64,000 nucleotides of DNA from NCBI RefSeq assembly GCF_016811105.1, contig NZ_JAFBGM010000001.1, positions 372,001 to 436,000 on the forward strand, written 5' to 3'. Under the pieces are notes generated by a model. The model saw only the letters and a program-made list of their open reading frames with translations. It had not been told where the DNA came from and ran no database searches. Made by a program: the position numbers and the translations under genes. How positions within the stretch are numbered: the first letter of the stretch is position 1; each line of letters begins with the position of its first letter. This DNA comes from Aurantibacter crassamenti (GTDB taxonomy: Bacteria; Bacteroidota; Bacteroidia; Flavobacteriales; Flavobacteriaceae). Below, one piece after another: positions 1 to 64,000 of the stretch.

Positions 1-99
1 TTTCCACTCTTTATAAAATGCATGTTTTGGATAAAAACTTGCAATAAACGGTATGAATATGCAACATATATCTAAAAGTAAATAAGTGTATGACTGCAT
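1..99 (-). CDS. lycopene cyclase domain protein, 5' end only (cut by window edge)
   Basis: Reading the minus strand from the ATG at 99-97 gives 33 codons open to the window edge. The protein starts MQSYTYLLLD and continues with PFIASFYPKHAFYKEWK. This fits the first transmembrane segment of the heterodimer-type/fused lycopene cyclases (CrtYc/CrtYd family) used by many Bacteroidota to make beta-carotene from lycopene. The ATG overlaps the crtZ stop codon as TAATG, so it is the fourth gene of the crtI-crtB-crtZ operon and is probably translated by coupling. The rest lies outside the window. The assignment rests on the short N-terminus plus context. Confidence 0.7.
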   Translation of the reverse strand, partial: MQSYTYLLLDICCIFIPFIASFYPKHAFYKEWK

Positions 100-557
100 T
101 ATTTTATAAACTGTTTAAAGTATTTAATGGGCACATACAGCATTCCGAAACATTCACCATCTTCTTTGGTTAAGTGCTTATGGTGTACTTTGTGAGCCAT
201 TCGTAATGCTTTTAAATACGGACTTTTAACATTGTCAAACCAATTGAATCTTCGATGTATGATAACATCATGAACCAAAAAATATGAGAGACCGTAGAGA
301 AAAACGCCCAACCCTATAAAAAACAAATAATTAAAGGTAGGAAAGGTGCCGTAATAAAAAAGCAGGATACTGGGTATGGCCCCAATGACAAAAAAGGCGT
401 CATTTTTTTCAAAAACACCTTGATATTTTGGTTGATGATGATCTTCATGCAAAACCCATAAAAAGCCGTGCATTACATATTTGTGGGTGCACCAAGTGAC
501 CACTTCCATCAGTAAGAAAGTTATCAAAACTATTGATATGTATGACAATACAATCAT
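99..557 (-). CDS. crtZ: beta-carotene hydroxylase CrtZ
   Basis: Membrane di-iron hydroxylase that adds 3-hydroxyl groups to the beta-ionone rings of beta-carotene, giving zeaxanthin. The 152-residue protein shows the histidine clusters of the family: HKYVMH (25-30), HEDHH (37-41), HDVIIH (96-101) and HKVHHKH (122-128). Hydrophobic segments lie at about 2-20, 57-75 and 77-95. Length is normal for bacterial CrtZ. It lies 25 bp after crtB and overlaps the lycopene cyclase start, so it belongs to the carotenoid operon. The end product is inferred to be zeaxanthin or a derivative. Confidence 0.93.
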   Translation of the reverse strand: MIVLSYISIVLITFLLMEVVTWCTHKYVMHGFLWVLHEDHHQPKYQGVFEKNDAFFVIGAIPSILLFYYGTFPTFNYLFFIGLGVFLYGLSYFLVHDVIIHRRFNWFDNVKSPYLKALRMAHKVHHKHLTKEDGECFGMLYVPIKYFKQFIK

Positions 558-582
558 TATACAAGTGCTTAATTTAATAGAA

Positions 583-1419
583 CTATATAAAATTTAAACG
601 ATAACGCAGAACAGCTTTGGTCAACAATACTAACTTAATAGAATTTGATACTCGAATTCTGCCGTTCATGATTTTTTTACAATCCGCTTTTTTAATTTTT
701 TGTAGTAATCGCAGATAGTATCTATACGCCAAATAAACACCTAATTTACCCTCAATTGGTAATAACACAATACCCTTGTACGCTTCTTTAAAATCATTCT
801 CAACATCTAAAATTATTTCAGCTTTAGTTTGTTCAGTCAATTCACCCTTTACTAAATTCGGAAAATAAGAACGGCCTAACTCTTCATTATCTTCTCGTAT
901 GTCACGCAAAAAATTTACTTTCTGAAAGGCGGAACCTAATCGCATTGCATAGCCTTTTAACTCGTTGTACTTCTTCTCATCATTGTTTACAAAAACTCGC
1001 AGACACATTAGCCCTACAACATCTGCAGAGCCATAAATGTAGTTTTCGTATTCTTCTTTAGATGTGTATTCTTTTTTATCAAGATCCATTCGCATTCGAT
1101 CCATAAAATCTTGAACATAATCTTTAAGGTCATATTTGTGAACAATTTCTTGAAAAGCATTTAGAATAGGATTTAAACTAATTTTTCGTTCCAATGCTTT
1201 GTAATAATCTTGCTCAAACTCATCAAACAAGGTTAATTGTTGATAATCATGAAATGTATCAACAATTTCGTCTGCATATCGTACAAAGCCATAAATGGCA
1301 TAAATAGCAGGTCTTATTTTTGGCGAGAACATTTTGATGCCCATTGAAAATGAGGTGCTATAGGTTTTAGTCACCAACTTACTACAATCATAACTTGAAT
1401 TATCAAATAGCTCTTTCAT
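583..1419 (-). CDS. crtB: phytoene synthase CrtB
   Basis: Joins two geranylgeranyl diphosphates head to head to make phytoene, the first committed step of C40 carotenoid synthesis. The 278-residue protein has both aspartate-rich substrate motifs of squalene/phytoene synthases: DEIVD at about residue 50, and DIREDNEELGR at about residue 174. The start ATG overlaps the crtI stop by 4 bp (ATGA), so the two are translationally coupled. Length is typical of flavobacterial CrtB. Confidence 0.95.
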   Translation of the reverse strand: MKELFDNSSYDCSKLVTKTYSTSFSMGIKMFSPKIRPAIYAIYGFVRYADEIVDTFHDYQQLTLFDEFEQDYYKALERKISLNPILNAFQEIVHKYDLKDYVQDFMDRMRMDLDKKEYTSKEEYENYIYGSADVVGLMCLRVFVNNDEKKYNELKGYAMRLGSAFQKVNFLRDIREDNEELGRSYFPNLVKGELTEQTKAEIILDVENDFKEAYKGIVLLPIEGKLGVYLAYRYYLRLLQKIKKADCKKIMNGRIRVSNSIKLVLLTKAVLRYRLNFI

Positions 1420-2882
1420 ACTTGATTATGTTTTAAAATCAAGTCACAAACAAGTTTACCGGAAATTAAAGCTGGTGGCACACCAGGACCCGGAACTGTC
1501 AATTGACCTGTGAAATATAATTTTTTAACTTTTTTACTTCTCAAATTGGGCCTTAAAAATGCAGTTTGAGAAAGAGTATTTGCCATACCGTAGGCATTTC
1601 CTTTATATGAGTTGTATTCTTCAACAAAATCATTCAAACAGAAAGATTCACAGAAGATAATATTATCAAAAATTTTTTGGTCTGTTCGTTGTTGAAAACG
1701 CTCCATAATTAAATCAAAATATTGATCTCTAAGTTGCTGATTATCTTCCAAACCAGGAGCAATAGGCACTAAGAAAAAACCAGCCTCACACCCTTCAGGT
1801 GCCATTGAATTATCAGTTACCGAAGGAAAATTGGCATAAAACAATGGATCAGAAGGCCATTTAGGGTTATCATAAATCTCTTGAGCATGTTTTTCAAAAT
1901 CTGTATCAAAAAATAAATTATGGTGCTCAATGTTTTTAAGCTTTTTATTAAAACCAATATAAAAAAGCAACGATGATGGCGCAAACGTTTTTTTATTCCA
2001 ATAGGCTTCAGAATATTGTCTATAGGGTTTATCAAGTAAGGTTTCTGAATGATGATAATCAGCCCCACTAATTACATAATCACTTAAATAATTTTCACCT
2101 TTACTCTTTATACCAACAGCAACGCCATTTTTAACCACTATTTGATCTACTTCATGTTCAGTATGTATTGTCACTCCCAATTCAATAGCAAGACTAGTCA
2201 TGGCCTTCACCACCTCATACATACCACCTCTAGGGTGCCATGTACCTAGACCAAAATCAGCAAAATTCATAAAATTATAGAAGGATGGGGTATTGGTTGG
2301 TTTAGCGCCTAAAAAAAGAACAGGAAATTCAAGCGTGGAAATTAATTTAGGATTCGCAAATTTCTTTCGCACTTCACCACTTATTGTTTTAAAAAACTGA
2401 TCCACCTTTAAAATAGTATCCTTTGTTACCAACTCAAAAGGTGAAATACCAGGTTTCAAAACAACCTTTTCTATTGCTATACTATAGTTCTCTTGAGCTT
2501 CTGCTATGAACTTACGTAATTGTTTAGAACTTCCTTTTTCAATTCTATCAAACTCAATACAAATTTTATCTAAAGTATCTCCAATGGTAATAACATCATC
2601 TGCAAAGAATATTTGGTAAGCAGGGCTTAATTTATCAAGGGTATAATAATCAGAAGTTTTCTTGTCAAAATGGTTGAAAAATTTATCAAAAATATCAGGC
2701 ATCCAATACCAGCTGGGTCCCATATCAAAAGTAAAACCTTGTTTTGATAATTGTCTTGCCCTTCCACCAACTGTCTTGTTTTTTTCAAAAACCGAAACTT
2801 CATTACCTGCTTTTGCTAAATAGCAACTTGCCGATAATGCGGAAAATCCGGAACCAATAATTATCACTTTTTGATTTACCAT
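1416..2882 (-). CDS. crtI: phytoene desaturase CrtI
   Basis: FAD-dependent desaturase converting phytoene to lycopene. The 488-residue protein has an N-terminal dinucleotide-binding motif (VIIIGSGFSALSASCYL, residues 6-22) followed by VFEKNKTVGGRARQ. It ends with the family C-terminal motif TGQLTVPGPGVPPALISGK. It is the first gene of the crtI-crtB-crtZ-cyclase operon. Its upstream region contains the repeated TAGACAAA sites shared with the divergent MerR/B12 regulator, so carotenoid synthesis is probably controlled from there. Confidence 0.95.
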   Translation of the reverse strand: MVNQKVIIIGSGFSALSASCYLAKAGNEVSVFEKNKTVGGRARQLSKQGFTFDMGPSWYWMPDIFDKFFNHFDKKTSDYYTLDKLSPAYQIFFADDVITIGDTLDKICIEFDRIEKGSSKQLRKFIAEAQENYSIAIEKVVLKPGISPFELVTKDTILKVDQFFKTISGEVRKKFANPKLISTLEFPVLFLGAKPTNTPSFYNFMNFADFGLGTWHPRGGMYEVVKAMTSLAIELGVTIHTEHEVDQIVVKNGVAVGIKSKGENYLSDYVISGADYHHSETLLDKPYRQYSEAYWNKKTFAPSSLLFYIGFNKKLKNIEHHNLFFDTDFEKHAQEIYDNPKWPSDPLFYANFPSVTDNSMAPEGCEAGFFLVPIAPGLEDNQQLRDQYFDLIMERFQQRTDQKIFDNIIFCESFCLNDFVEEYNSYKGNAYGMANTLSQTAFLRPNLRSKKVKKLYFTGQLTVPGPGVPPALISGKLVCDLILKHNQV

Positions 2883-3031
2883 TTACATTAAATATATGAA
2901 GATACTTATAATAAATACTTTAAAAATGCACTAGCGATATTATACAAATGCAACTACTACTTGTTAATCATTAAAGACAACTAATAATGCATTGAACTTA
3001 ATTACACATGTTTGTCATCTATATTTAAACA

Positions 3032-3066
3032 TTTGTCTATGTATTAAGCAAATATAGTTAGACAAA
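3032..3066. repeat. inverted repeat operator candidate, copy 1
   Basis: TTTGTCTA at 3032-3039 and TAGACAAA at 3059-3066 are exact reverse complements separated by 19 bp. The right half site runs into a minus-strand -7 element (TATATTTG at 3063-3070), so a bound protein would block crtI transcription. Confidence 0.7.
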
Positions 3067-3084
3067 TATAAGTGATATTTTACT

Positions 3085-3119
3085 TTTGTCTAATACTTTC
3101 ATGTGTTTTTTTAGACAAA
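3085..3119. repeat. inverted repeat operator candidate, copy 2
   Basis: TTTGTCTA at 3085-3092 and TAGACAAA at 3112-3119, again 19 bp apart, lie 53 bp (about five helical turns) from copy 1. The left half overlaps a plus-strand -7-like TACTTTTG (3081-3088). This copy lies nearest the regulator gene and could give autoregulation. Confidence 0.7.
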
Positions 3120-3195
3120 ATTGTACCTTTATAGCTTGATACTATTAAAAAACGACAATAATTAAAGGAAATACACTTTAAAATTTAGACATTTT

Positions 3196-4095
3196 ATGGC
3201 TTCATATTCAATGGCAGAGATTGTCGCCTTAACAGGAATAAATGCTCATACATTAAGAAAATGGGAAAGCAGATATGATTTTCTAATACCCAATCGTACC
3301 GATACTAACATCAGATTCTATTCTGATGTACAACTACGAAAATTACTGAATATTGATATTTTAATTCGAAATGGAAATCGGATTTCAAAAATCAATAAGA
3401 TGACCGATGATGAAATCACTGAACAAGTATCGAACATTTTAATTGATTCAAATCAATCTGATGAAATAAATGCGCTAATAAGCAGCATGATTCAATTAGA
3501 CGAACTTGCTTTTGATAATACTATTGACCGAATCATTAAAAACAAAGGACTCTTAGCAACAGTGATTGAGGTTATATATCCATTTTTAAACCAAATAGGT
3601 ATTTTATGGACAACTCATAAGGCAATGCCAGCCCAAGAGCACTTTATCTCTAACCTTATTCGTCAAAAGATTTTTGCGGCGATTGAAAAATTACCATTGG
3701 CAAATAAAGAAGCTCCTAAAATTGTACTTTTTTTAATAGAAGATGAGGATCATGAAATAGGGTTATTATTAGCAAATTATATTGCCCGAGAATTAGGCTG
3801 GCGCGTGTTTTACCTTGGTACGAAAGTGCCATTAGAAAATATAGAAAAAGTAGTAGAAATTACTAAACCTCAACTTTTACTTTCGCTTTTCATTTTAAGT
3901 AGACCGCAATGGGTCACTTCAAAAATTAACGTATTAGTTAGCAAAACTAAAGTGCCAATTGCCATTTCTGGCAACCCAATTAACTTTACAGATTTTGCTG
4001 AATCTAAACAGGTTAATATTCTCAAAAACCCACAAGAAATGATAAGTTATTTGTCAAAAAAAAGTAAAACATTCAAAGTTAAGACCAAAAAATAA
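3196..4095 (+). CDS. MerR-family regulator with B12-binding domain, CarH/LitR-like
   Basis: The 299-residue protein has an N-terminal MerR winged helix (about 1-70; TLRKWESRYDFLIPNR), a helical bundle (about 85-165) and a Rossmann-like cobalamin-binding domain (about 172-290). It carries W138-x9-E148-H149, the adenosylcobalamin-capping signature of CarH photoreceptors. It also has E184-D-H186-E-I-G189, the ExHxxG motif whose His ligates cobalt. In this family, dark B12-bound tetramers repress carotenoid genes and light breaks them. Position, divergent from the crt operon, fits. The residue right after the Trp is Thr, where Thermus CarH has His, so its light chemistry may differ. The light role is inferred. 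Confidence 0.88.
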   Translation: MASYSMAEIVALTGINAHTLRKWESRYDFLIPNRTDTNIRFYSDVQLRKLLNIDILIRNGNRISKINKMTDDEITEQVSNILIDSNQSDEINALISSMIQLDELAFDNTIDRIIKNKGLLATVIEVIYPFLNQIGILWTTHKAMPAQEHFISNLIRQKIFAAIEKLPLANKEAPKIVLFLIEDEDHEIGLLLANYIARELGWRVFYLGTKVPLENIEKVVEITKPQLLLSLFILSRPQWVTSKINVLVSKTKVPIAISGNPINFTDFAESKQVNILKNPQEMISYLSKKSKTFKVKTKK

Positions 4096-4101
4096 AGTGC
4101 T

Positions 4102-4758
4102 TTATTTTAATGAATGGCCAGTAACAATTTCAATAAATTGCTCTCTAGGTATCTCTTCGGCACCCAGACTCTCTAAATGCTTTGTATAGACTTGACAATC
4201 TATTAATTGATATTTCTTTTCAATAAGCTCATTAGTTAAACTAACAAACGCGAATTTAGAAGCATTGCTTTTTAAACTAAACATACTTTCACCACAGAAG
4301 ACATGCCCTAAGTCAATTCCGTATAAACCACCAACAAGTTCATCTTCATACCAAACCTCATATGATTTGGCATAACCCAATTCATTAAGTTTACTGTATG
4401 CTCTTTTCATTGCGTCTGTTATCCATGTTCCGTGTTCTCCTTCACGCTTAACTTTTGCACATTGATCAATAACCCTTTCAAAACATGAGTTTTTGGTTAA
4501 GCGAAATAAACCATCTCTCATTACTTTTCTCATACTTTTTGAAACTTTCAATTTATGAGGAAAAAGTACCATTCTTGGGTCTGGGCTCCACCAAAGTATT
4601 GGTGAATTATCATCATACCAAGGGAATATTCCATTTCGGTAAGCGTATAAAAGGCGTTCTGCAGAAAGGTCACCACCATATGCAAGTAAACCATCACTTG
4701 TAGCACTCTCAAGTGGTGGAAAATTTATTTCATCTGATAATTGTGGTAAAAGATTCAC
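4102..4758 (-). CDS. aat: leucyl/phenylalanyl-tRNA--protein transferase
   Basis: Transfers Leu or Phe from aminoacyl-tRNA to proteins with N-terminal Arg or Lys, marking them for ClpAP degradation (N-degron pathway). The sequence shows the family block FPPLESATSDGLLAYGGDLS near the N-terminus, then GIFPWYDDNSPILWWSPDPR, and later GEHGTWITDAM and GLYGIDLG. I chose the GTG start at 4758 (218 residues, MNLLPQLSDEINFPP). An upstream in-frame TTG at 4782 lies directly beside the terminator hairpin of the preceding gene and would add eight residues of no family character. It is convergent with the CarH-like gene, 6 bp apart. Confidence 0.93.
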   Translation of the reverse strand: MNLLPQLSDEINFPPLESATSDGLLAYGGDLSAERLLYAYRNGIFPWYDDNSPILWWSPDPRMVLFPHKLKVSKSMRKVMRDGLFRLTKNSCFERVIDQCAKVKREGEHGTWITDAMKRAYSKLNELGYAKSYEVWYEDELVGGLYGIDLGHVFCGESMFSLKSNASKFAFVSLTNELIEKKYQLIDCQVYTKHLESLGAEEIPREQFIEIVTGHSLK

Positions 4759-4780
4759 AACAGCAATATAGTTTAAAACC

Positions 4781-4803
4781 AAAAACCCCGCTGTTTAGCG
4801 GGG
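4781..4803 (-). terminator. intrinsic terminator of the DUF3127 gene
   Basis: CCCCGCT-GTTT-AGCGGGG at 4786-4803 forms a perfect 7-bp stem, and on the minus strand it is followed by a T run (4785-4781). It lies between the DUF3127 stop and the aat start, so the two genes are probably not one transcript. Confidence 0.85.
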
Positions 4804-4853
4804 CAAATTACCTGAAACAGGTTCAATTTTTTATAAAAAAGACATTCTAATTC

Positions 4854-5231
4854 TTAAAAAGGAAGATCGTCATGTTCTTCTTCATTAAGATCATTTGCTG
4901 GTTCAAACGCTTCAATAGGTGGTACTGGTGGAATTGTTCCACCACTTTGCTCAGTTTGAAGATTCTCAATTCGCCAACCTTGAATAGAGTTAAAATATTT
5001 CACTTCCCCTTGAGGGTTAGTCCATTCTCTACCTCTAAGGTTAATGCTAATTTTAACAGTCTGACCAACTTGATATGCATTCAAAAGGTCTGTTTTGTCT
5101 TGTACAAACTCAATCATGATATGCTGTGGATATTGCTCATCTGTGGTAATTACAATTTCCCTTTTACGAAACCCATTATTTCCAAAAGTTTGAGTTTCAC
5201 TAACTAATTTTATTTTTCCTTGAATTTCCAT
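4854..5231 (-). CDS. DUF3127 protein with an SSB-like C-terminal tip
   Basis: The 125-residue protein begins MEIQGKIKLVSETQTFGNNGF and looks like a small beta-rich OB-type domain (about 1-95), followed by a low-complexity linker (GGTIPPVPPIEAFEPAND) and an acidic tail ending EEEHDDLPF. DUF3127 is a family of unknown function common in Bacteroidota. Its last five residues, DDLPF, are the same as those of the SSB protein encoded at 36023-36478. In SSB proteins this tip recruits repair and replication partners. A role on single-stranded DNA or RNA is therefore inferred. It has its own terminator downstream. Confidence 0.85.
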   Translation of the reverse strand: MEIQGKIKLVSETQTFGNNGFRKREIVITTDEQYPQHIMIEFVQDKTDLLNAYQVGQTVKISINLRGREWTNPQGEVKYFNSIQGWRIENLQTEQSGGTIPPVPPIEAFEPANDLNEEEHDDLPF

Positions 5232-5506
5232 GTCCTGCTATTATTCTAAATCCTAATTAAAAAAGTTTTTAAAAATACCTGTATTGTTGAAATCGACCTA
5301 ATATAAACGCATTAAGTTATTAAGATTAACTAACTATTTAGAATTGTAGTACGAAAATTACTTGATTTCATACCAAGCTTTCTTCTAATTTACTCTTTTT
5401 CTGATGGATTATCTTCTTTTTACAGACGTTCTAAAAGCTAATCTTAATCTTATTTTGCACACAAAATGCGCTATCTTTAACATACCTTAAGCATTAAAGA
5501 GCGTTG

Positions 5507-6658
5507 ATGAATTTCCAGCCAGAAAAGAAAACTACGAACATAATCTTATTAGTATCGGCTTTCGTTATTGTAAGTTTAATCTTGTGGAACACCAATAGCT
5601 TTTTCAAAAAATTCAAGGAAGAAGAGCGCTTTAAAATGGAAATATGGGCGGCTGCACAATATGAATTTCAGTCTATGCCCGCCGATGCAGAAATTGGAAA
5701 TTTACCAATCTTTGTTTTTCAAAAAAACACCTCAACACCAATGATTTTGGTGAACAAAGATGGCACAATAAGGGTAAATAATTTTCCTGAAGAACATGAG
5801 AACGATTCAATTTATATTCAAAATAAAATAATCGAATTTCAAAGTCAAAACACGCCAATTGCCATAGGTGATACAATAGAACAATTGGCTACTTTGTACT
5901 ATGGTGATTCTGAAATTTTAAATAAACTCAAATACTACCCAATTGCACTATTGCTGATCATTTGTTTGTTTGGGGCTATGATTTTTTTCTTTTTCAAAAC
6001 AAATAAGGCTTCAGAGCAAAATAAGCTATGGGCAGGTATGGCAAAAGAAACTGCACATCAAATTGGCACGCCATTATCTTCACTTTTAGGGTGGAATGAA
6101 CTATTGAAAGCTGAGAACATCAATCAAGAAATTACTATAGAAATTGAAAAAGATATTTCAAGACTTGAAACCATTACAGAGCGATTTTCTAAAATAGGCT
6201 CAACACCCAAACTCGAAAAACTCAATATTGTTGAAGAGACAAAAAACGCTTATGACTACCTGAAATTAAGAAGCTCAAAACTGATACATTTCTCTTTTAA
6301 TTCAAAAGTTGAGCGCGTAGATGTAATGATGAATTCGGCACTGTATAATTGGACCATAGAAAACCTAGTAAAGAATGGTATTGATGCCATGCGGGGCAAG
6401 GGCAATATTGCAATTGCGATAATTTCTGACGGCAATTATGTAAAAATTCATGTTGCTGATACAGGTGCAGGAATCTCAAAAAGTGATTTTAATCGTATTT
6501 TTAACCCAGGTTTTACAACAAAAAAAAGAGGTTGGGGTTTAGGCCTTTCTCTAGTTAAAAGAATTATTGAAGAATACCATAAAGGAAAAATTAAAGTACT
6601 TTCGTCTAATAAAGGCGAAACAATAATGCAAATCACTTTTAAAATAGCAAACGTTTAG
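5507..6658 (+). CDS. membrane sensor histidine kinase
   Basis: The 383-residue kinase has transmembrane helices at about 11-27 and 144-163, with a small extracytoplasmic domain between them. The phospho-acceptor is H184 in ETAHQIGTPLSSL. The ATPase core follows with ENLVKNGIDAM (N box), DTGAGI (G1) and GWGLGLSLVKRI (G2). The ATG at 5507 is preferred over the TTG one codon upstream. There is no response regulator next to it, so it is an orphan kinase whose partner is unknown. The gene for a zinc-ribbon membrane protein begins 9 bp downstream and is probably co-transcribed. Confidence 0.9.
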   Translation: MNFQPEKKTTNIILLVSAFVIVSLILWNTNSFFKKFKEEERFKMEIWAAAQYEFQSMPADAEIGNLPIFVFQKNTSTPMILVNKDGTIRVNNFPEEHENDSIYIQNKIIEFQSQNTPIAIGDTIEQLATLYYGDSEILNKLKYYPIALLLIICLFGAMIFFFFKTNKASEQNKLWAGMAKETAHQIGTPLSSLLGWNELLKAENINQEITIEIEKDISRLETITERFSKIGSTPKLEKLNIVEETKNAYDYLKLRSSKLIHFSFNSKVERVDVMMNSALYNWTIENLVKNGIDAMRGKGNIAIAIISDGNYVKIHVADTGAGISKSDFNRIFNPGFTTKKRGWGLGLSLVKRIIEEYHKGKIKVLSSNKGETIMQITFKIANV

Positions 6659-6667
6659 TTAAGAAGT

Positions 6668-7024
6668 ATGGCACAGGAAAAACTGGAAGTAATTCAAGAA
6701 TCGGTTATAACCAATAATTGTCCGCAGTGTTTTAATCAAGACATGAAACTTACGTTTTATCAAAAACACCGTTACAGTAAATTATTTCACAAGGTCACAA
6801 ATGATGTCACACATCAGGTACAATGTAAAACCTGTGATTCTTTTATATACCCTGTTGATTGGACTCCAGATATTGAGCGCATCTTCGACTATAAGCGAAA
6901 AATGGTGCAACCTGAAAAATCTTCAGTAAAATATACTGGTCTTTTCTACGGATTAATTTTATTTTTGATTGCCTTGGTAGCGGGTGCAGTTTATGTTTTC
7001 ACCCAAGGAATTATTGAATTTTAG
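6668..7024 (+). CDS. small zinc-ribbon protein with a C-terminal membrane helix
   Basis: I do not recognise a named family. The 118 residues contain a CPQC pair (about 20-23) and a CKTC pair (about 56-59), a likely four-cysteine zinc ribbon. One strong transmembrane helix lies near the C-terminus (GLFYGLILFLIALVAGAVYV). It follows the sensor kinase by 9 bp on the same strand and may act with it. Its 3' end overlaps the convergent HIT-protein gene by 14 bp. Confidence 0.75.
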   Translation: MAQEKLEVIQESVITNNCPQCFNQDMKLTFYQKHRYSKLFHKVTNDVTHQVQCKTCDSFIYPVDWTPDIERIFDYKRKMVQPEKSSVKYTGLFYGLILFLIALVAGAVYVFTQGIIEF

Positions 7025-7403
7025 CACGTATATTTTCAGCCACTTTTTCAAACTCTTCGGTAGTTAATGAAACTTTCGATTGAAAAGTAGCATTCGCCAT
7101 TGTACTTAATGGAATCAAATGTACATGTACATGGGGTACCTCTAAACCGATTACCGTCATACCCACACGCTCGCATGGTATAGCTGCTTCAATAGCTAAA
7201 CCTATCTTTCTTGAAAAGGCCATCAAACCCAAATAGGTTTCTTCGTCAAGATCAAGAAGTCTATCTACTTCTTTTTTGGGTACACAAAGTGTATGACCTT
7301 TAGCGTTGGGATTAATGTCTAAAAAAGCAAAGAAATTATCATCTTCTGCTATTTTGTAACACGGAATTTCTCCTTTTATAATTTTTGTGAAAATACTTGC
7401 CAT
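7011..7403 (-). CDS. HIT family nucleotide hydrolase
   Basis: Histidine-triad protein of the HINT type, hydrolysing nucleoside phosphoramidates or related adenylated compounds. It has IFTKIIKGEIPCYKI at the N-terminus and the catalytic triad HVHVHLIPL near residue 98. Its 130-residue length is normal for the family. The ATG at 7403 is preferred to the TTG one codon upstream. It lies 10 bp downstream of greA and is probably co-transcribed with it, an arrangement common in Flavobacteriia. Confidence 0.93.
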   Translation of the reverse strand: MASIFTKIIKGEIPCYKIAEDDNFFAFLDINPNAKGHTLCVPKKEVDRLLDLDEETYLGLMAFSRKIGLAIEAAIPCERVGMTVIGLEVPHVHVHLIPLSTMANATFQSKVSLTTEEFEKVAENIRAKIQ

Positions 7404-7413
7404 CAAGGTAGTA

Positions 7414-7890
7414 TTAGGTTCTAGTTATTTCTAAAACATCAAATTTTAATGTTCCGTTAGGCACGGTAATTTCAGCAACCTCACCTACCGATTTACCAAG
7501 AAGACCTTTACCAATCGGTGAATTAACTGATATTTTACCCGTTTTAATATCTGCTTCACTTTCAGCTACCAAAGTATATTTCATTTCCATACCATTGGTC
7601 TGATTTTTCAACTTTACAGTAGAGAGTACAAGAACCTTTGAATTATCAAGTTGTGATTCATCAATAAGTCTAGCATTTGCAAAGACATCTTCTAGCTTAG
7701 AAATTTTAAGCTCTAATAGACCTTGCGCTTCTTTTGCAGCATCATACTCCGCATTTTCAGATAAATCACCCTTATCGCGGGCCTCAGCAATAGCTTGAGA
7801 AGCCTTTGGGCGTTCAATATCTTTCAATTGACGTAGTTCTTCTTTTAATTTTTTAAGTCCCTCAGCAGTATAGTAAGATACGTTGCTCAT
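7414..7890 (-). CDS. greA: transcription elongation factor GreA
   Basis: Rescues backtracked RNA polymerase by stimulating cleavage of the nascent RNA 3' end. The 158-residue protein has the N-terminal coiled coil with the acidic tip motif (ARDKGDLSENAEYDAAKEAQ) and the C-terminal FKBP-like domain (INSPIGKGLLGKSVGEVAEI pattern). Length is normal. It heads a two-gene unit with the HIT protein. Confidence 0.97.
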   Translation of the reverse strand: MSNVSYYTAEGLKKLKEELRQLKDIERPKASQAIAEARDKGDLSENAEYDAAKEAQGLLELKISKLEDVFANARLIDESQLDNSKVLVLSTVKLKNQTNGMEMKYTLVAESEADIKTGKISVNSPIGKGLLGKSVGEVAEITVPNGTLKFDVLEITRT

Positions 7891-7983
7891 AAGTTCTTCG
7901 TTTATATAGTGTACGCTACTTGTTTTCAGTTTTAATGCTGTTTACCACTCAAGAAGTTATAAAAAGCAAAACCCCCTATTTCC

Positions 7984-8005
7984 CCAAGGCCTTCCTTGGT
8001 TTTTT
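7984..8005 (+). terminator. orphan plus-strand terminator-like hairpin
   Basis: CCAAGG-CCTT-CCTTGG followed by six T residues lies between divergent greA and the Rieske-like lipoprotein gene. No plus-strand gene ends here. It could close a short RNA started in this gap or antisense to greA, or act as a leader attenuator for the gene at 8079. Confidence 0.5.
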
Positions 8006-8078
8006 AGAGAGGATATATAGCGAATATACGTAAATTTTACTCAAATTTGTCCATGAATTCTTAAACGAACAACATCTT

Positions 8079-8516
8079 ATGAAACGAATTATCGGACTTT
8101 TAATAGTGTTTATTGCCCTAGCATGTGATAGTGATCGACCAGAGCGAAATCCGTACATACAAGAACTAGGCTTTCGATTTGATATTAATTTAAGTCTGCC
8201 GTTATATAGTCCGTTAACGAATCCAGGAAATCCTGTTTATATTGGGCTACAAGGTGTAGGCAATAGAGGCGTGTTTGTTATCAATGCAGGTTTCGATCAG
8301 TTTAGAGCATTTGAAGCCACTTGTCCGAATCATCCACCGAGCAGTTGTTCAACCATGGAAATTGATGGACAAAATGCCATATGCGCTTGCGAAGATTATG
8401 AATATAGTTTGTTCACTGGGCAACAATTCACCCCACCTGAAGACGGTAATCGCTACTACAACATGTTAGAATACCGTGCTGTCAAAACCGGTAATTCTGT
8501 TATTATAAGTAATTAG
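8079..8516 (+). CDS. Rieske-like lipoprotein with degenerate cluster ligands
   Basis: The 145-residue protein has a lipoprotein signal ending IALAC16, so it should be anchored in the envelope. The region C82-P-N-H85 ... C102-A-C104-E105-D-Y-E-Y-S-L-F-T-G lines up by pattern with the two ligand boxes of Rieske [2Fe-2S] domains (CxH and CxxH, then the TG turn). The second histidine is Glu105 here, so a normal Rieske cluster is unlikely. I infer a Rieske fold that has lost or changed its cofactor. It is a single gene, convergent with the oxidoreductase at 8522. Confidence 0.65.
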   Translation: MKRIIGLLIVFIALACDSDRPERNPYIQELGFRFDINLSLPLYSPLTNPGNPVYIGLQGVGNRGVFVINAGFDQFRAFEATCPNHPPSSCSTMEIDGQNAICACEDYEYSLFTGQQFTPPEDGNRYYNMLEYRAVKTGNSVIISN

Positions 8517-8521
8517 AAGTT

Positions 8522-9502
8522 CTAAAGATTTCCTAAAATAGAATCCATAACCCAACTTCCATGCAATGCCGTTTTTCCGGTAGACGGATGTTGAATATCT
8601 TCAAAAAGATGTTTTCCTAAATTCTCAACATGAAATTGTTGCACGTGTTTTGGGTGTTCGATAAATTCTTTCTGAACTCCATCTTCATTTTCTAAAACAA
8701 TATCATCCTCTCCAAAAATAGAAAAAGAAATTTTGCCTTTACTACCATAAATTTCAACTAAATCTTCTCTACGGTCGCAACCAAAATTCCATGTAGCTTC
8801 ACCTGTAATTCCACCTTCGTGTAACCAAGTTCCTGTAATTGCATCTTTTGCAGTATATAAGCCTTGTTGATTAAGTGCAATTCCGTTAGCTTGTTTAATA
8901 TCCCCTAAATAATAAATGAAAAGATCAAGGCCGTGGCTTGCGAGATCATCAAAATAACCACCTGGCGCAACCTTAGCATCAGTACGCCAATTATACTCAC
9001 CACTTAAGTCAAGATCAGAAGGATCTTTAGTAAGCATCCATCGCACATGACGTACTTTTCCAATTTCATTATTATCTAACCATTTTTTCACCCCAAGAAA
9101 ACGGGGTAAAGATCTTCTGTAATAAGCAACAAAAAGAGGAATTTCTTTTTCTTTAAACGCTTCATAAACTTCAAGACTTTCAGCATAACTGGGCGCCATT
9201 GGTTTTTCAACACAACAAGGTTTGCCACTAGCCGCAACCTTTAAGGCATATTCTCTATGCGAATCTGGTGGAGTAGCTATATAAACTGCATCAACCTCAT
9301 CATCAGCAATTAATTCATCAGCATTAGAATAATACTTAGCAATGCCATGTCTTTTCGCATAATCTGCTGCTTTTTCGGCATCACGTCGCATTACAGCAAC
9401 TATTTCAAATCCTTCGGTATTTTGATAGGCTGGTCCACTTTTCACTTCAGTTACATCACCGCAACCAATAATACCCCAACGAACTTTTTTAATGCTTTTC
9501 AT
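8522..9502 (-). CDS. Gfo/Idh/MocA family oxidoreductase
   Basis: NAD(P)-dependent dehydrogenase of the glucose-fructose oxidoreductase family, 326 residues. It has the N-terminal Rossmann motif WGIIGCGDVTEVKSGPA and the catalytic-region motif CVEKPMAPS at about residue 98. A C-terminal beta-sheet domain follows. There is no signal peptide, so it is cytoplasmic. It lies 23 bp downstream of the large haem lipoprotein gene and is probably co-transcribed, suggesting a shared role in oxidising a sugar-like substrate. The substrate is unknown. Confidence 0.9.
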   Translation of the reverse strand: MKSIKKVRWGIIGCGDVTEVKSGPAYQNTEGFEIVAVMRRDAEKAADYAKRHGIAKYYSNADELIADDEVDAVYIATPPDSHREYALKVAASGKPCCVEKPMAPSYAESLEVYEAFKEKEIPLFVAYYRRSLPRFLGVKKWLDNNEIGKVRHVRWMLTKDPSDLDLSGEYNWRTDAKVAPGGYFDDLASHGLDLFIYYLGDIKQANGIALNQQGLYTAKDAITGTWLHEGGITGEATWNFGCDRREDLVEIYGSKGKISFSIFGEDDIVLENEDGVQKEFIEHPKHVQQFHVENLGKHLFEDIQHPSTGKTALHGSWVMDSILGNL

Positions 9503-9525
9503 GATTTATTTTTTTTGTAAAGTAC

Positions 9526-12500
9526 TTAGCTTGTTGGACGACTTTTTAAACTTGCTAAAAATTCGATAAGATCACGCAACTCTCTTTTTGACATAATTCT
9601 ACCCATTGGCGGCATACTTGAAGTCATATTCTCGCGCTTTACTATTCTTGAAATTGCAACTTCTAAAGGTTCTGCATCAGAAGTTCTTAATATTAATTCG
9701 TCATGCGTTTCTTCTTCTAAAAGTCCTGTTACTACTTGTCCATCTTTTAGGGTTAACGTTACATTTCCATAGCCCGGAGAAATACGTGCTGTTGGGTTAA
9801 TTAAGGCCTCTAACAATTGTTCACGACTTAATTTATCAGCAATACCGTCTAAAGGAGGCCCAACTTCTCCACCTTGACCATCATAAAAATGACAGCGAAC
9901 ACATTGACCTGTACTATTATTAATAAAATATCTTCGCCCATCACCCCGGTTGCCACCATATAGTGTCTCATTAAATGCATCAACACCATAACCTGCATTT
10001 TTCAAGACATCTAATTTTGCAATTAAAGTTTCTGAATTACTAGCTTCCACTGCCTCCATTAAATCAAGAATTACATTTGGTGAAATACTTTTATTTGCAG
10101 CCTGATCAATCATTGAACTTAAAACAGGTTCACTTTTTACTATTGGCATTTCAGCTAAAACACCCAACATACTCTGTTGCTCTCTAGGTGAGCCATTCTT
10201 GAAAATTGGCTTAACAATACCAGGTAAATCATTAGCGGGTATATCTATGGTTTTTAACATATCAATTGCCAAAGCACGTACTTCTGTACTTTTATCTTTC
10301 ATACCTAAGGCCATCACTCCTTTAATATCTTCATATTTAAGACTACCTAATGCCTGCATTGCTGCCACGCGTACTTGTGGAGTTTTATTTGTCTGCATCA
10401 TTCTTTTAAGCTCTGAATTAAAAGAATTCAATTGAATGGCACCTAAGATTTTTGCTGTGGAAGCTAAAATTTCTGGATCCTTACTTTTTAAGAAATCAGG
10501 AATGACAGCTTTAACCTTTTGTTGTACAATTGCTGCATCTCTAGAAATATCAGCACGTCTGCGCCCATCAACTCTATCTAAAACGGAAGGTGCTGTCCAA
10601 TTTGAAATTGCAGCTAAAGCTTCAGCGCGTAAAACACTAGACACATTTTCACGTTGAGTAAAAGCAATTAAATTATCTAAATCGCTTTCACGCCCGACTC
10701 TCAATGCGGCATTAATTGCTCTGCGAAATAAAGGTTCAGAAGTAAAATCGACTTTATTTAAAGTCTCTGCCAAGGCTGGCATTGCAACCTCAATTGACCA
10801 ATCGTCATTAATTGCTCTTGCTGCTTCCGCAACGATATACTCATCTGCATCATTTAGAAATTCTGCAACTTTAGCACTTTGCATTCTTCTTAGAACCAAA
10901 ACTGCCGCAATTCTTAAACTTCTATTTTCATTACCCACAAGCGCTGTAATTGCAGCTTCATCACCAATTCTACTTAATGCTAAAACAGCAGCATGTCTCA
11001 CGTAATTATCGACATCAGCATTTGCTGCAAGCATATCTAATAAGGGTTGTACAGCATCTACTTGCTTTATTCTACCCAAAGCTTGAGCTGTAAAAAAACG
11101 AACTCTTTCACTTTCATGTTTTAAAAGTGGAATTAATAACTCACCAGCTTTTGCATTTTTAACATCACCTAAAATCTTAACAGCTTGTGCTACAATTTCA
11201 TGATCTGAATCATTCAATAATTCTAAAAGTGGCTCAGAAGCATCAATATCTTTCGATGCCAATTGACCAAGACCCCAAATACCATGTACTCTTGCCAACT
11301 GATTTTCATTTTGCGTAATACTTTCTTGCAAAGCATCTTCGCCTTTACTCCCTCTTGTGACCAATTCAAATTGTGCCTTCTGACGGATTCGCATATCAGC
11401 GTATTTTAGTAAATCGCTAAGCTCGTCTACGGACAACTCTTTGTAATCAGTAGTCATCAATTGCTGTGTTCTCTCGCGCTCCGATTTTAAATCATTTTTA
11501 TCACTAGACACATCCATTTTCCAGACACGACCATAATCTTTCGTGTTCCATCCATTAATCCAATCTGCAACGTAAAGCGCACCGTCAGGTCCGAAGCGAA
11601 TACCTGTTGGAAGAATACCACTTACTATGTCTTGTTCAGATTTCAATACAAAAGATGCCCCTTTCGGTTCTAAATCAAACGCCCAAATATGTGATCGACC
11701 AGGGTTACCCACAAACTCAGTTAGGAAAAACTTATTCTGCCAATCTTTACCTAAAGCAGTACCTGGGTTATACACCATTCCGGTAGGACCGTTATGAAAA
11801 TTCTGTATTGGTGGTAAAAAGTAGGCTGCTTGACCGTCCCAACGTGGCATGTACATTTTCTCATCCATCCACACATTGTAACCATTATTTTTTGGGTCTG
11901 TGTATTTACCGTATTGCCAATTCGCACGCCATCCGGCATCATGCCCTTCAACAATATAAACTAGACGTTCACTCTCACCACGGTGATCTCCATCATTATC
12001 CGCAGAAATAATATTTCCGTACTCATCAAAAACAAACTCATGTGTATTTCGTAATCCTGCTGCAAAAACTTCAAAATCAGATCCATCAGGATTCGATCGT
12101 ACAATCACCCCTTGATTTGGGTATTTATGATGCACACCCTCACTAGTTGTAAGATTCATACCGATATCACCAATACCCCAATATATTTTTCCATCAGGTC
12201 CTTCAATGGCACCGGACATTCCGTGACCACCAAACCCAATATGAATAGCAAAACCATGCGCAATAGATGTTTTCTCATCAAGAATTTGATCATCATTAGT
12301 ATCTGTCAATCGCCACATATCTGGCCCAACACCAACAAAAACATCATTTTCTCGCACTAACATAGCACCCGCTACATCTGTAATCTCTTCATTAAAATCT
12401 TCTAAAATTCGAGTTGAAACATCAGCAATACCATTACCGTTACGATCTTCAAGTTTCCATATTTCTTCTTTTTCAACTGCAAGATCACGCCAATCATGTA

Positions 12501-12945
12501 TTGTGTCATTATTTAAATCTTTGAGCCATGAATTTTCATCACTTTTTTCAGGAGCAAATGTTTCATGTAAAAAATTTCGGCGGTCTTCAACGGTTTGAAA
12601 ACTAATTGAAGGAGTCATCCAATCGCGATAACCTCGAATATCAAATTCCGAATTTTTTTGACGATTGGTTCTAGTTAAATAAATTGCCCCTTCATCATCA
12701 ACCGACATTGCTATTGGATCTGGTGCAAGTGAATCAGATGCCCAAAGTGTCAATTCTAATCCTTCTGCAACAATGGCCGCTGTATTCTCTCTAACTGTTG
12801 CAGCATTTTCTACACCATAAACAGAATCTTCAATTATTGACAACGGGATTTCTTTAGGCTTTTGTGGTTTAGTATCGCAAGAAATAAAGGTCACGAACAT
12901 AACCGACAGCAAAAATAGTACTCGAAAAATAGGATTGATTTTCAT
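9526..12945 (-). CDS. large haem lipoprotein: beta-propeller, HEAT repeats, c-type cytochrome
   Basis: The 1139-residue protein starts with a lipoprotein signal (ISC23). Residues to about 480 form a soluble sugar-dehydrogenase-like propeller domain (HVGFGGHG-type blocks, FGPDGALYVADW). About 500-930 is a long series of HEAT-like helical repeats. A C-terminal cytochrome c domain has CVRCH and GPPLDGIADKLS, with SMPPMG as the likely Met-ligand region. This layout matches the PVC-type haem-binding CxxCH proteins found also in Bacteroidota. The ATG at 12945 is chosen over a TTG at 12960. It probably passes electrons from a periplasmic oxidation; the substrate is not evident. The Gfo/Idh/MocA gene follows it. 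Confidence 0.87.
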   Translation of the reverse strand: MKINPIFRVLFLLSVMFVTFISCDTKPQKPKEIPLSIIEDSVYGVENAATVRENTAAIVAEGLELTLWASDSLAPDPIAMSVDDEGAIYLTRTNRQKNSEFDIRGYRDWMTPSISFQTVEDRRNFLHETFAPEKSDENSWLKDLNNDTIHDWRDLAVEKEEIWKLEDRNGNGIADVSTRILEDFNEEITDVAGAMLVRENDVFVGVGPDMWRLTDTNDDQILDEKTSIAHGFAIHIGFGGHGMSGAIEGPDGKIYWGIGDIGMNLTTSEGVHHKYPNQGVIVRSNPDGSDFEVFAAGLRNTHEFVFDEYGNIISADNDGDHRGESERLVYIVEGHDAGWRANWQYGKYTDPKNNGYNVWMDEKMYMPRWDGQAAYFLPPIQNFHNGPTGMVYNPGTALGKDWQNKFFLTEFVGNPGRSHIWAFDLEPKGASFVLKSEQDIVSGILPTGIRFGPDGALYVADWINGWNTKDYGRVWKMDVSSDKNDLKSERERTQQLMTTDYKELSVDELSDLLKYADMRIRQKAQFELVTRGSKGEDALQESITQNENQLARVHGIWGLGQLASKDIDASEPLLELLNDSDHEIVAQAVKILGDVKNAKAGELLIPLLKHESERVRFFTAQALGRIKQVDAVQPLLDMLAANADVDNYVRHAAVLALSRIGDEAAITALVGNENRSLRIAAVLVLRRMQSAKVAEFLNDADEYIVAEAARAINDDWSIEVAMPALAETLNKVDFTSEPLFRRAINAALRVGRESDLDNLIAFTQRENVSSVLRAEALAAISNWTAPSVLDRVDGRRRADISRDAAIVQQKVKAVIPDFLKSKDPEILASTAKILGAIQLNSFNSELKRMMQTNKTPQVRVAAMQALGSLKYEDIKGVMALGMKDKSTEVRALAIDMLKTIDIPANDLPGIVKPIFKNGSPREQQSMLGVLAEMPIVKSEPVLSSMIDQAANKSISPNVILDLMEAVEASNSETLIAKLDVLKNAGYGVDAFNETLYGGNRGDGRRYFINNSTGQCVRCHFYDGQGGEVGPPLDGIADKLSREQLLEALINPTARISPGYGNVTLTLKDGQVVTGLLEEETHDELILRTSDAEPLEVAISRIVKRENMTSSMPPMGRIMSKRELRDLIEFLASLKSRPTS

Positions 12946-13055
12946 TAGGTTGATTTTCAAAATTGCTTAGCTGAACAAAAATAGTAGAATATATGAATGG
13001 AGAAAGTATATTCTAGCTTAAAAATTGAAGAAACCCTATTAATCAGAGACTCTTA

Positions 13056-13092
13056 CCAAAAAAGAAACCTCTCTTCAAAAGAAGAAAGGTTC
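13056..13092 (-). terminator. terminator of the TPP-controlled TonB receptor
   Basis: On the minus strand an 11-bp stem (AACCTTTCTTC / GAAGAGAGGTT, one G-U pair, TTTT loop) is followed by TCTTTTTTGG. It lies 25 bp after the receptor stop codon. Confidence 0.8.
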
Positions 13093-13116
13093 AATTTTGT
13101 TAGACTTTAAAAAATC

Positions 13117-15288
13117 TTAAAAAGTTGCTGTCATACCTAGTAAAAAGTTAACACCAGCTTGTGGGTAATAACCTGCGCCTTCTATTGTTGTAATAACATC
13201 TGGAACTGAGAAATCATCATCATAGGTGAAAAAATATCCGTTCGACTCAAATTCAGCATTAAAAATATTATTAATCAAACCAGAGATGGTGATGTTTTTT
13301 ACAAATTTATTTAACTCAAATTCATAGGTCACATTAATATCTGTCTGCGTATATGCATCAAGTACAGAGCTTTCCGCATCAATATTTCCCATATATTGTT
13401 TGCCAACGTACTTTGTTAATAATGATAGTTGTAATTGACTTGTAGGCAAGTATGAAATTTGATTACCTGCAATAAAATTAGGCGAAAAAGAAATATTAGT
13501 ATTACCTAAGTTCTGCAAAACCCCATCACGTTGAAAATAAAAATCTTTATTCTTATTTGTACTCAATGCAATATTTGGATGCCATTTAAATTTCTCACTT
13601 AATGAAATATTAGCGTCTATTTCTAGACCTAATCTATAACTATCTCCAACATTTGCACGTAAAGGTGCACCCACATCATTCAATTCACCTGTCAAAACCA
13701 ATTGATCAACATACTTCATAAAATAGACATTGGTACTCAGTTGAATATCTGAAGTAACATATCGCCAACCCATTTCAAAGTCATCTAATTTTTCAGGTTT
13801 AGGACTACCACTTTCGTAGTCATTTCTATTTGGCTCTCTATTAGCTACGGCATATGAGAAATACAAATTGTTATTGGTATTTACATCGAAAGTTACACCA
13901 GCTTTTGGGTTGAAAAAATTAAAATTATCATCAACAATACCTGTGTCTTCACCATTTGCCGTATACCCAACAGTTCGGTATTGAAGATCCCCATAAACAT
14001 TCCATTTATCGTGTATTTGATAATTCGCTTTTGCATAAATATTGAAATCTGTTTTTACCGAATTATCATCATAATAACGGTCTAAATAATCACGATTATT
14101 AGCAAATCTTGCCCAAATAATTTCACCATAATGACCACCTTCATATTTGTTCCAACCGCCACCTAGTACAAAATCAAGTTTTTCATTGCTGTAATTTGTT
14201 GAAAAAACTGTTCCGTAAAAATGGTTATTAAGCCAACGACGTCTAATTAAATCGGTAGTGTTTATGGCAACACCATCAACATTTATGGGTTGTATACCAT
14301 AGGTGTCAAAATCATCATCTTCTTTAAATTGCTCAAAAAAGCCTCTACCACGAGTATAGTGTAAAGAAATATTACCATTCCAATTATCAGAAAAAGTTCT
14401 ATTATATAATAGTTGGGCATGATTCTGTTTGTAATCATCTACCTCGTTATGATGGTATTGCGTAACCCCATTTTCATCCGTATAAATACCTGCAGAATTA
14501 AAAGTTCTATTTGTAGCAAGTGTTTCATCATCAATACCATTCCAAGCTTGATAGGTAATTTCATGCCCGCCAAAAAGCAACGCCTTAAAGAGGTTTTTAT
14601 CATCTTTAAACGTTCCTTGTAAAAAATAGGAGTCCAATTTAGATGAAGCTCTATCAATATATCCATCGGAAGAAATTCTCGATAAACGTCCAGAAATTTC
14701 AATACTCTCGTTCAACAAACCTGTACTAAATTTCAAACTATTACGAAGCGTATTAAAACTACCTACAGATGATGAAATTTGACCATATGCATCTTGTGAG
14801 ATACCATCTGTTAAAATATTTAAACTAGCACCAAAAGCGCCCGCGCCATTTGTTGACGTACCAACCCCTCTTTGCAATTGCAAATTTTCAGTTGATGATG
14901 CAAAATCTGGCATATTTACCCAAAAAGTGCCATGTGATTCAGAGTCGTTATACGGTATACCATTAATGGTAACATTCACTCGTGTGGCATCACTACCTCT
15001 CACCCTAATACCAGTATAACCTACCCCAGCACCGGCGTCTGAAGTTGTAACTACCGAGGGTAAAAAATTCAGCAAAATAGGTATATCTTGACCTAGGTTG
15101 CGAGGTTTAATTTGTTCTTTTGTAAAATTGGTGAAAGTTACTGGTGATTCTGAATTAGCTCTAATTGCAGAGACAAAAACTTCGTCTAATACAATCTTTT
15201 TTCCTTCTAAAGAATCAATTTGTTTTTCTTGGGCCTGTGAGGCCATTGTTAAGCCAAAAATGGCTAAAGTTGTGACAATAGTTTTCAT
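13117..15288 (-). CDS. TonB-dependent receptor, probably for thiamine or a precursor
   Basis: Outer-membrane active transporter of 723 residues. It has a signal peptide (to about QAQ20) and a plug domain with NFLPSVVTTSDAGAGVGYTG and IRVRGSDATRVNVTINGIPY, followed by a 22-strand barrel ending in an aromatic-rich strand (GVNFLLGMTATF). There is no carboxypeptidase-like N-terminal domain and no SusD partner. A TPP riboswitch in its leader implies repression when thiamine pyrophosphate is plentiful, so the cargo is inferred to be thiamine, a thiamine phosphate or a precursor. It stands alone with its own terminator. Confidence 0.9.
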   Translation of the reverse strand: MKTIVTTLAIFGLTMASQAQEKQIDSLEGKKIVLDEVFVSAIRANSESPVTFTNFTKEQIKPRNLGQDIPILLNFLPSVVTTSDAGAGVGYTGIRVRGSDATRVNVTINGIPYNDSESHGTFWVNMPDFASSTENLQLQRGVGTSTNGAGAFGASLNILTDGISQDAYGQISSSVGSFNTLRNSLKFSTGLLNESIEISGRLSRISSDGYIDRASSKLDSYFLQGTFKDDKNLFKALLFGGHEITYQAWNGIDDETLATNRTFNSAGIYTDENGVTQYHHNEVDDYKQNHAQLLYNRTFSDNWNGNISLHYTRGRGFFEQFKEDDDFDTYGIQPINVDGVAINTTDLIRRRWLNNHFYGTVFSTNYSNEKLDFVLGGGWNKYEGGHYGEIIWARFANNRDYLDRYYDDNSVKTDFNIYAKANYQIHDKWNVYGDLQYRTVGYTANGEDTGIVDDNFNFFNPKAGVTFDVNTNNNLYFSYAVANREPNRNDYESGSPKPEKLDDFEMGWRYVTSDIQLSTNVYFMKYVDQLVLTGELNDVGAPLRANVGDSYRLGLEIDANISLSEKFKWHPNIALSTNKNKDFYFQRDGVLQNLGNTNISFSPNFIAGNQISYLPTSQLQLSLLTKYVGKQYMGNIDAESSVLDAYTQTDINVTYEFELNKFVKNITISGLINNIFNAEFESNGYFFTYDDDFSVPDVITTIEGAGYYPQAGVNFLLGMTATF

Positions 15289-15313
15289 TCGTACTAAATA
15301 TTTAGTGACGAAT
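15286..15313 (-). promoter_or_regulatory. hairpin covering the TonB receptor start codon
   Basis: The minus strand reads ATTCGT-C-ACTAAAT followed directly by ATTTAGT-ACGAAT-G. The arms are exact complements over 13 positions with one bulged C. The AU of the receptor AUG lies in the 3' arm. As RNA it would bury the start codon, a plausible translational expression platform for the TPP aptamer 85 bp upstream. As DNA it could instead be a protein-binding palindrome. Confidence 0.6.
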
Positions 15314-15397
15314 AAAAGGGGCTATTATTCTAAATTAATAATGATTTTTGTTCAATTAAGAACGATAAAAATTCCAAAAACAGCGTGTAGTATTACG

Positions 15398-15470
15398 CAT
15401 TCCTTGGCAGCATTACCCGCCCAGGTTCATTGGGTATAATCTCAGCTTTTTACAGCACCCCTTAGAGATG
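15398..15470 (-). ncRNA. TPP riboswitch aptamer (THI element)
   Basis: The minus strand shows the conserved THI elements in order: GGGGTGC (15461-15455), CTGAGA (15445-15440), TACCC (15436-15432), GAACCTG (15428-15422), GGGTAATGCTGCC (15419-15407) and the closing AAGGAATG, which pairs with CATCTCT at the 5' end to form P1. It controls the TonB receptor 110 bp downstream. A weak GCGT/ACGC hairpin followed by TGTTTTTGG (15398-15376) could give transcription termination as well as, or instead of, control at the start codon. Confidence 0.95.
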
Positions 15471-15473
15471 CGA

Positions 15474-15481
15474 CAAATGTA
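15474..15481 (-). promoter_or_regulatory. -7 promoter element for the TPP-riboswitch transcript
   Basis: TACATTTG on the minus strand matches the Bacteroidota -7 consensus TAnnTTTG. It would start transcription within a few bases of the first aptamer stem (15470). I found no well-spaced -33 TTTG. Confidence 0.6.
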
Positions 15482-15593
15482 GAACGCATTCTTTAATTTT
15501 CATAGACAAATTGATAAATTATTTAAATGTGCATATAAACTCTCGCAGTCTTATATTCGTATATATTTAAGAATAGGGTCTTAATGGCATGAT

Positions 15594-18074
15594 ATGAGCG
15601 AAAAAGTTACAAAAAAAATCAATCCTAAAATTGTTTTTAGTTATTTGATGCTTGGTGTTCTAGCCTTAGTTGCTGGCTATTTTATTTATTCAGAAGTACA
15701 GGTTTACCTTGCCGAAGATACGGTTAGCTTAAATGACCGAAAACTACTAAGAACAGGCTCTTTGGTCACTAAACTTTATGAAGCTGAAAGTATTTCAAAA
15801 GTTGCAATACAGACAAAAAATGAAGAAAATTTTGATGCATATTCGCAAAAAATTGATTCTATCTACAGTGATATAGACACTCTAAAACTATTAACCCAAA
15901 GTGAATCTCAAAAAATAAAGCTCGATAGCGTTCAAGCACTTTTACGACAAAAAGTAAACAACAATAACGAATTCATTATTCTTAGTAAAGAAAACAATGG
16001 TGATAATTCAATTCAAACAGCCCTTAAAGAATTCGATAAAATAGAAGAATCTTACGGAAAATTTTCAGCTGAAAATCTATTTCCAAATTTTGATAAATTT
16101 TCACCTAGCTTACAAAAATCACTTAGAGAATATGCTGCACTAATTAATAAAAATGCGCCAACTAATGCAGATGGTAGTGAAAACGCTGCCTATATTGATT
16201 CTATACTTAGAGATTCAAAGGCTATGTTAGAAAAAACGCTAAGACAAAGCACTAAAACAAAACGTTCTTTATCTCAAAAGGAAATTCAAATTACCAAAAA
16301 TGACCAAAAACTCTCACAACAATTAAGGGGTATTATTGCTGCCTTTGAGCAAGAAATAATGCTGAATACTTACACAGAAAGCCAAGCAAAGCAAGCAGCC
16401 TTAAGAAGAAGTATGCGTTGGGCCGGTTTAGCAGCTATTCTAGCCTTTTTAATTGTTGGATTATTCTCATTCTTAATCAATAGAGATTTCTGGAAAATTC
16501 AAACCTATCAGCGGCAGTTAGAAAAAGAAAAAAAATATTCTGAATCACTACTACAAAGTCGTGAACAATTAATTTCAACTGTTAGTCATGATTTGCGAAC
16601 ACCTTTGAATACTATAAGTGGATATGCAGAATTAATGGAAAGCACTGAATTAACCGCTAAACAAGGTGATTACATTAAAAATGTAAAGTCAGCATCAGAA
16701 TATGTGGGCAATCTAGTGAACGACCTTTTAGACTTTTCAAAATTAGAAGCGGGCAAACTGAACATTGAAAATGTACCATTTATTGCGGCGCACCTTATTC
16801 AAGAAACTGCAGAAAACCTTCAAGAAATACACAAGAGTAAAAATCTAAAGCTAATTTTGAATCTTGATGAAAACTTACAAAAAACATATTTAGGCGATCC
16901 CTTTAGAATACGTCAGATTCTAACTAATTTAATTGGTAATGCCTTTAAATTTACAGAGCAAGGGTATATTGAAATTACCGCTACGGCACTTTCTAGAAAA
17001 GGAAAATCAGTTGCATTGCAAATTAATATTAAGGATACAGGTATAGGAATTGCAAAAGAGAAACAACAACTAATATTCAAAGAATTTTCACAAGCAGAAA
17101 CAAACACTGATAAAAAATATGGCGGTCATGGACTTGGACTTACTATTTCAAAAAAATTAGCTGAATTATTACATGGTTCGCTTAGTCTTGAAAGCAATGT
17201 AAACCAAGGAAGCACTTTTAACTTAACACTACCATTATTAATAACTAATAAGGTTATAAAACAAGAAAGTGAAGCCCCGTATTTAGCCCCTAAATTGCGA
17301 ATGTTGATTATTGATGATGACACTGCACTGCTCCATATGTTGAAAGAATTAGCTGAAAGCATGGCAATTACAGCGCATACGTATACCAACTTTTTACAAG
17401 TAGAAAAGGATTCACATTTAGCCTATGACATTGTGTTAACTGACATTCAAATGCCTCAAATAAGTGGTTTTGAAGTATTACAAAAATTGAAATCTGGAGA
17501 TTACCAGCATTACAAGAAACAACCAATTATTGCAATGACGGGGCGTAGAGATTTAGAAAAAGAAGCGTACACGTCTATTGGATTTGCTGAAGTAATTAAA
17601 AAGCCATTTTCAAAACTTGAATTAATTACAGTATTAAAATTAATGGGAATTGAAATTAAAAAACAAGAGGATAAAAACGAGGTTGCGCCTATTTCAAATA
17701 CCTCAAATAATCTAAATGAACCCTATAGCTTAGATTTTATTTATTCTTTCTTAGGCAAGAACGAAGATGCTATTCAAGAAGTGTTACTAACCTTTTTAAT
17801 GGATACTGAAACGAATATGCAACTTTTAGAAGACACTATTGACAGCTTAGATCAAAAACAGATAAATCATGTCGCTCACCGTATGCTACCAATGTTTAGA
17901 CAATTGAAAGTAAACTCTGTGGTTCCTATTCTGGAACGTCTTGAATTGCTAAAAGAGTCGTCAATGGACAGCTACACGCTTCAAAAAGATTTAAAAAACT
18001 TAAAGGAAAATGTACTTATTCTAGCAAAAGCGTTAAAACGCCGCCTTTCTATAGATCAAGCTTATAGTGATTGA
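15594..18074 (+). CDS. hybrid sensor histidine kinase (HisKA-HATPase-REC-HPt)
   Basis: The 826-residue protein has transmembrane helices at about 13-33 and 277-295 around a helical periplasmic sensor domain. A coiled coil (about 300-325) and the phospho-acceptor H332 (SHDLRTPLN) follow. The ATPase boxes are TNLIGNAFKF, DTGIGI and GHGLGLTISK. A receiver domain has D617 (LTDIQMP), and a C-terminal HPt-like domain has H762 (VAHRMLPM). The HPt lacks the usual HxLKG form but keeps His. This is a full internal phosphorelay whose likely target is the convergent sigma-54 activator; the two genes overlap by 26 bp at their 3' ends. Confidence 0.93.
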   Translation: MSEKVTKKINPKIVFSYLMLGVLALVAGYFIYSEVQVYLAEDTVSLNDRKLLRTGSLVTKLYEAESISKVAIQTKNEENFDAYSQKIDSIYSDIDTLKLLTQSESQKIKLDSVQALLRQKVNNNNEFIILSKENNGDNSIQTALKEFDKIEESYGKFSAENLFPNFDKFSPSLQKSLREYAALINKNAPTNADGSENAAYIDSILRDSKAMLEKTLRQSTKTKRSLSQKEIQITKNDQKLSQQLRGIIAAFEQEIMLNTYTESQAKQAALRRSMRWAGLAAILAFLIVGLFSFLINRDFWKIQTYQRQLEKEKKYSESLLQSREQLISTVSHDLRTPLNTISGYAELMESTELTAKQGDYIKNVKSASEYVGNLVNDLLDFSKLEAGKLNIENVPFIAAHLIQETAENLQEIHKSKNLKLILNLDENLQKTYLGDPFRIRQILTNLIGNAFKFTEQGYIEITATALSRKGKSVALQINIKDTGIGIAKEKQQLIFKEFSQAETNTDKKYGGHGLGLTISKKLAELLHGSLSLESNVNQGSTFNLTLPLLITNKVIKQESEAPYLAPKLRMLIIDDDTALLHMLKELAESMAITAHTYTNFLQVEKDSHLAYDIVLTDIQMPQISGFEVLQKLKSGDYQHYKKQPIIAMTGRRDLEKEAYTSIGFAEVIKKPFSKLELITVLKLMGIEIKKQEDKNEVAPISNTSNNLNEPYSLDFIYSFLGKNEDAIQEVLLTFLMDTETNMQLLEDTIDSLDQKQINHVAHRMLPMFRQLKVNSVVPILERLELLKESSMDSYTLQKDLKNLKENVLILAKALKRRLSIDQAYSD

Positions 18075-19413
18075 TTTTATTGTAAAGCGTTTTTCTTGTC
18101 ACCTGTAGAAGCTTAGCAGCTTTTGATTTATTAAAATTGGTTTTTTTCAATGCCTTTAAAATACGCTCTTTTTCAAATTCTGCTTTTGAGAAATTTTCAA
18201 CTACAGAATTTTTTGCCGCCGGATTTATAACTTCTTTTGGCAATGCATTTAATTGAATTTCATTTCCAGTAGTTAACAGCACAGCTCTTTTTACTACATT
18301 TTTAAGTTCTCGTAGGTTTCCAGGCCACTGGTAATTCTGAAAAGCATCCCAAACTTCTGTAGAAAATCCATGAACATTTTTATCTAAATTTTTATTTGCT
18401 TCGTCTAAGAATCGATCTGCAAACAACATTAGGTCTTCAAAACGCTCTTCTAAAGAAGGGATTTGTATTGAAAATTCATTCAATCTATGATAAAGATCCT
18501 CACGAAAAGTACCATTATCAACAGCATCATTTAAATCTTCATTAGTGGCCGTAATAATTCGTAAATCTACAGCTACTTCAACCGTACTACCAACCCTTTT
18601 TATTTTTCGCTCTTGTAACGCTCTAAGCAAATGCACTTGATTCTCATAAGATAAGTTTCCTACTTCATCAAGAAATAATGTACCACCATTGGCTGCCTCA
18701 AAATTTCCAATTTTATCGGAAACAGCACCAGTGAAACTTCCTTTTATATGACCAAAAAATTCACTTGCTGCTAATTCCTTCGGTATTGCACCACAATCAA
18801 CTGCAATAAACTTATAGTTTTTACGTGCACTATTATCATGTATTGCTTTTGCAGTTACCTCTTTACCAGTTCCACTTTCACCAGTAATCAAAACCGACAT
18901 GTCAGTAGGTGCCACCAATTTTATATATTCTTCTAAAGTTTTAGAAGCTTCACTTACCCCTGTCACAACATTACCTGAAATTGGTGCATTATTTTTTGTG
19001 GTAGAATCAGCTGATTTCGATGAAGAATTATCGGGCACATCTTTTTGTTCAACACTAGTTTTTAGTGCAGATTCAATAACCATGAGAATCTCATCTGGAG
19101 TAAAAGGCTTTGAAATATAATCATAGGCACCATTTTTCATGGCTTTTACCGCTGATCCAACCTCTGCATACCCAGTCATTAAAACAACTTGGGTCTTATT
19201 ATTTTTCTCTTTAATATCGGCTAGCAGTTGAATTCCATCATAATCTGGTAATCTTAAATCAGTAAGAATGACATCAAAATCAGTTTCTTCAAACTTTATT
19301 TTAGCATCAGGTACTGCATAACTAGACTGCACATCATAGCCCTTTCTAGACAAAAACTTTTCAAGCATTTGGCAGAAGGCAGTATCGTCTTCAATTATCA
19401 AGATGTTTGGCAT
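18049..19413 (-). CDS. sigma-54-dependent response regulator (NtrC family)
   Basis: The 454-residue protein has a receiver domain with phospho-acceptor D52 (LTDLRLPDYDG). The AAA+ domain has Walker A GESGTGKE (178-185) and Walker B-region GGTLFLDEV (about 243-251). A Fis-type helix-turn-helix (NFNKSKAAKLLQVTRKTLYNK) ends the protein. The sigma-54 contact loop is GSFTGA (225-230) rather than the usual GAFTGA; the key FTGA is intact. It opens promoters with RpoN when phosphorylated, presumably through the convergent hybrid kinase. No strong -24/-12 promoter was seen in the window, so targets are probably elsewhere. Confidence 0.94.
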   Translation of the reverse strand: MPNILIIEDDTAFCQMLEKFLSRKGYDVQSSYAVPDAKIKFEETDFDVILTDLRLPDYDGIQLLADIKEKNNKTQVVLMTGYAEVGSAVKAMKNGAYDYISKPFTPDEILMVIESALKTSVEQKDVPDNSSSKSADSTTKNNAPISGNVVTGVSEASKTLEEYIKLVAPTDMSVLITGESGTGKEVTAKAIHDNSARKNYKFIAVDCGAIPKELAASEFFGHIKGSFTGAVSDKIGNFEAANGGTLFLDEVGNLSYENQVHLLRALQERKIKRVGSTVEVAVDLRIITATNEDLNDAVDNGTFREDLYHRLNEFSIQIPSLEERFEDLMLFADRFLDEANKNLDKNVHGFSTEVWDAFQNYQWPGNLRELKNVVKRAVLLTTGNEIQLNALPKEVINPAAKNSVVENFSKAEFEKERILKALKKTNFNKSKAAKLLQVTRKTLYNKINHYKLDL

Positions 19414-19639
19414 AAAACGTACTAAGTTTACTTATGTACGTAAATATAGCCCAAGAAAGCTGTTAAGAACTTAAAATAATACTAAAACAACCTATTGATC
19501 GATGAAAGGTAAAACACGTTAAATACTCAGCAAGAATAGGTTAACTCACAAAACTATAATCAAATGCAATCAATAATTTTTCAAATTTTTAATTCTAAAT
19601 TATAGTAAAAAAGATGCAAATAATACTTTTATAAATATA

Positions 19640-19667
19640 GAAAGGGGTTGCTATTGCAACCCCTTTC
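19640..19667 (-). terminator. hairpin after the first PepSY-like gene
   Basis: AAAGGGGTTG-CTATTG-CAACCCCTTT forms a strong stem 41 bp past the stop codon at 19708. The T tract on the minus-strand side is weak, so termination strength is uncertain. The rest of the 294-bp gap 19414-19707 shows no other structure. Confidence 0.6.
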
Positions 19668-19707
19668 TGACCAAACCAACTTGATACAAAACAAATAACT
19701 CAAGTTA

Positions 19708-20037
19708 TTACATTTCTATCCAATTTCCATTGTCATCGGCATACAAAGTACCAGCAGTACCATCTTGTAATGACACTTCTAATTTGTATTGGTTAGACTC
19801 ATTGATATAAGCCTTATCTATGCTAGCAGTAGGGTAGTTTTTCGAAACGGCAGCTGTAACAGCTTCTGGTAATTCATCAGCAGCAATTTCAGAAAAATCA
19901 TCTTGTGCAGCTACAACATCAGCAATTGCTTCAGTTGATTCAACAGATGTTTCTGCAGCTTGCTCAGTAACCTCATCTTGAGCGAATGCAGTCATCGTAC
20001 CCATACTCAAAGCCAAAACAAAAATTAATTTTTTCAT
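19708..20037 (-). CDS. small secreted PepSY-like protein
   Basis: The 109-residue protein has a clear signal peptide (MKKLIFVLALSMGTMTAFAQ), an acidic linker rich in Glu, Ala and Thr (about 20-45), and one domain (about 48-109) with the pattern ELPEAVTAAVSKNYP ... YKLEVSLQDG ... LYADDNGNWIEM. That is the single-repeat PepSY-like fold of Bacteroidota periplasmic proteins. I chose the ATG at 20037; an upstream frame adds 18 residues of no signal-peptide character. It is a diverged paralogue of the two genes at 20374 and 21211. Function unknown; PepSY-like domains are often suggested to bind or inhibit partners in the envelope. Confidence 0.85.
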   Translation of the reverse strand: MKKLIFVLALSMGTMTAFAQDEVTEQAAETSVESTEAIADVVAAQDDFSEIAADELPEAVTAAVSKNYPTASIDKAYINESNQYKLEVSLQDGTAGTLYADDNGNWIEM

Positions 20038-20373
20038 GATTTTATTTTTAATAGTTAAACTTGTTATACCTAATAGAAAATATAGTACCAAACTAAAACA
20101 AATCGATTAACAGATTGATTTACAGAGTTTTGTGAATTATTCATTAAAAACAAACTGTGTAATAGTGTGTACTTACGCCCCAAAAACGTATAAAATATAC
20201 GCAGCATAACGATATTTAGATCTACGCGTTCAGAATTAAAAGATATAGTACTATTAGTTCTTTGTTACCATTTAATGAAAAACATCATTCAATATTTTAC
20301 ATAAAAAAAAGCCTCTGTTTTCACAGAGGCCAATTTTATAAAGTAACTTATATAATTGAAAGAAGCGCGTGGC
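20038..20373. other. 336-bp region between PepSY-like paralogues
   Basis: It holds the minus-strand promoter region of the 19708-20037 gene and the terminator of the next paralogue (20303-20330). A short palindrome CGTATA-AAA-TATACG at 20187-20201 may be an operator. No further gene was seen. Confidence 0.5.
20303..20330 (-). terminator. terminator of PepSY-like gene, repeat copy 1
   Basis: GCCTCTGT-TTTC-ACAGAGGC stem with eight T residues on the minus strand. It is part of the 837-bp tandem repeat and is matched at 21141-21167. Confidence 0.88.
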
Positions 20374-20733
20374 TTACATTTCAATCCAGTTACCTTCAGC
20401 GTCAGCATATAATTCAGCAGTTTCGCCGTCAGCTTTAGCAACTTCTATTTTGTATTGAGCATCTTCATTAGCGTAAGCCTTTGAAATAGTAGCTCCTGGA
20501 TGAGCAGCTTCTAATGCAGTTGTAATAGCTTCAGGAACTTCTTCTAAAGCAACTTCGTTAAAACCATCTTGAGCTTCAACAGCTTCTTCAGTGGCAACAG
20601 CAACTTCTTCAGTTACAGCCTCTGTAGCTTCTGTTGCTACTTCAGTAGCTTCAGTTGATATAGCTTCAGTTTCTTGTGCAAATGCAGTTAGACTTCCTAG
20701 AGACATTACTGCTACTAATACTAATTTTTTCAT
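20374..20733 (-). CDS. secreted PepSY-like protein, repeat copy 1
   Basis: The 119-residue protein has a signal peptide (MKKLVLVAVMSLGSLTAFAQ), a repetitive acidic linker built of ATEA/VATEE units (about 22-53), and a PepSY-like domain (EVPEAITTALEAAHPGATI ... YKIEVAKADGET ... LYADAEGNWIEM). It differs from the copy at 21211 by one residue (Met10 for Leu). The cell should export it to the periplasm or beyond. Function unknown. It has its own terminator and a leader of about 165 bp before the fossil hairpin. Confidence 0.88.
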   Translation of the reverse strand: MKKLVLVAVMSLGSLTAFAQETEAISTEATEVATEATEAVTEEVAVATEEAVEAQDGFNEVALEEVPEAITTALEAAHPGATISKAYANEDAQYKIEVAKADGETAELYADAEGNWIEM

Positions 20734-20900
20734 TTTCTTTTTATTTAAAATTATTTATTCATTTTGATAATCTTCTATCCTATATAGAAAAATTATGCCA
20801 TTAGAATATTTAGGTAAGATATATGTTTAAAATACTGAATATCAATATATTAAATAAAAATTATAATAATAACAAGTGTATATTGCTGTGTAATAAATGC

Positions 20901-20929
20901 AAAAAGTGTGTAAACCTTACACACTTTTT
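20901..20929 (-). terminator. fossil copy of the DUF4301 terminator hairpin
   Basis: AAAAAGTGTGTAA-ACC-TTACACACTTTTT, the duplicate of the hairpin at 21738-21766. The stem is unchanged and only the loop and its neighbours have mutated, so it may still stop transcripts from either side. Confidence 0.7.
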
Positions 20930-20953
20930 GAACATTTTTAAAACATAGAATTA

Positions 20954-21100
20954 TTATTTAACCTGATGCGCAGGTTTTAATAAATCATTTACTGTTTTTA
21001 CAGGATTAAATGTTAGCAAAGGCACTTCAACAAAAATAGTCTTCCAAAATGCCATTGCTCCATTCTATAATCCGGGTAGCTCAAATGCTTTTAAATCTTT
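20954..21100 (-). pseudogene. remnant of the DUF4301 gene 3' end
   Basis: About 49 codons match the last part of the intact gene at 21791-23329 (ending ...TVNDLLKPAHQVK). The Trp codon in LPGLWNGAM has become the stop TAG here, and homology ends at 21100. It was left by the tandem duplication and cannot make a useful product. Confidence 0.9.
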
Positions 21101-21140
21101 CTTTAAGTATTCAAAAGCAAAAACATTAAATAAATTGCAT

Positions 21141-21167
21141 AAAAAAAGCCTCCGTTTTCACAGAGGC
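21141..21167 (-). terminator. terminator of PepSY-like gene, repeat copy 2
   Basis: GCCTCCGT-TTTC-ACAGAGGC stem (one G-U pair in RNA) with seven T residues on the minus strand, 44 bp after the stop codon. Confidence 0.85.
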
Positions 21168-21210
21168 TAATTTTATAAAGTAACTTATATAATTGAAAGA
21201 AGCGCGTGGC

Positions 21211-21570
21211 TTACATTTCAATCCAGTTACCTTCAGCGTCAGCATATAATTCAGCAGTTTCGCCGTCAGCTTTAGCAACTTCTATTTTGTATTGAGCATC
21301 TTCATTAGCGTAAGCCTTTGAAATAGTAGCTCCTGGATGAGCAGCTTCTAATGCAGTTGTAATAGCTTCAGGAACTTCTTCTAAAGCAACTTCGTTAAAA
21401 CCATCTTGAGCTTCAACAGCTTCTTCAGTGGCAACAGCAACTTCTTCAGTTACGGCCTCTGTAGCTTCTGTTGCTACTTCAGTAGCTTCAGTTGAGATAG
21501 CTTCAGTTTCTTGTGCAAATGCAGTTAGACTTCCTAGAGACAATACTGCTACTAATACTAATTTTTTCAT
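21211..21570 (-). CDS. secreted PepSY-like protein, repeat copy 2
   Basis: The 119-residue protein has the same layout as copy 1: signal peptide to FAQ20, acidic Glu/Ala/Thr linker, and PepSY-like domain ending NWIEM. Two of the three base differences from copy 1 are synonymous and one gives Leu10. It follows the DUF4301 gene and its terminator on the same strand, so it should have its own promoter in 21571-21737. Function unknown. Confidence 0.88.
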   Translation of the reverse strand: MKKLVLVAVLSLGSLTAFAQETEAISTEATEVATEATEAVTEEVAVATEEAVEAQDGFNEVALEEVPEAITTALEAAHPGATISKAYANEDAQYKIEVAKADGETAELYADAEGNWIEM

Positions 21571-21737
21571 TTTGTGTTTATTTAAAATTATTTATTCATT
21601 TTGATATTCTTCTATCCTATATAGAAATATTATGCCACTAGATTTTCTAGACCAGAATAAACTTTAAAGATTTGAATATCAGTATTTTAAATAAAAATGA
21701 TAATATTATCAAGTGTATATTGCTGTGTAATAAATGC

Positions 21738-21766
21738 AAAAAGTGTGTAAGGTTTACACACTTTTT
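21738..21766 (-). terminator. terminator of the DUF4301-containing operon
   Basis: AAAAAGTGTGTAA-GGT-TTACACACTTTTT, a 13-bp perfect stem with A and T ends, so it can work on both strands. It lies 25 bp after the DUF4301 stop. Confidence 0.8.
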
Positions 21767-21790
21767 GAATACTATTAAAAACTAGAACTA

Positions 21791-23329
21791 CTATTTAACC
21801 TGATGCGCAGGCTTTAATAAATCATTTACTGTTTTTACAGGATTAAATGTTATCAAAGGCACTTCAACAAAAATTGTATTCCAAAATGCCATTGCGCCAT
21901 TCCATAGTCCGGGTAACTCAAGTGCTTTTAAATCTTTGCCATCTTTTGTTTTTTGGGCAATAAATCCTTGCTTAGAATCTACATAATTCAAGAGATTAAA
22001 TTTTTCCCCTTTATAATTACGTACGCCGCAGACCAAATCAACAGGATTAAAGTGGGTTGCATTCTTTAGAATAGCGACTTGCTTAGAATCAGACATATCA
22101 ATTTGCGCCGATTCAATGATTTGAAGTGACTTGTGTTCTTTAGCATCAAGAATCCAAAAAGGGCCACCACCAGGTTCGCCTTCATTCTTAACCATACCAC
22201 AAACGCGTATTGGCCTATTCAACTTATCTTTTAAGACTTGTAGCTGTTCAGAAAGGCTAAAGCCCTCATATGAGTCTAAAAAACAAGCATTCAATTCTTT
22301 TTCTATGAATTGTTTTATCGCTACCATATCAGATCCTGATACCTTATCGTCATCTATTTTCTTAGCAAAATCAAACGCTTTTTCTTGTACCTTTAATAAA
22401 TGTCCGGCTAATATTTTTTTACTTTCAGCGATTTCGTCTCCATATTTAGAAACAGCAACATTATCAATATTTTTGATAAAAATAATATCAGCGTCTTGAT
22501 CATTAAGATTTTCAATCAACGCTCCGTGCCCACCAGGTCTAAAAAGTAATGAACCATCATCATTTCTAAAAGGCTTATTATCTAAATCAACCGCTATAGT
22601 ATCTGTTGCAGGTTTCTGATTTGAATAATCTACATTAAATTTAATACCCGAAGCACTTGCAATTTTTTCATTTGAATTCTCATACTCACTCGCAAACATT
22701 GCATCATGCTGCTCAGATATAGTGAAATGTAATTTTGCTAAACCATTGGCACTCGCATAGGCTACCGATTCTTTAAGGTGTTCTTCAAACGGAGTTGCGG
22801 CATGACTTTCATATTTATGAAAAGGAAGTAATCCTTTAGGAAAAAATCCATAATTCAAGCCTTTTTCAGACATCATCTCATTCACAAAGCTATATAACTC
22901 TTCTCCTATTGAGGATGATAAATTACCAATCCGATTCTTTACCAAATTGTAGAATGGCAAATCTTCTAAACCTTCAGAGAATTTTTGAATATCATTATCG
23001 CCAGTTCTTTTAATATAATCTTCTATGGTTTCTTCAGACCAATTATAATTATCCAAGAAATTGAAAAGTGCTTTAAACATTCGAGATGCAGCACCTGATG
23101 CTGGCACAAACTTTAAAAGTGATTTGCTTTGTCTATTTGCTTCAAAATTTTGAATTAACGCATTCTCTTCTTCTGAAGAAAACTTTAGAATTCCTTCGCC
23201 AACTATTGCAGCGCTTTCTAAATTCACAAAAGGAATACCATCTCTAAAAGTGTCTATTTGGTCTAACACCTTAGCTTTTGAGATTCCTTTATGTTCTAAT
23301 AATTGTTGATCAGTTTCAGTAAGGTTCAT
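21791..23329 (-). CDS. DUF4301 family protein
   Basis: The 512-residue cytoplasmic protein belongs to a Bacteroidota family without a known function. Motifs seen are FVPASGAASRMFKAL (about 76-90) and RPGGHGALIENLNDQDADII, followed by FIKNIDN (about 265-295). They recall the G-x-A-S/T-R-M and PGGHG...IDN blocks of sugar nucleotidyltransferases, so a GT-A-like fold that binds a nucleotide is a guess. Its ATG overlaps the stop of the NadR-like kinase by 4 bp, making it the last gene of a coupled operon. Its 3' end was copied into the tandem repeat downstream. Confidence 0.87.
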   Translation of the reverse strand: MNLTETDQQLLEHKGISKAKVLDQIDTFRDGIPFVNLESAAIVGEGILKFSSEEENALIQNFEANRQSKSLLKFVPASGAASRMFKALFNFLDNYNWSEETIEDYIKRTGDNDIQKFSEGLEDLPFYNLVKNRIGNLSSSIGEELYSFVNEMMSEKGLNYGFFPKGLLPFHKYESHAATPFEEHLKESVAYASANGLAKLHFTISEQHDAMFASEYENSNEKIASASGIKFNVDYSNQKPATDTIAVDLDNKPFRNDDGSLLFRPGGHGALIENLNDQDADIIFIKNIDNVAVSKYGDEIAESKKILAGHLLKVQEKAFDFAKKIDDDKVSGSDMVAIKQFIEKELNACFLDSYEGFSLSEQLQVLKDKLNRPIRVCGMVKNEGEPGGGPFWILDAKEHKSLQIIESAQIDMSDSKQVAILKNATHFNPVDLVCGVRNYKGEKFNLLNYVDSKQGFIAQKTKDGKDLKALELPGLWNGAMAFWNTIFVEVPLITFNPVKTVNDLLKPAHQVK

Positions 23330-23892
23330 TTTTTCTCTAATAATTTATCAATCTGTTCTACAGCTGTTTTTAAACGATTTTTTTTATCTCCCTTTAAGGT
23401 AATGAATTTACGATTATTACGCTCTAATGTTTCTTTAAAAAAATTAAACATGTACTCACGTTTATTAGGCTTGTCACGTAAATCATCACCAATCCATGGC
23501 ACATCTATATAAGTTAATAGATACAAATCATATTGATTTTCTAAAGCATGTTTTTCAAGAATTGGATCACAATGCCCAACATAATATGCTTCTGAATAGA
23601 CTTTAGTTTCAAGTAAATCAGTATCACAAATAAGCACATTTGTTGCTTTCTTTGCCAATTCGTTCTCTAATTTCATTTGACCCTCAGCGATCGGCAGCAA
23701 ATCATGTGGCTCACATGTTTTACGTTCATTGTTCCATTTATCTTGCAAATATTCACGTGCATATTCGGGCACCCACACTGTATGATAATGTCTGGCCAAT
23801 TGTTCAGACAGCGTTGTTTTTCCGGTAGATTCAGGCCCGAAAAGAACAACCTTTAAGATGTTTGAAGGCTGCTGTTTATATTTTTCTTCCAT
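23326..23892 (-). CDS. NadR-type P-loop kinase (ribosylnicotinamide kinase domain)
   Basis: The 188-residue ATPase resembles the C-terminal kinase domain of NadR, with Walker A FGPESTGKTTL (about 18-28), then WVPEYAREYL, then ICDTDLLETKVY. The N-terminal adenylyltransferase domain of NadR is absent. Known relatives phosphorylate nicotinamide riboside. It overlaps the PnuC-family gene by 40 bp, so uptake and trapping of a vitamin by phosphorylation is likely. Because a thiamine-binding-like gene lies in the same operon, the substrate could be thiamine rather than nicotinamide riboside. Confidence 0.85.
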   Translation of the reverse strand: MEEKYKQQPSNILKVVLFGPESTGKTTLSEQLARHYHTVWVPEYAREYLQDKWNNERKTCEPHDLLPIAEGQMKLENELAKKATNVLICDTDLLETKVYSEAYYVGHCDPILEKHALENQYDLYLLTYIDVPWIGDDLRDKPNKREYMFNFFKETLERNNRKFITLKGDKKNRLKTAVEQIDKLLEKK

Positions 23893-24485
23893 GCGTAGTA
23901 ACCATAAACGGCCAATATTGTAAAAATTAGGTATTGAAAGCTAGTAAATGTATATCCTTTATAGAAATATAATGGAACGGATATAATATCACCGATGATC
24001 CAATATATCCAATTTTCTACTTTTCTTTTGGCCATTAACCACATCCCCACAAAAAAGATAGCAGTTGTTATAGTATCGACATAGGCCGTCCAACTCGTCC
24101 ATTTATCAAAAATTTGATAAACAATAAACACAAAAACTATGGTACATAAAAATATGACTGCAGAAATTTTATGTTCCTTTTTAGTAGCACTAGTTATTGG
24201 TGTAAAATTTTTGGCATCTATCTTTCTCGTCCAAATATACCAACCATACAAGCTCATTATAAAGTAGTATATATTAATAAGCATATCACCAATTAACCCC
24301 CACTTTAAAAGCAAGTAAACAAAAATTGAAGTACTTAGTAATCCCGTTGGATATACCCAAATATTGTTTTGTTTAGAAAACCAAACAGAAAGAAGACCAA
24401 AGATTACTGCAATAATCTCAAGAGCAATATCTAAGGTTTCATACGTACTGTATTGACCAAACAAATAATCAAAAATGAGGCTCAT
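23853..24485 (-). CDS. PnuC-family vitamin transporter
   Basis: The 210-residue membrane protein has about seven hydrophobic segments, with family blocks VYPTGLLSTSIFVYLL, GDMLINIYYFIMSLYGWYIW and NWIYWIIGDIISVPLYFYKG. PnuC homologues are facilitators for nicotinamide riboside; PnuT homologues carry thiamine. Uptake is driven by phosphorylation inside the cell. I chose the ATG at 24485; the TTG at 24509 adds eight residues. It overlaps the upstream gene by 17 bp and the downstream kinase by 40 bp. Which vitamin it carries cannot be settled from the sequence. Confidence 0.88.
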   Translation of the reverse strand: MSLIFDYLFGQYSTYETLDIALEIIAVIFGLLSVWFSKQNNIWVYPTGLLSTSIFVYLLLKWGLIGDMLINIYYFIMSLYGWYIWTRKIDAKNFTPITSATKKEHKISAVIFLCTIVFVFIVYQIFDKWTSWTAYVDTITTAIFFVGMWLMAKRKVENWIYWIIGDIISVPLYFYKGYTFTSFQYLIFTILAVYGYYAWKKNINSSLQTS

Positions 24486-24729
24486 AATCGCTTCGGTCAG
24501 ATTTAACAATTTTCATATATAGTAAGCCTTTATCCATTAATTCAAAAGCAGTTTTTATTTCAGAATTCAAAACAGCCATGACCGTATCATAGTTACCATA
24601 AACTTGTGTACTTAAGGGGTTCTCTAAAATTGTAAGTCCTGATTCTCGTAGTTTCTTAATAAAATTAATGATGTGCTGTTCATAATCATCTTGTAATGGC
24701 GAAAAAGTAAGCTCTACTGATATGTTCAT
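24469..24729 (-). CDS. thiamine-binding-like protein (MTH1187/YkoF type)
   Basis: The 86-residue protein starts MNISVELTFSPLQDDYEQHI and later has LSTQVYGNYDTVMAVLNSEI. This is the ferredoxin-like fold of the MTH1187/YkoF family, members of which bind thiamine. It has no signal peptide. It is followed by overlapping pnuC-like and kinase genes, suggesting that it senses or buffers the vitamin carried in. Family assignment is by pattern only. Confidence 0.7.
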   Translation of the reverse strand: MNISVELTFSPLQDDYEQHIINFIKKLRESGLTILENPLSTQVYGNYDTVMAVLNSEIKTAFELMDKGLLYMKIVKSDRSDYEPHF

Positions 24730-24774
24730 TTTTATACGTTAAGTGTAACTAATTGGTGGATTATTTCTCAGAAT

Positions 24775-25413
24775 TTACTTTGTAGAATCGAGAGCGTAGA
24801 CTAAAGTAAAGCCTTCAAATTCTACAAATGAAATAGCATAATTTGTTGATTTTCCTTGATAAAGAATCTCACCTGTAGTACTATTATCATCCATAGAAAA
24901 ATCTGCTACATTTATATGTTGAATGAAACTAAGACCGGGTTGCGCATAAATTTTATACAAAGATTCCTTTGCTCCCCAAACCATAGTTAGTTTACGTATC
25001 AAGGCCTCTGAATTAGCAATTGTTTTATATTCTTCTATTGGAGTAAACTTATGTGCAATGCGCAATATTTTGTCACGTTGCATTTCAATATCAATACCTA
25101 CCTCATGAGACTCACTAATAATAATACCTGTAAAATTATTTGAATGCGTAATTGATATTTTTTTGCCATCCTTCAAATGTGGTTTTCCTTGCACATCATA
25201 TATAAGGTCATGATCAACATAACCTTCAACCGCCAATAAATGCCGAATACTTAAAAAGCCCCTCCGATGCATTTCAGACTTCATGCCTGCCATTCTATTT
25301 TGGCAATGCTGCGTTAATTCTACTGTTTTCGCCAAATCAGTTTCAGACTCTTCTACTTTCCAGATATGCAGTATTGTAGCGCTATTGATTATTATAGATT
25401 TATAAAGAGGCAT
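24775..25413 (-). CDS. 4'-phosphopantetheinyl transferase superfamily protein
   Basis: Moves the phosphopantetheine arm of CoA onto carrier proteins. The 212-residue protein has the family motifs [26 protein letters not shown] (metal-binding Asp and Glu) and [11 protein letters not shown] (WxxKE). It is of the Sfp/HetI type rather than AcpS. It lies 45 bp upstream of the thiamine-binding-like gene on the same strand and is divergent from ahcY, 84 bp away. The carrier-protein target is unknown. Confidence 0.92.
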
Positions 25414-25497
25414 AGTATTTTGTATGTATTTCGTACCTTCGCGGCTGTAAACGGGCTAAAAAACAGCCTTCTAACGAAAGTAAAAATAAAAAAGAAT

Positions 25498-26814
25498 ATG
25501 AGCACCGAAACAGTTAGTTATGTACCCTACAAGGTAAAAGATATTTCCTTAGCCGATTGGGGAAGAAAAGAAATTGATTTAGCCGAAGCTGAAATGCCAG
25601 GATTAATGGCGCTTCGTGAGGAGTACAAAGATGAACAACCGCTTAAAGGAGCGCGTATTGCAGGATGCCTTCATATGACCATTCAAACTGCTGTTTTAAT
25701 TGAAACACTAGTAGCCTTAGGCGCTGATGTAACTTGGAGCTCTTGTAACATATTCTCAACTCAAGATCATGCTGCGGCTGCAATTGCTGCAACAGGCGTA
25801 CCTGTTTATGCATGGAAAGGCTTGACAGAAGAAGAATTTAATTGGTGTATTGAACAAACCTTATTTTTTGGTGAAGATCGAAAGCCATTAAATATGATTT
25901 TAGACGATGGTGGTGATTTAACTAATATGGTATTGGATGATTACCCAGAATTGGCTGAAGCCATTAAAGGACTTTCAGAGGAAACTACTACTGGTGTTCA
26001 CCGTTTGTATGAGCGCGTAAAGAATGGAACATTACCAATGCCCGCTATTAACGTAAATGATTCGGTTACAAAATCGAAATTCGATAATAAATATGGTTGT
26101 CGAGAAAGTGCAGTTGATGCAATTAGAAGAGCCACAGATACTATGCTTGCAGGTAAACGCGTAGTTGTATGTGGTTACGGTGATGTTGGTAAAGGTACTG
26201 CAGCATCTTTTGCCGGTGCAGGTTCAATTGTAACTGTTACAGAAATTGACCCAATTTGTGCACTACAAGCTTGCATGGAGGGTTTTGAAGTGAAAAAATT
26301 AGAAACCGTAATAGGTAATGCCGATATAGTAATCACAACTACTGGAAACAAAGACATTATTCGCGCTGAGCACTTTGAGGCATTAAAAGACAAGGCTATT
26401 GTGTGTAATATTGGTCATTTTGATAACGAAATTGATATGACGTGGTTAAATGACAACCATGGTAATACTAAAGATGTAATTAAACCACAGGTAGATAAAT
26501 ACACTATTGACGGTAAAGACATCATTATTTTAGCCGAAGGTCGTTTGGTAAATTTAGGTTGTGCCACTGGCCACCCAAGTTTTGTAATGAGTAATTCATT
26601 TACAAACCAAACACTAGCACAAATTGAACTTTGGAAAAACAGTAAGAATTATGCTAATGACGTTTTTATGCTGCCAAAGCATTTAGATGAAAAAGTTGCT
26701 GCCCTACACTTATCACGTTTAGGTGCTGAACTTACAGAACTTAAAGAAGATCAAGCTGCATACATTGGCGTTACTGTTGAAGGGCCTTACAAACCTGAAT
26801 ACTACAGATACTAA
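25498..26814 (+). CDS. ahcY: adenosylhomocysteinase
   Basis: Splits S-adenosylhomocysteine into adenosine and homocysteine, keeping methyltransferases active. The 438-residue protein begins [22 protein letters not shown] and has the NAD motif [10 protein letters not shown] at about 223-232 and the C-terminal PYKPEYYRY. The open frame reaches upstream to 25366, but homology starts at the ATG at 25498. The leader has a short GGCTGT/ACAGCC hairpin (25443-25468) of unknown meaning. It is a single gene with its own terminator. Confidence 0.98.
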
Positions 26815-26852
26815 ATCACTAACTACATTTAGGTAGTTGAATACAAAGCTTT

Positions 26853-26883
26853 AAAAACCCTCAGTTTAATCTGAGGGTTTTTT
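26853..26883 (+). terminator. bidirectional terminator between ahcY and the DUF6500-like gene
   Basis: AAAAACCCTCAG-TTTAAT-CTGAGGGTTTTTT serves ahcY on the plus strand and the convergent small gene on the minus strand. Confidence 0.92.
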
Positions 26884-26887
26884 ATTG

Positions 26888-27109
26888 TTATGAAATTGCT
26901 TGTACCATTGCTTTTATTTTAACGGCTTTTTCAAAATGGTCAAGTTTATGTTCTAAAATCCACCATTGCGCTACGTGCATAAGTAATTCAGGGTTATCAT
27001 TCTTATTAGCAAAAAAGGCGTAAAAAGACAGTCCCACATTAGTTCCTTTAGCAGCGATTTTGGAATCACAAACTTGAATTATTTTAGTTCTAATTGAGCT
27101 GTTCAACAT
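26888..27109 (-). CDS. small conserved protein, DUF6500-like
   Basis: The 73-residue cytoplasmic protein has no signal or membrane segment. Its pattern KIIQVCDSKIAAKG, then LSFYAFFANKNDNPELLM, WWILEHKLDHFEKAVKI looks like a conserved small family that I recall as DUF6500. Function unknown. It is a single gene, convergent with ahcY. Confidence 0.7.
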   Translation of the reverse strand: MLNSSIRTKIIQVCDSKIAAKGTNVGLSFYAFFANKNDNPELLMHVAQWWILEHKLDHFEKAVKIKAMVQAIS

Positions 27110-27178
27110 TTATTTAGTGTATTAAATTAAATGGTTACAAAATTAATCAAAGGAGTACTTTGTAGAATAAATTATATG

Positions 27179-27235
27179 AAAAAACCCTCTCTGTTGCCAG
27201 AGAGGGTCTCAACCCAATTGGTAAAACCAAGGGTT
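27179..27235 (-). terminator. double-hairpin terminator of the rplU-rpmA operon
   Basis: On the minus strand a first hairpin (AACCCTTGGT-TTT-ACCAATTGGGTT, 27235-27211) is followed by CCCTCTCTG-GCAA-CAGAGAGGG and TTTTTTC (27206-27179). The second is a strong intrinsic terminator; the first may add to it. Confidence 0.88.
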
Positions 27236-27258
27236 ATCTTTTTAAAAAAGAGTAGTTC

Positions 27259-27519
27259 TTAAGCCTCAAATGGATCGATAGAAACAAATGATTTGCCTCC
27301 AGCTTTCTTTTGGAACTTTACAATACCATCAACTCTAGCATGTAACGTATGATCTTTACTCACATATACATTTTGACCTGGGTTATGTTTAGTACCACGC
27401 TGGCGAACGATAATGTTACCGGCAATTGCAGCTTGGCCACCAAAAATCTTAACACCTAAACGTTTTGATTCTGATTCCCTTCCGTTTTTTGAACTACCTA
27501 CACCTTTTTTGTGTGCCAT
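27259..27519 (-). CDS. rpmA: 50S ribosomal protein L27
   Basis: The 86-residue protein starts [22 protein letters not shown], with the N-terminal tail that reaches the peptidyl-transferase centre, then [26 protein letters not shown]. It begins directly with MAHKKG, so no N-terminal cleavage of the Firmicutes kind is expected. It follows rplU by 66 bp in the usual order. Confidence 0.98.
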
Positions 27520-27585
27520 GATATATCTATTTAAATGCCTTCACTTTGTTGAAAATCAAAGTATCAGACTAAATTATTATTTGAA

Positions 27586-28296
27586 TTAAGCTTTACCGCC
27601 GTCTAATTCGTCTTGCCATTTCTTTAATTCATCCCACTTACCATCAGCAGCTAATTTAGCTTGTGCTGGCCAAGTATCAGTTACGTGATTACCACGAACT
27701 TCAGCAATGATTTCAGAAATTTTAGCTGGCGTAGCTTTTGCTAAATCTGCAAAAGTTGCAATACCTGCTTCTACCAAAGTAGATGCTATTTTAGGACCAA
27801 TACCTTCAATTTTTTTCAAATCGTCAGCTTTAGTCGCTACTTTTTTCGGAGCCGCCTCTTTCTTTGGTGCTGCTGGTGCTTTTGGCTTAGATGCAACTGA
27901 AACATCCACAGGAGCCGCTTTACCATCTGCTTTATTAGCTTTTGGCGCTGCTTCTTTCTTAGCAGGTGCCGCTTTTTTAGCTCCTTTAGCAACAATGCTC
28001 TCAATGACAATCTCTGTCAATGACTGGCGATGTCCGTTTTTCTTTTTGTAACCCTTACGTCTTTTCTTATGAAAAACGATTACTTTATCACCTCTTAGGT
28101 GTTGCACGACTTTAGCCTCTACAGCTGCGCCGTCTATAGCCGGGGCGCCAATAGTTACGTTCTTACCGTCATCTAAAAGAAGAACATTATCAAAAGTTAC
28201 CTTTTGACCTTCTTCAGTTTGTAAACGGTGAACATATACTTTTTGGTCTTTCGCAACTTTAAATTGCTGCCCTGCCATCTCTACAATTGCATACAT
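27586..28296 (-). CDS. rplU: 50S ribosomal protein L21 fused to a helix-hairpin-helix domain
   Basis: Residues 1 to about 103 are L21 ([20 protein letters not shown] ... [17 protein letters not shown]). The protein then runs on to 236 residues, where L21 is normally about 103. A basic Ala/Lys/Pro linker (about 105-158) leads to a helix-hairpin-helix-like domain (about 160-236) with [18 protein letters not shown] and a C-terminal [16 protein letters not shown]. Such HhH modules bind nucleic acid without sequence preference. A fused form is known from other Flavobacteriia, so it is unlikely to be an assembly error. The role of the tail on the ribosome is unknown. Confidence 0.95.
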
Positions 28297-28668
28297 AGCG
28301 TATATATTAGTTTGTTATTACACCTATTTTTTCAATAAGCGGATGCAAATATACTGCTAAATCGTTAATGTACAAGCGAAAGCATGAGATTTTACCTAGA
28401 AATTTATTGGTTTCATATTTTACTCAAAAAATTCATCAAAAAAACGAAGAGCTTCTCCATATAGGCTCTTGTTTAATGGAATCACTATTTTAAAAAAATA
28501 TAATCTGATATTTCTTCAATTACCACGTAATCAATGTATTCGCCAACACTATAAATTCGTGTTAAAGCAATTCACCTTTTTAACCTATTAGTTAAAAAAA
28601 ATTATATTCGTGTAACATTTCCTTCAAAATCAGTACTATTATCTGTAAGACCTAAACACGAAGACTTT
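28297..28668. other. 372-bp divergent region between rplU and the M16 peptidase genes
   Basis: It contains the strong minus-strand rplU promoter (28346-28375). Toward the plus-strand M16 gene there is only a weak -7-like TATATTCG at 28602-28609. I saw no L21 autoregulatory leader, small gene or strong hairpin. Confidence 0.55.
28346..28375 (-). promoter_or_regulatory. rplU-rpmA promoter
   Basis: On the minus strand TTG (28375-28373) is followed after exactly 19 bp by TATATTTG (28353-28346), the Bacteroidota -33/-7 arrangement. Transcription would start about 45 bp before the rplU ATG. Confidence 0.8.
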
Positions 28669-29991
28669 ATGAAATTAAAAACATACTTTACAGCGTTGTT
28701 ATTTACGACGACATCGGCATTAATTGCCCAAGAAGTAGCTTATGAAGAATATGATTTAGATAATGGACTTCATGTAATCTTACACCAAGATAATACTGCA
28801 CCCGTTGTTACAACCTCAGTAATGTACCATGTGGGTGCTAAAGATGAAGACCCCAGTAAAACAGGGTTTGCACATTTTTTTGAGCATTTACTTTTTGAGG
28901 GCACTAAAAATATTGAAAGAGGCGAATGGTTTAAATTAGTATCATCAAATGGTGGTCAAAATAATGCCAACACCACACAAGACCGCACCTATTATTATGA
29001 AGTATTTCCATCAAACAATCTAGAATTAGGTCTGTGGCTTGAGTCAGAACGCTTAATGCATCCGATTATTAATCAAATTGGTGTTGATACGCAAAAAGAA
29101 GTTGTTCAAGAAGAACGTCGCATGCGGTATGACAATTCACCATATAGTAGGTGGCAAGAACAAATAGGTATTAATCTATTCGAAAAACATCCATATAGAT
29201 GGCAAACCATTGGATCCCTTGAACATTTAGCAAGTGCAAGCTTAGAAGATTTTCAGAATTTTAGTAAAACCTATTATATACCCAATAACGCTGTATTGGT
29301 AGTAGCTGGTGATATTGACATCACCGCTACAAAGAAAATGATACAAGATTATTTTGGGCCAATTCCTAAAGGAGCAGAAATCAATAGAACTCACATAAAA
29401 GAAGACCCAATAACGCAAACAATAAAAGCGAGCTATAACGACCCCAACATTCAAATACCTGCAATCTTTGCTGGATACCGTACACCCAAAAACACAGATA
29501 GAGATGCCTATATACTAGATATGATTTCAACATATTTGAGTGACGGTAAAAGCTCAAAACTATATAGAAAGTTAGTTGATATTGAAAAAATGGCCATTCA
29601 AGTATTTGCTTTTAATAGAACTCAAGAAGATTACGGAACCTATGTTGTCGGAGCTTTACCGCTTGGCGAAAACTCATTAGAAGACCTTTTAGTTTCAATT
29701 GATGAAGAAATTGAAAAACTACAAAACTCTTTAATTTCTGAAAAAGACTACCAAAAAATTCAGAATAAATTTGAAAACCAATTTGTGAATTCAAATAGTA
29801 GTATTTCAGGTATAGCTAACTCCCTTGCTCGTAATTATATGCTTTTTGATGATACATCTTTAATAAATACTGAAATTGAAATATATAGATCTATTACACG
29901 TGAAGATATACAAGCTGCAGCCAAAAAATACTTAAACAAAAATCAACGAGTTGAATTAGAATATTTACCAGAAGATCAAACAGGTAAATAA
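28669..29991 (+). CDS. M16 family metallopeptidase, catalytic subunit
   Basis: The 440-residue zinc protease has a signal peptide (to about IAQ21) and the inverted zinc motif H69-F-F-E72-H73, followed by the second metal-ligand region VVQEERRMRYDNSPY. Two M16 half-domains (about 30-235 and 250-430) form the clamshell. It is exported to the periplasm. The partner gene starts 33 bp downstream and lacks the zinc motif, so the two should form an active/inactive heterodimer that degrades or processes peptides. Confidence 0.93.
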   Translation: MKLKTYFTALLFTTTSALIAQEVAYEEYDLDNGLHVILHQDNTAPVVTTSVMYHVGAKDEDPSKTGFAHFFEHLLFEGTKNIERGEWFKLVSSNGGQNNANTTQDRTYYYEVFPSNNLELGLWLESERLMHPIINQIGVDTQKEVVQEERRMRYDNSPYSRWQEQIGINLFEKHPYRWQTIGSLEHLASASLEDFQNFSKTYYIPNNAVLVVAGDIDITATKKMIQDYFGPIPKGAEINRTHIKEDPITQTIKASYNDPNIQIPAIFAGYRTPKNTDRDAYILDMISTYLSDGKSSKLYRKLVDIEKMAIQVFAFNRTQEDYGTYVVGALPLGENSLEDLLVSIDEEIEKLQNSLISEKDYQKIQNKFENQFVNSNSSISGIANSLARNYMLFDDTSLINTEIEIYRSITREDIQAAAKKYLNKNQRVELEYLPEDQTGK

Positions 29992-30024
29992 ACGCAACAA
30001 CAATCTCACGAAAACATATTTCAA

Positions 30025-32100
30025 ATGAAAAAATTAATATTCTTAATAATTGCATTGTGCACTACTGCAAGTTATGCACAAATTGATCGTAGTGTACAAC
30101 CAAAACCAGGACCCGCACCTGAAATCAATTTAAAAGAGCCAAAACGTTTTAATCTTAAGAATGGCCTAAAAGTAATGGTCGTAGAAAATCATAAACTACC
30201 AAGAGTTTCAATACAATTACTAATAGATAATCCGCCAATATTAGAAGGTGAGAAAGCCGGAGTTTCGAGTATGACCGCAAGTTTATTAGGCAAAGGCTCA
30301 AAAACGATTGCGAAAGATGATTTTGAGGAAGAAGTAGATTATATCGGCGCACGAATAAGTTTCGGCTCTCAACGCGCTTTTGCAAGTTCATTGAGTCAAT
30401 ATTTTCCTCGAATACTTGAATTACTAGCCGATGCAGCAATAAATCCAAATTTCACCGTAGAAGAATTCGACAAAGAAAAAGCTAAGATTATTACGGGAAT
30501 AAAAAGCCAAGAAAAAGATGCAAATGCAATTGCTAACAGAGTGCAAAATGCTCTTTCTTATGGTACAAATCACCCATATGGCGAATACGTTACAGAAGAA
30601 TCAGTCAATAATATTGAATTGGCAGATGTAAATCAGTTTTATAGAAATTATTTTGTTCCTGCTAATGCATACCTAGTAATTATTGGCGATGTGAATTTTG
30701 ACGAAGCCAAAGAGTTAGTAGAAACACACTTTACACCATGGACCAAAGCAGTGCCTCCATCGTTTTCATATTCCAAACCAACTGACCCTTATTACACTCA
30801 AATTAATTTTGTTGATGTGCCAAATGCGGTGCAGTCTGAAGTATCGGTTCAAAATTTGGTTGATTTAAAAATGGCTGATGAAGATTATTTAGCGGCTTTA
30901 TTAGCAAATCGGATATTAGGTGGTGGTTCGCAAGGACGCCTTTTTCAAAACTTAAGAGAAGACAAAGCCTATACATATCATTCATATTCAAGAATTGATA
31001 ATGACCGTTTTGCCCAAAGCACATTTAGCGCATCAGCAAGTGTTAGAAATGCAGTAACAGATAGTACTGTGGTTCAGATACTTTCAGAAGTAGATAAAAT
31101 AATTAAAGAACCTGTTACAGAACAAGAACTGAAAGACGCGAAGGCAATTTACATTGGAAGTTTTGTAATGGCGTTAGAACGACCTGAAACAATCGCCCGT
31201 TATGCAATTAACTTAGCCACTGAAAATTTGCCGGCAGATTTTTATCAAAATTATCTTGAAAATATTAATGCGGTAACAGTTGAAGATGTTCAAAAAGCAG
31301 CACAAAAATATTTCACCTCTGACAAAGCACGTATTGTAGTTAGCGGTAAAGGCAGCGATGTATTGGAAAATCTTGAAAAGGTTTCATTTAATGGGAAAAT
31401 TATCCCTATTAAATATTATGACAAATTTGCTAAACCCGCAGAAAAACCAGTTTACAATGCGGCTGTACCTGATGGTATTACAGTTCAGTCAGTTATTAAT
31501 AATTATTTCAAAGCAATTGGTGGAAAAGAAAAAATTGAAAACATAGAATCGTTATTATTGATTTATGAAGGTGAAGCCATGGGCAGCAAAATCAAAACAG
31601 AAGAAAGAAGAACAGCTAATAAATATGCACAAACAACATTCATGAATGATAACCCAATGATGGGAATTATTGCTAAAGACGATGAACTTTACATGAAACA
31701 GGGTGCAAATAAAATTCCAATGCCAGCTGAAATGGCTTCTGATTTAAAAGGCGCTATGGGTATTTTACCAGAATACGGCATATTAGCAACAGGCGCAGCT
31801 AAACTAGCTGGCATAGAAAACATAAATGGAAAAAGCGCTTACAAAATAGAAGTGTTAGGTACTAGTATTCAAGCAACGTATTACTATGATATTGAATCTG
31901 GTTTAAAAGTTAAAGAAGCCACAGTTATAAATGTAGGCGGTCAAACACAAAACCAAGAAACAACAATGAAAGATTATGTTTCATTTGAAGGAATTTTATT
32001 CCCATCAATTAGAAGCACAATGATGGGGCCGCAACAGGTAGAAAGCAAATTACTTGAAGCTGTAATAAACAAAAATGTTACCGACGCAGATTTTGAATAA
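30025..32100 (+). CDS. M16 family inactive partner with an extra C-terminal domain
   Basis: The 691-residue exported protein (signal peptide to about YAQ19) has two M16 domains (about 40-460) but no HxxEH. It keeps the substrate-binding FQNLREDKAYTYHSYS of non-catalytic partners. Residues from about 490 to 691 form an added domain (INNYFKAIGGKEKIENIESL ... FEGILFPSIRSTMMG) resembling the lipoprotein-carrier (LolA/LolB-like) beta folds often seen in Bacteroidota M16 proteins. It is the second gene of the M16 operon and has its own terminator. Confidence 0.9.
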   Translation: MKKLIFLIIALCTTASYAQIDRSVQPKPGPAPEINLKEPKRFNLKNGLKVMVVENHKLPRVSIQLLIDNPPILEGEKAGVSSMTASLLGKGSKTIAKDDFEEEVDYIGARISFGSQRAFASSLSQYFPRILELLADAAINPNFTVEEFDKEKAKIITGIKSQEKDANAIANRVQNALSYGTNHPYGEYVTEESVNNIELADVNQFYRNYFVPANAYLVIIGDVNFDEAKELVETHFTPWTKAVPPSFSYSKPTDPYYTQINFVDVPNAVQSEVSVQNLVDLKMADEDYLAALLANRILGGGSQGRLFQNLREDKAYTYHSYSRIDNDRFAQSTFSASASVRNAVTDSTVVQILSEVDKIIKEPVTEQELKDAKAIYIGSFVMALERPETIARYAINLATENLPADFYQNYLENINAVTVEDVQKAAQKYFTSDKARIVVSGKGSDVLENLEKVSFNGKIIPIKYYDKFAKPAEKPVYNAAVPDGITVQSVINNYFKAIGGKEKIENIESLLLIYEGEAMGSKIKTEERRTANKYAQTTFMNDNPMMGIIAKDDELYMKQGANKIPMPAEMASDLKGAMGILPEYGILATGAAKLAGIENINGKSAYKIEVLGTSIQATYYYDIESGLKVKEATVINVGGQTQNQETTMKDYVSFEGILFPSIRSTMMGPQQVESKLLEAVINKNVTDADFE

Positions 32101-32122
32101 AATATAGTTTATTTAATGCAAC

Positions 32123-32158
32123 AAAAAAGAGACCTTGCTTATTACAGGTCTCTTTTTT
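32123..32158 (+). terminator. terminator of the M16 operon
   Basis: AAAAAAGAGACCT ... AGGTCTCTTTTTT with a 10-nt loop. It is symmetric enough to serve the convergent GIN-domain gene too. Confidence 0.9.
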
Positions 32159-32172
32159 GTTGGTAACTATTA

Positions 32173-32910
32173 TCATCCTATTTTTAGAATTGTAGCCTCG
32201 CCTATAACAATTCCACGATTAACATTTGGACTTCCCTGATATGTAATATGAGTCTCTCCGTAACAAGTAACTTTTAGTTTTTTAGCAACGTTAACTCTAA
32301 TATCACTTTCTCCGTATGCCGTAATTTTAGTCAACTCATTATTCATCGCAATAGTATTTACTTTACTTTCTCCATAGGTTATAAAACGCTGGTTCTGCAC
32401 CATACCATTTTCAACTTCAAAATAACTCTCACCATAAATAGTAACCTTTAGTCTATCTAAAGCCACATCAGTTAAATAAACTTGAGACTCACCATAAATT
32501 CTGAGTGTAAACTCCTTTTGATCAATTTTACTTTTAGCATTTATACGTTCTTCACCTCGAACCGATAGACTATTCAATGTCTTGTACGTTATTGTAGCAC
32601 GTACTTGGGTACCATCATAGAGCGACTTACCCATATTCATATCATTATGACCCTTTTCACTTTTAGTCACCATTTTAGCGCCATCTAAATAAATACGCAA
32701 TGTTGTACCCTCAACTTCTATGTTAATTTTATCATCAACTACTCCTGCTTCATCAATTCGTACCGACTCTTCATTACCTTCTATGAGATTAACTGCAATA
32801 TGTGGGCTAATGATTATTTTATCAAAGTTTTCTACATCAAACGTTTTATCAATTTGTTGCGCCACTAGCGAATTAGCCACTAGCAACATTAGCATTACAA
32901 TATTTTTCAT
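32173..32910 (-). CDS. exported GIN-domain (DUF2807) protein
   Basis: The 245-residue protein has a signal peptide (to about VAQ18) and then a right-handed beta-helix-like repeat region with recurring YGES/YGET turns spaced about 19 residues (IYGESQVYL, IYGESYFEV, TYGESKVNT, AYGESDIRV, CYGETHITY), ending with the family pattern NVNRGIVIGEATILKIG. Head GIN-domain proteins are abundant in Bacteroidota envelopes and of unknown function; adhesive or structural roles are guesses. It is a single gene. Confidence 0.88.
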   Translation of the reverse strand: MKNIVMLMLLVANSLVAQQIDKTFDVENFDKIIISPHIAVNLIEGNEESVRIDEAGVVDDKINIEVEGTTLRIYLDGAKMVTKSEKGHNDMNMGKSLYDGTQVRATITYKTLNSLSVRGEERINAKSKIDQKEFTLRIYGESQVYLTDVALDRLKVTIYGESYFEVENGMVQNQRFITYGESKVNTIAMNNELTKITAYGESDIRVNVAKKLKVTCYGETHITYQGSPNVNRGIVIGEATILKIG

Positions 32911-33067
32911 CTTTTTTTAATTAATATTTCTACTCTAAAGACTATCAACATTGCTAGTTGTTACAGTTTTCATAAATGCCTGCAACAATCTATTATTCAT
33001 CACCGGTGATTATTCAAACTTTTACAATGAATTCAATGAATGCATTATCTTTGAAAAAACTAAAATC

Positions 33068-33490
33068 ATGAAGAAAAACATACTATATATTCTATTTGTA
33101 ATTTCTATTGTTACTTATTCTTGCAAGGAAGGAAAAAGCACTGAAACCAACCAAATGAACAAGGTTATGGCTATTCATGATGAGGTTATGCCAGAAATGG
33201 GAACAATAGCTAAATTAGTTGGTGAGTTAAAGGCATTAGAAAATGATAGCACCAATATTGACAAAGGATATGAACAAGCAAGAATAGACCTTCAAAATGC
33301 CCATAAATCGATGATGGATTGGATGAAAGGTTTTGGTGATCGCTTTGATTCTGATGAAATTTTAAATGGAAAAACGTTATCCACAGAAAAGCAAAAATGG
33401 CTTGATGAAGAAGAAAACAAGGTAAATGCTGTAAAAGAACAAATTAATTCAAGCATTGAAAATGCTGAAAAATTGCTCAAATCAGAATAA
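33068..33490 (+). CDS. small helical lipoprotein, paralogue of the next gene
   Basis: The 140-residue protein has a lipoprotein signal (VTYSC19). The rest is predicted helical, with HDEVMPEMGTIAKLVGEL, then HKSMMDWMKGFGDRFDSDEI and a charged helix EKQKWLDEEENKVNAVKEQI. I chose the ATG at 33068; the open frame upstream to 32951 carries no signal. I do not recognise a functional family; similar proteins in this group are sometimes labelled viral A-type inclusion protein, which is not informative. The neighbour at 33618 shares the M-x-W-M-x-GFG-x-RFD core. Confidence 0.82.
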   Translation: MKKNILYILFVISIVTYSCKEGKSTETNQMNKVMAIHDEVMPEMGTIAKLVGELKALENDSTNIDKGYEQARIDLQNAHKSMMDWMKGFGDRFDSDEILNGKTLSTEKQKWLDEEENKVNAVKEQINSSIENAEKLLKSE

Positions 33491-33617
33491 TACTAATATT
33501 TTTTTACCTGTAATTACTGCTCAACGAATATTTGGTGTGATTGCAGACTTTTTCTTATTAGACCATTAGAATCTTCTATTTTCACAGCAAATTAGTATTC
33601 CCAAAACTATATATGTT

Positions 33618-34019
33618 ATGAAAAAATGTGTTATTGTCTTTATTTTATTAATGAGCATGATAAGTGCTATGGCACAAGAACCAGCCAAAATGCCCGAAGT
33701 AATAGAAATGCATGATGTGGTTATGGCTAAAATGCCAAAACTGGTTAAGTACATTAACAAACTACAAACCGCTTCGCAAAATTCAGCTGACAAATCAAAA
33801 TACAATCTTGCAATTGAAGATTTAAAATCTGCAAATATGTCTATGCAAAAATGGATGGAAGGATTTGGTAGTCGCTTCGATGTTGATGAAATGATGAAAG
33901 GCAAAGAATTGACTTCTAAAAAACAAGAGTGGTTAGATGAAGAAATGACTAAAATTAAAGCGTTAGACAAGAAAGTAGATAGCAGTTTTAAAATGACCGA
34001 AGTACTATTAAAAAAATAG
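33618..34019 (+). CDS. small helical periplasmic protein, paralogue of the previous gene
   Basis: The 133-residue protein has a cleavable signal peptide (to about AMAQ20) instead of a lipobox. The helical core matches the upstream lipoprotein: HDVVMAKMPKLVKYINKL, MQKWMEGFGSRFDVDEMM and KKQEWLDEEMTKIKALDKK. A tandem pair of one anchored and one soluble form suggests duplication and division of roles. Its stop codon lies 5 bp from the convergent gldD stop. Function unknown. Confidence 0.82.
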   Translation: MKKCVIVFILLMSMISAMAQEPAKMPEVIEMHDVVMAKMPKLVKYINKLQTASQNSADKSKYNLAIEDLKSANMSMQKWMEGFGSRFDVDEMMKGKELTSKKQEWLDEEMTKIKALDKKVDSSFKMTEVLLKK

Positions 34020-34024
34020 ATTTT

Positions 34025-34627
34025 CTATTTCCATCGTAAACTTTCCATTATTACTCGAATATCGTTTTGCAAATACGCAGCCGCCGGATAAATACTATCA
34101 TAATTAGGCTTCACATAAAAATAGAGTGATCCAGTCACAAAATTATCCGTACTATCAGTTACAAAAAATTGCGCTTGTGACGCCGCATCTCCACTAACTT
34201 CATAATACATTCCAAAAATCTTTTCTTCTGCATTATAAAACTCAGAAGGTTTAATACCATCAGCTTGCGTAGCATGTTCATAAGATAATTTTTGCGCATC
34301 AATCATTAGCTTTTGAAGATTATTCTTAACCTTTTTATGGGTAATAAAAATTGAACCCTTCATAATCGGGTAATCCAAAACCACATCACCTTGCCCCTTA
34401 TTTTTCGCATCTTCAACAATTTCAGCTAAAACATTTTTATCAAAACTGTAATACCCTGCGTCAATCTTTTCATATTTGCCTTTAGGGTAATCTAATCGTA
34501 ATTGCGCTTTCGGCTTAGGCAACACATCTTCTTTACACCCAAACAAAATAAATACCGACAACATTAGAATAGTTATTGCCTTAAAAGCATTTATTAATCG
34601 ATATGATTGAAATATTATTTTATCCAT
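34025..34627 (-). CDS. gldD: gliding motility lipoprotein GldD
   Basis: The 200-residue lipoprotein (lipobox ILFGC31) shows LPKPKAQLRLDYPKGKYE near the start and the family end ESLRWK. GldD is required for gliding and type 9 secretion in Flavobacterium. It follows gldE by 43 bp, the conserved order in the phylum. It supports the view that this organism glides or secretes through T9SS. Confidence 0.95.
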   Translation of the reverse strand: MDKIIFQSYRLINAFKAITILMLSVFILFGCKEDVLPKPKAQLRLDYPKGKYEKIDAGYYSFDKNVLAEIVEDAKNKGQGDVVLDYPIMKGSIFITHKKVKNNLQKLMIDAQKLSYEHATQADGIKPSEFYNAEEKIFGMYYEVSGDAASQAQFFVTDSTDNFVTGSLYFYVKPNYDSIYPAAAYLQNDIRVIMESLRWK

Positions 34628-34670
34628 TTTATGAAGCAGAATGATACATCATTAGAGATTAAAGCTAGGT

Positions 34671-35999
34671 TTAAATCTTTTGCGGCAGAGTTACTTTAAT
34701 CTGTTTAAGCCTTTTTTTATCTAAACTTTCTACAGTAAATTTATAATTCTTAAAATTCAAACTTTCACCTCGTTTCGGAAAACTTCCTGCTATTTCTAAA
34801 ACAAATCCGGCAACAGTTTCTGATTCGCCCTTTTGCTCTTCAAAATCTTCTTGATCTTCAATTTTGGCTACTTTATAAAAATCTTTCAGTGTTGTTTTTC
34901 CTTCAAAAACAAAATTGTATTCATCAAGCTTAGAATACACCAAATCTTCATCATCAAATTCATCACTAATATCTCCTACAATTTCTTCAATAATATCTTC
35001 TAAGGTAACAATACCTGAAGTACCACCATACTCATCTACTACTACGGCCAGGTGAATTTTCTTTTCTTGAAATTCTAGCAACAAATCATCAAGCTTTTTG
35101 TTTTCTGGCACAAAATAAGGCTCACGAATCAATGGCAACCAATTAAAAGATTTTTTATCGATATGACGTAGTAAATCTTTAACGTACAGCACACCAAGAA
35201 CATTGTCCATGTTTTCAGCAAAAACAGGAATTCTAGAATATCCTTTTTTAATTATCTCTTGCACTACTTCCGGAAATTTCATTTTCTCTTCAAGCGCAAA
35301 AATATCTATTCGAGGCCTCATAACCTGCTTAGTATCAGTATTACCAAATGAAACGATACCTTCTAAAATTTTTTGTTCCTCTTTGGTAGTATCTCCTTCA
35401 GAAGTAAGTTCTAGCGCTTGAGAAAGATGATCAACACTTAAATTAGATTTTTCTTTACCTAACTTATTATACATAAAAATGGTTGCTGAACGCATGGGTA
35501 GACTTAGTGGTGAGAAAATAAAATCTAAAGCCTTCAGTGGTTGCGCCATTAAATGCGAAAAACTAATTCGGTTACGATTTGCATATACTTTGGGTAGAAT
35601 TTCGCCAAACATCAATATTAAAAAAGTGGCAACAACAACTTCAAGCAAGAAACGAACAGAAATAACACCAAAAAGCATGTAATTTATATCAACAAATAAA
35701 ATATCACCAATTGCGCTAAAAAGAAGCACGATACCAATGTTAATAGCATTATTAGCAATTAAGATAGTGGCTAATAACTTCTTAGGTCTTTTCAGCAATT
35801 TTGTCACCAAATCACCACGAACAGTTTTCTTTTCAGCTATTTCATTAATGTCAGTAGTTGACAAACCAAAAAAAGCAACTTCAGCACCTGAAATAAGCGC
35901 AGAAAAAATCAGTAATAAAACAAGGATTGCTATTTTGATAGCAAGAGTGCCATCGAAAACAATAAAACTTAATAACCAGCCAACAGGATCAGGGTCCAA
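34671..35999 (-). CDS. gldE: gliding motility-associated protein GldE (CNNM/CorC type)
   Basis: The 442-residue membrane protein has a DUF21/CNNM transmembrane domain (about 10-200), a CBS-domain pair (about 215-345; KQVMRPRIDIFALEE and VVDEYGGTSGIVTLEDI) and a C-terminal CorC/HlyC domain ending LKQIKVTLPQKI. The likely start is TTG at 35999 (MDPDPVGW...); no ATG lies near the expected N-terminus. It works with GldD in gliding and T9SS function, and may move or sense a cation. It follows ssb by 23 bp. Confidence 0.94.
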   Translation of the reverse strand: MDPDPVGWLLSFIVFDGTLAIKIAILVLLLIFSALISGAEVAFFGLSTTDINEIAEKKTVRGDLVTKLLKRPKKLLATILIANNAINIGIVLLFSAIGDILFVDINYMLFGVISVRFLLEVVVATFLILMFGEILPKVYANRNRISFSHLMAQPLKALDFIFSPLSLPMRSATIFMYNKLGKEKSNLSVDHLSQALELTSEGDTTKEEQKILEGIVSFGNTDTKQVMRPRIDIFALEEKMKFPEVVQEIIKKGYSRIPVFAENMDNVLGVLYVKDLLRHIDKKSFNWLPLIREPYFVPENKKLDDLLLEFQEKKIHLAVVVDEYGGTSGIVTLEDIIEEIVGDISDEFDDEDLVYSKLDEYNFVFEGKTTLKDFYKVAKIEDQEDFEEQKGESETVAGFVLEIAGSFPKRGESLNFKNYKFTVESLDKKRLKQIKVTLPQKI

Positions 36000-36022
36000 T
36001 AGTTATAATTTAAACGAGTTTT

Positions 36023-36478
36023 CTAAAATGGTAAATCATCTTCAGGTTGTGGCTCACTTACAGCTGGCGCTGGTGTTGATGACTGACCTTGATTGTTCTG
36101 TGCAACAGACTGTTGTTGCTGCGCATTAACTTCACTATCACGTTTGGTAGATAAAAATTTAAAATCTTGTACATGCACCTCGGTAGCATAACGTGTATTA
36201 CCATCTTCACCTTGCCACTGTCGTGTTTTCAACCTACCTTCTACATAAATTTTATCACCCTTACTTAAGTACTTTTCGCAAATTTCTGCAGCCTTATTAC
36301 GCACGACAACATTGTGCCAATCTGTATTGGTCACTTTTTCACCAGTTTGCTTATTGGTGTAGTTTTCATTAGTAGCTACCGGAAATCTTCCAATGCTATT
36401 TCCACCTTCAAAATAGTGCATTTTAACTTCATCACCTAAATGCCCAATTAGCATTACCTTATTTAATGTTCCGCTCAT
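36023..36478 (-). CDS. ssb: single-stranded DNA-binding protein SSB
   Basis: The 151-residue protein has an OB fold (about 1-108; MSGTLNKVMLIGHLGDEVKM, TDWHNVVVRNKAAEICEKYL, GDKIYVEGRLKTRQW), a glutamine-rich linker and the acidic tip PEDDLPF that binds repair and replication partners. It protects single-stranded DNA as a tetramer. It lies between mutY (36 bp upstream) and gldE (23 bp downstream), the conserved Bacteroidota arrangement. Confidence 0.98.
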   Translation of the reverse strand: MSGTLNKVMLIGHLGDEVKMHYFEGGNSIGRFPVATNENYTNKQTGEKVTNTDWHNVVVRNKAAEICEKYLSKGDKIYVEGRLKTRQWQGEDGNTRYATEVHVQDFKFLSTKRDSEVNAQQQQSVAQNNQGQSSTPAPAVSEPQPEDDLPF

Positions 36479-36514
36479 AATACTAATATACTCAATTGTC
36501 TGAAGACAAAAATA

Positions 36515-37564
36515 CTAAGAAACAATAGAACTTTGAAGTTCTTTAATGAATTCAGCTAATAAAACTGGTACAGGATAATCTTCAATTTTGGTTAGAGGAA
36601 TTGAATTTTCGAGTTCTCCATTTGTTTTTACCATCCAAAAACGCGTATATAAATGTTGATGTGAAAGCTTATGTACAATTTCTATTTCATTATGTAAGTA
36701 CAATTCTGATATTGAATTATTAATCTTAAGTTTATTTATTTGATTTCGAATAGCATCAATTTCTATTTTTTCTAAGGATTCTATTAATGGGAATTCCCAT
36801 AAATTCTGCCATATTCCTTTGCCAGTGCGCTGCTGAAGGCAAATCTCATTTTTCTCATTTAAGATAACCAAGTAATTAAAATAGCGCTTTCTTATTTTAG
36901 TTTTATTTATTTTAACCGGAAGCTTATCTACCATATTCTTTTCAAGTGCCACACAGCTTTCATTTAACGGACAAACAGTACAATCAGGGTTTTTAGGCGC
37001 ACATTGTAACGAACCAAACTCCATTATACCTTGATTATAATCTCTTATATTATCCGTATTCATGACTTCGGTCGCCAATTCTTTGAAATATTTAATACCC
37101 TCAGTACTATTAATTGGGGTGTCAATACCAAAATAACGAGCTAATACACGATAAACATTACCATCAACCACCGCCTTTGGTTCATTAAAACAAATAGAAG
37201 CAATTGCGCTAGCAGTATAATCACCAACACCTTTTAGTTTCAATAAACCTTTATATGTATTAGGAAATTGACCATTCAATTCAAAAGCCACTTTTTTAGC
37301 AGTAGCATGTAAATTTCGAGCCCTAGAATAGTACCCTAAACCTTGCCATAATTTCAAAACTTCATCTTCAGAAGCTTCAGCTAAATCTATAACGGTAGGA
37401 TATTTCTCAACAAATTTCAAATAATAAGGTGTTCCTTGAGCAACTCTCGTCTGTTGAAGCATAATTTCAGACAACCAAATGCGATACGGATTTTGGGTAG
37501 CCCTCCACGGTAAATGGCGCATATTCAGGGCATACCAATGAAGTACTTTTTGTGAAAAAGACAT
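36515..37564 (-). CDS. mutY: A/G-specific adenine glycosylase MutY
   Basis: Removes adenine mispaired with 8-oxoguanine. The 349-residue protein has WLSEIMLQQTRV with the catalytic Glu, the helix-hairpin-helix LKGVGDYTASAIASI and VDGNVYRVLARYFGI with the catalytic Asp. The [4Fe-4S] ligands are C-x6-C-x2-C-x5-C (CAPKNPDCTVCPLNESC). A C-terminal Nudix-like domain recognises 8-oxoG. It heads the mutY-ssb-gldE-gldD unit. Confidence 0.97.
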   Translation of the reverse strand: MSFSQKVLHWYALNMRHLPWRATQNPYRIWLSEIMLQQTRVAQGTPYYLKFVEKYPTVIDLAEASEDEVLKLWQGLGYYSRARNLHATAKKVAFELNGQFPNTYKGLLKLKGVGDYTASAIASICFNEPKAVVDGNVYRVLARYFGIDTPINSTEGIKYFKELATEVMNTDNIRDYNQGIMEFGSLQCAPKNPDCTVCPLNESCVALEKNMVDKLPVKINKTKIRKRYFNYLVILNEKNEICLQQRTGKGIWQNLWEFPLIESLEKIEIDAIRNQINKLKINNSISELYLHNEIEIVHKLSHQHLYTRFWMVKTNGELENSIPLTKIEDYPVPVLLAEFIKELQSSIVS

Positions 37565-37643
37565 GGCTTGAACAATAGTAGACGAAAGTAACAGTTTATA
37601 TACTTAAAATTAGCCCTTTAGGGTAAAAGATGAATTTAATTTA

Positions 37644-37651
37644 TATATTTG
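37644..37651 (+). promoter_or_regulatory. -7 promoter element of the HU gene
   Basis: TATATTTG matches TAnnTTTG, 36 bp before the HU ATG. No clean -33 TTTG was found at 19 bp. Confidence 0.6.
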
Positions 37652-37687
37652 CAAGCCAAAAAAAACTTAGTAAATCTAATTGAAATA

Positions 37688-37978
37688 ATGACGAAAGCTG
37701 AAATTGTAACCAAGATCTCGGAGAAATTAGGAATTGAGAAAGGTGATGTACAGGCAACTGTAGAATCTTTTATGGAAGAAGTTAAAACTTCTTTAGAAAG
37801 TGGCGATAATGTTTATCTGCGAGGTTTCGGAAGTTTTATCGTAAAAACCCGAGCTGAAAAAACAGGAAGAAACATTTCTAAGAACACAACTATTAAAATT
37901 CCCGCACATAATATTCCTGCATTTAAGCCTGCAAAGGTTTTTGTTGAAGGAGTTAAGAGCAATGTGCTTGTCAAATAA
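37688..37978 (+). CDS. HU family DNA-binding protein
   Basis: The 96-residue nucleoid protein has the helical dimer body (MTKAEIVTKISEKLGIEKGD) and the DNA-bending arm GRNISKNTTIKIPAHNIPAF, with GFGSFIVKTRAEKTGRN. I chose the ATG at 37688; the frame upstream runs into promoter DNA. It lies 25 bp ahead of a 30-residue basic ribosomal-type protein gene with which it shares a terminator. Confidence 0.96.
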   Translation: MTKAEIVTKISEKLGIEKGDVQATVESFMEEVKTSLESGDNVYLRGFGSFIVKTRAEKTGRNISKNTTIKIPAHNIPAFKPAKVFVEGVKSNVLVK

Positions 37979-38003
37979 AATTAACGAATAAAAACACAGT
38001 TTT

Positions 38004-38096
38004 ATGCCGAGTGGTAAGAAAAGAAAGAGACATAAGGTAGCTACACATAAGCGCAAGAAGCGTAGAAGAGCTAACCGTCACAAGAAAAAGCAGTAA
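38004..38096 (+). CDS. 30-residue basic protein of the AURKAIP1/COX24 (mS38) type
   Basis: The frame codes for MPSGKKRKRHKVATHKRKKR followed by RANRHKKKQ, so nearly two thirds of it is Lys or Arg. The pattern KKRKRHKVATHKRKKRRR is that of the C-terminal domain of the mitochondrial ribosomal protein mS38 (AURKAIP1/COX24), which has short bacterial homologues in Bacteroidota. I infer a small ribosomal protein. It is well below usual gene-calling length. It follows HU and its stop lies inside the terminator hairpin. Confidence 0.85.
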   Translation: MPSGKKRKRHKVATHKRKKRRRANRHKKKQ

Positions 38097-38111
38097 TTAA
38101 CACTGCTTTTT
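38085..38111 (+). terminator. terminator of the HU operon
   Basis: AAAAAGCAGT-N7-ACTGCTTTTT. The 5' arm includes the stop codon of the 30-residue gene. Confidence 0.85.
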
Positions 38112-38231
38112 CATTTTATACACGTTCATTGACATAGAAATTCCAATTCAAGTGAATTTCGGCGGGCAATATTGCCTGTTTCAACCATTGTTTAATTTAT
38201 CCGCTAATGGCGGATATAAATATAAATTCAG

Positions 38232-39782
38232 GTGAATATAGAATTAATCGTAAGATCTGGTTCAGAAGCCGTGGATTTTGCCTTATTAAAGGATGGAAAA
38301 CTAACCGAATTGCATAGTGAGCAAGACAACAACGACTTTTCAGTTGGCGATGTCTTTTTAGCTAAAATACGTAAGCCCGTTACTGGGCTTAATGCAGCTT
38401 TTGTGAATGTAGGGTATGAAAAGGATGCTTTTCTACACTACCATGACCTTGGGCCACAGCTATCTACAATGCTAAAGTTCATAAAGCAAGTTAGTTCAGG
38501 AAAACTAAAAGAGTATTCCTTGAAAGATTTTCCTCCTGAAAAAGATATTGATAAGCATGGCACCATTAATGATGTCATTAAAGCCAATCAATCACTATTG
38601 GTACAAATAGTTAAAGAACCCATTTCTACTAAAGGCCCAAGAATTAGCTCAGAGCTATCATTGGCAGGCCGATTTTTAGTAATGGTTCCATTTTCAGATA
38701 GAGTTTCAGTCTCACAAAAGATTGAAAGCAAAGAAGAAAAAGAGCGTTTGAAAAGGCTCGTTCGGAGCATCAAACCAAAAGGATTTGGTGTAATCATACG
38801 TACCGTAGCCCAAGGCAAAAAAGTAGCGGAACTAGACAAAGATTTAGAAAACTTGCTGAATAAATGGTCAGCAATGTGTAAAAAATTACAAGGGGCGAGA
38901 CCCCCTGCGAAAGTTTTAGTAGAGCTTAACAGAGCATCTTCAATACTTCGTGACGTCTTCAATGATTCTTTTTCAGGAATTCACGTTGATGATGAAACAC
39001 TTTTTGGGCAAATTCAAGACTATGTCGCAGAAATTGCACCAGGAAAAGAATCCATTGTGAAATTATACAACAACTCATCTGTTCCGATATTTGAAAAATA
39101 CGGAATTGACAGACAGATAAAAACTTCATTTGGTCGTACAGCCTCTATGAGTAAAGGCGCGTACCTAATTATTGAACACACAGAAGCCATGCACGTTATA
39201 GACGTAAATAGTGGTAATCGTTCAAATAAGGCCAAAAACCAAGAAGAAACTGCTCTTGAAGTAAACATGCTTTCTGCATCAGAAATAGCTAGACAATTAC
39301 GCCTTCGCGATATGGGAGGAATAATCGTTGTAGATTTCATTGATATGGTTAAAGTAGGAAACAGAAAGAAGTTGTTCGAGCATCTCCGTGATGAGATGAA
39401 AGATGATCGTGCCAAACACAAGATTTTACCTCCAAGTAAATTCGGTTTGATACAAATTACAAGACAACGGGTACGGCCCGAAATGAATATCAAAACAACT
39501 GAGGAAGACCCCAATAGAGTGGGTCAAGAGATAGAAGCCCCAATAGTTTTGGTAGATAAAATTAATGCCGACCTAGAAAAGTTGTTAAAAGGCCCTAAGA
39601 AAGACAGTAGTATTACATTAAATCTACATCCTTTCATTGCCGCATATTTCACCAAAGGATTTCCATCAATGCGTTCTAAATGGTTTATGGAACACAAAAA
39701 ATGGATTAAAATCCAACCGCGTGATGCCTACACTTATCTTGAATACAGATTTAAAGATAAAGACGGTAAAACTATATATTAA
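38232..39782 (+). CDS. rng: ribonuclease E/G family protein
   Basis: The 516-residue endoribonuclease begins at GTG 38232 (MNIELIVRSGSEAVDFALLKDGKL). It has an S1 RNA-binding domain (about 37-130; GDVFLAKIRKPVTGLNAAFVNVG), then the RNase-H-like catalytic core with VIDVNSGNRSNKAKN and MGGIIVVDFIDM (metal-binding Asp residues) and ITRQRVRP. It lacks the long E. coli RNase E tail, so it is RNase G-like. It matures rRNA and decays mRNA. Its place after HU is conserved in Bacteroidota. Confidence 0.95.
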   Translation: MNIELIVRSGSEAVDFALLKDGKLTELHSEQDNNDFSVGDVFLAKIRKPVTGLNAAFVNVGYEKDAFLHYHDLGPQLSTMLKFIKQVSSGKLKEYSLKDFPPEKDIDKHGTINDVIKANQSLLVQIVKEPISTKGPRISSELSLAGRFLVMVPFSDRVSVSQKIESKEEKERLKRLVRSIKPKGFGVIIRTVAQGKKVAELDKDLENLLNKWSAMCKKLQGARPPAKVLVELNRASSILRDVFNDSFSGIHVDDETLFGQIQDYVAEIAPGKESIVKLYNNSSVPIFEKYGIDRQIKTSFGRTASMSKGAYLIIEHTEAMHVIDVNSGNRSNKAKNQEETALEVNMLSASEIARQLRLRDMGGIIVVDFIDMVKVGNRKKLFEHLRDEMKDDRAKHKILPPSKFGLIQITRQRVRPEMNIKTTEEDPNRVGQEIEAPIVLVDKINADLEKLLKGPKKDSSITLNLHPFIAAYFTKGFPSMRSKWFMEHKKWIKIQPRDAYTYLEYRFKDKDGKTIY

Positions 39783-39817
39783 AAAAAGCGACCTCAGCAA
39801 TGGGGTCGCTTTTTTTG
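39781..39817 (+). terminator. terminator of the RNase E/G gene
   Basis: AAAAAAAGCGACC ... GGGTCGCTTTTTTT; the stem begins at the stop codon and the loop is 9 nt. Confidence 0.9.
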
Positions 39818-39891
39818 TTTGTAATTGTTTTTAGTAAATATTCATTAGGTGAAAATTCAATTTATTATTCTTTTCAATTTACTTTTGAAGA

Positions 39892-40374
39892 ATGAATCTC
39901 CATCACAATAAAGCATTTTCACTTACCGAAGCAACTAAGAAATTAGAGCATTATTGCGCCTATCAAGAACGCTGTCATAAAGATGTTACAACAAAATTAA
40001 AAGAGTTGCATATGATTCCGGAAGCTATTGATCAGATAATTTCTCATCTTATTCAAGAAAATTATTTAAATGAAGAGCGCTTTTCTCGAGCTTTTGCACG
40101 AGGAAAATTCAGAATTAAAAAGTGGGGCAAAAACCGAATTATTTCTGAACTAAAACAACGCGGTATAACCAAATACAACATCACCGCTGCACTAACAGAA
40201 ATAGAGAATGATGAATATCTTTTAGCTTTTGATGAACTAGCTAAAAAGCGACTTGCTGATATCAGGGAAACGCATCCACAAAAAAGAAAGAAAAAACTAG
40301 TAGATTATTTATTTTACAGAGGCTGGGAGAGCCATTTGGTTTATGAAAAAGCCAATGAACTCATTAAAAATTAA
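39892..40374 (+). CDS. recX: regulatory protein RecX
   Basis: Binds RecA filaments and limits their activity. The 160-residue protein is all helical with the three-helix repeats of the family: LEHYCAYQERCHKDVTTKL, INEERFSRAFARG-like LNEERFSRAFARGKFRIKKW, and RKKKLVDYLFYRGWE. A TACTTTTG -7 element ends only 4 bp before the ATG (39880-39887), so the message may be leaderless. The 3' end overlaps the convergent DUF6646 gene by 11 bp. Confidence 0.93.
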   Translation: MNLHHNKAFSLTEATKKLEHYCAYQERCHKDVTTKLKELHMIPEAIDQIISHLIQENYLNEERFSRAFARGKFRIKKWGKNRIISELKQRGITKYNITAALTEIENDEYLLAFDELAKKRLADIRETHPQKRKKKLVDYLFYRGWESHLVYEKANELIKN

Positions 40375-40855
40375 AAGAGGCTCCTAGATTTATAGCAAAT
40401 TGATTGTGAAACTCTTCAGAAGGTGTTAGCTCATCATTATACTTTGCTATAGGTGTATAAAATTCAACAAACACACCAAAACCATCTGTAAAAAAATAAC
40501 GGCCACCTAAGTGCCCACCAAAATTTTTCATACTCAAATTTAAACCCGGGTAAATATCTGCATTGTCAGCAAGTTGAAAAACATCACCTAAATTGGCATT
40601 AACCCTTGCTTTAATATCAAATTTATCTACAAAAGGCACATTAATTAATTCATTTACCCCCAACATATACGTGCTTGTTGCGCCTATTGAAAAATTCTGC
40701 CCAATACCATAATCTAAACTACCGGTAATACCAGTGCCATTAGTCTGCGCATTGATACCAATTTGAAATTTCATATCCCCTGCTCCATCATAAGCTTGTC
40801 CAAAACCAACTGTAGCACATAAAATAGTTACTACTGCGAATACTAAATTTTTCAT
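40364..40855 (-). CDS. DUF6646 outer-membrane-type protein
   Basis: The 163-residue exported protein has a signal peptide (to about VGFGQ20) and a beta-barrel-like body with AYDGAGDMKFQIGINAQ, LDYGIGQNFSIGAT and a typical aromatic end NLGASFNF. I place it in DUF6646, a family limited to Bacteroidota with no known function. Probably an eight-stranded outer-membrane barrel. It is a single gene. Confidence 0.82.
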   Translation of the reverse strand: MKNLVFAVVTILCATVGFGQAYDGAGDMKFQIGINAQTNGTGITGSLDYGIGQNFSIGATSTYMLGVNELINVPFVDKFDIKARVNANLGDVFQLADNADIYPGLNLSMKNFGGHLGGRYFFTDGFGVFVEFYTPIAKYNDELTPSEEFHNQFAINLGASFNF

Positions 40856-40904
40856 TTTAAAAGGTGTTAGTGTTTAGCACAAATGTATTTAATTCAGAAT
40901 AAAC

Positions 40905-41771
40905 CTATGCGGAGAATAATCGATTTGTGCGTGTAATTGCACGTTTGTTTTTTGCATCTATCCATTTTTGACCTTTCAACTTACGCATCAAAACATCAAT
41001 ATGTCGCATTAAAAATATATTATACGCTGCTCTTAAAAAATTTAAGGGATTATGAGCCAAGGTTCTTAAACTCATCGAAAAACCGGGACTCAAATATTTC
41101 ATATAATGCCAGTAACCTTCAGGCATATAAAGCACTTCACCATGTTTTAGCTTTGTGGTATAACCATTAGCATTTTTTAACGCTGGCCATTTTTCAAAAT
41201 CAGGATTCGAAAAATCAATACCTTCATGGGTGATGATAGAAAAAGGTATTCTATAAAGAAATTTATTTTCTGACTGAGCAAATAGTATACATTGTTTCTC
41301 TCCTGCAAAGTGAAAATGAAAAATATTAGCAAAATCAATATCATGATGCATAAACGTATGCGAATTTTCACCTCCAAAAAACAGCATTGGTACCTTTTTT
41401 AAGATACGTATTCCAAAATCTGGAATACTAAAATCTTGCTGTAATATTGGAACTTCCTTTAAAATATTCCAGAGAAAAATTCTAAATTTTGTCGGTTTGC
41501 TTTGTAATAGATCAATATAATTTGACATTTTCATTTCTGCATGAGGCTCGTTAAAACCATCATCATGATGAACAGGTCGATCGTCATAAAGTGGCACAAT
41601 TTTATCACCTGCCACTTGTTTTATATATTCAAAACTCCATTTAGAAGTTGCAGCCCATCCACCATCAAAAGCTTCAATTACTACAGGTTTTTGTGGCTTG
41701 AAATAATTCTCTAAGAATTCTTCTTTGGTAATTGTCGCTACGCGTTGTATTTCTTGTAGTTTCAAATGCAT
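40905..41771 (-). CDS. JmjC/cupin-like Fe(II)-2-oxoglutarate oxygenase
   Basis: The 288-residue protein is of the cupin_8 (JmjC-like) type: RVATITKEEFLENYFKPQKP at the start, then HHDIDFANIFHFHFAGEKQ (HxD iron ligands), and GEVLYMPEGYWHYM with the distal His. Relatives hydroxylate amino-acid side chains in proteins, often ribosomal, or small molecules. I chose the ATG at 41771; a GTG four codons upstream is possible. It lies 76 bp before bioB on the same strand and may share its transcript. Substrate unknown. Confidence 0.88.
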   Translation of the reverse strand: MHLKLQEIQRVATITKEEFLENYFKPQKPVVIEAFDGGWAATSKWSFEYIKQVAGDKIVPLYDDRPVHHDDGFNEPHAEMKMSNYIDLLQSKPTKFRIFLWNILKEVPILQQDFSIPDFGIRILKKVPMLFFGGENSHTFMHHDIDFANIFHFHFAGEKQCILFAQSENKFLYRIPFSIITHEGIDFSNPDFEKWPALKNANGYTTKLKHGEVLYMPEGYWHYMKYLSPGFSMSLRTLAHNPLNFLRAAYNIFLMRHIDVLMRKLKGQKWIDAKNKRAITRTNRLFSA

Positions 41772-41847
41772 CAAATTGTTCACAAATTCAACCTATCGAA
41801 GAACCGATGGTTAAACTCATTTAAATAAAAACAATATAAATGTAGTA

Positions 41848-42942
41848 CTATTCAGTCATTTTTGCTGCAGTTTTAGCAGCTTCATTCCGATCAATGGAAT
41901 GACCTGGCCTAGTCCACTTAGGTTTTTCCCCTAAAGGTTGCAACTGTGAATCTTTAGCTTCAACAGTTTTTGGCTGTGAGATCTTTGTAAACGGCTTTTG
42001 CGGATTCAAACCTAAAAGTTTGAACATCTCCATATCTTCATTTACATCAGGGTTCGGCGTAGTCAATAATTTATCTCCTGCAAATATCGAATTTGCGCCT
42101 GCAAAGAAACACATTGCTTGTCCTTCTCTACTCATTTCGGTTCTACCGGCAGACAATCGCACTTGAGTATCTGGTAATACAATTCTAGTTGTTGCTACCA
42201 TACGTATCATATCCCAAATAGAAATAGGTTCCATTTCTGCCATTGGCGTTCCTTCAACTGCAACCAACGCATTAATTGGCACAGATTCCGGCTGAGGATT
42301 CAAAGAAGAAAGCGCTACCAACATTCCTGCTCTATCTTCTATAGCTTCACCCATTCCAATAATACCGCCACTACAAACTGTTACATTACTTTTACGAACA
42401 TTTTCGATAGTTTCAATGCGATCTTCAAAGGCACGGGTAGAAATTACATCTTTATAATAATCTTCTGAAGTGTCTAAATTATGGTTGTAAGCATACAATC
42501 CGGCTTCAGCTAATCGTTTAGCCTGATTTTCAGTTATCATACCAAGTGTACAACAAACCTCCATATCTAATTTATTAATCGTACGTACCATTTCTAGTAC
42601 TTGATCAAATTCAGCTCCGTCTTTAACATTACGCCATGCCGCTCCCATACAAACTCGCGAACTACCAGAAGCTTTTGCCCGTAAAGCCTGAGCTTTAACA
42701 TGTGAAACAGTCATTAAATCATTTCCTTCAATATCAGTATGATAACGAGCCGCTTGCGGACAATAACCACAATCTTCTGGACAACCTCCAGTTTTAATTG
42801 AAAGTAAGGTAGAAACCTGTACTGTATTTGGGTCGTGATTTTCTCTATGGATTGTCGCAGCTTCATAAAGCAATTCCATTAAAGGCTTGTTGTAAATATC
42901 AAGTATTTCTTGCTTTGACCAATTGTTTCTTGTTTCACTCAT
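41848..42942 (-). CDS. bioB: biotin synthase BioB
   Basis: Radical SAM enzyme that inserts sulfur into dethiobiotin. The 364-residue protein has the cluster motif C54-x3-C58-x2-C61 (GGCPEDCGYCPQ), then SSRVCMGAAWRN and VCSGGIIGMGE and the [2Fe-2S] region LPDTQVRLSAGR. The C-terminus has a charged extension past about residue 320. It is the last gene of the biotin cluster, 86 bp after the ketoacyl synthase gene. Confidence 0.97.
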   Translation of the reverse strand: MSETRNNWSKQEILDIYNKPLMELLYEAATIHRENHDPNTVQVSTLLSIKTGGCPEDCGYCPQAARYHTDIEGNDLMTVSHVKAQALRAKASGSSRVCMGAAWRNVKDGAEFDQVLEMVRTINKLDMEVCCTLGMITENQAKRLAEAGLYAYNHNLDTSEDYYKDVISTRAFEDRIETIENVRKSNVTVCSGGIIGMGEAIEDRAGMLVALSSLNPQPESVPINALVAVEGTPMAEMEPISIWDMIRMVATTRIVLPDTQVRLSAGRTEMSREGQAMCFFAGANSIFAGDKLLTTPNPDVNEDMEMFKLLGLNPQKPFTKISQPKTVEAKDSQLQPLGEKPKWTRPGHSIDRNEAAKTAAKMTE

Positions 42943-43028
42943 AGGATGACAAATTCGAGCTCAAAAATAGGTTAATTGCATTTGAAATCCCAATTATGAA
43001 AAATTGAAATAAAAAGTGCTCTAATATT

Positions 43029-44183
43029 TCAACTAGAGAGCACTACACTTACAGCATTCCCACCAAAGCCAACGGCATTAACCATCACTTTTTTTATTTT
43101 ACCTGGAGTATTAGATGCATCTAAATAGGGCACTTTAATTACTTCTTGATGTTGCAACATTAAAAGAGCCATTTCGACACTTAACATTCCAGAGGCTCCA
43201 AAGGTGTGACCTAATTTCCATTTATTATTAGTTAAATACGGGATATCCTTTTTAAATATTTCATTTATAGCTTTGAATTCAGCCAAATCACCTTTAATTG
43301 TACCTGGAGTATGGGTTACTATAACATCTATTTCATCAGGTGCACAATCACCCAGTGCCATACGCATTGAACGCTGAAAACATTTTGCATCAGTGGAAAT
43401 TGAAATATTATGTTCTAAAATTTCTGTAGCATAACCTACACCTTCAATTGTGGCGAGTGCGTTCTCAGGTTTTCCTTTTTCAAGACAAACAATAGCTGCC
43501 CCTTCACCTAAAATCATACTATTGTATTTTTTAGTGAGATTTAAGGCCTTACAAGGAAAGTCATCTACTTCACGAGAATAGATTTTAAGCGCTTTCATTT
43601 GTGCTATAGTAAAAGGAGTTAAAGGTGCTTCACTACCCCCAACTAAAAACTTATCTGCCATTCCTCCACTTATCCATGCAATACCATTTAAAAGGGCATG
43701 TAACGCAGTTGAACAAGTAATTGAATGGGAAATCTCAGGCCCTGTAGATTGTAAATCATGTGCCACCCATGATGAAATATTGCCTAAAGTAGTTGTTGGC
43801 GAAGACAAAGTTGACGTTTTACTATTTTCAAGAAATTCTTGGTGATATTTTTCAAATAGTGAAGTTGCACCTCTCGATGAACCAATGTTGATTCCAAAAT
43901 TGCTTTCTGCTTTCCATCCAGCTTGACTAGCAGCGCTTCTTGCAGCAAATATTGCAAACAAGACGGTGTCATCAAGGTTTTTATACTTAATATCCGACTT
44001 TCTAAGAAGTTCAATTTCTTTATTAGATGATTCATTTAATGGTGCCATCCATTCTATAGAACCATTAAATTCTTTTTTAATAAATCGATGTTCATGATTT
44101 TGGTATGCCTTCCAAACTTCATCCGAAGAACAACCCAAAGCAGAAATTGAGCCTAATGAGGTGATATAAATTGGTTCTTTCAC
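43029..44183 (-). CDS. beta-ketoacyl synthase inside the biotin operon
   Basis: The 384-residue condensing enzyme of the FabF/KAS type has its catalytic triad intact: C157 (SITCSTALHALLNG), H291 (VTHTPGTIKGD) and H326 (KLGHTFGASG). It begins with GTG at 44183 (MKEPIYITSLGSISALG). It lies 11 bp after bioA and before bioB, so it is expressed with biotin synthesis. No bioC, bioH, bioI or bioW is present here, so I infer that this enzyme helps make the pimeloyl precursor. It is shorter than FabF (about 410), and its sequence is diverged around the active site. Confidence 0.9.
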   Translation of the reverse strand: MKEPIYITSLGSISALGCSSDEVWKAYQNHEHRFIKKEFNGSIEWMAPLNESSNKEIELLRKSDIKYKNLDDTVLFAIFAARSAASQAGWKAESNFGINIGSSRGATSLFEKYHQEFLENSKTSTLSSPTTTLGNISSWVAHDLQSTGPEISHSITCSTALHALLNGIAWISGGMADKFLVGGSEAPLTPFTIAQMKALKIYSREVDDFPCKALNLTKKYNSMILGEGAAIVCLEKGKPENALATIEGVGYATEILEHNISISTDAKCFQRSMRMALGDCAPDEIDVIVTHTPGTIKGDLAEFKAINEIFKKDIPYLTNNKWKLGHTFGASGMLSVEMALLMLQHQEVIKVPYLDASNTPGKIKKVMVNAVGFGGNAVSVVLSS

Positions 44184-44194
44184 TATTATATTTT

Positions 44195-45463
44195 TTACAC
44201 AATTTCTAACGAGCGTTCAATAACATTATAAACTCGCTCTAATTGTTCATTAGTGATGACAAAAGGCGGTAAAACATAAATTGTATTTCCTAAGGGCCTA
44301 AGATTAACACCTTCGCTCATATAAAAATCATATAACATATCTCTAAACGAACCATATCTATTACCCTCAACGGTCAAGTCTATTGCAAGAATAACCCCAA
44401 ATGACCGTGCTTCTTTTACTTTTGGATGTTTTTCAATTTGCAAAACAAATCTTTGATGTGCCTTTTCTATATACGCTCTTCGTTCTACAATATCGTCAGA
44501 ATTTAAAAGTTCTAATCCTGCTAAGGCAGCAGTACAACCTATCGGATGTGCACTAAATGTATGCGCATGAAAAAAACCCTTTGCTACTGATTCACTTAAA
44601 AAAGCATCATACACTTTTTGGCTACAACTGGTAATACTCAATGGAAACATTGCTGCTGTTAAAGCCTTACTTAAGCAAATAATATCTGGATTATTTATTA
44701 AATAGTCAGAAGCGAAGTTCTTGCCGGTTTTACCAAAACCAGTCATGACCTCATCCGCAATAGTAATCACATTATTTTCTTGGCATTTTTGAATTAAAGC
44801 ATCAAGCCCTTTGGCCGAATGAAATTTCATCCCCGCTGCACCTTGTACTAGTGGTTCAAAAACAAAAGCTGCACATGAATTATTGTTTAAAATATAGTCC
44901 AATTTTGAAAGCACTTCATCAATTGTATCTTCTTGTGGTACTGGTATTCGTTCGACCTTCAATAAAAAATCTTCAAATGGCCCGTTGTATGATGAAAGTC
45001 CTGATGCGCTCATAGCACCAAACGTATCCCCATGAAAACCATTTTCAAAGGCAATAAGTGTATCTCTTCGTTCACCTAAATTATGATGATATTGAAGCGC
45101 CATTTTAATACCAGCTTCAATGGCAGTTGAACCATTATCATTAAAGAAAATTTTCCTCTGATTACTAGGCAAAATTTCAATAAGTTGTTCTGAAAGTTTT
45201 ATGGCAGGTTCATGTGTAAAACCGCTAAACATCACAAAATCTAATTGCTTCATCTGTGCGGTTATAGCATCAGTAATATAGGAATTACAATGTCCGTACA
45301 TTGCGGTATACCATGAAGCTATTCCGTCTATATAAGAATTTCCATCTTCATCCCAAATCAACGCATCTTTTGCTTTTACAATACCCAATCGTGGGGCTGC
45401 CGTTTGATGTTGCGTCAATGGGTGCCATAGATATTTTTGATCTCTTTCAGAAAGATTTTTCAA
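44195..45463 (-). CDS. bioA: adenosylmethionine-8-amino-7-oxononanoate aminotransferase BioA
   Basis: PLP enzyme that makes 7,8-diaminopelargonate using SAM as amino donor. The 422-residue protein has LWHPLTQH near the start, IDGIASWYTAMYGHC, FFNDNGSTAIEAGIKMALQ and the PLP region IADEVMTGFGKTG, with the Schiff-base lysine in ICLSKALTAAMFPLS. It starts at TTG 45463 (MKNLSERDQKYLW), where homology begins. It follows bioD by 105 bp. Confidence 0.96.
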   Translation of the reverse strand: MKNLSERDQKYLWHPLTQHQTAAPRLGIVKAKDALIWDEDGNSYIDGIASWYTAMYGHCNSYITDAITAQMKQLDFVMFSGFTHEPAIKLSEQLIEILPSNQRKIFFNDNGSTAIEAGIKMALQYHHNLGERRDTLIAFENGFHGDTFGAMSASGLSSYNGPFEDFLLKVERIPVPQEDTIDEVLSKLDYILNNNSCAAFVFEPLVQGAAGMKFHSAKGLDALIQKCQENNVITIADEVMTGFGKTGKNFASDYLINNPDIICLSKALTAAMFPLSITSCSQKVYDAFLSESVAKGFFHAHTFSAHPIGCTAALAGLELLNSDDIVERRAYIEKAHQRFVLQIEKHPKVKEARSFGVILAIDLTVEGNRYGSFRDMLYDFYMSEGVNLRPLGNTIYVLPPFVITNEQLERVYNVIERSLEIV

Positions 45464-45568
45464 CTAGTACAGTGGTATTATATGTGCTATTTACACAATA
45501 CAAAGATGAGAATTAAAGAGCATACAGCCATTCATAAACTATTCTAAATGGTAATGACTTAAGTTTAC

Positions 45569-46186
45569 CTATAAAGCCTGAATGACAGATCTAAATTTAT
45601 CTGCATATCTTCTAATGGCGGCCTTATCAATAGTCGTTTCTTCGTCAATTCTACCTAAAACTGTTACGCCTGTTTTACTCGCAATAATATTTTCTGTTGT
45701 AGGGTGCTCTTTTCCATTAAATAAAACAGCCACATTATAACCTCTTTCTACCAACCAGTTAATAGTCATTAGTGAATGGTTAATGCTTCCTAAATAATGA
45801 CGAGATACTACAATCACCTTATAATTAGGCATAATGATATCAAGAACGGTTTCTTCTTCATTTAAAGGAACCAATAAACCACCTGCACCTTCAATAACCA
45901 ATGAATTTTCTGTTTGAGGCTCAATAATATTTGAATGTTCAATTCGTATTCCATCTATTTCAGCAGCTGCATGTGGACTCATTGCTGTAGTCAATTCATA
46001 ACTGCTTTCATGAATTACCGTCTTACTATTTGTTATTAAACCTCTAATACTATCACTGTCAGTTGCATCTAAATCACCTGCTTGAACGGGTTTCCAATAA
46101 TCTGCCTCTAATGCTTCAACAATAATGGCTGATGCAATTGTTTTACCTACGTCTGTTGAAATTCCTGTTATAAAGATTCGCTTCAT
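45569..46186 (-). CDS. bioD: dethiobiotin synthetase BioD
   Basis: ATP-dependent carboxylation and ring closure of 7,8-diaminopelargonate. The 205-residue P-loop protein has FITGISTDVGKTIASAI at the start and VIEGAGGLLVPLNEEET. I chose the ATG at 46186 (MKRIFITGIS); the open frame extends upstream by nine residues into the DUF2007 end. It lies 2 bp after the DUF2007 gene. Confidence 0.96.
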   Translation of the reverse strand: MKRIFITGISTDVGKTIASAIIVEALEADYWKPVQAGDLDATDSDSIRGLITNSKTVIHESSYELTTAMSPHAAAEIDGIRIEHSNIIEPQTENSLVIEGAGGLLVPLNEEETVLDIIMPNYKVIVVSRHYLGSINHSLMTINWLVERGYNVAVLFNGKEHPTTENIIASKTGVTVLGRIDEETTIDKAAIRRYADKFRSVIQAL

Positions 46187-46188
46187 TC

Positions 46189-46575
46189 TTATGGTTGTGT
46201 TATAATGTTGCACTGCGTACAGCGATATTTTCGTTTTTCAAAAAATGGAAATAGTTTATTAATTATCCCTTTTCTAGTATAATAAGTTTCTGATTTTTCA
46301 GCCTTACAATTTGGACAAATAATTGGGTCACCATTATCATCTATAGCATAATTTCTGATCTCATTGTAGATTTCAATGGCACGTTCTTTATCATTTTCAT
46401 TCACTTGAATTTTAACGCCACCAATCGCATCACTAATCAAAGGGTCTGAATTCAAGGTGTATTCATCTTTTAGAAATACTGAGATACCTTCAGATTCTAA
46501 TTTACCTTTAATAATCTGCACATCTGCCGGGTACGAGAAAGCCCCAAGTGTGTAAAAGCCTTTTTCCATATTCAT
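46189..46575 (-). CDS. DUF2007 protein with a C-terminal zinc ribbon
   Basis: The 128-residue protein has an N-terminal DUF2007 domain (about 5-70; FYTLGAFSYPADVQIIKGKL, GGVKIQVNENDKERAIEI), a ferredoxin-like fold labelled a putative signal-transducing domain. A C-terminal zinc ribbon follows, with CPNC (about 90) and CTQC (about 120). It sits between bioF and bioD, overlapping the bioF stop as TAATG, so it is made with the biotin enzymes. Whether it serves biotin synthesis or is a passenger is unknown. Confidence 0.85.
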   Translation of the reverse strand: MNMEKGFYTLGAFSYPADVQIIKGKLESEGISVFLKDEYTLNSDPLISDAIGGVKIQVNENDKERAIEIYNEIRNYAIDDNGDPIICPNCKAEKSETYYTRKGIINKLFPFFEKRKYRCTQCNIITQP

Positions 46576-47744
46576 TAACTAAATTTAGCTAAAATTCTAA
46601 AACATTCTGAAATTTCTTCTTTAGTATTATAACTATGAATACAAAACCGCAAACGCTCTTTACCTTCAGGTACTGTTGGTGATACGATTGGTTTTACATC
46701 AAAACCTTTTTCTTGCAATTTATGAGCTAGAAATCTCGCTCTTTCATTTCCTTGAACAAGAAAACTTTGAATAGCAGAACGACAAGGAATAAAATTATCA
46801 ATTAAGTTTGCATTTTTAATTTCAGAGAGAAAGTAATCCACATTTATAAATAATTCTTTCGAAAGAATTATTCCGGGCCTAGTATTTAAAAATTCTAATG
46901 CTATTATAATACTTGCAATTGCATGTGGTGGCATTGCTGTTGTATATATAAAACTGCGACAAAAATTGATTAGATAATCTTTGAGTCTAGCACTACATAC
47001 AATTGCAGCACCATGACAACCTATTGCTTTACCAAAAGTTATAATACGTGCAAAAACTTGATTCTCCAAACCATACAACTTAACTAGGCCCTCACCTCTT
47101 TTACCATATACACCAAATGAATGCGCCTCATCAACTATTAAATGAATTTTATATTCGGTGCAAAAATTAGCGAAAGCTATAAGGTCTGGAGAATCACCAT
47201 CCATGGAAAAAATGGCCTCAGTAACAACATAAATATCAACATTATTTAGTCCGGCAACTTCACTATTTTGACGTAAAGTTTGACATTTCAATTTTAAATC
47301 TTCAAGGTCATTGTGTTTAAACTTATAACTTTTAGCATTCCCTAAATTAATACCATCTCTTATACTAGCATGAATAAATTCATCATAAAAAATAACATCA
47401 CCACGTTGTGGAATACTTGAAAAAAAACCAATATTAGCATCATAACCCGAATTGAAAACTAAAGCTGATTCTGACCCTAACAAATCGGCTAAATTCAATT
47501 CTAATTTTTCGAAAAGTGGATGATTCCCTGTAAGCAATCGAGAACCAGTTGCCCCATTTTTATCTAAATTTTCATTTATAAGTAATTTAAGCGCTTTACG
47601 AGAGAGTTCTATCTCTCTAGCTAAACCCAAATAATCATTTGAAGAAAAATCAACTTTATCTGCTTGTTTAGATAATTTCCGAAACGCACCAGATTCTATT
47701 CTAGAGGCAAGTTTAGACTGTAATTTTTTTGGAAAATTAGGCAT
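46575..47744 (-). CDS. bioF: 8-amino-7-oxononanoate synthase BioF
   Basis: PLP enzyme that joins pimeloyl-thioester and alanine. The 389-residue protein has FSSNDYLGLA, NGATGSRLLTGNHPLFEKLE, ALVFNSGYDANIGFFSS, VDEAHSFGVYGKRGEG and the Schiff-base lysine in IITFGKAIGCHGA. It is the first gene of the minus-strand biotin operon (bioF-DUF2007-bioD-bioA-KAS-bioB). No clear BirA-type operator was seen upstream. Confidence 0.96.
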   Translation of the reverse strand: MPNFPKKLQSKLASRIESGAFRKLSKQADKVDFSSNDYLGLAREIELSRKALKLLINENLDKNGATGSRLLTGNHPLFEKLELNLADLLGSESALVFNSGYDANIGFFSSIPQRGDVIFYDEFIHASIRDGINLGNAKSYKFKHNDLEDLKLKCQTLRQNSEVAGLNNVDIYVVTEAIFSMDGDSPDLIAFANFCTEYKIHLIVDEAHSFGVYGKRGEGLVKLYGLENQVFARIITFGKAIGCHGAAIVCSARLKDYLINFCRSFIYTTAMPPHAIASIIIALEFLNTRPGIILSKELFINVDYFLSEIKNANLIDNFIPCRSAIQSFLVQGNERARFLAHKLQEKGFDVKPIVSPTVPEGKERLRFCIHSYNTKEEISECFRILAKFS

Positions 47745-47809
47745 AAATCAAATTTACCACCTTTATTAAAACTACTTATACTCTCAAAGTAATGTTTTAG
47801 ATAAACGAA

Positions 47810-48365
47810 TTACTCTTTAACTGTAAATGTAAACCGCTCAGCAACTTCATCTTCAAATATGTGCGAAATACTAAAATGTACCTTGCCTTGTAAGACATTA
47901 ACAGGAAAAATATTAAAAAATCTTGATTGACCAAAAATATCAAACCTACCTGGCTCAATTAGAATAATACCTATACGCGATTCATAAATTGTTTGTTCAT
48001 TATTTAAGACCGCATTAATATCGTTGTATTGTCCTATAATTTCTCCTTTTTCAGCAAATACATAATCTTCTGAAACTGGGACTTGAACATATCTATCTGA
48101 TAATTCAGAGTATTTTGAAAGATTAACTAAATTTTTCTGCTCCTGTAGTTTCATAGATATCTAGAAGATTTGAATACCCTTCTTCCTCAAGATACCTGCT
48201 AAAATTTAAATCAAGATAGATAGTGTCACCGACAGCGTATTCTTTTTTATTGTCAAAGACAAATGCTTCTTTAAGTTCTACATGAGGTTGAAAATAATCA
48301 TCTTCTTTCTGAAAACATCCAAATAAAGAAAAACACAAAAGAAATACTAATACTATATTCTTCAT
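47810..48365 (-). pseudogene. small lipoprotein gene split by a frameshift
   Basis: An upstream frame (48365-48123) gives a lipoprotein signal (LFGC17) and runs to ...YETTGAEKFS then stop. A second frame (48154-47810) carries on with NLVNLSKYSELSDRYVQVP to ...AERFTFTVKE. Removing one A from the five-base homopolymer at 48132-48136 joins them into one protein of about 184 residues with no gap. So this is a frameshifted gene, a sequencing error, or rarely a slippage site. The family is not recognised; it looks like an envelope beta-sandwich protein. It lies 10 bp after an outer-membrane protein gene. Confidence 0.8.
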
Positions 48366-48375
48366 TTTTTAAATT

Positions 48376-48960
48376 TTAAAAGCGGTATCCTAATCGTATG
48401 CCGGTTCTAACTAATTCAGCATCCAAAATAAAATAGTCAAACTTAAAATTGGAACGCACCCCAAGTTGGGCCTCTAGAACTAATCTTTTTTTCGCCAATA
48501 ACAATTTATATCCGAATCCAACACCAGCCCCAAAACTCTCATTACCCTCTACTCCGTATTCATATACACCGTACCCCTCTTCATTATCAAATCGCACTAT
48601 AACATTCTCTTTTTCATTTCTATTGAACGATCCAAAAATTTCTAAAAAAGGACTATTACGCTGGGTATTTCTAATATACCATCTACCAAATGGGTTCACT
48701 TCGTAAATTGTAGCATAATCAAAACCCCAAGTACTTAAACGAAGTTCTTTATGATTATTACCATAATTTACACCGCTAACTCCAATAGTAAAATACTTAC
48801 TTAAACTTCGTTCATACGACAAGTTTAAACTACCCATTACCAAATATGAAATGTTAGATGAAACTTGGTTATTAAAGTTAAGTTCATTCCCGTCTTCTTG
48901 AGAAAAACAAGTTCCATAATAAAGAGTAAAACACAAAAACACGATAAGAAAACGAGTCAT
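48376..48960 (-). CDS. exported outer-membrane beta-barrel-like protein
   Basis: The 194-residue protein has a signal peptide (to about CFSQ21) and a barrel-like body with alternating beta strands (ISYLVMGSLNLSYERSLSKY, GVGFGYKLLLAKKRLVLEAQ, ending IRLGYRF with a terminal Phe). No named family recognised; similar to DUF3575-like Bacteroidota proteins. It precedes the frameshifted lipoprotein gene by 10 bp, and the two probably form a unit. Confidence 0.8.
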   Translation of the reverse strand: MTRFLIVFLCFTLYYGTCFSQEDGNELNFNNQVSSNISYLVMGSLNLSYERSLSKYFTIGVSGVNYGNNHKELRLSTWGFDYATIYEVNPFGRWYIRNTQRNSPFLEIFGSFNRNEKENVIVRFDNEEGYGVYEYGVEGNESFGAGVGFGYKLLLAKKRLVLEAQLGVRSNFKFDYFILDAELVRTGIRLGYRF

Positions 48961-49074
48961 AAACTAATAATAAGTTTGTTTTAAGACGTAATAAATAGAA
49001 TTGGTTGCTTGGAAGTGAGTGGTAAAACTTTAAAAAAGGTTAACATTATTAAATATAACTTTTGAAATAATAAC

Positions 49075-49107
49075 AAAAAAAAGCCATTTACATAGTGCAA
49101 ATGGCTT
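49075..49107 (-). terminator. terminator of atpD-atpC
   Basis: AAGCCATTT-N9-AAATGGCTT with eight T residues on the minus strand, 24 bp after the atpC stop. Confidence 0.88.
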
Positions 49108-49130
49108 TCAAATATCTAAATCAAAAAACT

Positions 49131-49409
49131 CTAATCAGCAAGAACAATAACTTTATTCTCACTCATTTCAACTGTACCGCTTGAAATGAAAAGAATCATC
49201 TCTCCTTTTGAGCCAGTTTTAAATTTATCTTGATGGTCTTCATCAATTGTTACCTTACCTTGAAATGACACATTACCTTCTTGTAATAAAGAAACAACAG
49301 CAGCGTGATTATTCAACATTTGAAACTCCCCTTCAACTCCTGGAACGGTTACTGAAGTAACTTCTCCTGAAAACAAAGTGGCTTCTGGTGAAACGATTTC
49401 TAAATACAT
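49131..49409 (-). CDS. atpC: F1-ATPase epsilon subunit, short form
   Basis: The 92-residue protein has only the N-terminal beta-sandwich (MYLEIVSPEATLFSGEVTSVTVPGVEGEFQMLNNHAA split over positions 1-38). The C-terminal two-helix inhibitory arm, which brings other epsilon subunits to about 130-140 residues, is absent. This short form is common in Bacteroidota. It follows atpD by 73 bp; the rest of the ATP synthase operon is not in the window. Confidence 0.95.
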   Translation of the reverse strand: MYLEIVSPEATLFSGEVTSVTVPGVEGEFQMLNNHAAVVSLLQEGNVSFQGKVTIDEDHQDKFKTGSKGEMILFISSGTVEMSENKVIVLAD

Positions 49410-49482
49410 ATATATAATTGTTTGTTATTAGTTAATGATTGTTGGAAAACTAAGCAACCAACAACTATAAACCATAAACTAT

Positions 49483-51009
<1,527 letters not shown>

Positions 51010-51130
51010 TTAGGATTAAAGGCTTCTGACGCAAGAACTTCCTAAATATTCGGAAGCACTCTTTTTTCAGGCTGCAAATATAAGATTTCAAACTCAAATA
51101 AGAAACCCCATTTTCATTTTTTTCCCCATT

Positions 51131-51155
51131 AAAAAAGCCTTCTAACGAAGGCTTT
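51131..51155 (-). terminator. terminator of the TonB receptor / SGNH operon
   Basis: AAAGCCTTC-TAAC-GAAGGCTTT with six T residues on the minus strand. Confidence 0.9.
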
Positions 51156-51200
51156 AAATTATAGCACTACCAATTATTATTTATTTTAAAAAATTAAAAC

Positions 51201-52862
51201 CTACTGCAAGGTCGGAGAATAGTTGGTAGGAAAATCATAAGCCTTAGCTACCGCTCCGGCTGCAATAAAATTTGAACCATACGTCGCATCTATAGCTGCT
51301 AAGAATTTATTCGCCATTAGAGCATAACCTCTAGCCGTTAAATGTATGCCATCTAAGCTCACTAAACCACCAGTTACCAAATTAGTAGTCATGTTAAATT
51401 CATCAAACTCAATACCAGAGGTAGACGCAGTAGTTAAGATACTATTCAAATCAACTAACGCTAAACCTGCAGATGAAGCAACCGAACTAATAGTTGAGTT
51501 ATATGCATCGGTAGCGGTTTTAATTTCCGCCTGTTCAGAAGGCAATAAAACCCATTTATCAATTAAAGGTAGCGTTATACCATCTACAGAAAACTGAGCT
51601 GCTAACGCAGGAGGTAAATTAAAATTCAATAACGCTTGATAAGAAAAATTATTTACCTCTCCTATTATTGAACTGCTAGGTAAAACCAACAAGTCATTTT
51701 CATTTGCTTGTCTTGCTTGACCATATGCATTACCCATTAATGTAGCAACTAAAGAAACCGATTCTTCTGGCAATCCAAGTGATTGTACAAAAATTGAAAA
51801 AGCAGGACTTATACTTAATGCTCCAGTGATTTGAGCTGACAAATCAATTAATGTTTCATCATAAATCACAACACCATTCGCTTCAGTTTCTGAAAATAAT
51901 ATCACGCGTGTTGGATCTAAAACTTCAAAAATTTGATTAAGCGCACCATAAACATTATTTAAAGTAGGTATTTGAGCAACAAGGGCTGGCCCATTATCTT
52001 CATCATTTGGATCTAAAGCATTAAAAGGAACCGTTGTAAAATGTGGTAAATCCGTAATATAAGGCACATTCGTAATTGCACCTTTAGCACCGCCACTTGT
52101 TAAAGCACCTACCAATGCACCTAAAGCAGCATCAAACGTTGCAGTAGGTGTAATTAGGTTGGTACCGTCACCACCCGTTGTTGCATAACCCAACACATCA
52201 TTGCCGCCAATTTCAGATAAGGTGAAAAAAGTTGGACTTTGAGCAACAGCTAATTCAATAATTGAAGCATCTGGAGACCCACTAGTTAAACGAATAGCAT
52301 AAGGATTTGCTGCAGCTGGAAAATTAGCCAAGTTACCGAATCCGGGTGCTAATAAATGAAAACTCTTAGCTCCAGGAACACCTAAATTATTAAACGGCCC
52401 TGTAGGATTATTTAATACAAAATCTGTAGTTGGTGTTACGGGCCCAATAAGTTCTTTTAAATCAACTGGAGTTTCGCCACCAAAAACTAACCTTGGCTTA
52501 AACAATGTATCATTAGTTACGGGGTTTAAAACCAATTGCCCACCTGCAATAAGTCCGCCAACATTATCACTCATTAAGGGTTGCGAAAAAGATCCACCAC
52601 CCGCTAATGACATTTGCGTGGCCAAAATATTTGGAAAGGAATTTTCTTGCGCAGCTTTAAATAATCCATTGTCAGTAAAACCAGCAGTAAATGAAGCACC
52701 TACGGCTACATAATTTGAAAAATCTGCGTTACCAGCTGTTAAAGCCGGAGCTTCAACTTCTACCATCTCTGGCCCTTCTACTTCAAGTATTACATCTTCA
52801 GGCTCGTTGCAGGCAATAAAACCTACAAGAAGACCTAGTACACCTATATATTTTAATTTCAT
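51201..52862 (-). CDS. SGNH/GDSL-type lipoprotein
   Basis: The 553-residue protein has a lipoprotein signal (GFIAC18). SGNH blocks are visible: block I YVAVGASFTAGF (Ser kept, GDS replaced by GAS), block III GGNDVLG, and block V DGIHLTARGYALMANKF with the Asp-x-x-His pair. Large insertions lie between the blocks. It starts 42 bp after a TonB receptor on the same strand, and such pairs recur in Bacteroidota. I infer a surface or periplasmic esterase that frees or holds a lipid-like cargo for the receptor. I chose the ATG at 52862; the upstream frame is leader. Confidence 0.87.
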   Translation of the reverse strand: MKLKYIGVLGLLVGFIACNEPEDVILEVEGPEMVEVEAPALTAGNADFSNYVAVGASFTAGFTDNGLFKAAQENSFPNILATQMSLAGGGSFSQPLMSDNVGGLIAGGQLVLNPVTNDTLFKPRLVFGGETPVDLKELIGPVTPTTDFVLNNPTGPFNNLGVPGAKSFHLLAPGFGNLANFPAAANPYAIRLTSGSPDASIIELAVAQSPTFFTLSEIGGNDVLGYATTGGDGTNLITPTATFDAALGALVGALTSGGAKGAITNVPYITDLPHFTTVPFNALDPNDEDNGPALVAQIPTLNNVYGALNQIFEVLDPTRVILFSETEANGVVIYDETLIDLSAQITGALSISPAFSIFVQSLGLPEESVSLVATLMGNAYGQARQANENDLLVLPSSSIIGEVNNFSYQALLNFNLPPALAAQFSVDGITLPLIDKWVLLPSEQAEIKTATDAYNSTISSVASSAGLALVDLNSILTTASTSGIEFDEFNMTTNLVTGGLVSLDGIHLTARGYALMANKFLAAIDATYGSNFIAAGAVAKAYDFPTNYSPTLQ

Positions 52863-52904
52863 TGTCTTATTTTTTATGTTTTCAATTCTCATCTGTAGCA
52901 ATTA

Positions 52905-55655
52905 TTAATTATTAATTACCCATGATGCATAATACATTGAGCCAATAAATCCGGTTCCGAACGCAGTAAAGTATTCTTTACCTCCTAAATTGGTACCACC
53001 AATTTTAAATGTCGATTTTATCTTTGGCACATTAAAGTTGATTTGTGCATCAACTGTATGAAATTCAGGCACTAGACCATTACCAAATGTAGCTTCCCAA
53101 TAGTAATCGTCACTAAATCTATATGCAACATTGAAACCTACATTCTTAAACACTTCAGGATTTCCAAAAGAAGCTTTAAACTTATGTTCTGGCGTATTGA
53201 AGTTCGTTGTAAAATCAGGATATAATTCACGTTCAAAATCTAACTTAGAGTAAGTATAACTACCTGATAAATTGTAATTACCCAAAACTTTCATCCCTAA
53301 TTCTATGGACGCACCATATGAATTTACATCTGCCTTAGAATTTGTATATGAACTATACGCTTGATAATCACCATTTGCAATTGCGGCCACAGATAATGCT
53401 CCGTCACCTACAGCACCATATAAAGGAGAAACCACTACTTCTTGTGAAATAAAATCTTTAAACCTATTATAGTAAGCACTAAAATCTATTGTTAGTTTAC
53501 TAACCTTACCTCTATAACCAATCTCTGAAGACGTTACTTGCTCTGGCTTAATTAAATTTGGATTTGAAATCTGCAAATCAGCTGGATTTCCTGTTTGACC
53601 CAAAGAAGTAACAGAAGAAAGAGAATACGAATTTTCATAAGCGGCTCTACCTGTTTGAACTACTGACTCAGGCACACCTAAAGCTTGCCCTTCTTCACTA
53701 ATCTGATAGGTACGTGAATATCTATCTAAGTTATCAGGTGCTGATCCAACCAAAATCGCTCTACCTGCATCAAGGCCTATAAATAAATCTTGAGTGGTAG
53801 GGTTACGAAAACCAGTTTGAATAGAAGCTCTAATATTATGGTTTCTATTTAGTGTAAAACCAGCAGAAATTCGTGGCGAAACAAAGCCATCAAAAAATTC
53901 AGATTTATCATACCGTGCAGAACCCGTTAACTTTAAAGATTTTTCATTCTTCAAAGGAATTGTTTTTTGAATTTGAGTATATATTCCATATTCAGAATAA
54001 TCAATTGTTCCATCATAATCTGTATAAATACTTCCTGAAGAGTTTAAAGCATATTTTCTATAAGAGCCGCCTACTTGAATATCAGCTATTTCAATTAAAT
54101 GACTAAAATTATAATTTGCATCTGCATGATAATATTTAGATGCATCTTGAAACTTAGACCCTGTTGTTAAATCTGGATCATTTACGCTTCTATTAAAAGC
54201 AGCTTCAAACTCAGGTGTTCCTGGCTCGAAACGACCTGTATCAGCAACTTGACGCGCCTGGGAATGCTTTTGCGCTTCGGTTAAATCAGCCCCTGATAAA
54301 GATAGACCAGCATACGTTTGAATATAATCACCAAACCAATCTTCATCAGACTTCCAAGCTCTGTTGATATTAATGCCGGTAAAAACCATATCATAAGATT
54401 GTCCCGCTTTATCTGCTACGACGTAGCCTCTAACGAAAAAGTTATCGTTTCGGAATTCAATTTTGTGTTGTTGTTGAAAAAACTGCTTTATATTATATCT
54501 GTTTGTACCTTGATAGATTGTGTTACCTGTACCTACTTTACCCACATAAGAAACTTCAAAATCAGTTTCCCAAGGACGATAATACAAGCCCCAATCAGCC
54601 TTAATGCTTTCGGCATTATAATCAGTTAAATCACGCTCGTTATAACCAGTTCTACTAACAACTACATCTGGAATGACACCTAATCCGGAAGCAGCCCGTA
54701 TATTTGTTGACACTTCATCGCCATAGACATTAATACCATCATAATTGTAGTCTGCACGAGTACCTCCTTCTGTAGTTTTGTCCACTTCACTGGTTGCAGC
54801 CCAATCAGTACCTTTTAAGTATCCAAAGTTCACTTTACCAGCAAACTTCTCACTAAATTTATGTGCAGCTCTTATGCCAATATCTGTGTAAGCATTGTTA
54901 CCAGCGGCTTCTTGAGAGGTTATTCCTCGTTTAACACTAGCACTTATACCTTGATAATCAAAAGGATTTTTACTACGCATGAACAAAATACCATTGAAAG
55001 CATTGGCACCATATAACGCTGATGATGCACCGGGTAGAATTTCAACGCTTTGCACATCAGTTTCAACCATACCCACTAGGTTACCAATAGGAAAGTTTAA
55101 TGCTGGGGTAGAATTATCCATTCCATCCACCAATTGCATAAAACGATTATTAGCGAAGGTTGCAAAACCACGTGTGTTTACTGATTTAAATGTTAAACTA
55201 TTCGTATTAACATCAACTCCTTTTAAATTTTCAAGTCCATCATAAAAATCAGCCGAAGCCGTATTTTTAATTTCTTGAAGGCCAAAACGTTCTACCGTAA
55301 CCGGAGATTCAAAAATACGTTCAGGTGTACGTGAGGCCGAAATAACCACTTCATCTAAAAAGGTTTGAGCCTCATTCATAATAATGGATAAGGTCTGAGT
55401 ACTTGAAGTTACATCAGCTGTAGTTTCAGAATAACCGATACTTGTAATTTCTAATTGAAACGGTGGTGTTTCGTCAGTCTGCAAGCTGAAATTACCATCA
55501 AAATCAGTGGTTGTACCAATAGCTTTACCACTAATAACAATATTGGCGCCCGGCACAGGCTGACCATTGTCATCAACAACGGTACCAGATATCGTTGTTT
55601 GAGCAAATGCAAATATCCCAAAAAATAATAGGGGAACTAAGAATACTGTTCGCAT
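52905..55655 (-). CDS. TonB-dependent receptor with carboxypeptidase-like N-domain
   Basis: The 916-residue outer-membrane transporter has a signal peptide (to about FAQ19), a carboxypeptidase-D-like domain (TISGTVVDDNGQPVPGANI, about 20-95), a plug (VTVERFGLQEIKNTASADFY, MQLVDGMDNSTPALNFPIG) and a 22-strand barrel. There is no SusD gene; an SGNH lipoprotein takes that place downstream. The likely cargo is a hydrophobic ester, but the sequence does not prove it. It heads a two-gene unit. Confidence 0.92.
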   Translation of the reverse strand: MRTVFLVPLLFFGIFAFAQTTISGTVVDDNGQPVPGANIVISGKAIGTTTDFDGNFSLQTDETPPFQLEITSIGYSETTADVTSSTQTLSIIMNEAQTFLDEVVISASRTPERIFESPVTVERFGLQEIKNTASADFYDGLENLKGVDVNTNSLTFKSVNTRGFATFANNRFMQLVDGMDNSTPALNFPIGNLVGMVETDVQSVEILPGASSALYGANAFNGILFMRSKNPFDYQGISASVKRGITSQEAAGNNAYTDIGIRAAHKFSEKFAGKVNFGYLKGTDWAATSEVDKTTEGGTRADYNYDGINVYGDEVSTNIRAASGLGVIPDVVVSRTGYNERDLTDYNAESIKADWGLYYRPWETDFEVSYVGKVGTGNTIYQGTNRYNIKQFFQQQHKIEFRNDNFFVRGYVVADKAGQSYDMVFTGININRAWKSDEDWFGDYIQTYAGLSLSGADLTEAQKHSQARQVADTGRFEPGTPEFEAAFNRSVNDPDLTTGSKFQDASKYYHADANYNFSHLIEIADIQVGGSYRKYALNSSGSIYTDYDGTIDYSEYGIYTQIQKTIPLKNEKSLKLTGSARYDKSEFFDGFVSPRISAGFTLNRNHNIRASIQTGFRNPTTQDLFIGLDAGRAILVGSAPDNLDRYSRTYQISEEGQALGVPESVVQTGRAAYENSYSLSSVTSLGQTGNPADLQISNPNLIKPEQVTSSEIGYRGKVSKLTIDFSAYYNRFKDFISQEVVVSPLYGAVGDGALSVAAIANGDYQAYSSYTNSKADVNSYGASIELGMKVLGNYNLSGSYTYSKLDFERELYPDFTTNFNTPEHKFKASFGNPEVFKNVGFNVAYRFSDDYYWEATFGNGLVPEFHTVDAQINFNVPKIKSTFKIGGTNLGGKEYFTAFGTGFIGSMYYASWVINN

Positions 55656-55805
55656 AATTTGTTTACGTTTTGTTAGTTACTAAGTCACCTGCAAGATACC
55701 TAATTTTCGGATTCACAAGGCATAAATTGAAAAAAAATTATGCATGCATAGTATTTATTTGGCAAAATTCTATTGGTTTAATAGAACATTCCACAAAAAA
55801 AGCAT

Positions 55806-55835
55806 AAAAAAAGACCCTATTATCAATAGGGTCTT
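55806..55835 (-). terminator. terminator of glmS
   Basis: AAGACCCTAT-TATCA-ATAGGGTCTT with seven T residues on the minus strand, 25 bp after the glmS stop. Confidence 0.92.
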
Positions 55836-55859
55836 CAAATTTGTAAGATAATACTGTAT

Positions 55860-57707
55860 TTACTCGACAGTGACAGATTTTGCAAGATTTCTTGGCTGAT
55901 CTACATTACAATTTCGCATTACAGCAATATGATATGACAATAATTGCAATGGAATTGTTGTCAGCAATGGTGTTAAAGACTCAAATGTTTCAGGAATTTC
56001 AATACAGTGATCAGCAAGCTCTTTTACTTGAACATCACCTTCTGTAACAATTGCGATAATTTTACCTTTTCTAGATTTAATTTCTTGAATATTGCTCACT
56101 ACTTTTTCATAGTGTCCTTTATTCGTAGCAATTACAAATACTGGCATGTGCTCATCTATTAGGGCAATAGGTCCGTGTTTCATTTCAGCCGCAGGATATC
56201 CTTCAGCATGAATGTAACTAATTTCTTTTAGCTTCAATGCACCTTCAAGCGCAACTGGAAAATTATATCCTCGCCCTAAATAAAGACAATTCGTTGAATC
56301 TTTATATACATCAGCAATTATTTCAATAAGTGGATTAGATTCCAAAGCCTTCTCTACCTTAGAAGGTATCGTCTCAAGTTCAGTCAAATATTCATGAAAT
56401 TGTGAATCTGTAAACAACTCTTTCTCCTTCGCTAATTTTAAAGCTAACAAAGTCAATACTGTTATCTGAGTGGTAAAAGCCTTGGTAGAAGCAACACCTA
56501 TTTCAGGACCAGCATGCGTATATGCACCGGCATGAGTTTCTCTTGCAATTGAAGACCCAACCACATTACATACTCCGAATACAAAAGCTCCATTTTCTTT
56601 AGCCAATTTTATTGCAGCAAGCGTATCTGCAGTTTCACCCGATTGCGAAATAGCAATAACTACATCATTCTCAGTGATTATTGGGTTTCTATATCTAAAC
56701 TCAGAAGCATATTCTACCTCAACAGGTATACGTGCAAGGTTTTCAAATATATATTCTGCAACTAACCCCGCGTGCCAAGAAGTACCACATGCAACAATAA
56801 TAATTCTATTTGCATTTAAAAACTTATCTAAATGTTGATCAATACCAGCCATTTTTACAATACCCTGCTTGGCAAGTAATCGACCTCTATATGTGTCTAA
56901 AATTGCTCTAGGTTGCTCATAAATTTCCTTCAACATAAAGTGATCAAAACCACCTTTTTCAATTTCTTCAATATTCATTTGAAGTTCTAGAATGTTTGGA
57001 TAAGCAACCGCGTCATTCTTAATCTTTCTTAATTTTATCTCTTTACCCAAACGTATAATTGCCATTTCTTCATCTTCAAGATATATAGCATTGTTGGTAA
57101 ATTCAATAAATGGGGAAGCATCAGAAGCAATAAAAAATTCATTATCTCCAATTCCGATAGCCAAAGGGCTTCCTAATTTGGCAACAACTATTTCATCTGG
57201 CTTTTTTTTATCAAAAACCGCTATGGCGTATGCACCAACCACTTCATTCAATGCAATTTGAACCGCTTGACCCAACATTACATTTTCTTTTAATTTTACC
57301 TCTTCAATTAGGTTTACCAATACTTCGGTATCTGTATCAGATTCAAAAGTATACCCTCTCTTAATAAGTTCTTTTTTAATAGACTCATAATTCTCAATAA
57401 TGCCATTATGAATAATGACCAAATCACCTGAATTTGAATAATGTGGATGAGAGTTTACATCATTTGGCACACCATGTGTAGCCCAACGTGTATGACCAAT
57501 ACCTAAATTACCACTTAGTGAAATCTCACTTTTGGCTTTTTTCTTTAAATCTTCAACTTTGCCTTTAGTTTTACAAAGATTTACAGATGCACCATCATAA
57601 AGCGCAATACCAGCACTATCATACCCTCTATATTCAAGACGTTGAAGTCCTTTAATTACAATTGGATAAGCATCTCTATGGCCAATATAACCTACAATTC
57701 CACACAT
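55860..57707 (-). CDS. glmS: glutamine--fructose-6-phosphate aminotransferase
   Basis: Makes glucosamine-6-phosphate, the entry to UDP-GlcNAc, peptidoglycan and LPS. The 615-residue protein has the N-terminal nucleophile C2 (MCGIVGYIGHRDAYPIVIKG), the GATase region LEYRGYDSAGIAL, two SIS sugar-isomerase domains (CGTSWHAGLVAEYIFE; LGRGYNFPVALEGALKLKE) and the C-terminal PRNLAKSVTVE. It is a single gene; no glmS ribozyme was seen upstream. Confidence 0.98.
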   Translation of the reverse strand: MCGIVGYIGHRDAYPIVIKGLQRLEYRGYDSAGIALYDGASVNLCKTKGKVEDLKKKAKSEISLSGNLGIGHTRWATHGVPNDVNSHPHYSNSGDLVIIHNGIIENYESIKKELIKRGYTFESDTDTEVLVNLIEEVKLKENVMLGQAVQIALNEVVGAYAIAVFDKKKPDEIVVAKLGSPLAIGIGDNEFFIASDASPFIEFTNNAIYLEDEEMAIIRLGKEIKLRKIKNDAVAYPNILELQMNIEEIEKGGFDHFMLKEIYEQPRAILDTYRGRLLAKQGIVKMAGIDQHLDKFLNANRIIIVACGTSWHAGLVAEYIFENLARIPVEVEYASEFRYRNPIITENDVVIAISQSGETADTLAAIKLAKENGAFVFGVCNVVGSSIARETHAGAYTHAGPEIGVASTKAFTTQITVLTLLALKLAKEKELFTDSQFHEYLTELETIPSKVEKALESNPLIEIIADVYKDSTNCLYLGRGYNFPVALEGALKLKEISYIHAEGYPAAEMKHGPIALIDEHMPVFVIATNKGHYEKVVSNIQEIKSRKGKIIAIVTEGDVQVKELADHCIEIPETFESLTPLLTTIPLQLLSYHIAVMRNCNVDQPRNLAKSVTVE

Positions 57708-57883
57708 ATAAATCTATTTTCTTAGTTCGAAAATTTTTAATTACAAATTTTAGATAAAGACTAAATTTCGATATCCTTTTATAGCAATAGAACGTAAAAT
57801 ATCGACAAGTGGTATATGCAACTCCAAAAATAACGAATACAAGCAGTATGGTTTAAAATATTACAAAAACAAAAGATAAAATT

Positions 57884-59674
57884 CTAGTTCGTTTCGGTAT
57901 AAAATATTTGAAGTTTTAATTTCATATCATCCTCAGCAGCTGTAACATTACTACCGTAAAGCACCGTACTTAATGGCGTTAAAACAGAAGATACAGGTAA
58001 CTCCATCTCAGTACCATTAGCAAGTATTACATTACGAGCAGCTGTTATTCTTACATCGGCTGGCACTTGAATACCTAAAGTTGCATTTACAGAATCTCTA
58101 ACAATGATATTATTTAAATGATTGGTAATATTAACCGTGTATTTCACGCCTTTCTCACCTGATTTTTCTATAAGCCCATCATAATTCAAATAAACCTCAA
58201 GAGGCGTATCTTCTGTACTATATTCAGTGGCAACATTAAACAAAGGCGCATTGGTTTCTGCATTAAACATATAAAGCCTAGGCGGTTCATTTTCTATACT
58301 TGCAACAGCATCTTGGTCTACATAAAAAACAAGATTAGCCTCATTAATTATCCAATTCTTAGCCTTTATTTCATTAATTTCAGACTCATCTTCAAATAAT
58401 TGTATTTCTGCATAAGTACCTGATCCACCCTTTAAATAAAGTCTTGAAGCATTTTCTTCAGAGAACATCGTATTACTTATTTCTGAAGGATAATCATCAT
58501 TGATAAAAGTATTAACAGCATTACCAGAAGTTGATGTAACAAGTGACAGATTGAATGAAGCAGTCAATTCTTCAGTAGTATCAGCATCTACAATACGATC
58601 ATAATGATAATAGACCTCAATACGCGCATTAGCAAGATTCAGTAGAAAAAGTAGTTCTGAATCTGACGGAGTAACAGATATGTTAATTCCTCTAAAAAAA
58701 TCTTTAAAGTTTGCAGCACTAAATAACTCCGTACTACCTTCCTTATCAAGAATGTTAGTTTGAAAATAATCTACTCCAATAGGATCTAACTTAACACGTA
58801 TGCCTGGAGCAACTTTAGTTACTGTAGCTTCATTTTCTTCAGTATCGGGATCATCTTCTTCACCAGGTAATATATATTCTTTATTATCAATCAAATAATC
58901 ACCTTCAAAAAGGACTTCTTCAGTAAAAGTTGGTGAAAATTCTTGATTTGAATAATATTCCTGGGCTTCTTGATAGTCAGTATTTGGATCTAGATCACGC
59001 AAGTAATATGTTGACCTTTCTACTTTTAATTTAAAGGATTGCGAACGATTACCATAAATACTATCTAATTCAAAAGTTTCAGCAAAACCAAGTACGTCTA
59101 AAGAATCATCAGTACCATCTGGTATTCCATCACCATCAGTGTCTGGATTTTGAGGATTTGTACCGTTTGAAGTTTCTTGAACATTCGAAATTCCATCATT
59201 GTCGCTATCATTGGTTGCATCTAAAATATCATCACCTACTTCTGCAGAATCTGGAACTCCATCTGCATCAGAATCCAACTGATTTAATTGATACGGCAGA
59301 TAAACAACTACACTATCAATAGTTTCATTTTCAGGAATTGCATCACTATTGGTGTCTTCAGTATTTTGGGTATAAATACCAAAACTTGGGTTTGCAGTTG
59401 ACAATTGAACTTGACTGTTAATTGTAGCAACTGTTTTACCATAAACTGGGTCGTTAAAAACGCCCAATTGATATATTGGTAGTTTATTTGTCTGAACGGC
59501 TTCAATTTTTTTATTGAAGGCCTTTACATTATATGTAGCAATACTTGTACTGAAAGGTTTACTACCAATCACAGTTGCACCAATAGTTGTTGGTTCTTCT
59601 GTACAAGAACACAAAATGGCAACCAGTAAAAATCCCGCGTAAACGGGAAGTTTAATTCTCTTCAAAAAGTTCAT
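57884..59674 (-). CDS. DUF4270 lipoprotein with calcium-binding-type repeats
   Basis: The 596-residue protein has a lipoprotein signal (LCSC24) and the DUF4270 body (TIGATVIGSKPFSTSIATYN; DSVVVYLPYQLNQ). An insertion at about 133-190 is made of Asp-rich repeats (DSDADGVPDSAEVGDD, DNDGISNVQETSNGTNP, DTDGDGIPDGTDDS) like thrombospondin type 3 calcium loops. DUF4270 is a Bacteroidota surface family of unknown role. It is the downstream partner of the glycogen-synthase-like gene, 5 bp away. Confidence 0.9.
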   Translation of the reverse strand: MNFLKRIKLPVYAGFLLVAILCSCTEEPTTIGATVIGSKPFSTSIATYNVKAFNKKIEAVQTNKLPIYQLGVFNDPVYGKTVATINSQVQLSTANPSFGIYTQNTEDTNSDAIPENETIDSVVVYLPYQLNQLDSDADGVPDSAEVGDDILDATNDSDNDGISNVQETSNGTNPQNPDTDGDGIPDGTDDSLDVLGFAETFELDSIYGNRSQSFKLKVERSTYYLRDLDPNTDYQEAQEYYSNQEFSPTFTEEVLFEGDYLIDNKEYILPGEEDDPDTEENEATVTKVAPGIRVKLDPIGVDYFQTNILDKEGSTELFSAANFKDFFRGINISVTPSDSELLFLLNLANARIEVYYHYDRIVDADTTEELTASFNLSLVTSTSGNAVNTFINDDYPSEISNTMFSEENASRLYLKGGSGTYAEIQLFEDESEINEIKAKNWIINEANLVFYVDQDAVASIENEPPRLYMFNAETNAPLFNVATEYSTEDTPLEVYLNYDGLIEKSGEKGVKYTVNITNHLNNIIVRDSVNATLGIQVPADVRITAARNVILANGTEMELPVSSVLTPLSTVLYGSNVTAAEDDMKLKLQIFYTETN

Positions 59675-59679
59675 TTAAA

Positions 59680-60489
59680 TTATTTTAAAACTTCGGTGTT
59701 ATAAAAATTCGCATACGCCTCTTCGAACTCTTGCAAAGTGACATATGGTAACACTGGTTTTTGAAGGTTGGTAATATGCTTTTGCAAATCTTCTGGAATT
59801 TCTTCCGCTGCTAAAATAACCGCATCTGAATAATCTACAGCTACTTTTAACAAATTATTATAGTCAGGTTTAGCAAGAGCTTTAATATTCTCTTCCGGTA
59901 TACCATCATAGGCTACCTTCTTAATCATATCACCATCTAATTCACCATCAAAACCTTTACCATAAATAGAGGTAACAATTTTGCTATCAGCAAAAAGTGG
60001 TTCATCGGCATAAAACTTTCTGAGATAAAGTGGCAAAAGAGACGCCAACCATCCATGAACATGAATTATATCTGGTGTCCAATTCAATTTTTTAACCGTT
60101 TCTACAACACCTTTAGCAAAGAATATTGCTCGCTGATCGTTATCTTTAAATAGATTTCCATCAGGGTCAGTAAATGTAGCTTTACGCTTAAAATATTCAT
60201 CGTTATCAATAAAATATACTTGTATGCGCTCTTTAGGTATAGAAGCTACTTTAATTATTAAAGGCATATCCATGTCATTAATAACTAAATTCATTCCTGA
60301 AAGACGAATAACTTCATGAAGTTGATGTCTTCTTTCATTAATATTACCATAACGCGGCATGAAAATCCGAATTTGGCCTCCATTGCTGTTGACCATTCTT
60401 GGAGTTTCATAAGACATAAGGGAAACTTCGTTCTGCGGAAGATAGGGTACTAATTCAGAAGATACGAATAATATCTTTTTGCCATTCAT
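59680..60489 (-). CDS. starch/glycogen synthase-like protein, N-terminal half only
   Basis: The 269-residue protein matches the N-terminal GT5 domain (MNGKKILFVSSELVPYLPQ; PDIIHVHGWLASLLPLYL; VTSIYGKGFDGEL). It ends where the C-terminal GT1 domain, with the rest of the active site, should begin; full GlgA has about 480 residues. The N-terminal KTGG motif that binds ADP-glucose is not seen. A normal synthase activity is therefore unlikely, and it may act as a regulator or scaffold. I chose the ATG at 60489. It is divergent from panC, 103 bp away. Confidence 0.85.
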   Translation of the reverse strand: MNGKKILFVSSELVPYLPQNEVSLMSYETPRMVNSNGGQIRIFMPRYGNINERRHQLHEVIRLSGMNLVINDMDMPLIIKVASIPKERIQVYFIDNDEYFKRKATFTDPDGNLFKDNDQRAIFFAKGVVETVKKLNWTPDIIHVHGWLASLLPLYLRKFYADEPLFADSKIVTSIYGKGFDGELDGDMIKKVAYDGIPEENIKALAKPDYNNLLKVAVDYSDAVILAAEEIPEDLQKHITNLQKPVLPYVTLQEFEEAYANFYNTEVLK

Positions 60490-60592
60490 AAAAATTGTAT
60501 TTTGAAATTCGTTCAAAAGGAATTGCAAAATTACGAAAATTATGCCGATTAGCCTTAATTGTAGTAAGTTTGCGCGCTTTTAAATATAAATA

Positions 60593-61438
60593 GTGAAAAT
60601 AGTTAGAACAAAAAACGAACTCAAATCACTTCTTTCTGGGCTTGACACTTCATCTGGAGTAGGCTTAGTGCCCACTATGGGTGCTTTACATGAAGGGCAT
60701 ATGTCATTGGTAAAAAAAGCTTTTGATGAAAACGCAATAACCGTTGTAAGTGTATTTGTGAATCCAACACAATTCGATAATAACGACGATCTTGAGAAAT
60801 ATCCGAGAACTCTAGACGCTGATATTGAACTTTTAAAGCAAATATCTGATGAAATAATTATTTTTGCACCCAGTGTTTCAAATATTTACCCAGATGGTCA
60901 ATATTCAGAAACATATGACTTTAAAGGATTAGACCAAGTAATGGAAGGAGCCTTTAGAGAAGGACATTATAATGGCGTCGCTACCATTGTTGAAAAATTT
61001 CTCAATCTCGTTGAACCCACCAAGGCTTATTTTGGCGAAAAAGATTTTCAACAGCTGTTAATTATCAAAAATCTAGTCGCGCTTAAAAAAATACCTGTCG
61101 AAATTATTGGCTGCCCAATAGTGAGAGAAGAAAACGGGTTGGCTAGAAGTTCTAGAAACGAAAGGCTCTCAAAAAAAATGCGAGATGAAGCATCTTTTAT
61201 TCATAGCACTTTATCTGAGGCAAAAAATAAATTTGAGAAAATGAGCGCCAATAAAGTCTTAGCTTGGGGAAAGAAACAATTTGAAAAGCACCCAGATTTA
61301 GACCTAGAATATCTTAACATTGCAGAAGCATCAACACTTAAGCTAACAAAACGAAAAAAGCCCAAAACAAAATACATGTTGTTTATTGCAGTTTATGCTG
61401 AAGGAATTCGGCTTATCGACAATATAGTTTTGAACTGA
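60593..61438 (+). CDS. panC: pantothenate synthetase PanC
   Basis: Joins pantoate and beta-alanine with ATP. The 281-residue protein has the HIGH-type motif PTMGALHEGHMSLVKKA (about 26-42), VSVFVNPTQFDNNDDLEKYPR, then YFGEKDFQQL and REENGLARSSRNERLS with the KMSKS-like loop. It starts at GTG 60593. A -7 element TAAGTTTG lies at 60565-60572. It heads the plus-strand pan operon. Confidence 0.97.
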   Translation: MKIVRTKNELKSLLSGLDTSSGVGLVPTMGALHEGHMSLVKKAFDENAITVVSVFVNPTQFDNNDDLEKYPRTLDADIELLKQISDEIIIFAPSVSNIYPDGQYSETYDFKGLDQVMEGAFREGHYNGVATIVEKFLNLVEPTKAYFGEKDFQQLLIIKNLVALKKIPVEIIGCPIVREENGLARSSRNERLSKKMRDEASFIHSTLSEAKNKFEKMSANKVLAWGKKQFEKHPDLDLEYLNIAEASTLKLTKRKKPKTKYMLFIAVYAEGIRLIDNIVLN

Positions 61439-61464
61439 ATTGAATCAAATTAATTAACTTTACA

Positions 61465-61815
61465 ATGCAAATAGAAGTCGTAAAATCAAAAATACATAGA
61501 GTAAAAGTTACTGGTGCAGACCTTGACTATATTGGCAGCATAACCATTGACGAAGACTTGATGGACGCTGCTAACATAGTGAAAGGTGAAAAGGTTCAGG
61601 TAGTCAACAATACAAATGGTGAACGATTAGAAACCTATGCTATACCTGGCCCACGTAAAAGTGGAGAAATTACCCTTAATGGTGCGGCTGCTAGAAAAGT
61701 AGCTAAAGGTGATGTTTTAATTTTATTCACCTATGCACGTATGGACATTGAAGAGGCAAAGAAATTTAATCCGTCTTTAGTTTTTCCAAATGAAGAGACA
61801 AACCTTTTAGAATAA
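61465..61815 (+). CDS. panD: aspartate 1-decarboxylase PanD
   Basis: Makes beta-alanine for PanC. The 116-residue proenzyme has the self-cleavage site Gly-Ser in YIGSITID (about 21-28), which gives the pyruvoyl cofactor, and the later motifs [18 protein letters not shown] and [12 protein letters not shown]. It starts 26 bp after panC, and the next gene begins 1 bp after its stop. Confidence 0.97.
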
Positions 61816-61816
61816 C

Positions 61817-62782
61817 TTGAACAAACAACTAAAAAGGATATTAAAAACGATACTCCCAATTGCATTGGGAGTTTTTTTTGTTTGGTATTGGTACAATTCA
61901 ACTTCGCCTTCAGATAGGCAACAAATTTTGTATTATATCAAACAGGCCGATTTATTCTGGGTCGGCATTTCTATGGCACTTGGCATTTTAGGCCATGTAT
62001 CTAGGGCAGTAAGATGGAATTACTTACTTAAACCCTTAGGTTATCAACCGAGGTTAAGTAATAATGTTCTCATAATTTTAATGTCGTACTTCGCAAATTT
62101 AGGGGTGCCAAGAATGGGAGACTTACTTAGAGCACCTGCTTTAGCAACTTATGAGGGTGTGCCCGTTGAAAAGGGATTCGGCACCATTGTCACAGAACGG
62201 GTCATTGACGTACTCATGTTGTTCTCTATAATTGCAATTACTTTTTTATTACATACCGATATCATCTTGGGTTATCTACAAGAAATTGGGTTTCCCTTAA
62301 ACAAAATCATCCTATTACTAACAATGGGGCTAGTCGGTTTAGCAATCTTTACGCTATTCATTAAAAAATCAAAACATCAATTTGCCATAAAAATTAAAGA
62401 CTTTGTAACTGGCCTAATGGAAGGTGTGCTAAGTATCTTTAAAATGAAAAACAAATGGCCTTTTATTCTACATACTTTTTTTATATGGGGATGCTATATT
62501 GGCATGCTCTGGGTTATTAAATTTACAGTTGCTGAAACTATTGTCCTTTCATTAAGTCAACTTATGGTTGCTTTTGTTGCCGGAGCATTAGCAATGATGT
62601 TCACCAATGGCGGTATTGGTCTATACCCAATAGCAGTCAGTAAAGCGTTAGCCATTTTCGGAATTAGTAATATCTCTGGTGATGCCTTTGGATGGATTAT
62701 GTGGACATCTCAAACCCTAATGATAGTGATTTTTGGGGCAATATCTTTTCTCATTTTACCGTTATTGAACAGAAACCGCTAG
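61817..62782 (+). CDS. lysylphosphatidylglycerol synthase-type transmembrane protein (flippase-like)
   Basis: The 321-residue membrane protein has about eight helices, starting KQLKRILKTILPIALGVFFVWYWY split over the first helix, and the family motifs LLRAPALATYEGVPVEKGFG and TNGGIGLYPIAVSKALAIFG. Members are UPF0104/AglD-like and are thought to move lipid-linked molecules. It starts at TTG 61817, immediately after the panD stop. Its cargo is unknown, and its link to pantothenate is probably operon convenience. Confidence 0.88.
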   Translation: MNKQLKRILKTILPIALGVFFVWYWYNSTSPSDRQQILYYIKQADLFWVGISMALGILGHVSRAVRWNYLLKPLGYQPRLSNNVLIILMSYFANLGVPRMGDLLRAPALATYEGVPVEKGFGTIVTERVIDVLMLFSIIAITFLLHTDIILGYLQEIGFPLNKIILLLTMGLVGLAIFTLFIKKSKHQFAIKIKDFVTGLMEGVLSIFKMKNKWPFILHTFFIWGCYIGMLWVIKFTVAETIVLSLSQLMVAFVAGALAMMFTNGGIGLYPIAVSKALAIFGISNISGDAFGWIMWTSQTLMIVIFGAISFLILPLLNRNR

Positions 62783-62811
62783 ACAACTACAAACTGGCCA
62801 AATCTGATTAC

Positions 62812-63954
62812 ATGAAACGTTTATCCATACTTTTCACATTCTTTCTATGTCTTGGCATGAGTGCTCAAGTAAAAGTAGAAATCTTTGAATCTTTTAAATT
62901 ACAAGAAAGACGAGACGTCAAGTACTATTTTCCTGAAGATTATGATGAAGCCAAAAAGTACCCTTTAATTTTGGTTTTAGATGGTGAATATCTTTTTGAC
63001 CAAGTTGTGGCAAATACAAAATTCTATAGCAGATTTCACGGCATGCCACAAAGTATTGTTGTTGGTATTGAACAAAGTCAAAATCAAATAAGACTTGATG
63101 ATTGTGCTTTTGAGCCAGATAGCGGCCTGCCTACCGAAAAAGCAAAAAAGTTTTTCGAATTTCTTGGTATGGAAATAATACCTTACCTAGATTTAAACTT
63201 CAATACTGCTCCATTTAAAATGGTAGTTGGGTACGATATTACTGCAAACTTCATGAACTATTGGCTTTTTAAAGAACACTCTTTATTTAATGCCTATATT
63301 AATATAAGTCCAGATCTTGCGCCAGAAATGGAAACAAGAGTTCCTGCAAGACTTGGATCCTTTGACAAACAAATCTTCTATCAATTAATTTTAGAAGGTG
63401 AAAAAAACAAGAATACGTCACGTATTTTAGCAATGGACAAAGCTATTAAAGCCATAGATAAAGAAACATTGCATTACAATTTCTACCAATATGATGGTGC
63501 AGATCACATTTCTGTTGCTACGTATGGCATAGGCAAAGCATTCGATAATATATTCGCAATGTTCAAGCCAATTAGTCCAAAAGAATACAAAACTCAATTA
63601 TTAACTTCAGACGAACCAGTATTTGATTACTTAGCAACTAAGTATAAAAATATTGAAGATCTTTTCGGATTTAAAAAAGATGTAAACTTAAATGACCTTA
63701 TGGCTGTTTATGCAGGTATTCGTAAGAAAGAAGATTATGATTCATTAAAGCCATTATCTGAACTTTGTAAAAAAGAATACCCAGAAACAATGCTCGGATT
63801 TTACTTTGAAGGTGAGTATTTTGAGCAAATGGGTGAGCCAAAAAAGGCACTACGTACCTTTGAAAAAGCTTTTGGTATGGCTGAAATTGATTTCTTAACC
63901 AAAGAAATGGCCTTAGAAAAAATTGACGCACTTAAAGCCGATTTTGGGTACTAA
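62812..63954 (+). CDS. exported esterase-like alpha/beta-hydrolase with altered nucleophile
   Basis: The 380-residue protein has a signal peptide (to about MSAQ19), then an esterase D-like alpha/beta-hydrolase domain (YPLILVLDGEYLFDQVV; SIVVGIEQSQNQ). At the nucleophile elbow it has G140-Y-D142-I-T-A, where esterases have GxSxG. The C-terminal 60 residues look like tetratricopeptide helices (GEYFEQMGEPKKALRTFEKA). I chose the ATG at 62812; the frame upstream overlaps the flippase-like gene. It starts 29 bp after that gene. Enzyme activity is uncertain because of the Asp at position 142. Confidence 0.85.
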   Translation: MKRLSILFTFFLCLGMSAQVKVEIFESFKLQERRDVKYYFPEDYDEAKKYPLILVLDGEYLFDQVVANTKFYSRFHGMPQSIVVGIEQSQNQIRLDDCAFEPDSGLPTEKAKKFFEFLGMEIIPYLDLNFNTAPFKMVVGYDITANFMNYWLFKEHSLFNAYINISPDLAPEMETRVPARLGSFDKQIFYQLILEGEKNKNTSRILAMDKAIKAIDKETLHYNFYQYDGADHISVATYGIGKAFDNIFAMFKPISPKEYKTQLLTSDEPVFDYLATKYKNIEDLFGFKKDVNLNDLMAVYAGIRKKEDYDSLKPLSELCKKEYPETMLGFYFEGEYFEQMGEPKKALRTFEKAFGMAEIDFLTKEMALEKIDALKADFGY

Positions 63955-64000
63955 ACAACTCCATTTATAGGAGTAAAATAGATAACCCTTTAATTAATAA

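Follow-up and report, generated by a model that had tools for sequence, protein, structure and literature searches.

The closest described systems are the operators of CarH and CarA. In the parts of one article covered here (PMC9304148), CarH of Thermus and Bacillus was described as a MerR/cobalamin repressor of carotenoid genes whose half-site, nnnnTnnACAn, forms three to four tandem 11-bp direct repeats over promoter elements. The Myxococcus CarA/CarH operator was described in the same parts as a stretch of about 55 bp near the -35 region with two inverted repeats, one perfect and one imperfect. Relatives of Myxococcus showed these inverted repeats in degenerate form or had lost them, and the binding was later attributed to direct repeats, the more probable recognition sites. 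In flavobacterial genomes, a MerR-type gene beside crtI was reported as a putative regulator (PMC5887021, PMC4732338, PMC11855829). This is the same gene neighbourhood as the one analysed here, and the covered parts of these three papers described no operator, regulon or link to rhodopsin promoters. In addition, among the open-licence papers retrieved, no title or abstract beginning described the present operator or regulon in Bacteroidota.

We analysed a 64-kb stretch of DNA (the window), in which a CarH-like gene was linked to carotenoid genes by its divergent position next to crtI-crtB. The features of the locus were as follows.

99..557, minus strand: CrtZ-like carotenoid hydroxylase candidate; no Pfam or NCBIfam match
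583..1419, minus strand: crtB-like phytoene synthase (Pfam SQS_PSY), overlapping the end of crtI
1416..2882, minus strand: crtI, phytoene desaturase (NCBIfam CrtID, 717.9 bits, cut-off 640), divergent from the CarH-like gene
3032..3066, no strand: inverted repeat 1, TTTGTCTA-N19-TAGACAAA, half-sites 3032-3039 and 3059-3066, exact match
3058..3088, plus strand: promoter candidate of the CarH-like gene from the consensus scan, TTAG (3058-3061), N19, TACTTTTG (3081-3088)
3058..3093, no strand: inner pair TTAGACAAA-N18-TTTGTCTAA, common to both promoter candidates, from sequence reading
3063..3093, minus strand: promoter candidate of crtI from the consensus scan, TTAG (3093-3090), N19, TATATTTG (3070-3063)
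3085..3119, no strand: inverted repeat 2, TTTGTCTA-N19-TAGACAAA, half-sites 3085-3092 and 3112-3119, exact match
3186..3193, plus strand: TAGACATT, two mismatches, directly 5' of the CarH-like gene; may be what is left of the copy that relatives have at the start codon
3196..4095, plus strand: CarH-like MerR/cobalamin-binding regulator, 299 aa, from domain, alignment and structure evidence

Paired inverted repeats at a divergent promoter

The original prediction had described two copies of the inverted repeat with an equal 19-bp gap, 53 bp apart from start to start, and both copies were exact. The half-sites started at 3032, 3059, 3085 and 3112, and their direction alternated. A first-order Markov model predicted 7.6e-5 exact matches in 64 kb of sequence and 0.005 in 4.52 Mb. 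The 4.5-Mb genome that contains the window held these two N19 copies, no third, and a single exact N18 match, located outside the window. The pair is real and not a product of chance. When up to three mismatches were allowed, the window gave three matches against a shuffle mean of 1.23, and 11 of 100 shuffles reached three. Since this count was not unusual, the significance of the repeats rests on their exactness. A match with three mismatches at 62271 was at chance level and was rejected as a further site. Across the genome, sites with two mismatches were not above the reversed control (N19, 6 vs 8; N18, 3 vs 5), and the loci L033-L036 and L053, which lay in or beside unrelated genes, were taken as chance matches.

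The distance of 53 bp had been predicted to be close to five helical turns and was computed as 5.05 turns. However, the prediction that all four half-sites fall on one face failed by arithmetic, since 27 bp corresponds to 2.57 turns and 26 bp to 2.48, and neighbouring half-sites are inverted. Only half-sites of the same direction, 53 bp (5.05 turns) apart, recur on one face. Weaker half-sites had also been proposed to continue toward crtI. The candidates, at 3011 (two mismatches), 2974 (two) and 2941 (one), lay off the 26-27 bp step and had no counterpart at the same places in the sister genome, and this proposal was abandoned. On the other side of the array, TAGACATT was without a partner, with five mismatches at gap 18 and at gap 19 alike.

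The motif TnnACA is contained in TAGACAAA, and TAGACA was present in all four window half-sites. The locus was therefore similar in half-site to the Thermus and Bacillus operators and, like them, combined an operator over promoter elements with a MerR/cobalamin regulator of carotenoid genes (PMC9304148, parts covered). In contrast to their tandem 11-bp direct repeats, the half-sites here were inverted, with gaps of 18-19 bp and a pitch of 26-27 bp, as anticipated in the claim that the arrangement differs from that of Thermus CarH. No TnnACA was found at 11 bp from the window half-sites, and direct 11-bp pairs made up 3/99 in clade A (the window and its 17 nearest relatives, 18 loci), so tandem CarH repeats around the half-sites were rejected. 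Judged from the sequence, the half-site appears to be the known one and the arrangement new compared with CarH operators. The Myxococcus operator is alike in its length of about 55 bp, its two inverted repeats and its position near the -35 region. There the inverted repeats degenerated in relatives, whereas the inverted spacing was conserved here. Because the CarA sites were re-read from inverted to direct repeats in the covered parts of that article, the true contacts at the present sites could differ.

Two promoter candidates were found within the array. The scan used TTTG-N17-23-TAnnTTTG, which we take to be the promoter consensus. A perfect -7 box occurred only in two pairs, TACTTTTG on the plus strand and TATATTTG on the minus strand, each with a TTAG that was one mismatch from TTTG and 19 bp off its -7 box. 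Weaker pairs numbered two on the plus strand and three on the minus strand. The two candidates face each other and overlap around the inner pair TTAGACAAA-N18-TTTGTCTAA, and the TTTG of each -7 box is the start of a half-site. The array had been predicted to overlap -7 elements on both strands, in agreement with this layout. Because the half-sites overlap both promoters, a bound protein would cover both. The sister genome showed, by eye, the same N18 spacing and the same layout of TTAG, N19 and -7 box at the inner pair. An operator array at the shared divergent promoter of the crt operon and the CarH-like gene was upheld by sequence, and the part of the prediction that tied it to crt was not, since the site was not crt-specific and marks a regulon. 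Control of crtI by the array would follow from this position.

The CarH-like protein and a proposed light switch

The 299-aa protein matched Pfam MerR_1 and B12-binding_2, both above cut-off, and gave no match to the Rossmann B12-binding Pfam model. The cut-off of the NCBIfam CarH equivalog NF052513 was missed (93.8 vs 400 bits). The closest solved relatives by sequence were Thermus CarH/LitR. A structure model was obtained with pLDDT 87.9 and pTM 0.75, and in a PDB fold search Thermus CarH took ranks 1-12 with TM of about 0.5-0.6 and large rmsd over whole chains. W138, E148, H149 and H186 were invariant in 23 homologues and aligned with Thermus W131, E141, H142 and H177, which we take to be the cobalamin-site residues by number and role. 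The position of Thermus H132, presumably the second cobalt ligand after light, was T, G or Q in the 23 homologues, and histidine was not kept.

We consider it likely that the array serves as operator for the neighbouring CarH-like protein, a repressor whose regulon responds to light, with repression by the AdoCbl-bound form in the dark and release in the light. The predicted operator itself is well supported. Binding by the CarH-like protein, repression, the oligomer state and the roles of B12 and light are what we infer. The DNA-binding domains of a CarH-like oligomer would grip the TnnACA half-sites, whose direction switches at each step of 26-27 bp. Without light, the oligomer with AdoCbl bound would bridge the inverted half-sites and cover the -7 boxes that serve the crtI operon and the CarH-like gene, so that RNA polymerase would be blocked and both promoters repressed. 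Light would break the Co-C bond, the oligomer would release the DNA, and both promoters would become active. An operator of this kind, mostly with gap 18, may control a fasciclin lipoprotein gene and an SRPBCC-SDR-photolyase operon in the same genome, and rhodopsin, folE, msrA and htpG in relatives. Such a system would suggest that CarH-like DNA-binding domains can work on inverted as well as tandem sites.

The loss of the H132 histidine would also fit a CarH-like protein that binds these sites and does not sense light through AdoCbl, being either B12-independent like CarA or responsive to another ligand or to stress. The predicted targets htpG and msrA fit general stress as well, and CarA shows such a change within the family (PMC9304148, parts covered). 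However, PDB titles list H132A variants of Thermus CarH in dark and in light-adapted crystal forms. These variants, the invariance of the other cobalamin-site residues, the presence of a corrinoid adenosyltransferase in the same genome, and the photolyase and rhodopsin genes among the predicted targets spoke against this reading, which we regard as unlikely.

A separate observation concerned the start of the protein. The MNN N-terminus of many CarH-like proteins was encoded by an operator half-site (L021, L022, L025 and similar loci). The binding site may therefore limit which residues the protein can carry at this end.

Conservation in relatives and co-occurrence with the CarH-like gene

Conservation in relatives had been set beforehand as a test that could refute the operator. 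Half-sites and spacing were kept, and the commonest gap was 18, followed by 19. Both repeats of the sister genome had N18, all steps measured 26 bp, and one half-site contained a mismatch. Regular 26-bp arrays were found upstream of the 18 CarH-like genes of clade A. Here the distance was 26 bp in 14/59 and 27 bp in 5/59 of the <- -> pairs, and 26 bp in 9/60 of the -> <- pairs; 15/99 direct pairs stood at 52-53 bp. Among 12 named Arenibacter/Tamlana loci, 7/20 <- -> pairs were at 27 bp and 9/33 direct pairs at 52 bp. Conservation was uneven, and locus L017 retained one recognisable half-site. At many clade A loci (L005, L007, L013 and others), the gene divergent from the CarH-like gene resembled, by eye, the start of a fasciclin-type lipoprotein and not crtI.

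The start of the CarH-like gene was scanned with the right arm loosened to TnnACA, in 49 of 58 loci, the start not being located in the other nine. At or near the start, exact N18 was found in 18/49 loci and N19 in 7/49, and the 21 other gaps (8-30) together gave two. An exact copy ran over the start codon in 21/49 loci; the window was without such a copy. By comparison with these relatives, the window appears to carry the +1 gap form (N19) of the site.

The gap preference was then examined for TTTGTYTA-N6-36-TARACAAA in 45 family genomes. Among the 75 matches listed of 105, N18 accounted for 30 (17 genomes) and N19 for 6 (5 genomes), and each remaining gap for 0-4. Pooled over gaps 6-36, the pattern gave 105 matches and the reversed control 113, so the signal is the N18 peak; the gap-by-gap tally covers pattern matches only, and the control is a single total over all gaps.

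When only gaps 17-18 were considered, 156/249 family genomes matched, against 32/249 for the reversed control. The N17/18 site was present in 150/204 family genomes with a CarH-like gene and in 6/45 without it (Fisher 5.8e-14), where the 45 comprise 20 listed genomes and 25 deduced by absence. In these 45 genomes the reversed control gave 9/45. In a draw of 198 Bacteroidota genomes, exact N18 occurred in 26/42 genomes with a strong CarH-like gene and in 1/156 others (Fisher 1.8e-20), and the reversed control in 5/198. Here strong means E <= 1e-70, a threshold set after the list had been viewed, and genome G396 among the 156 others matches at 2.6e-40. Most of the 156 lie outside the class, and within the same family, order and class 0/7 genomes without the gene had exact N18. 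Both p-values overstate independence, because the genomes are linked by descent and some family members occur in both draws. The gene was present in the absence of the exact site in 54/204 (N17/18) and 16/42 (N18) genomes. Exact N18 was also found in 11/23 strong class genomes outside the family, which indicated that the operator predates the family.

Co-occurrence is not binding, and in related genomes a different regulator that accompanies the CarH-like gene could bind the sites, for example the TetR-type protein whose gene adjoins 3 of 64 sites. However, the TetR-type gene occurs at those three sites only, copies of the site are repeatedly found where the CarH-like gene itself begins, and the half-site equals that known for CarH, which made this reading quite improbable.

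Predicted regulon and rhodopsin genes

Neighbouring genes were tallied at 64 exact N18 sites in 60 stretches. Fasciclin-repeat lipoproteins were the commonest neighbours (22 site-gene pairs), followed by mnmA on the far side (13), crtI (6), and an SRPBCC protein, a 73-aa protein and htpG (4 each). MsrA, TetR-type, GLPGLI, GHMP kinase and large secreted protein genes were found at three sites each. Single neighbours included folE, a rhodopsin gene with divergent blh, a desaturase-fold gene (ketolase candidate) and a CarH-like gene. The names SRPBCC, mnmA, htpG, TetR-type and GLPGLI are presumed from resemblance. The stretches were hand-picked from the listed matches, mostly in list order, so that site-rich genomes weigh more; L073 and L126 were counted twice, and at least five listed N18 sites (G203:C37, G207:C13, G243:C58, G012:C23, G105:C48) were omitted. 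One ORF per side was taken by a length rule, and small genes may be missed. For ten chosen proteins, Pfam supported fasciclin, SDR, photolyase (fragment), rhodopsin, beta-carotene dioxygenase, GTP cyclohydrolase I, MsrA and FA_desaturase, and GHMP kinase weakly; the SRPBCC protein had no Pfam match. The predicted targets are pigment, light and oxidative-damage genes.

In the window's own genome, the exact N18 site was centred 182 bp upstream of a fasciclin gene (L054), and an N18 site with two mismatches lay 27 bp upstream of an SRPBCC-SDR-photolyase run (L052). The sole ground for retaining the latter was an exact site upstream of the equivalent SRPBCC gene in the sister genome (L055). The fasciclin-domain algal protein AstaP binds carotenoids (PMC10147662, parts covered), so the operator-linked fasciclin lipoproteins (L054, L068, L070, L073 and others) may be carotenoid-binding photoprotection proteins. 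Two further recurrences were observed. Directly behind the operator, L056, L065, L125 and L129 encoded a short protein (KMSHMSTSDRVKASR...) of about 73 aa. The operator stood before an htpG-like gene in four genomes (L060, L064, L107, L138), with a divergent TetR-type gene in three.

No rhodopsin gene was found in the window's own genome. In the family, 62 rhodopsin genes occurred in 59/249 genomes, and 59 of the 62 were examined after G067 (contig end), G104 (fragment) and G045 (below cut-off) were dropped. A gap-18 site, with at most two mismatches and situated no more than 300 bp before the gene or in its first 60 bp, was found for 34/50 rhodopsin genes in genomes with a CarH-like gene and 2/9 in genomes without it; the assemblies of the two positive genomes without it are 73% and 81% complete. 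Exact sites preceded 9 of the 50, and rhodopsin L188 had an exact N19 site in place of N18. The second-best gap was 8, in 20/50 at up to two mismatches, probably due to the -7 box. This gap and the overlap of half-sites with promoter boxes would fit repeats that are by-products of AT-rich boxes (TTTG at -33, TAnnTTTG at -7) on both strands, a reading made hardly credible by the sharp N18 preference, the rarity of the control pattern and the tie of the sites to the CarH-like gene, since such promoters are expected in all these genomes.

The operator points to the CarH-like protein as a candidate regulator of flavobacterial rhodopsin genes; none was described in the titles and abstract beginnings of the open-licence papers retrieved. 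Through this conserved site family, flavobacteria probably activate pigment formation, DNA repair and, in relatives, rhodopsin pumps when exposed to light. TTTGTYTA-N18/19-TARACAAA would then be a DNA code by which a predicted regulon for light and B12 can be read across a large environmental group of bacteria. We give about even weight to a broader reading, in which a Bacteroidia-wide branch of CarH-type B12 photoreceptors, acting on operators of a new geometry with half-sites that alternate at a pitch of 26-27 bp, would be the missing light switch of marine flavobacterial rhodopsin phototrophy, and a single regulon would comprise proteorhodopsin, the synthesis of carotenoids and retinal, photolyase and fasciclin lipoproteins. 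The covered part of a Dokdonia paper refers by title to a study of light-induced transcription and to another of constitutive expression of rhodopsin; given the latter, the rhodopsin prediction will not hold everywhere.

Three longer rhodopsins with a NANFEN N-terminus (L074, L075, L076) were without the operator. We take these to be sodium-pump-like. Their genomes hold a second rhodopsin gene with a site of one mismatch (L196, L176 and L175).
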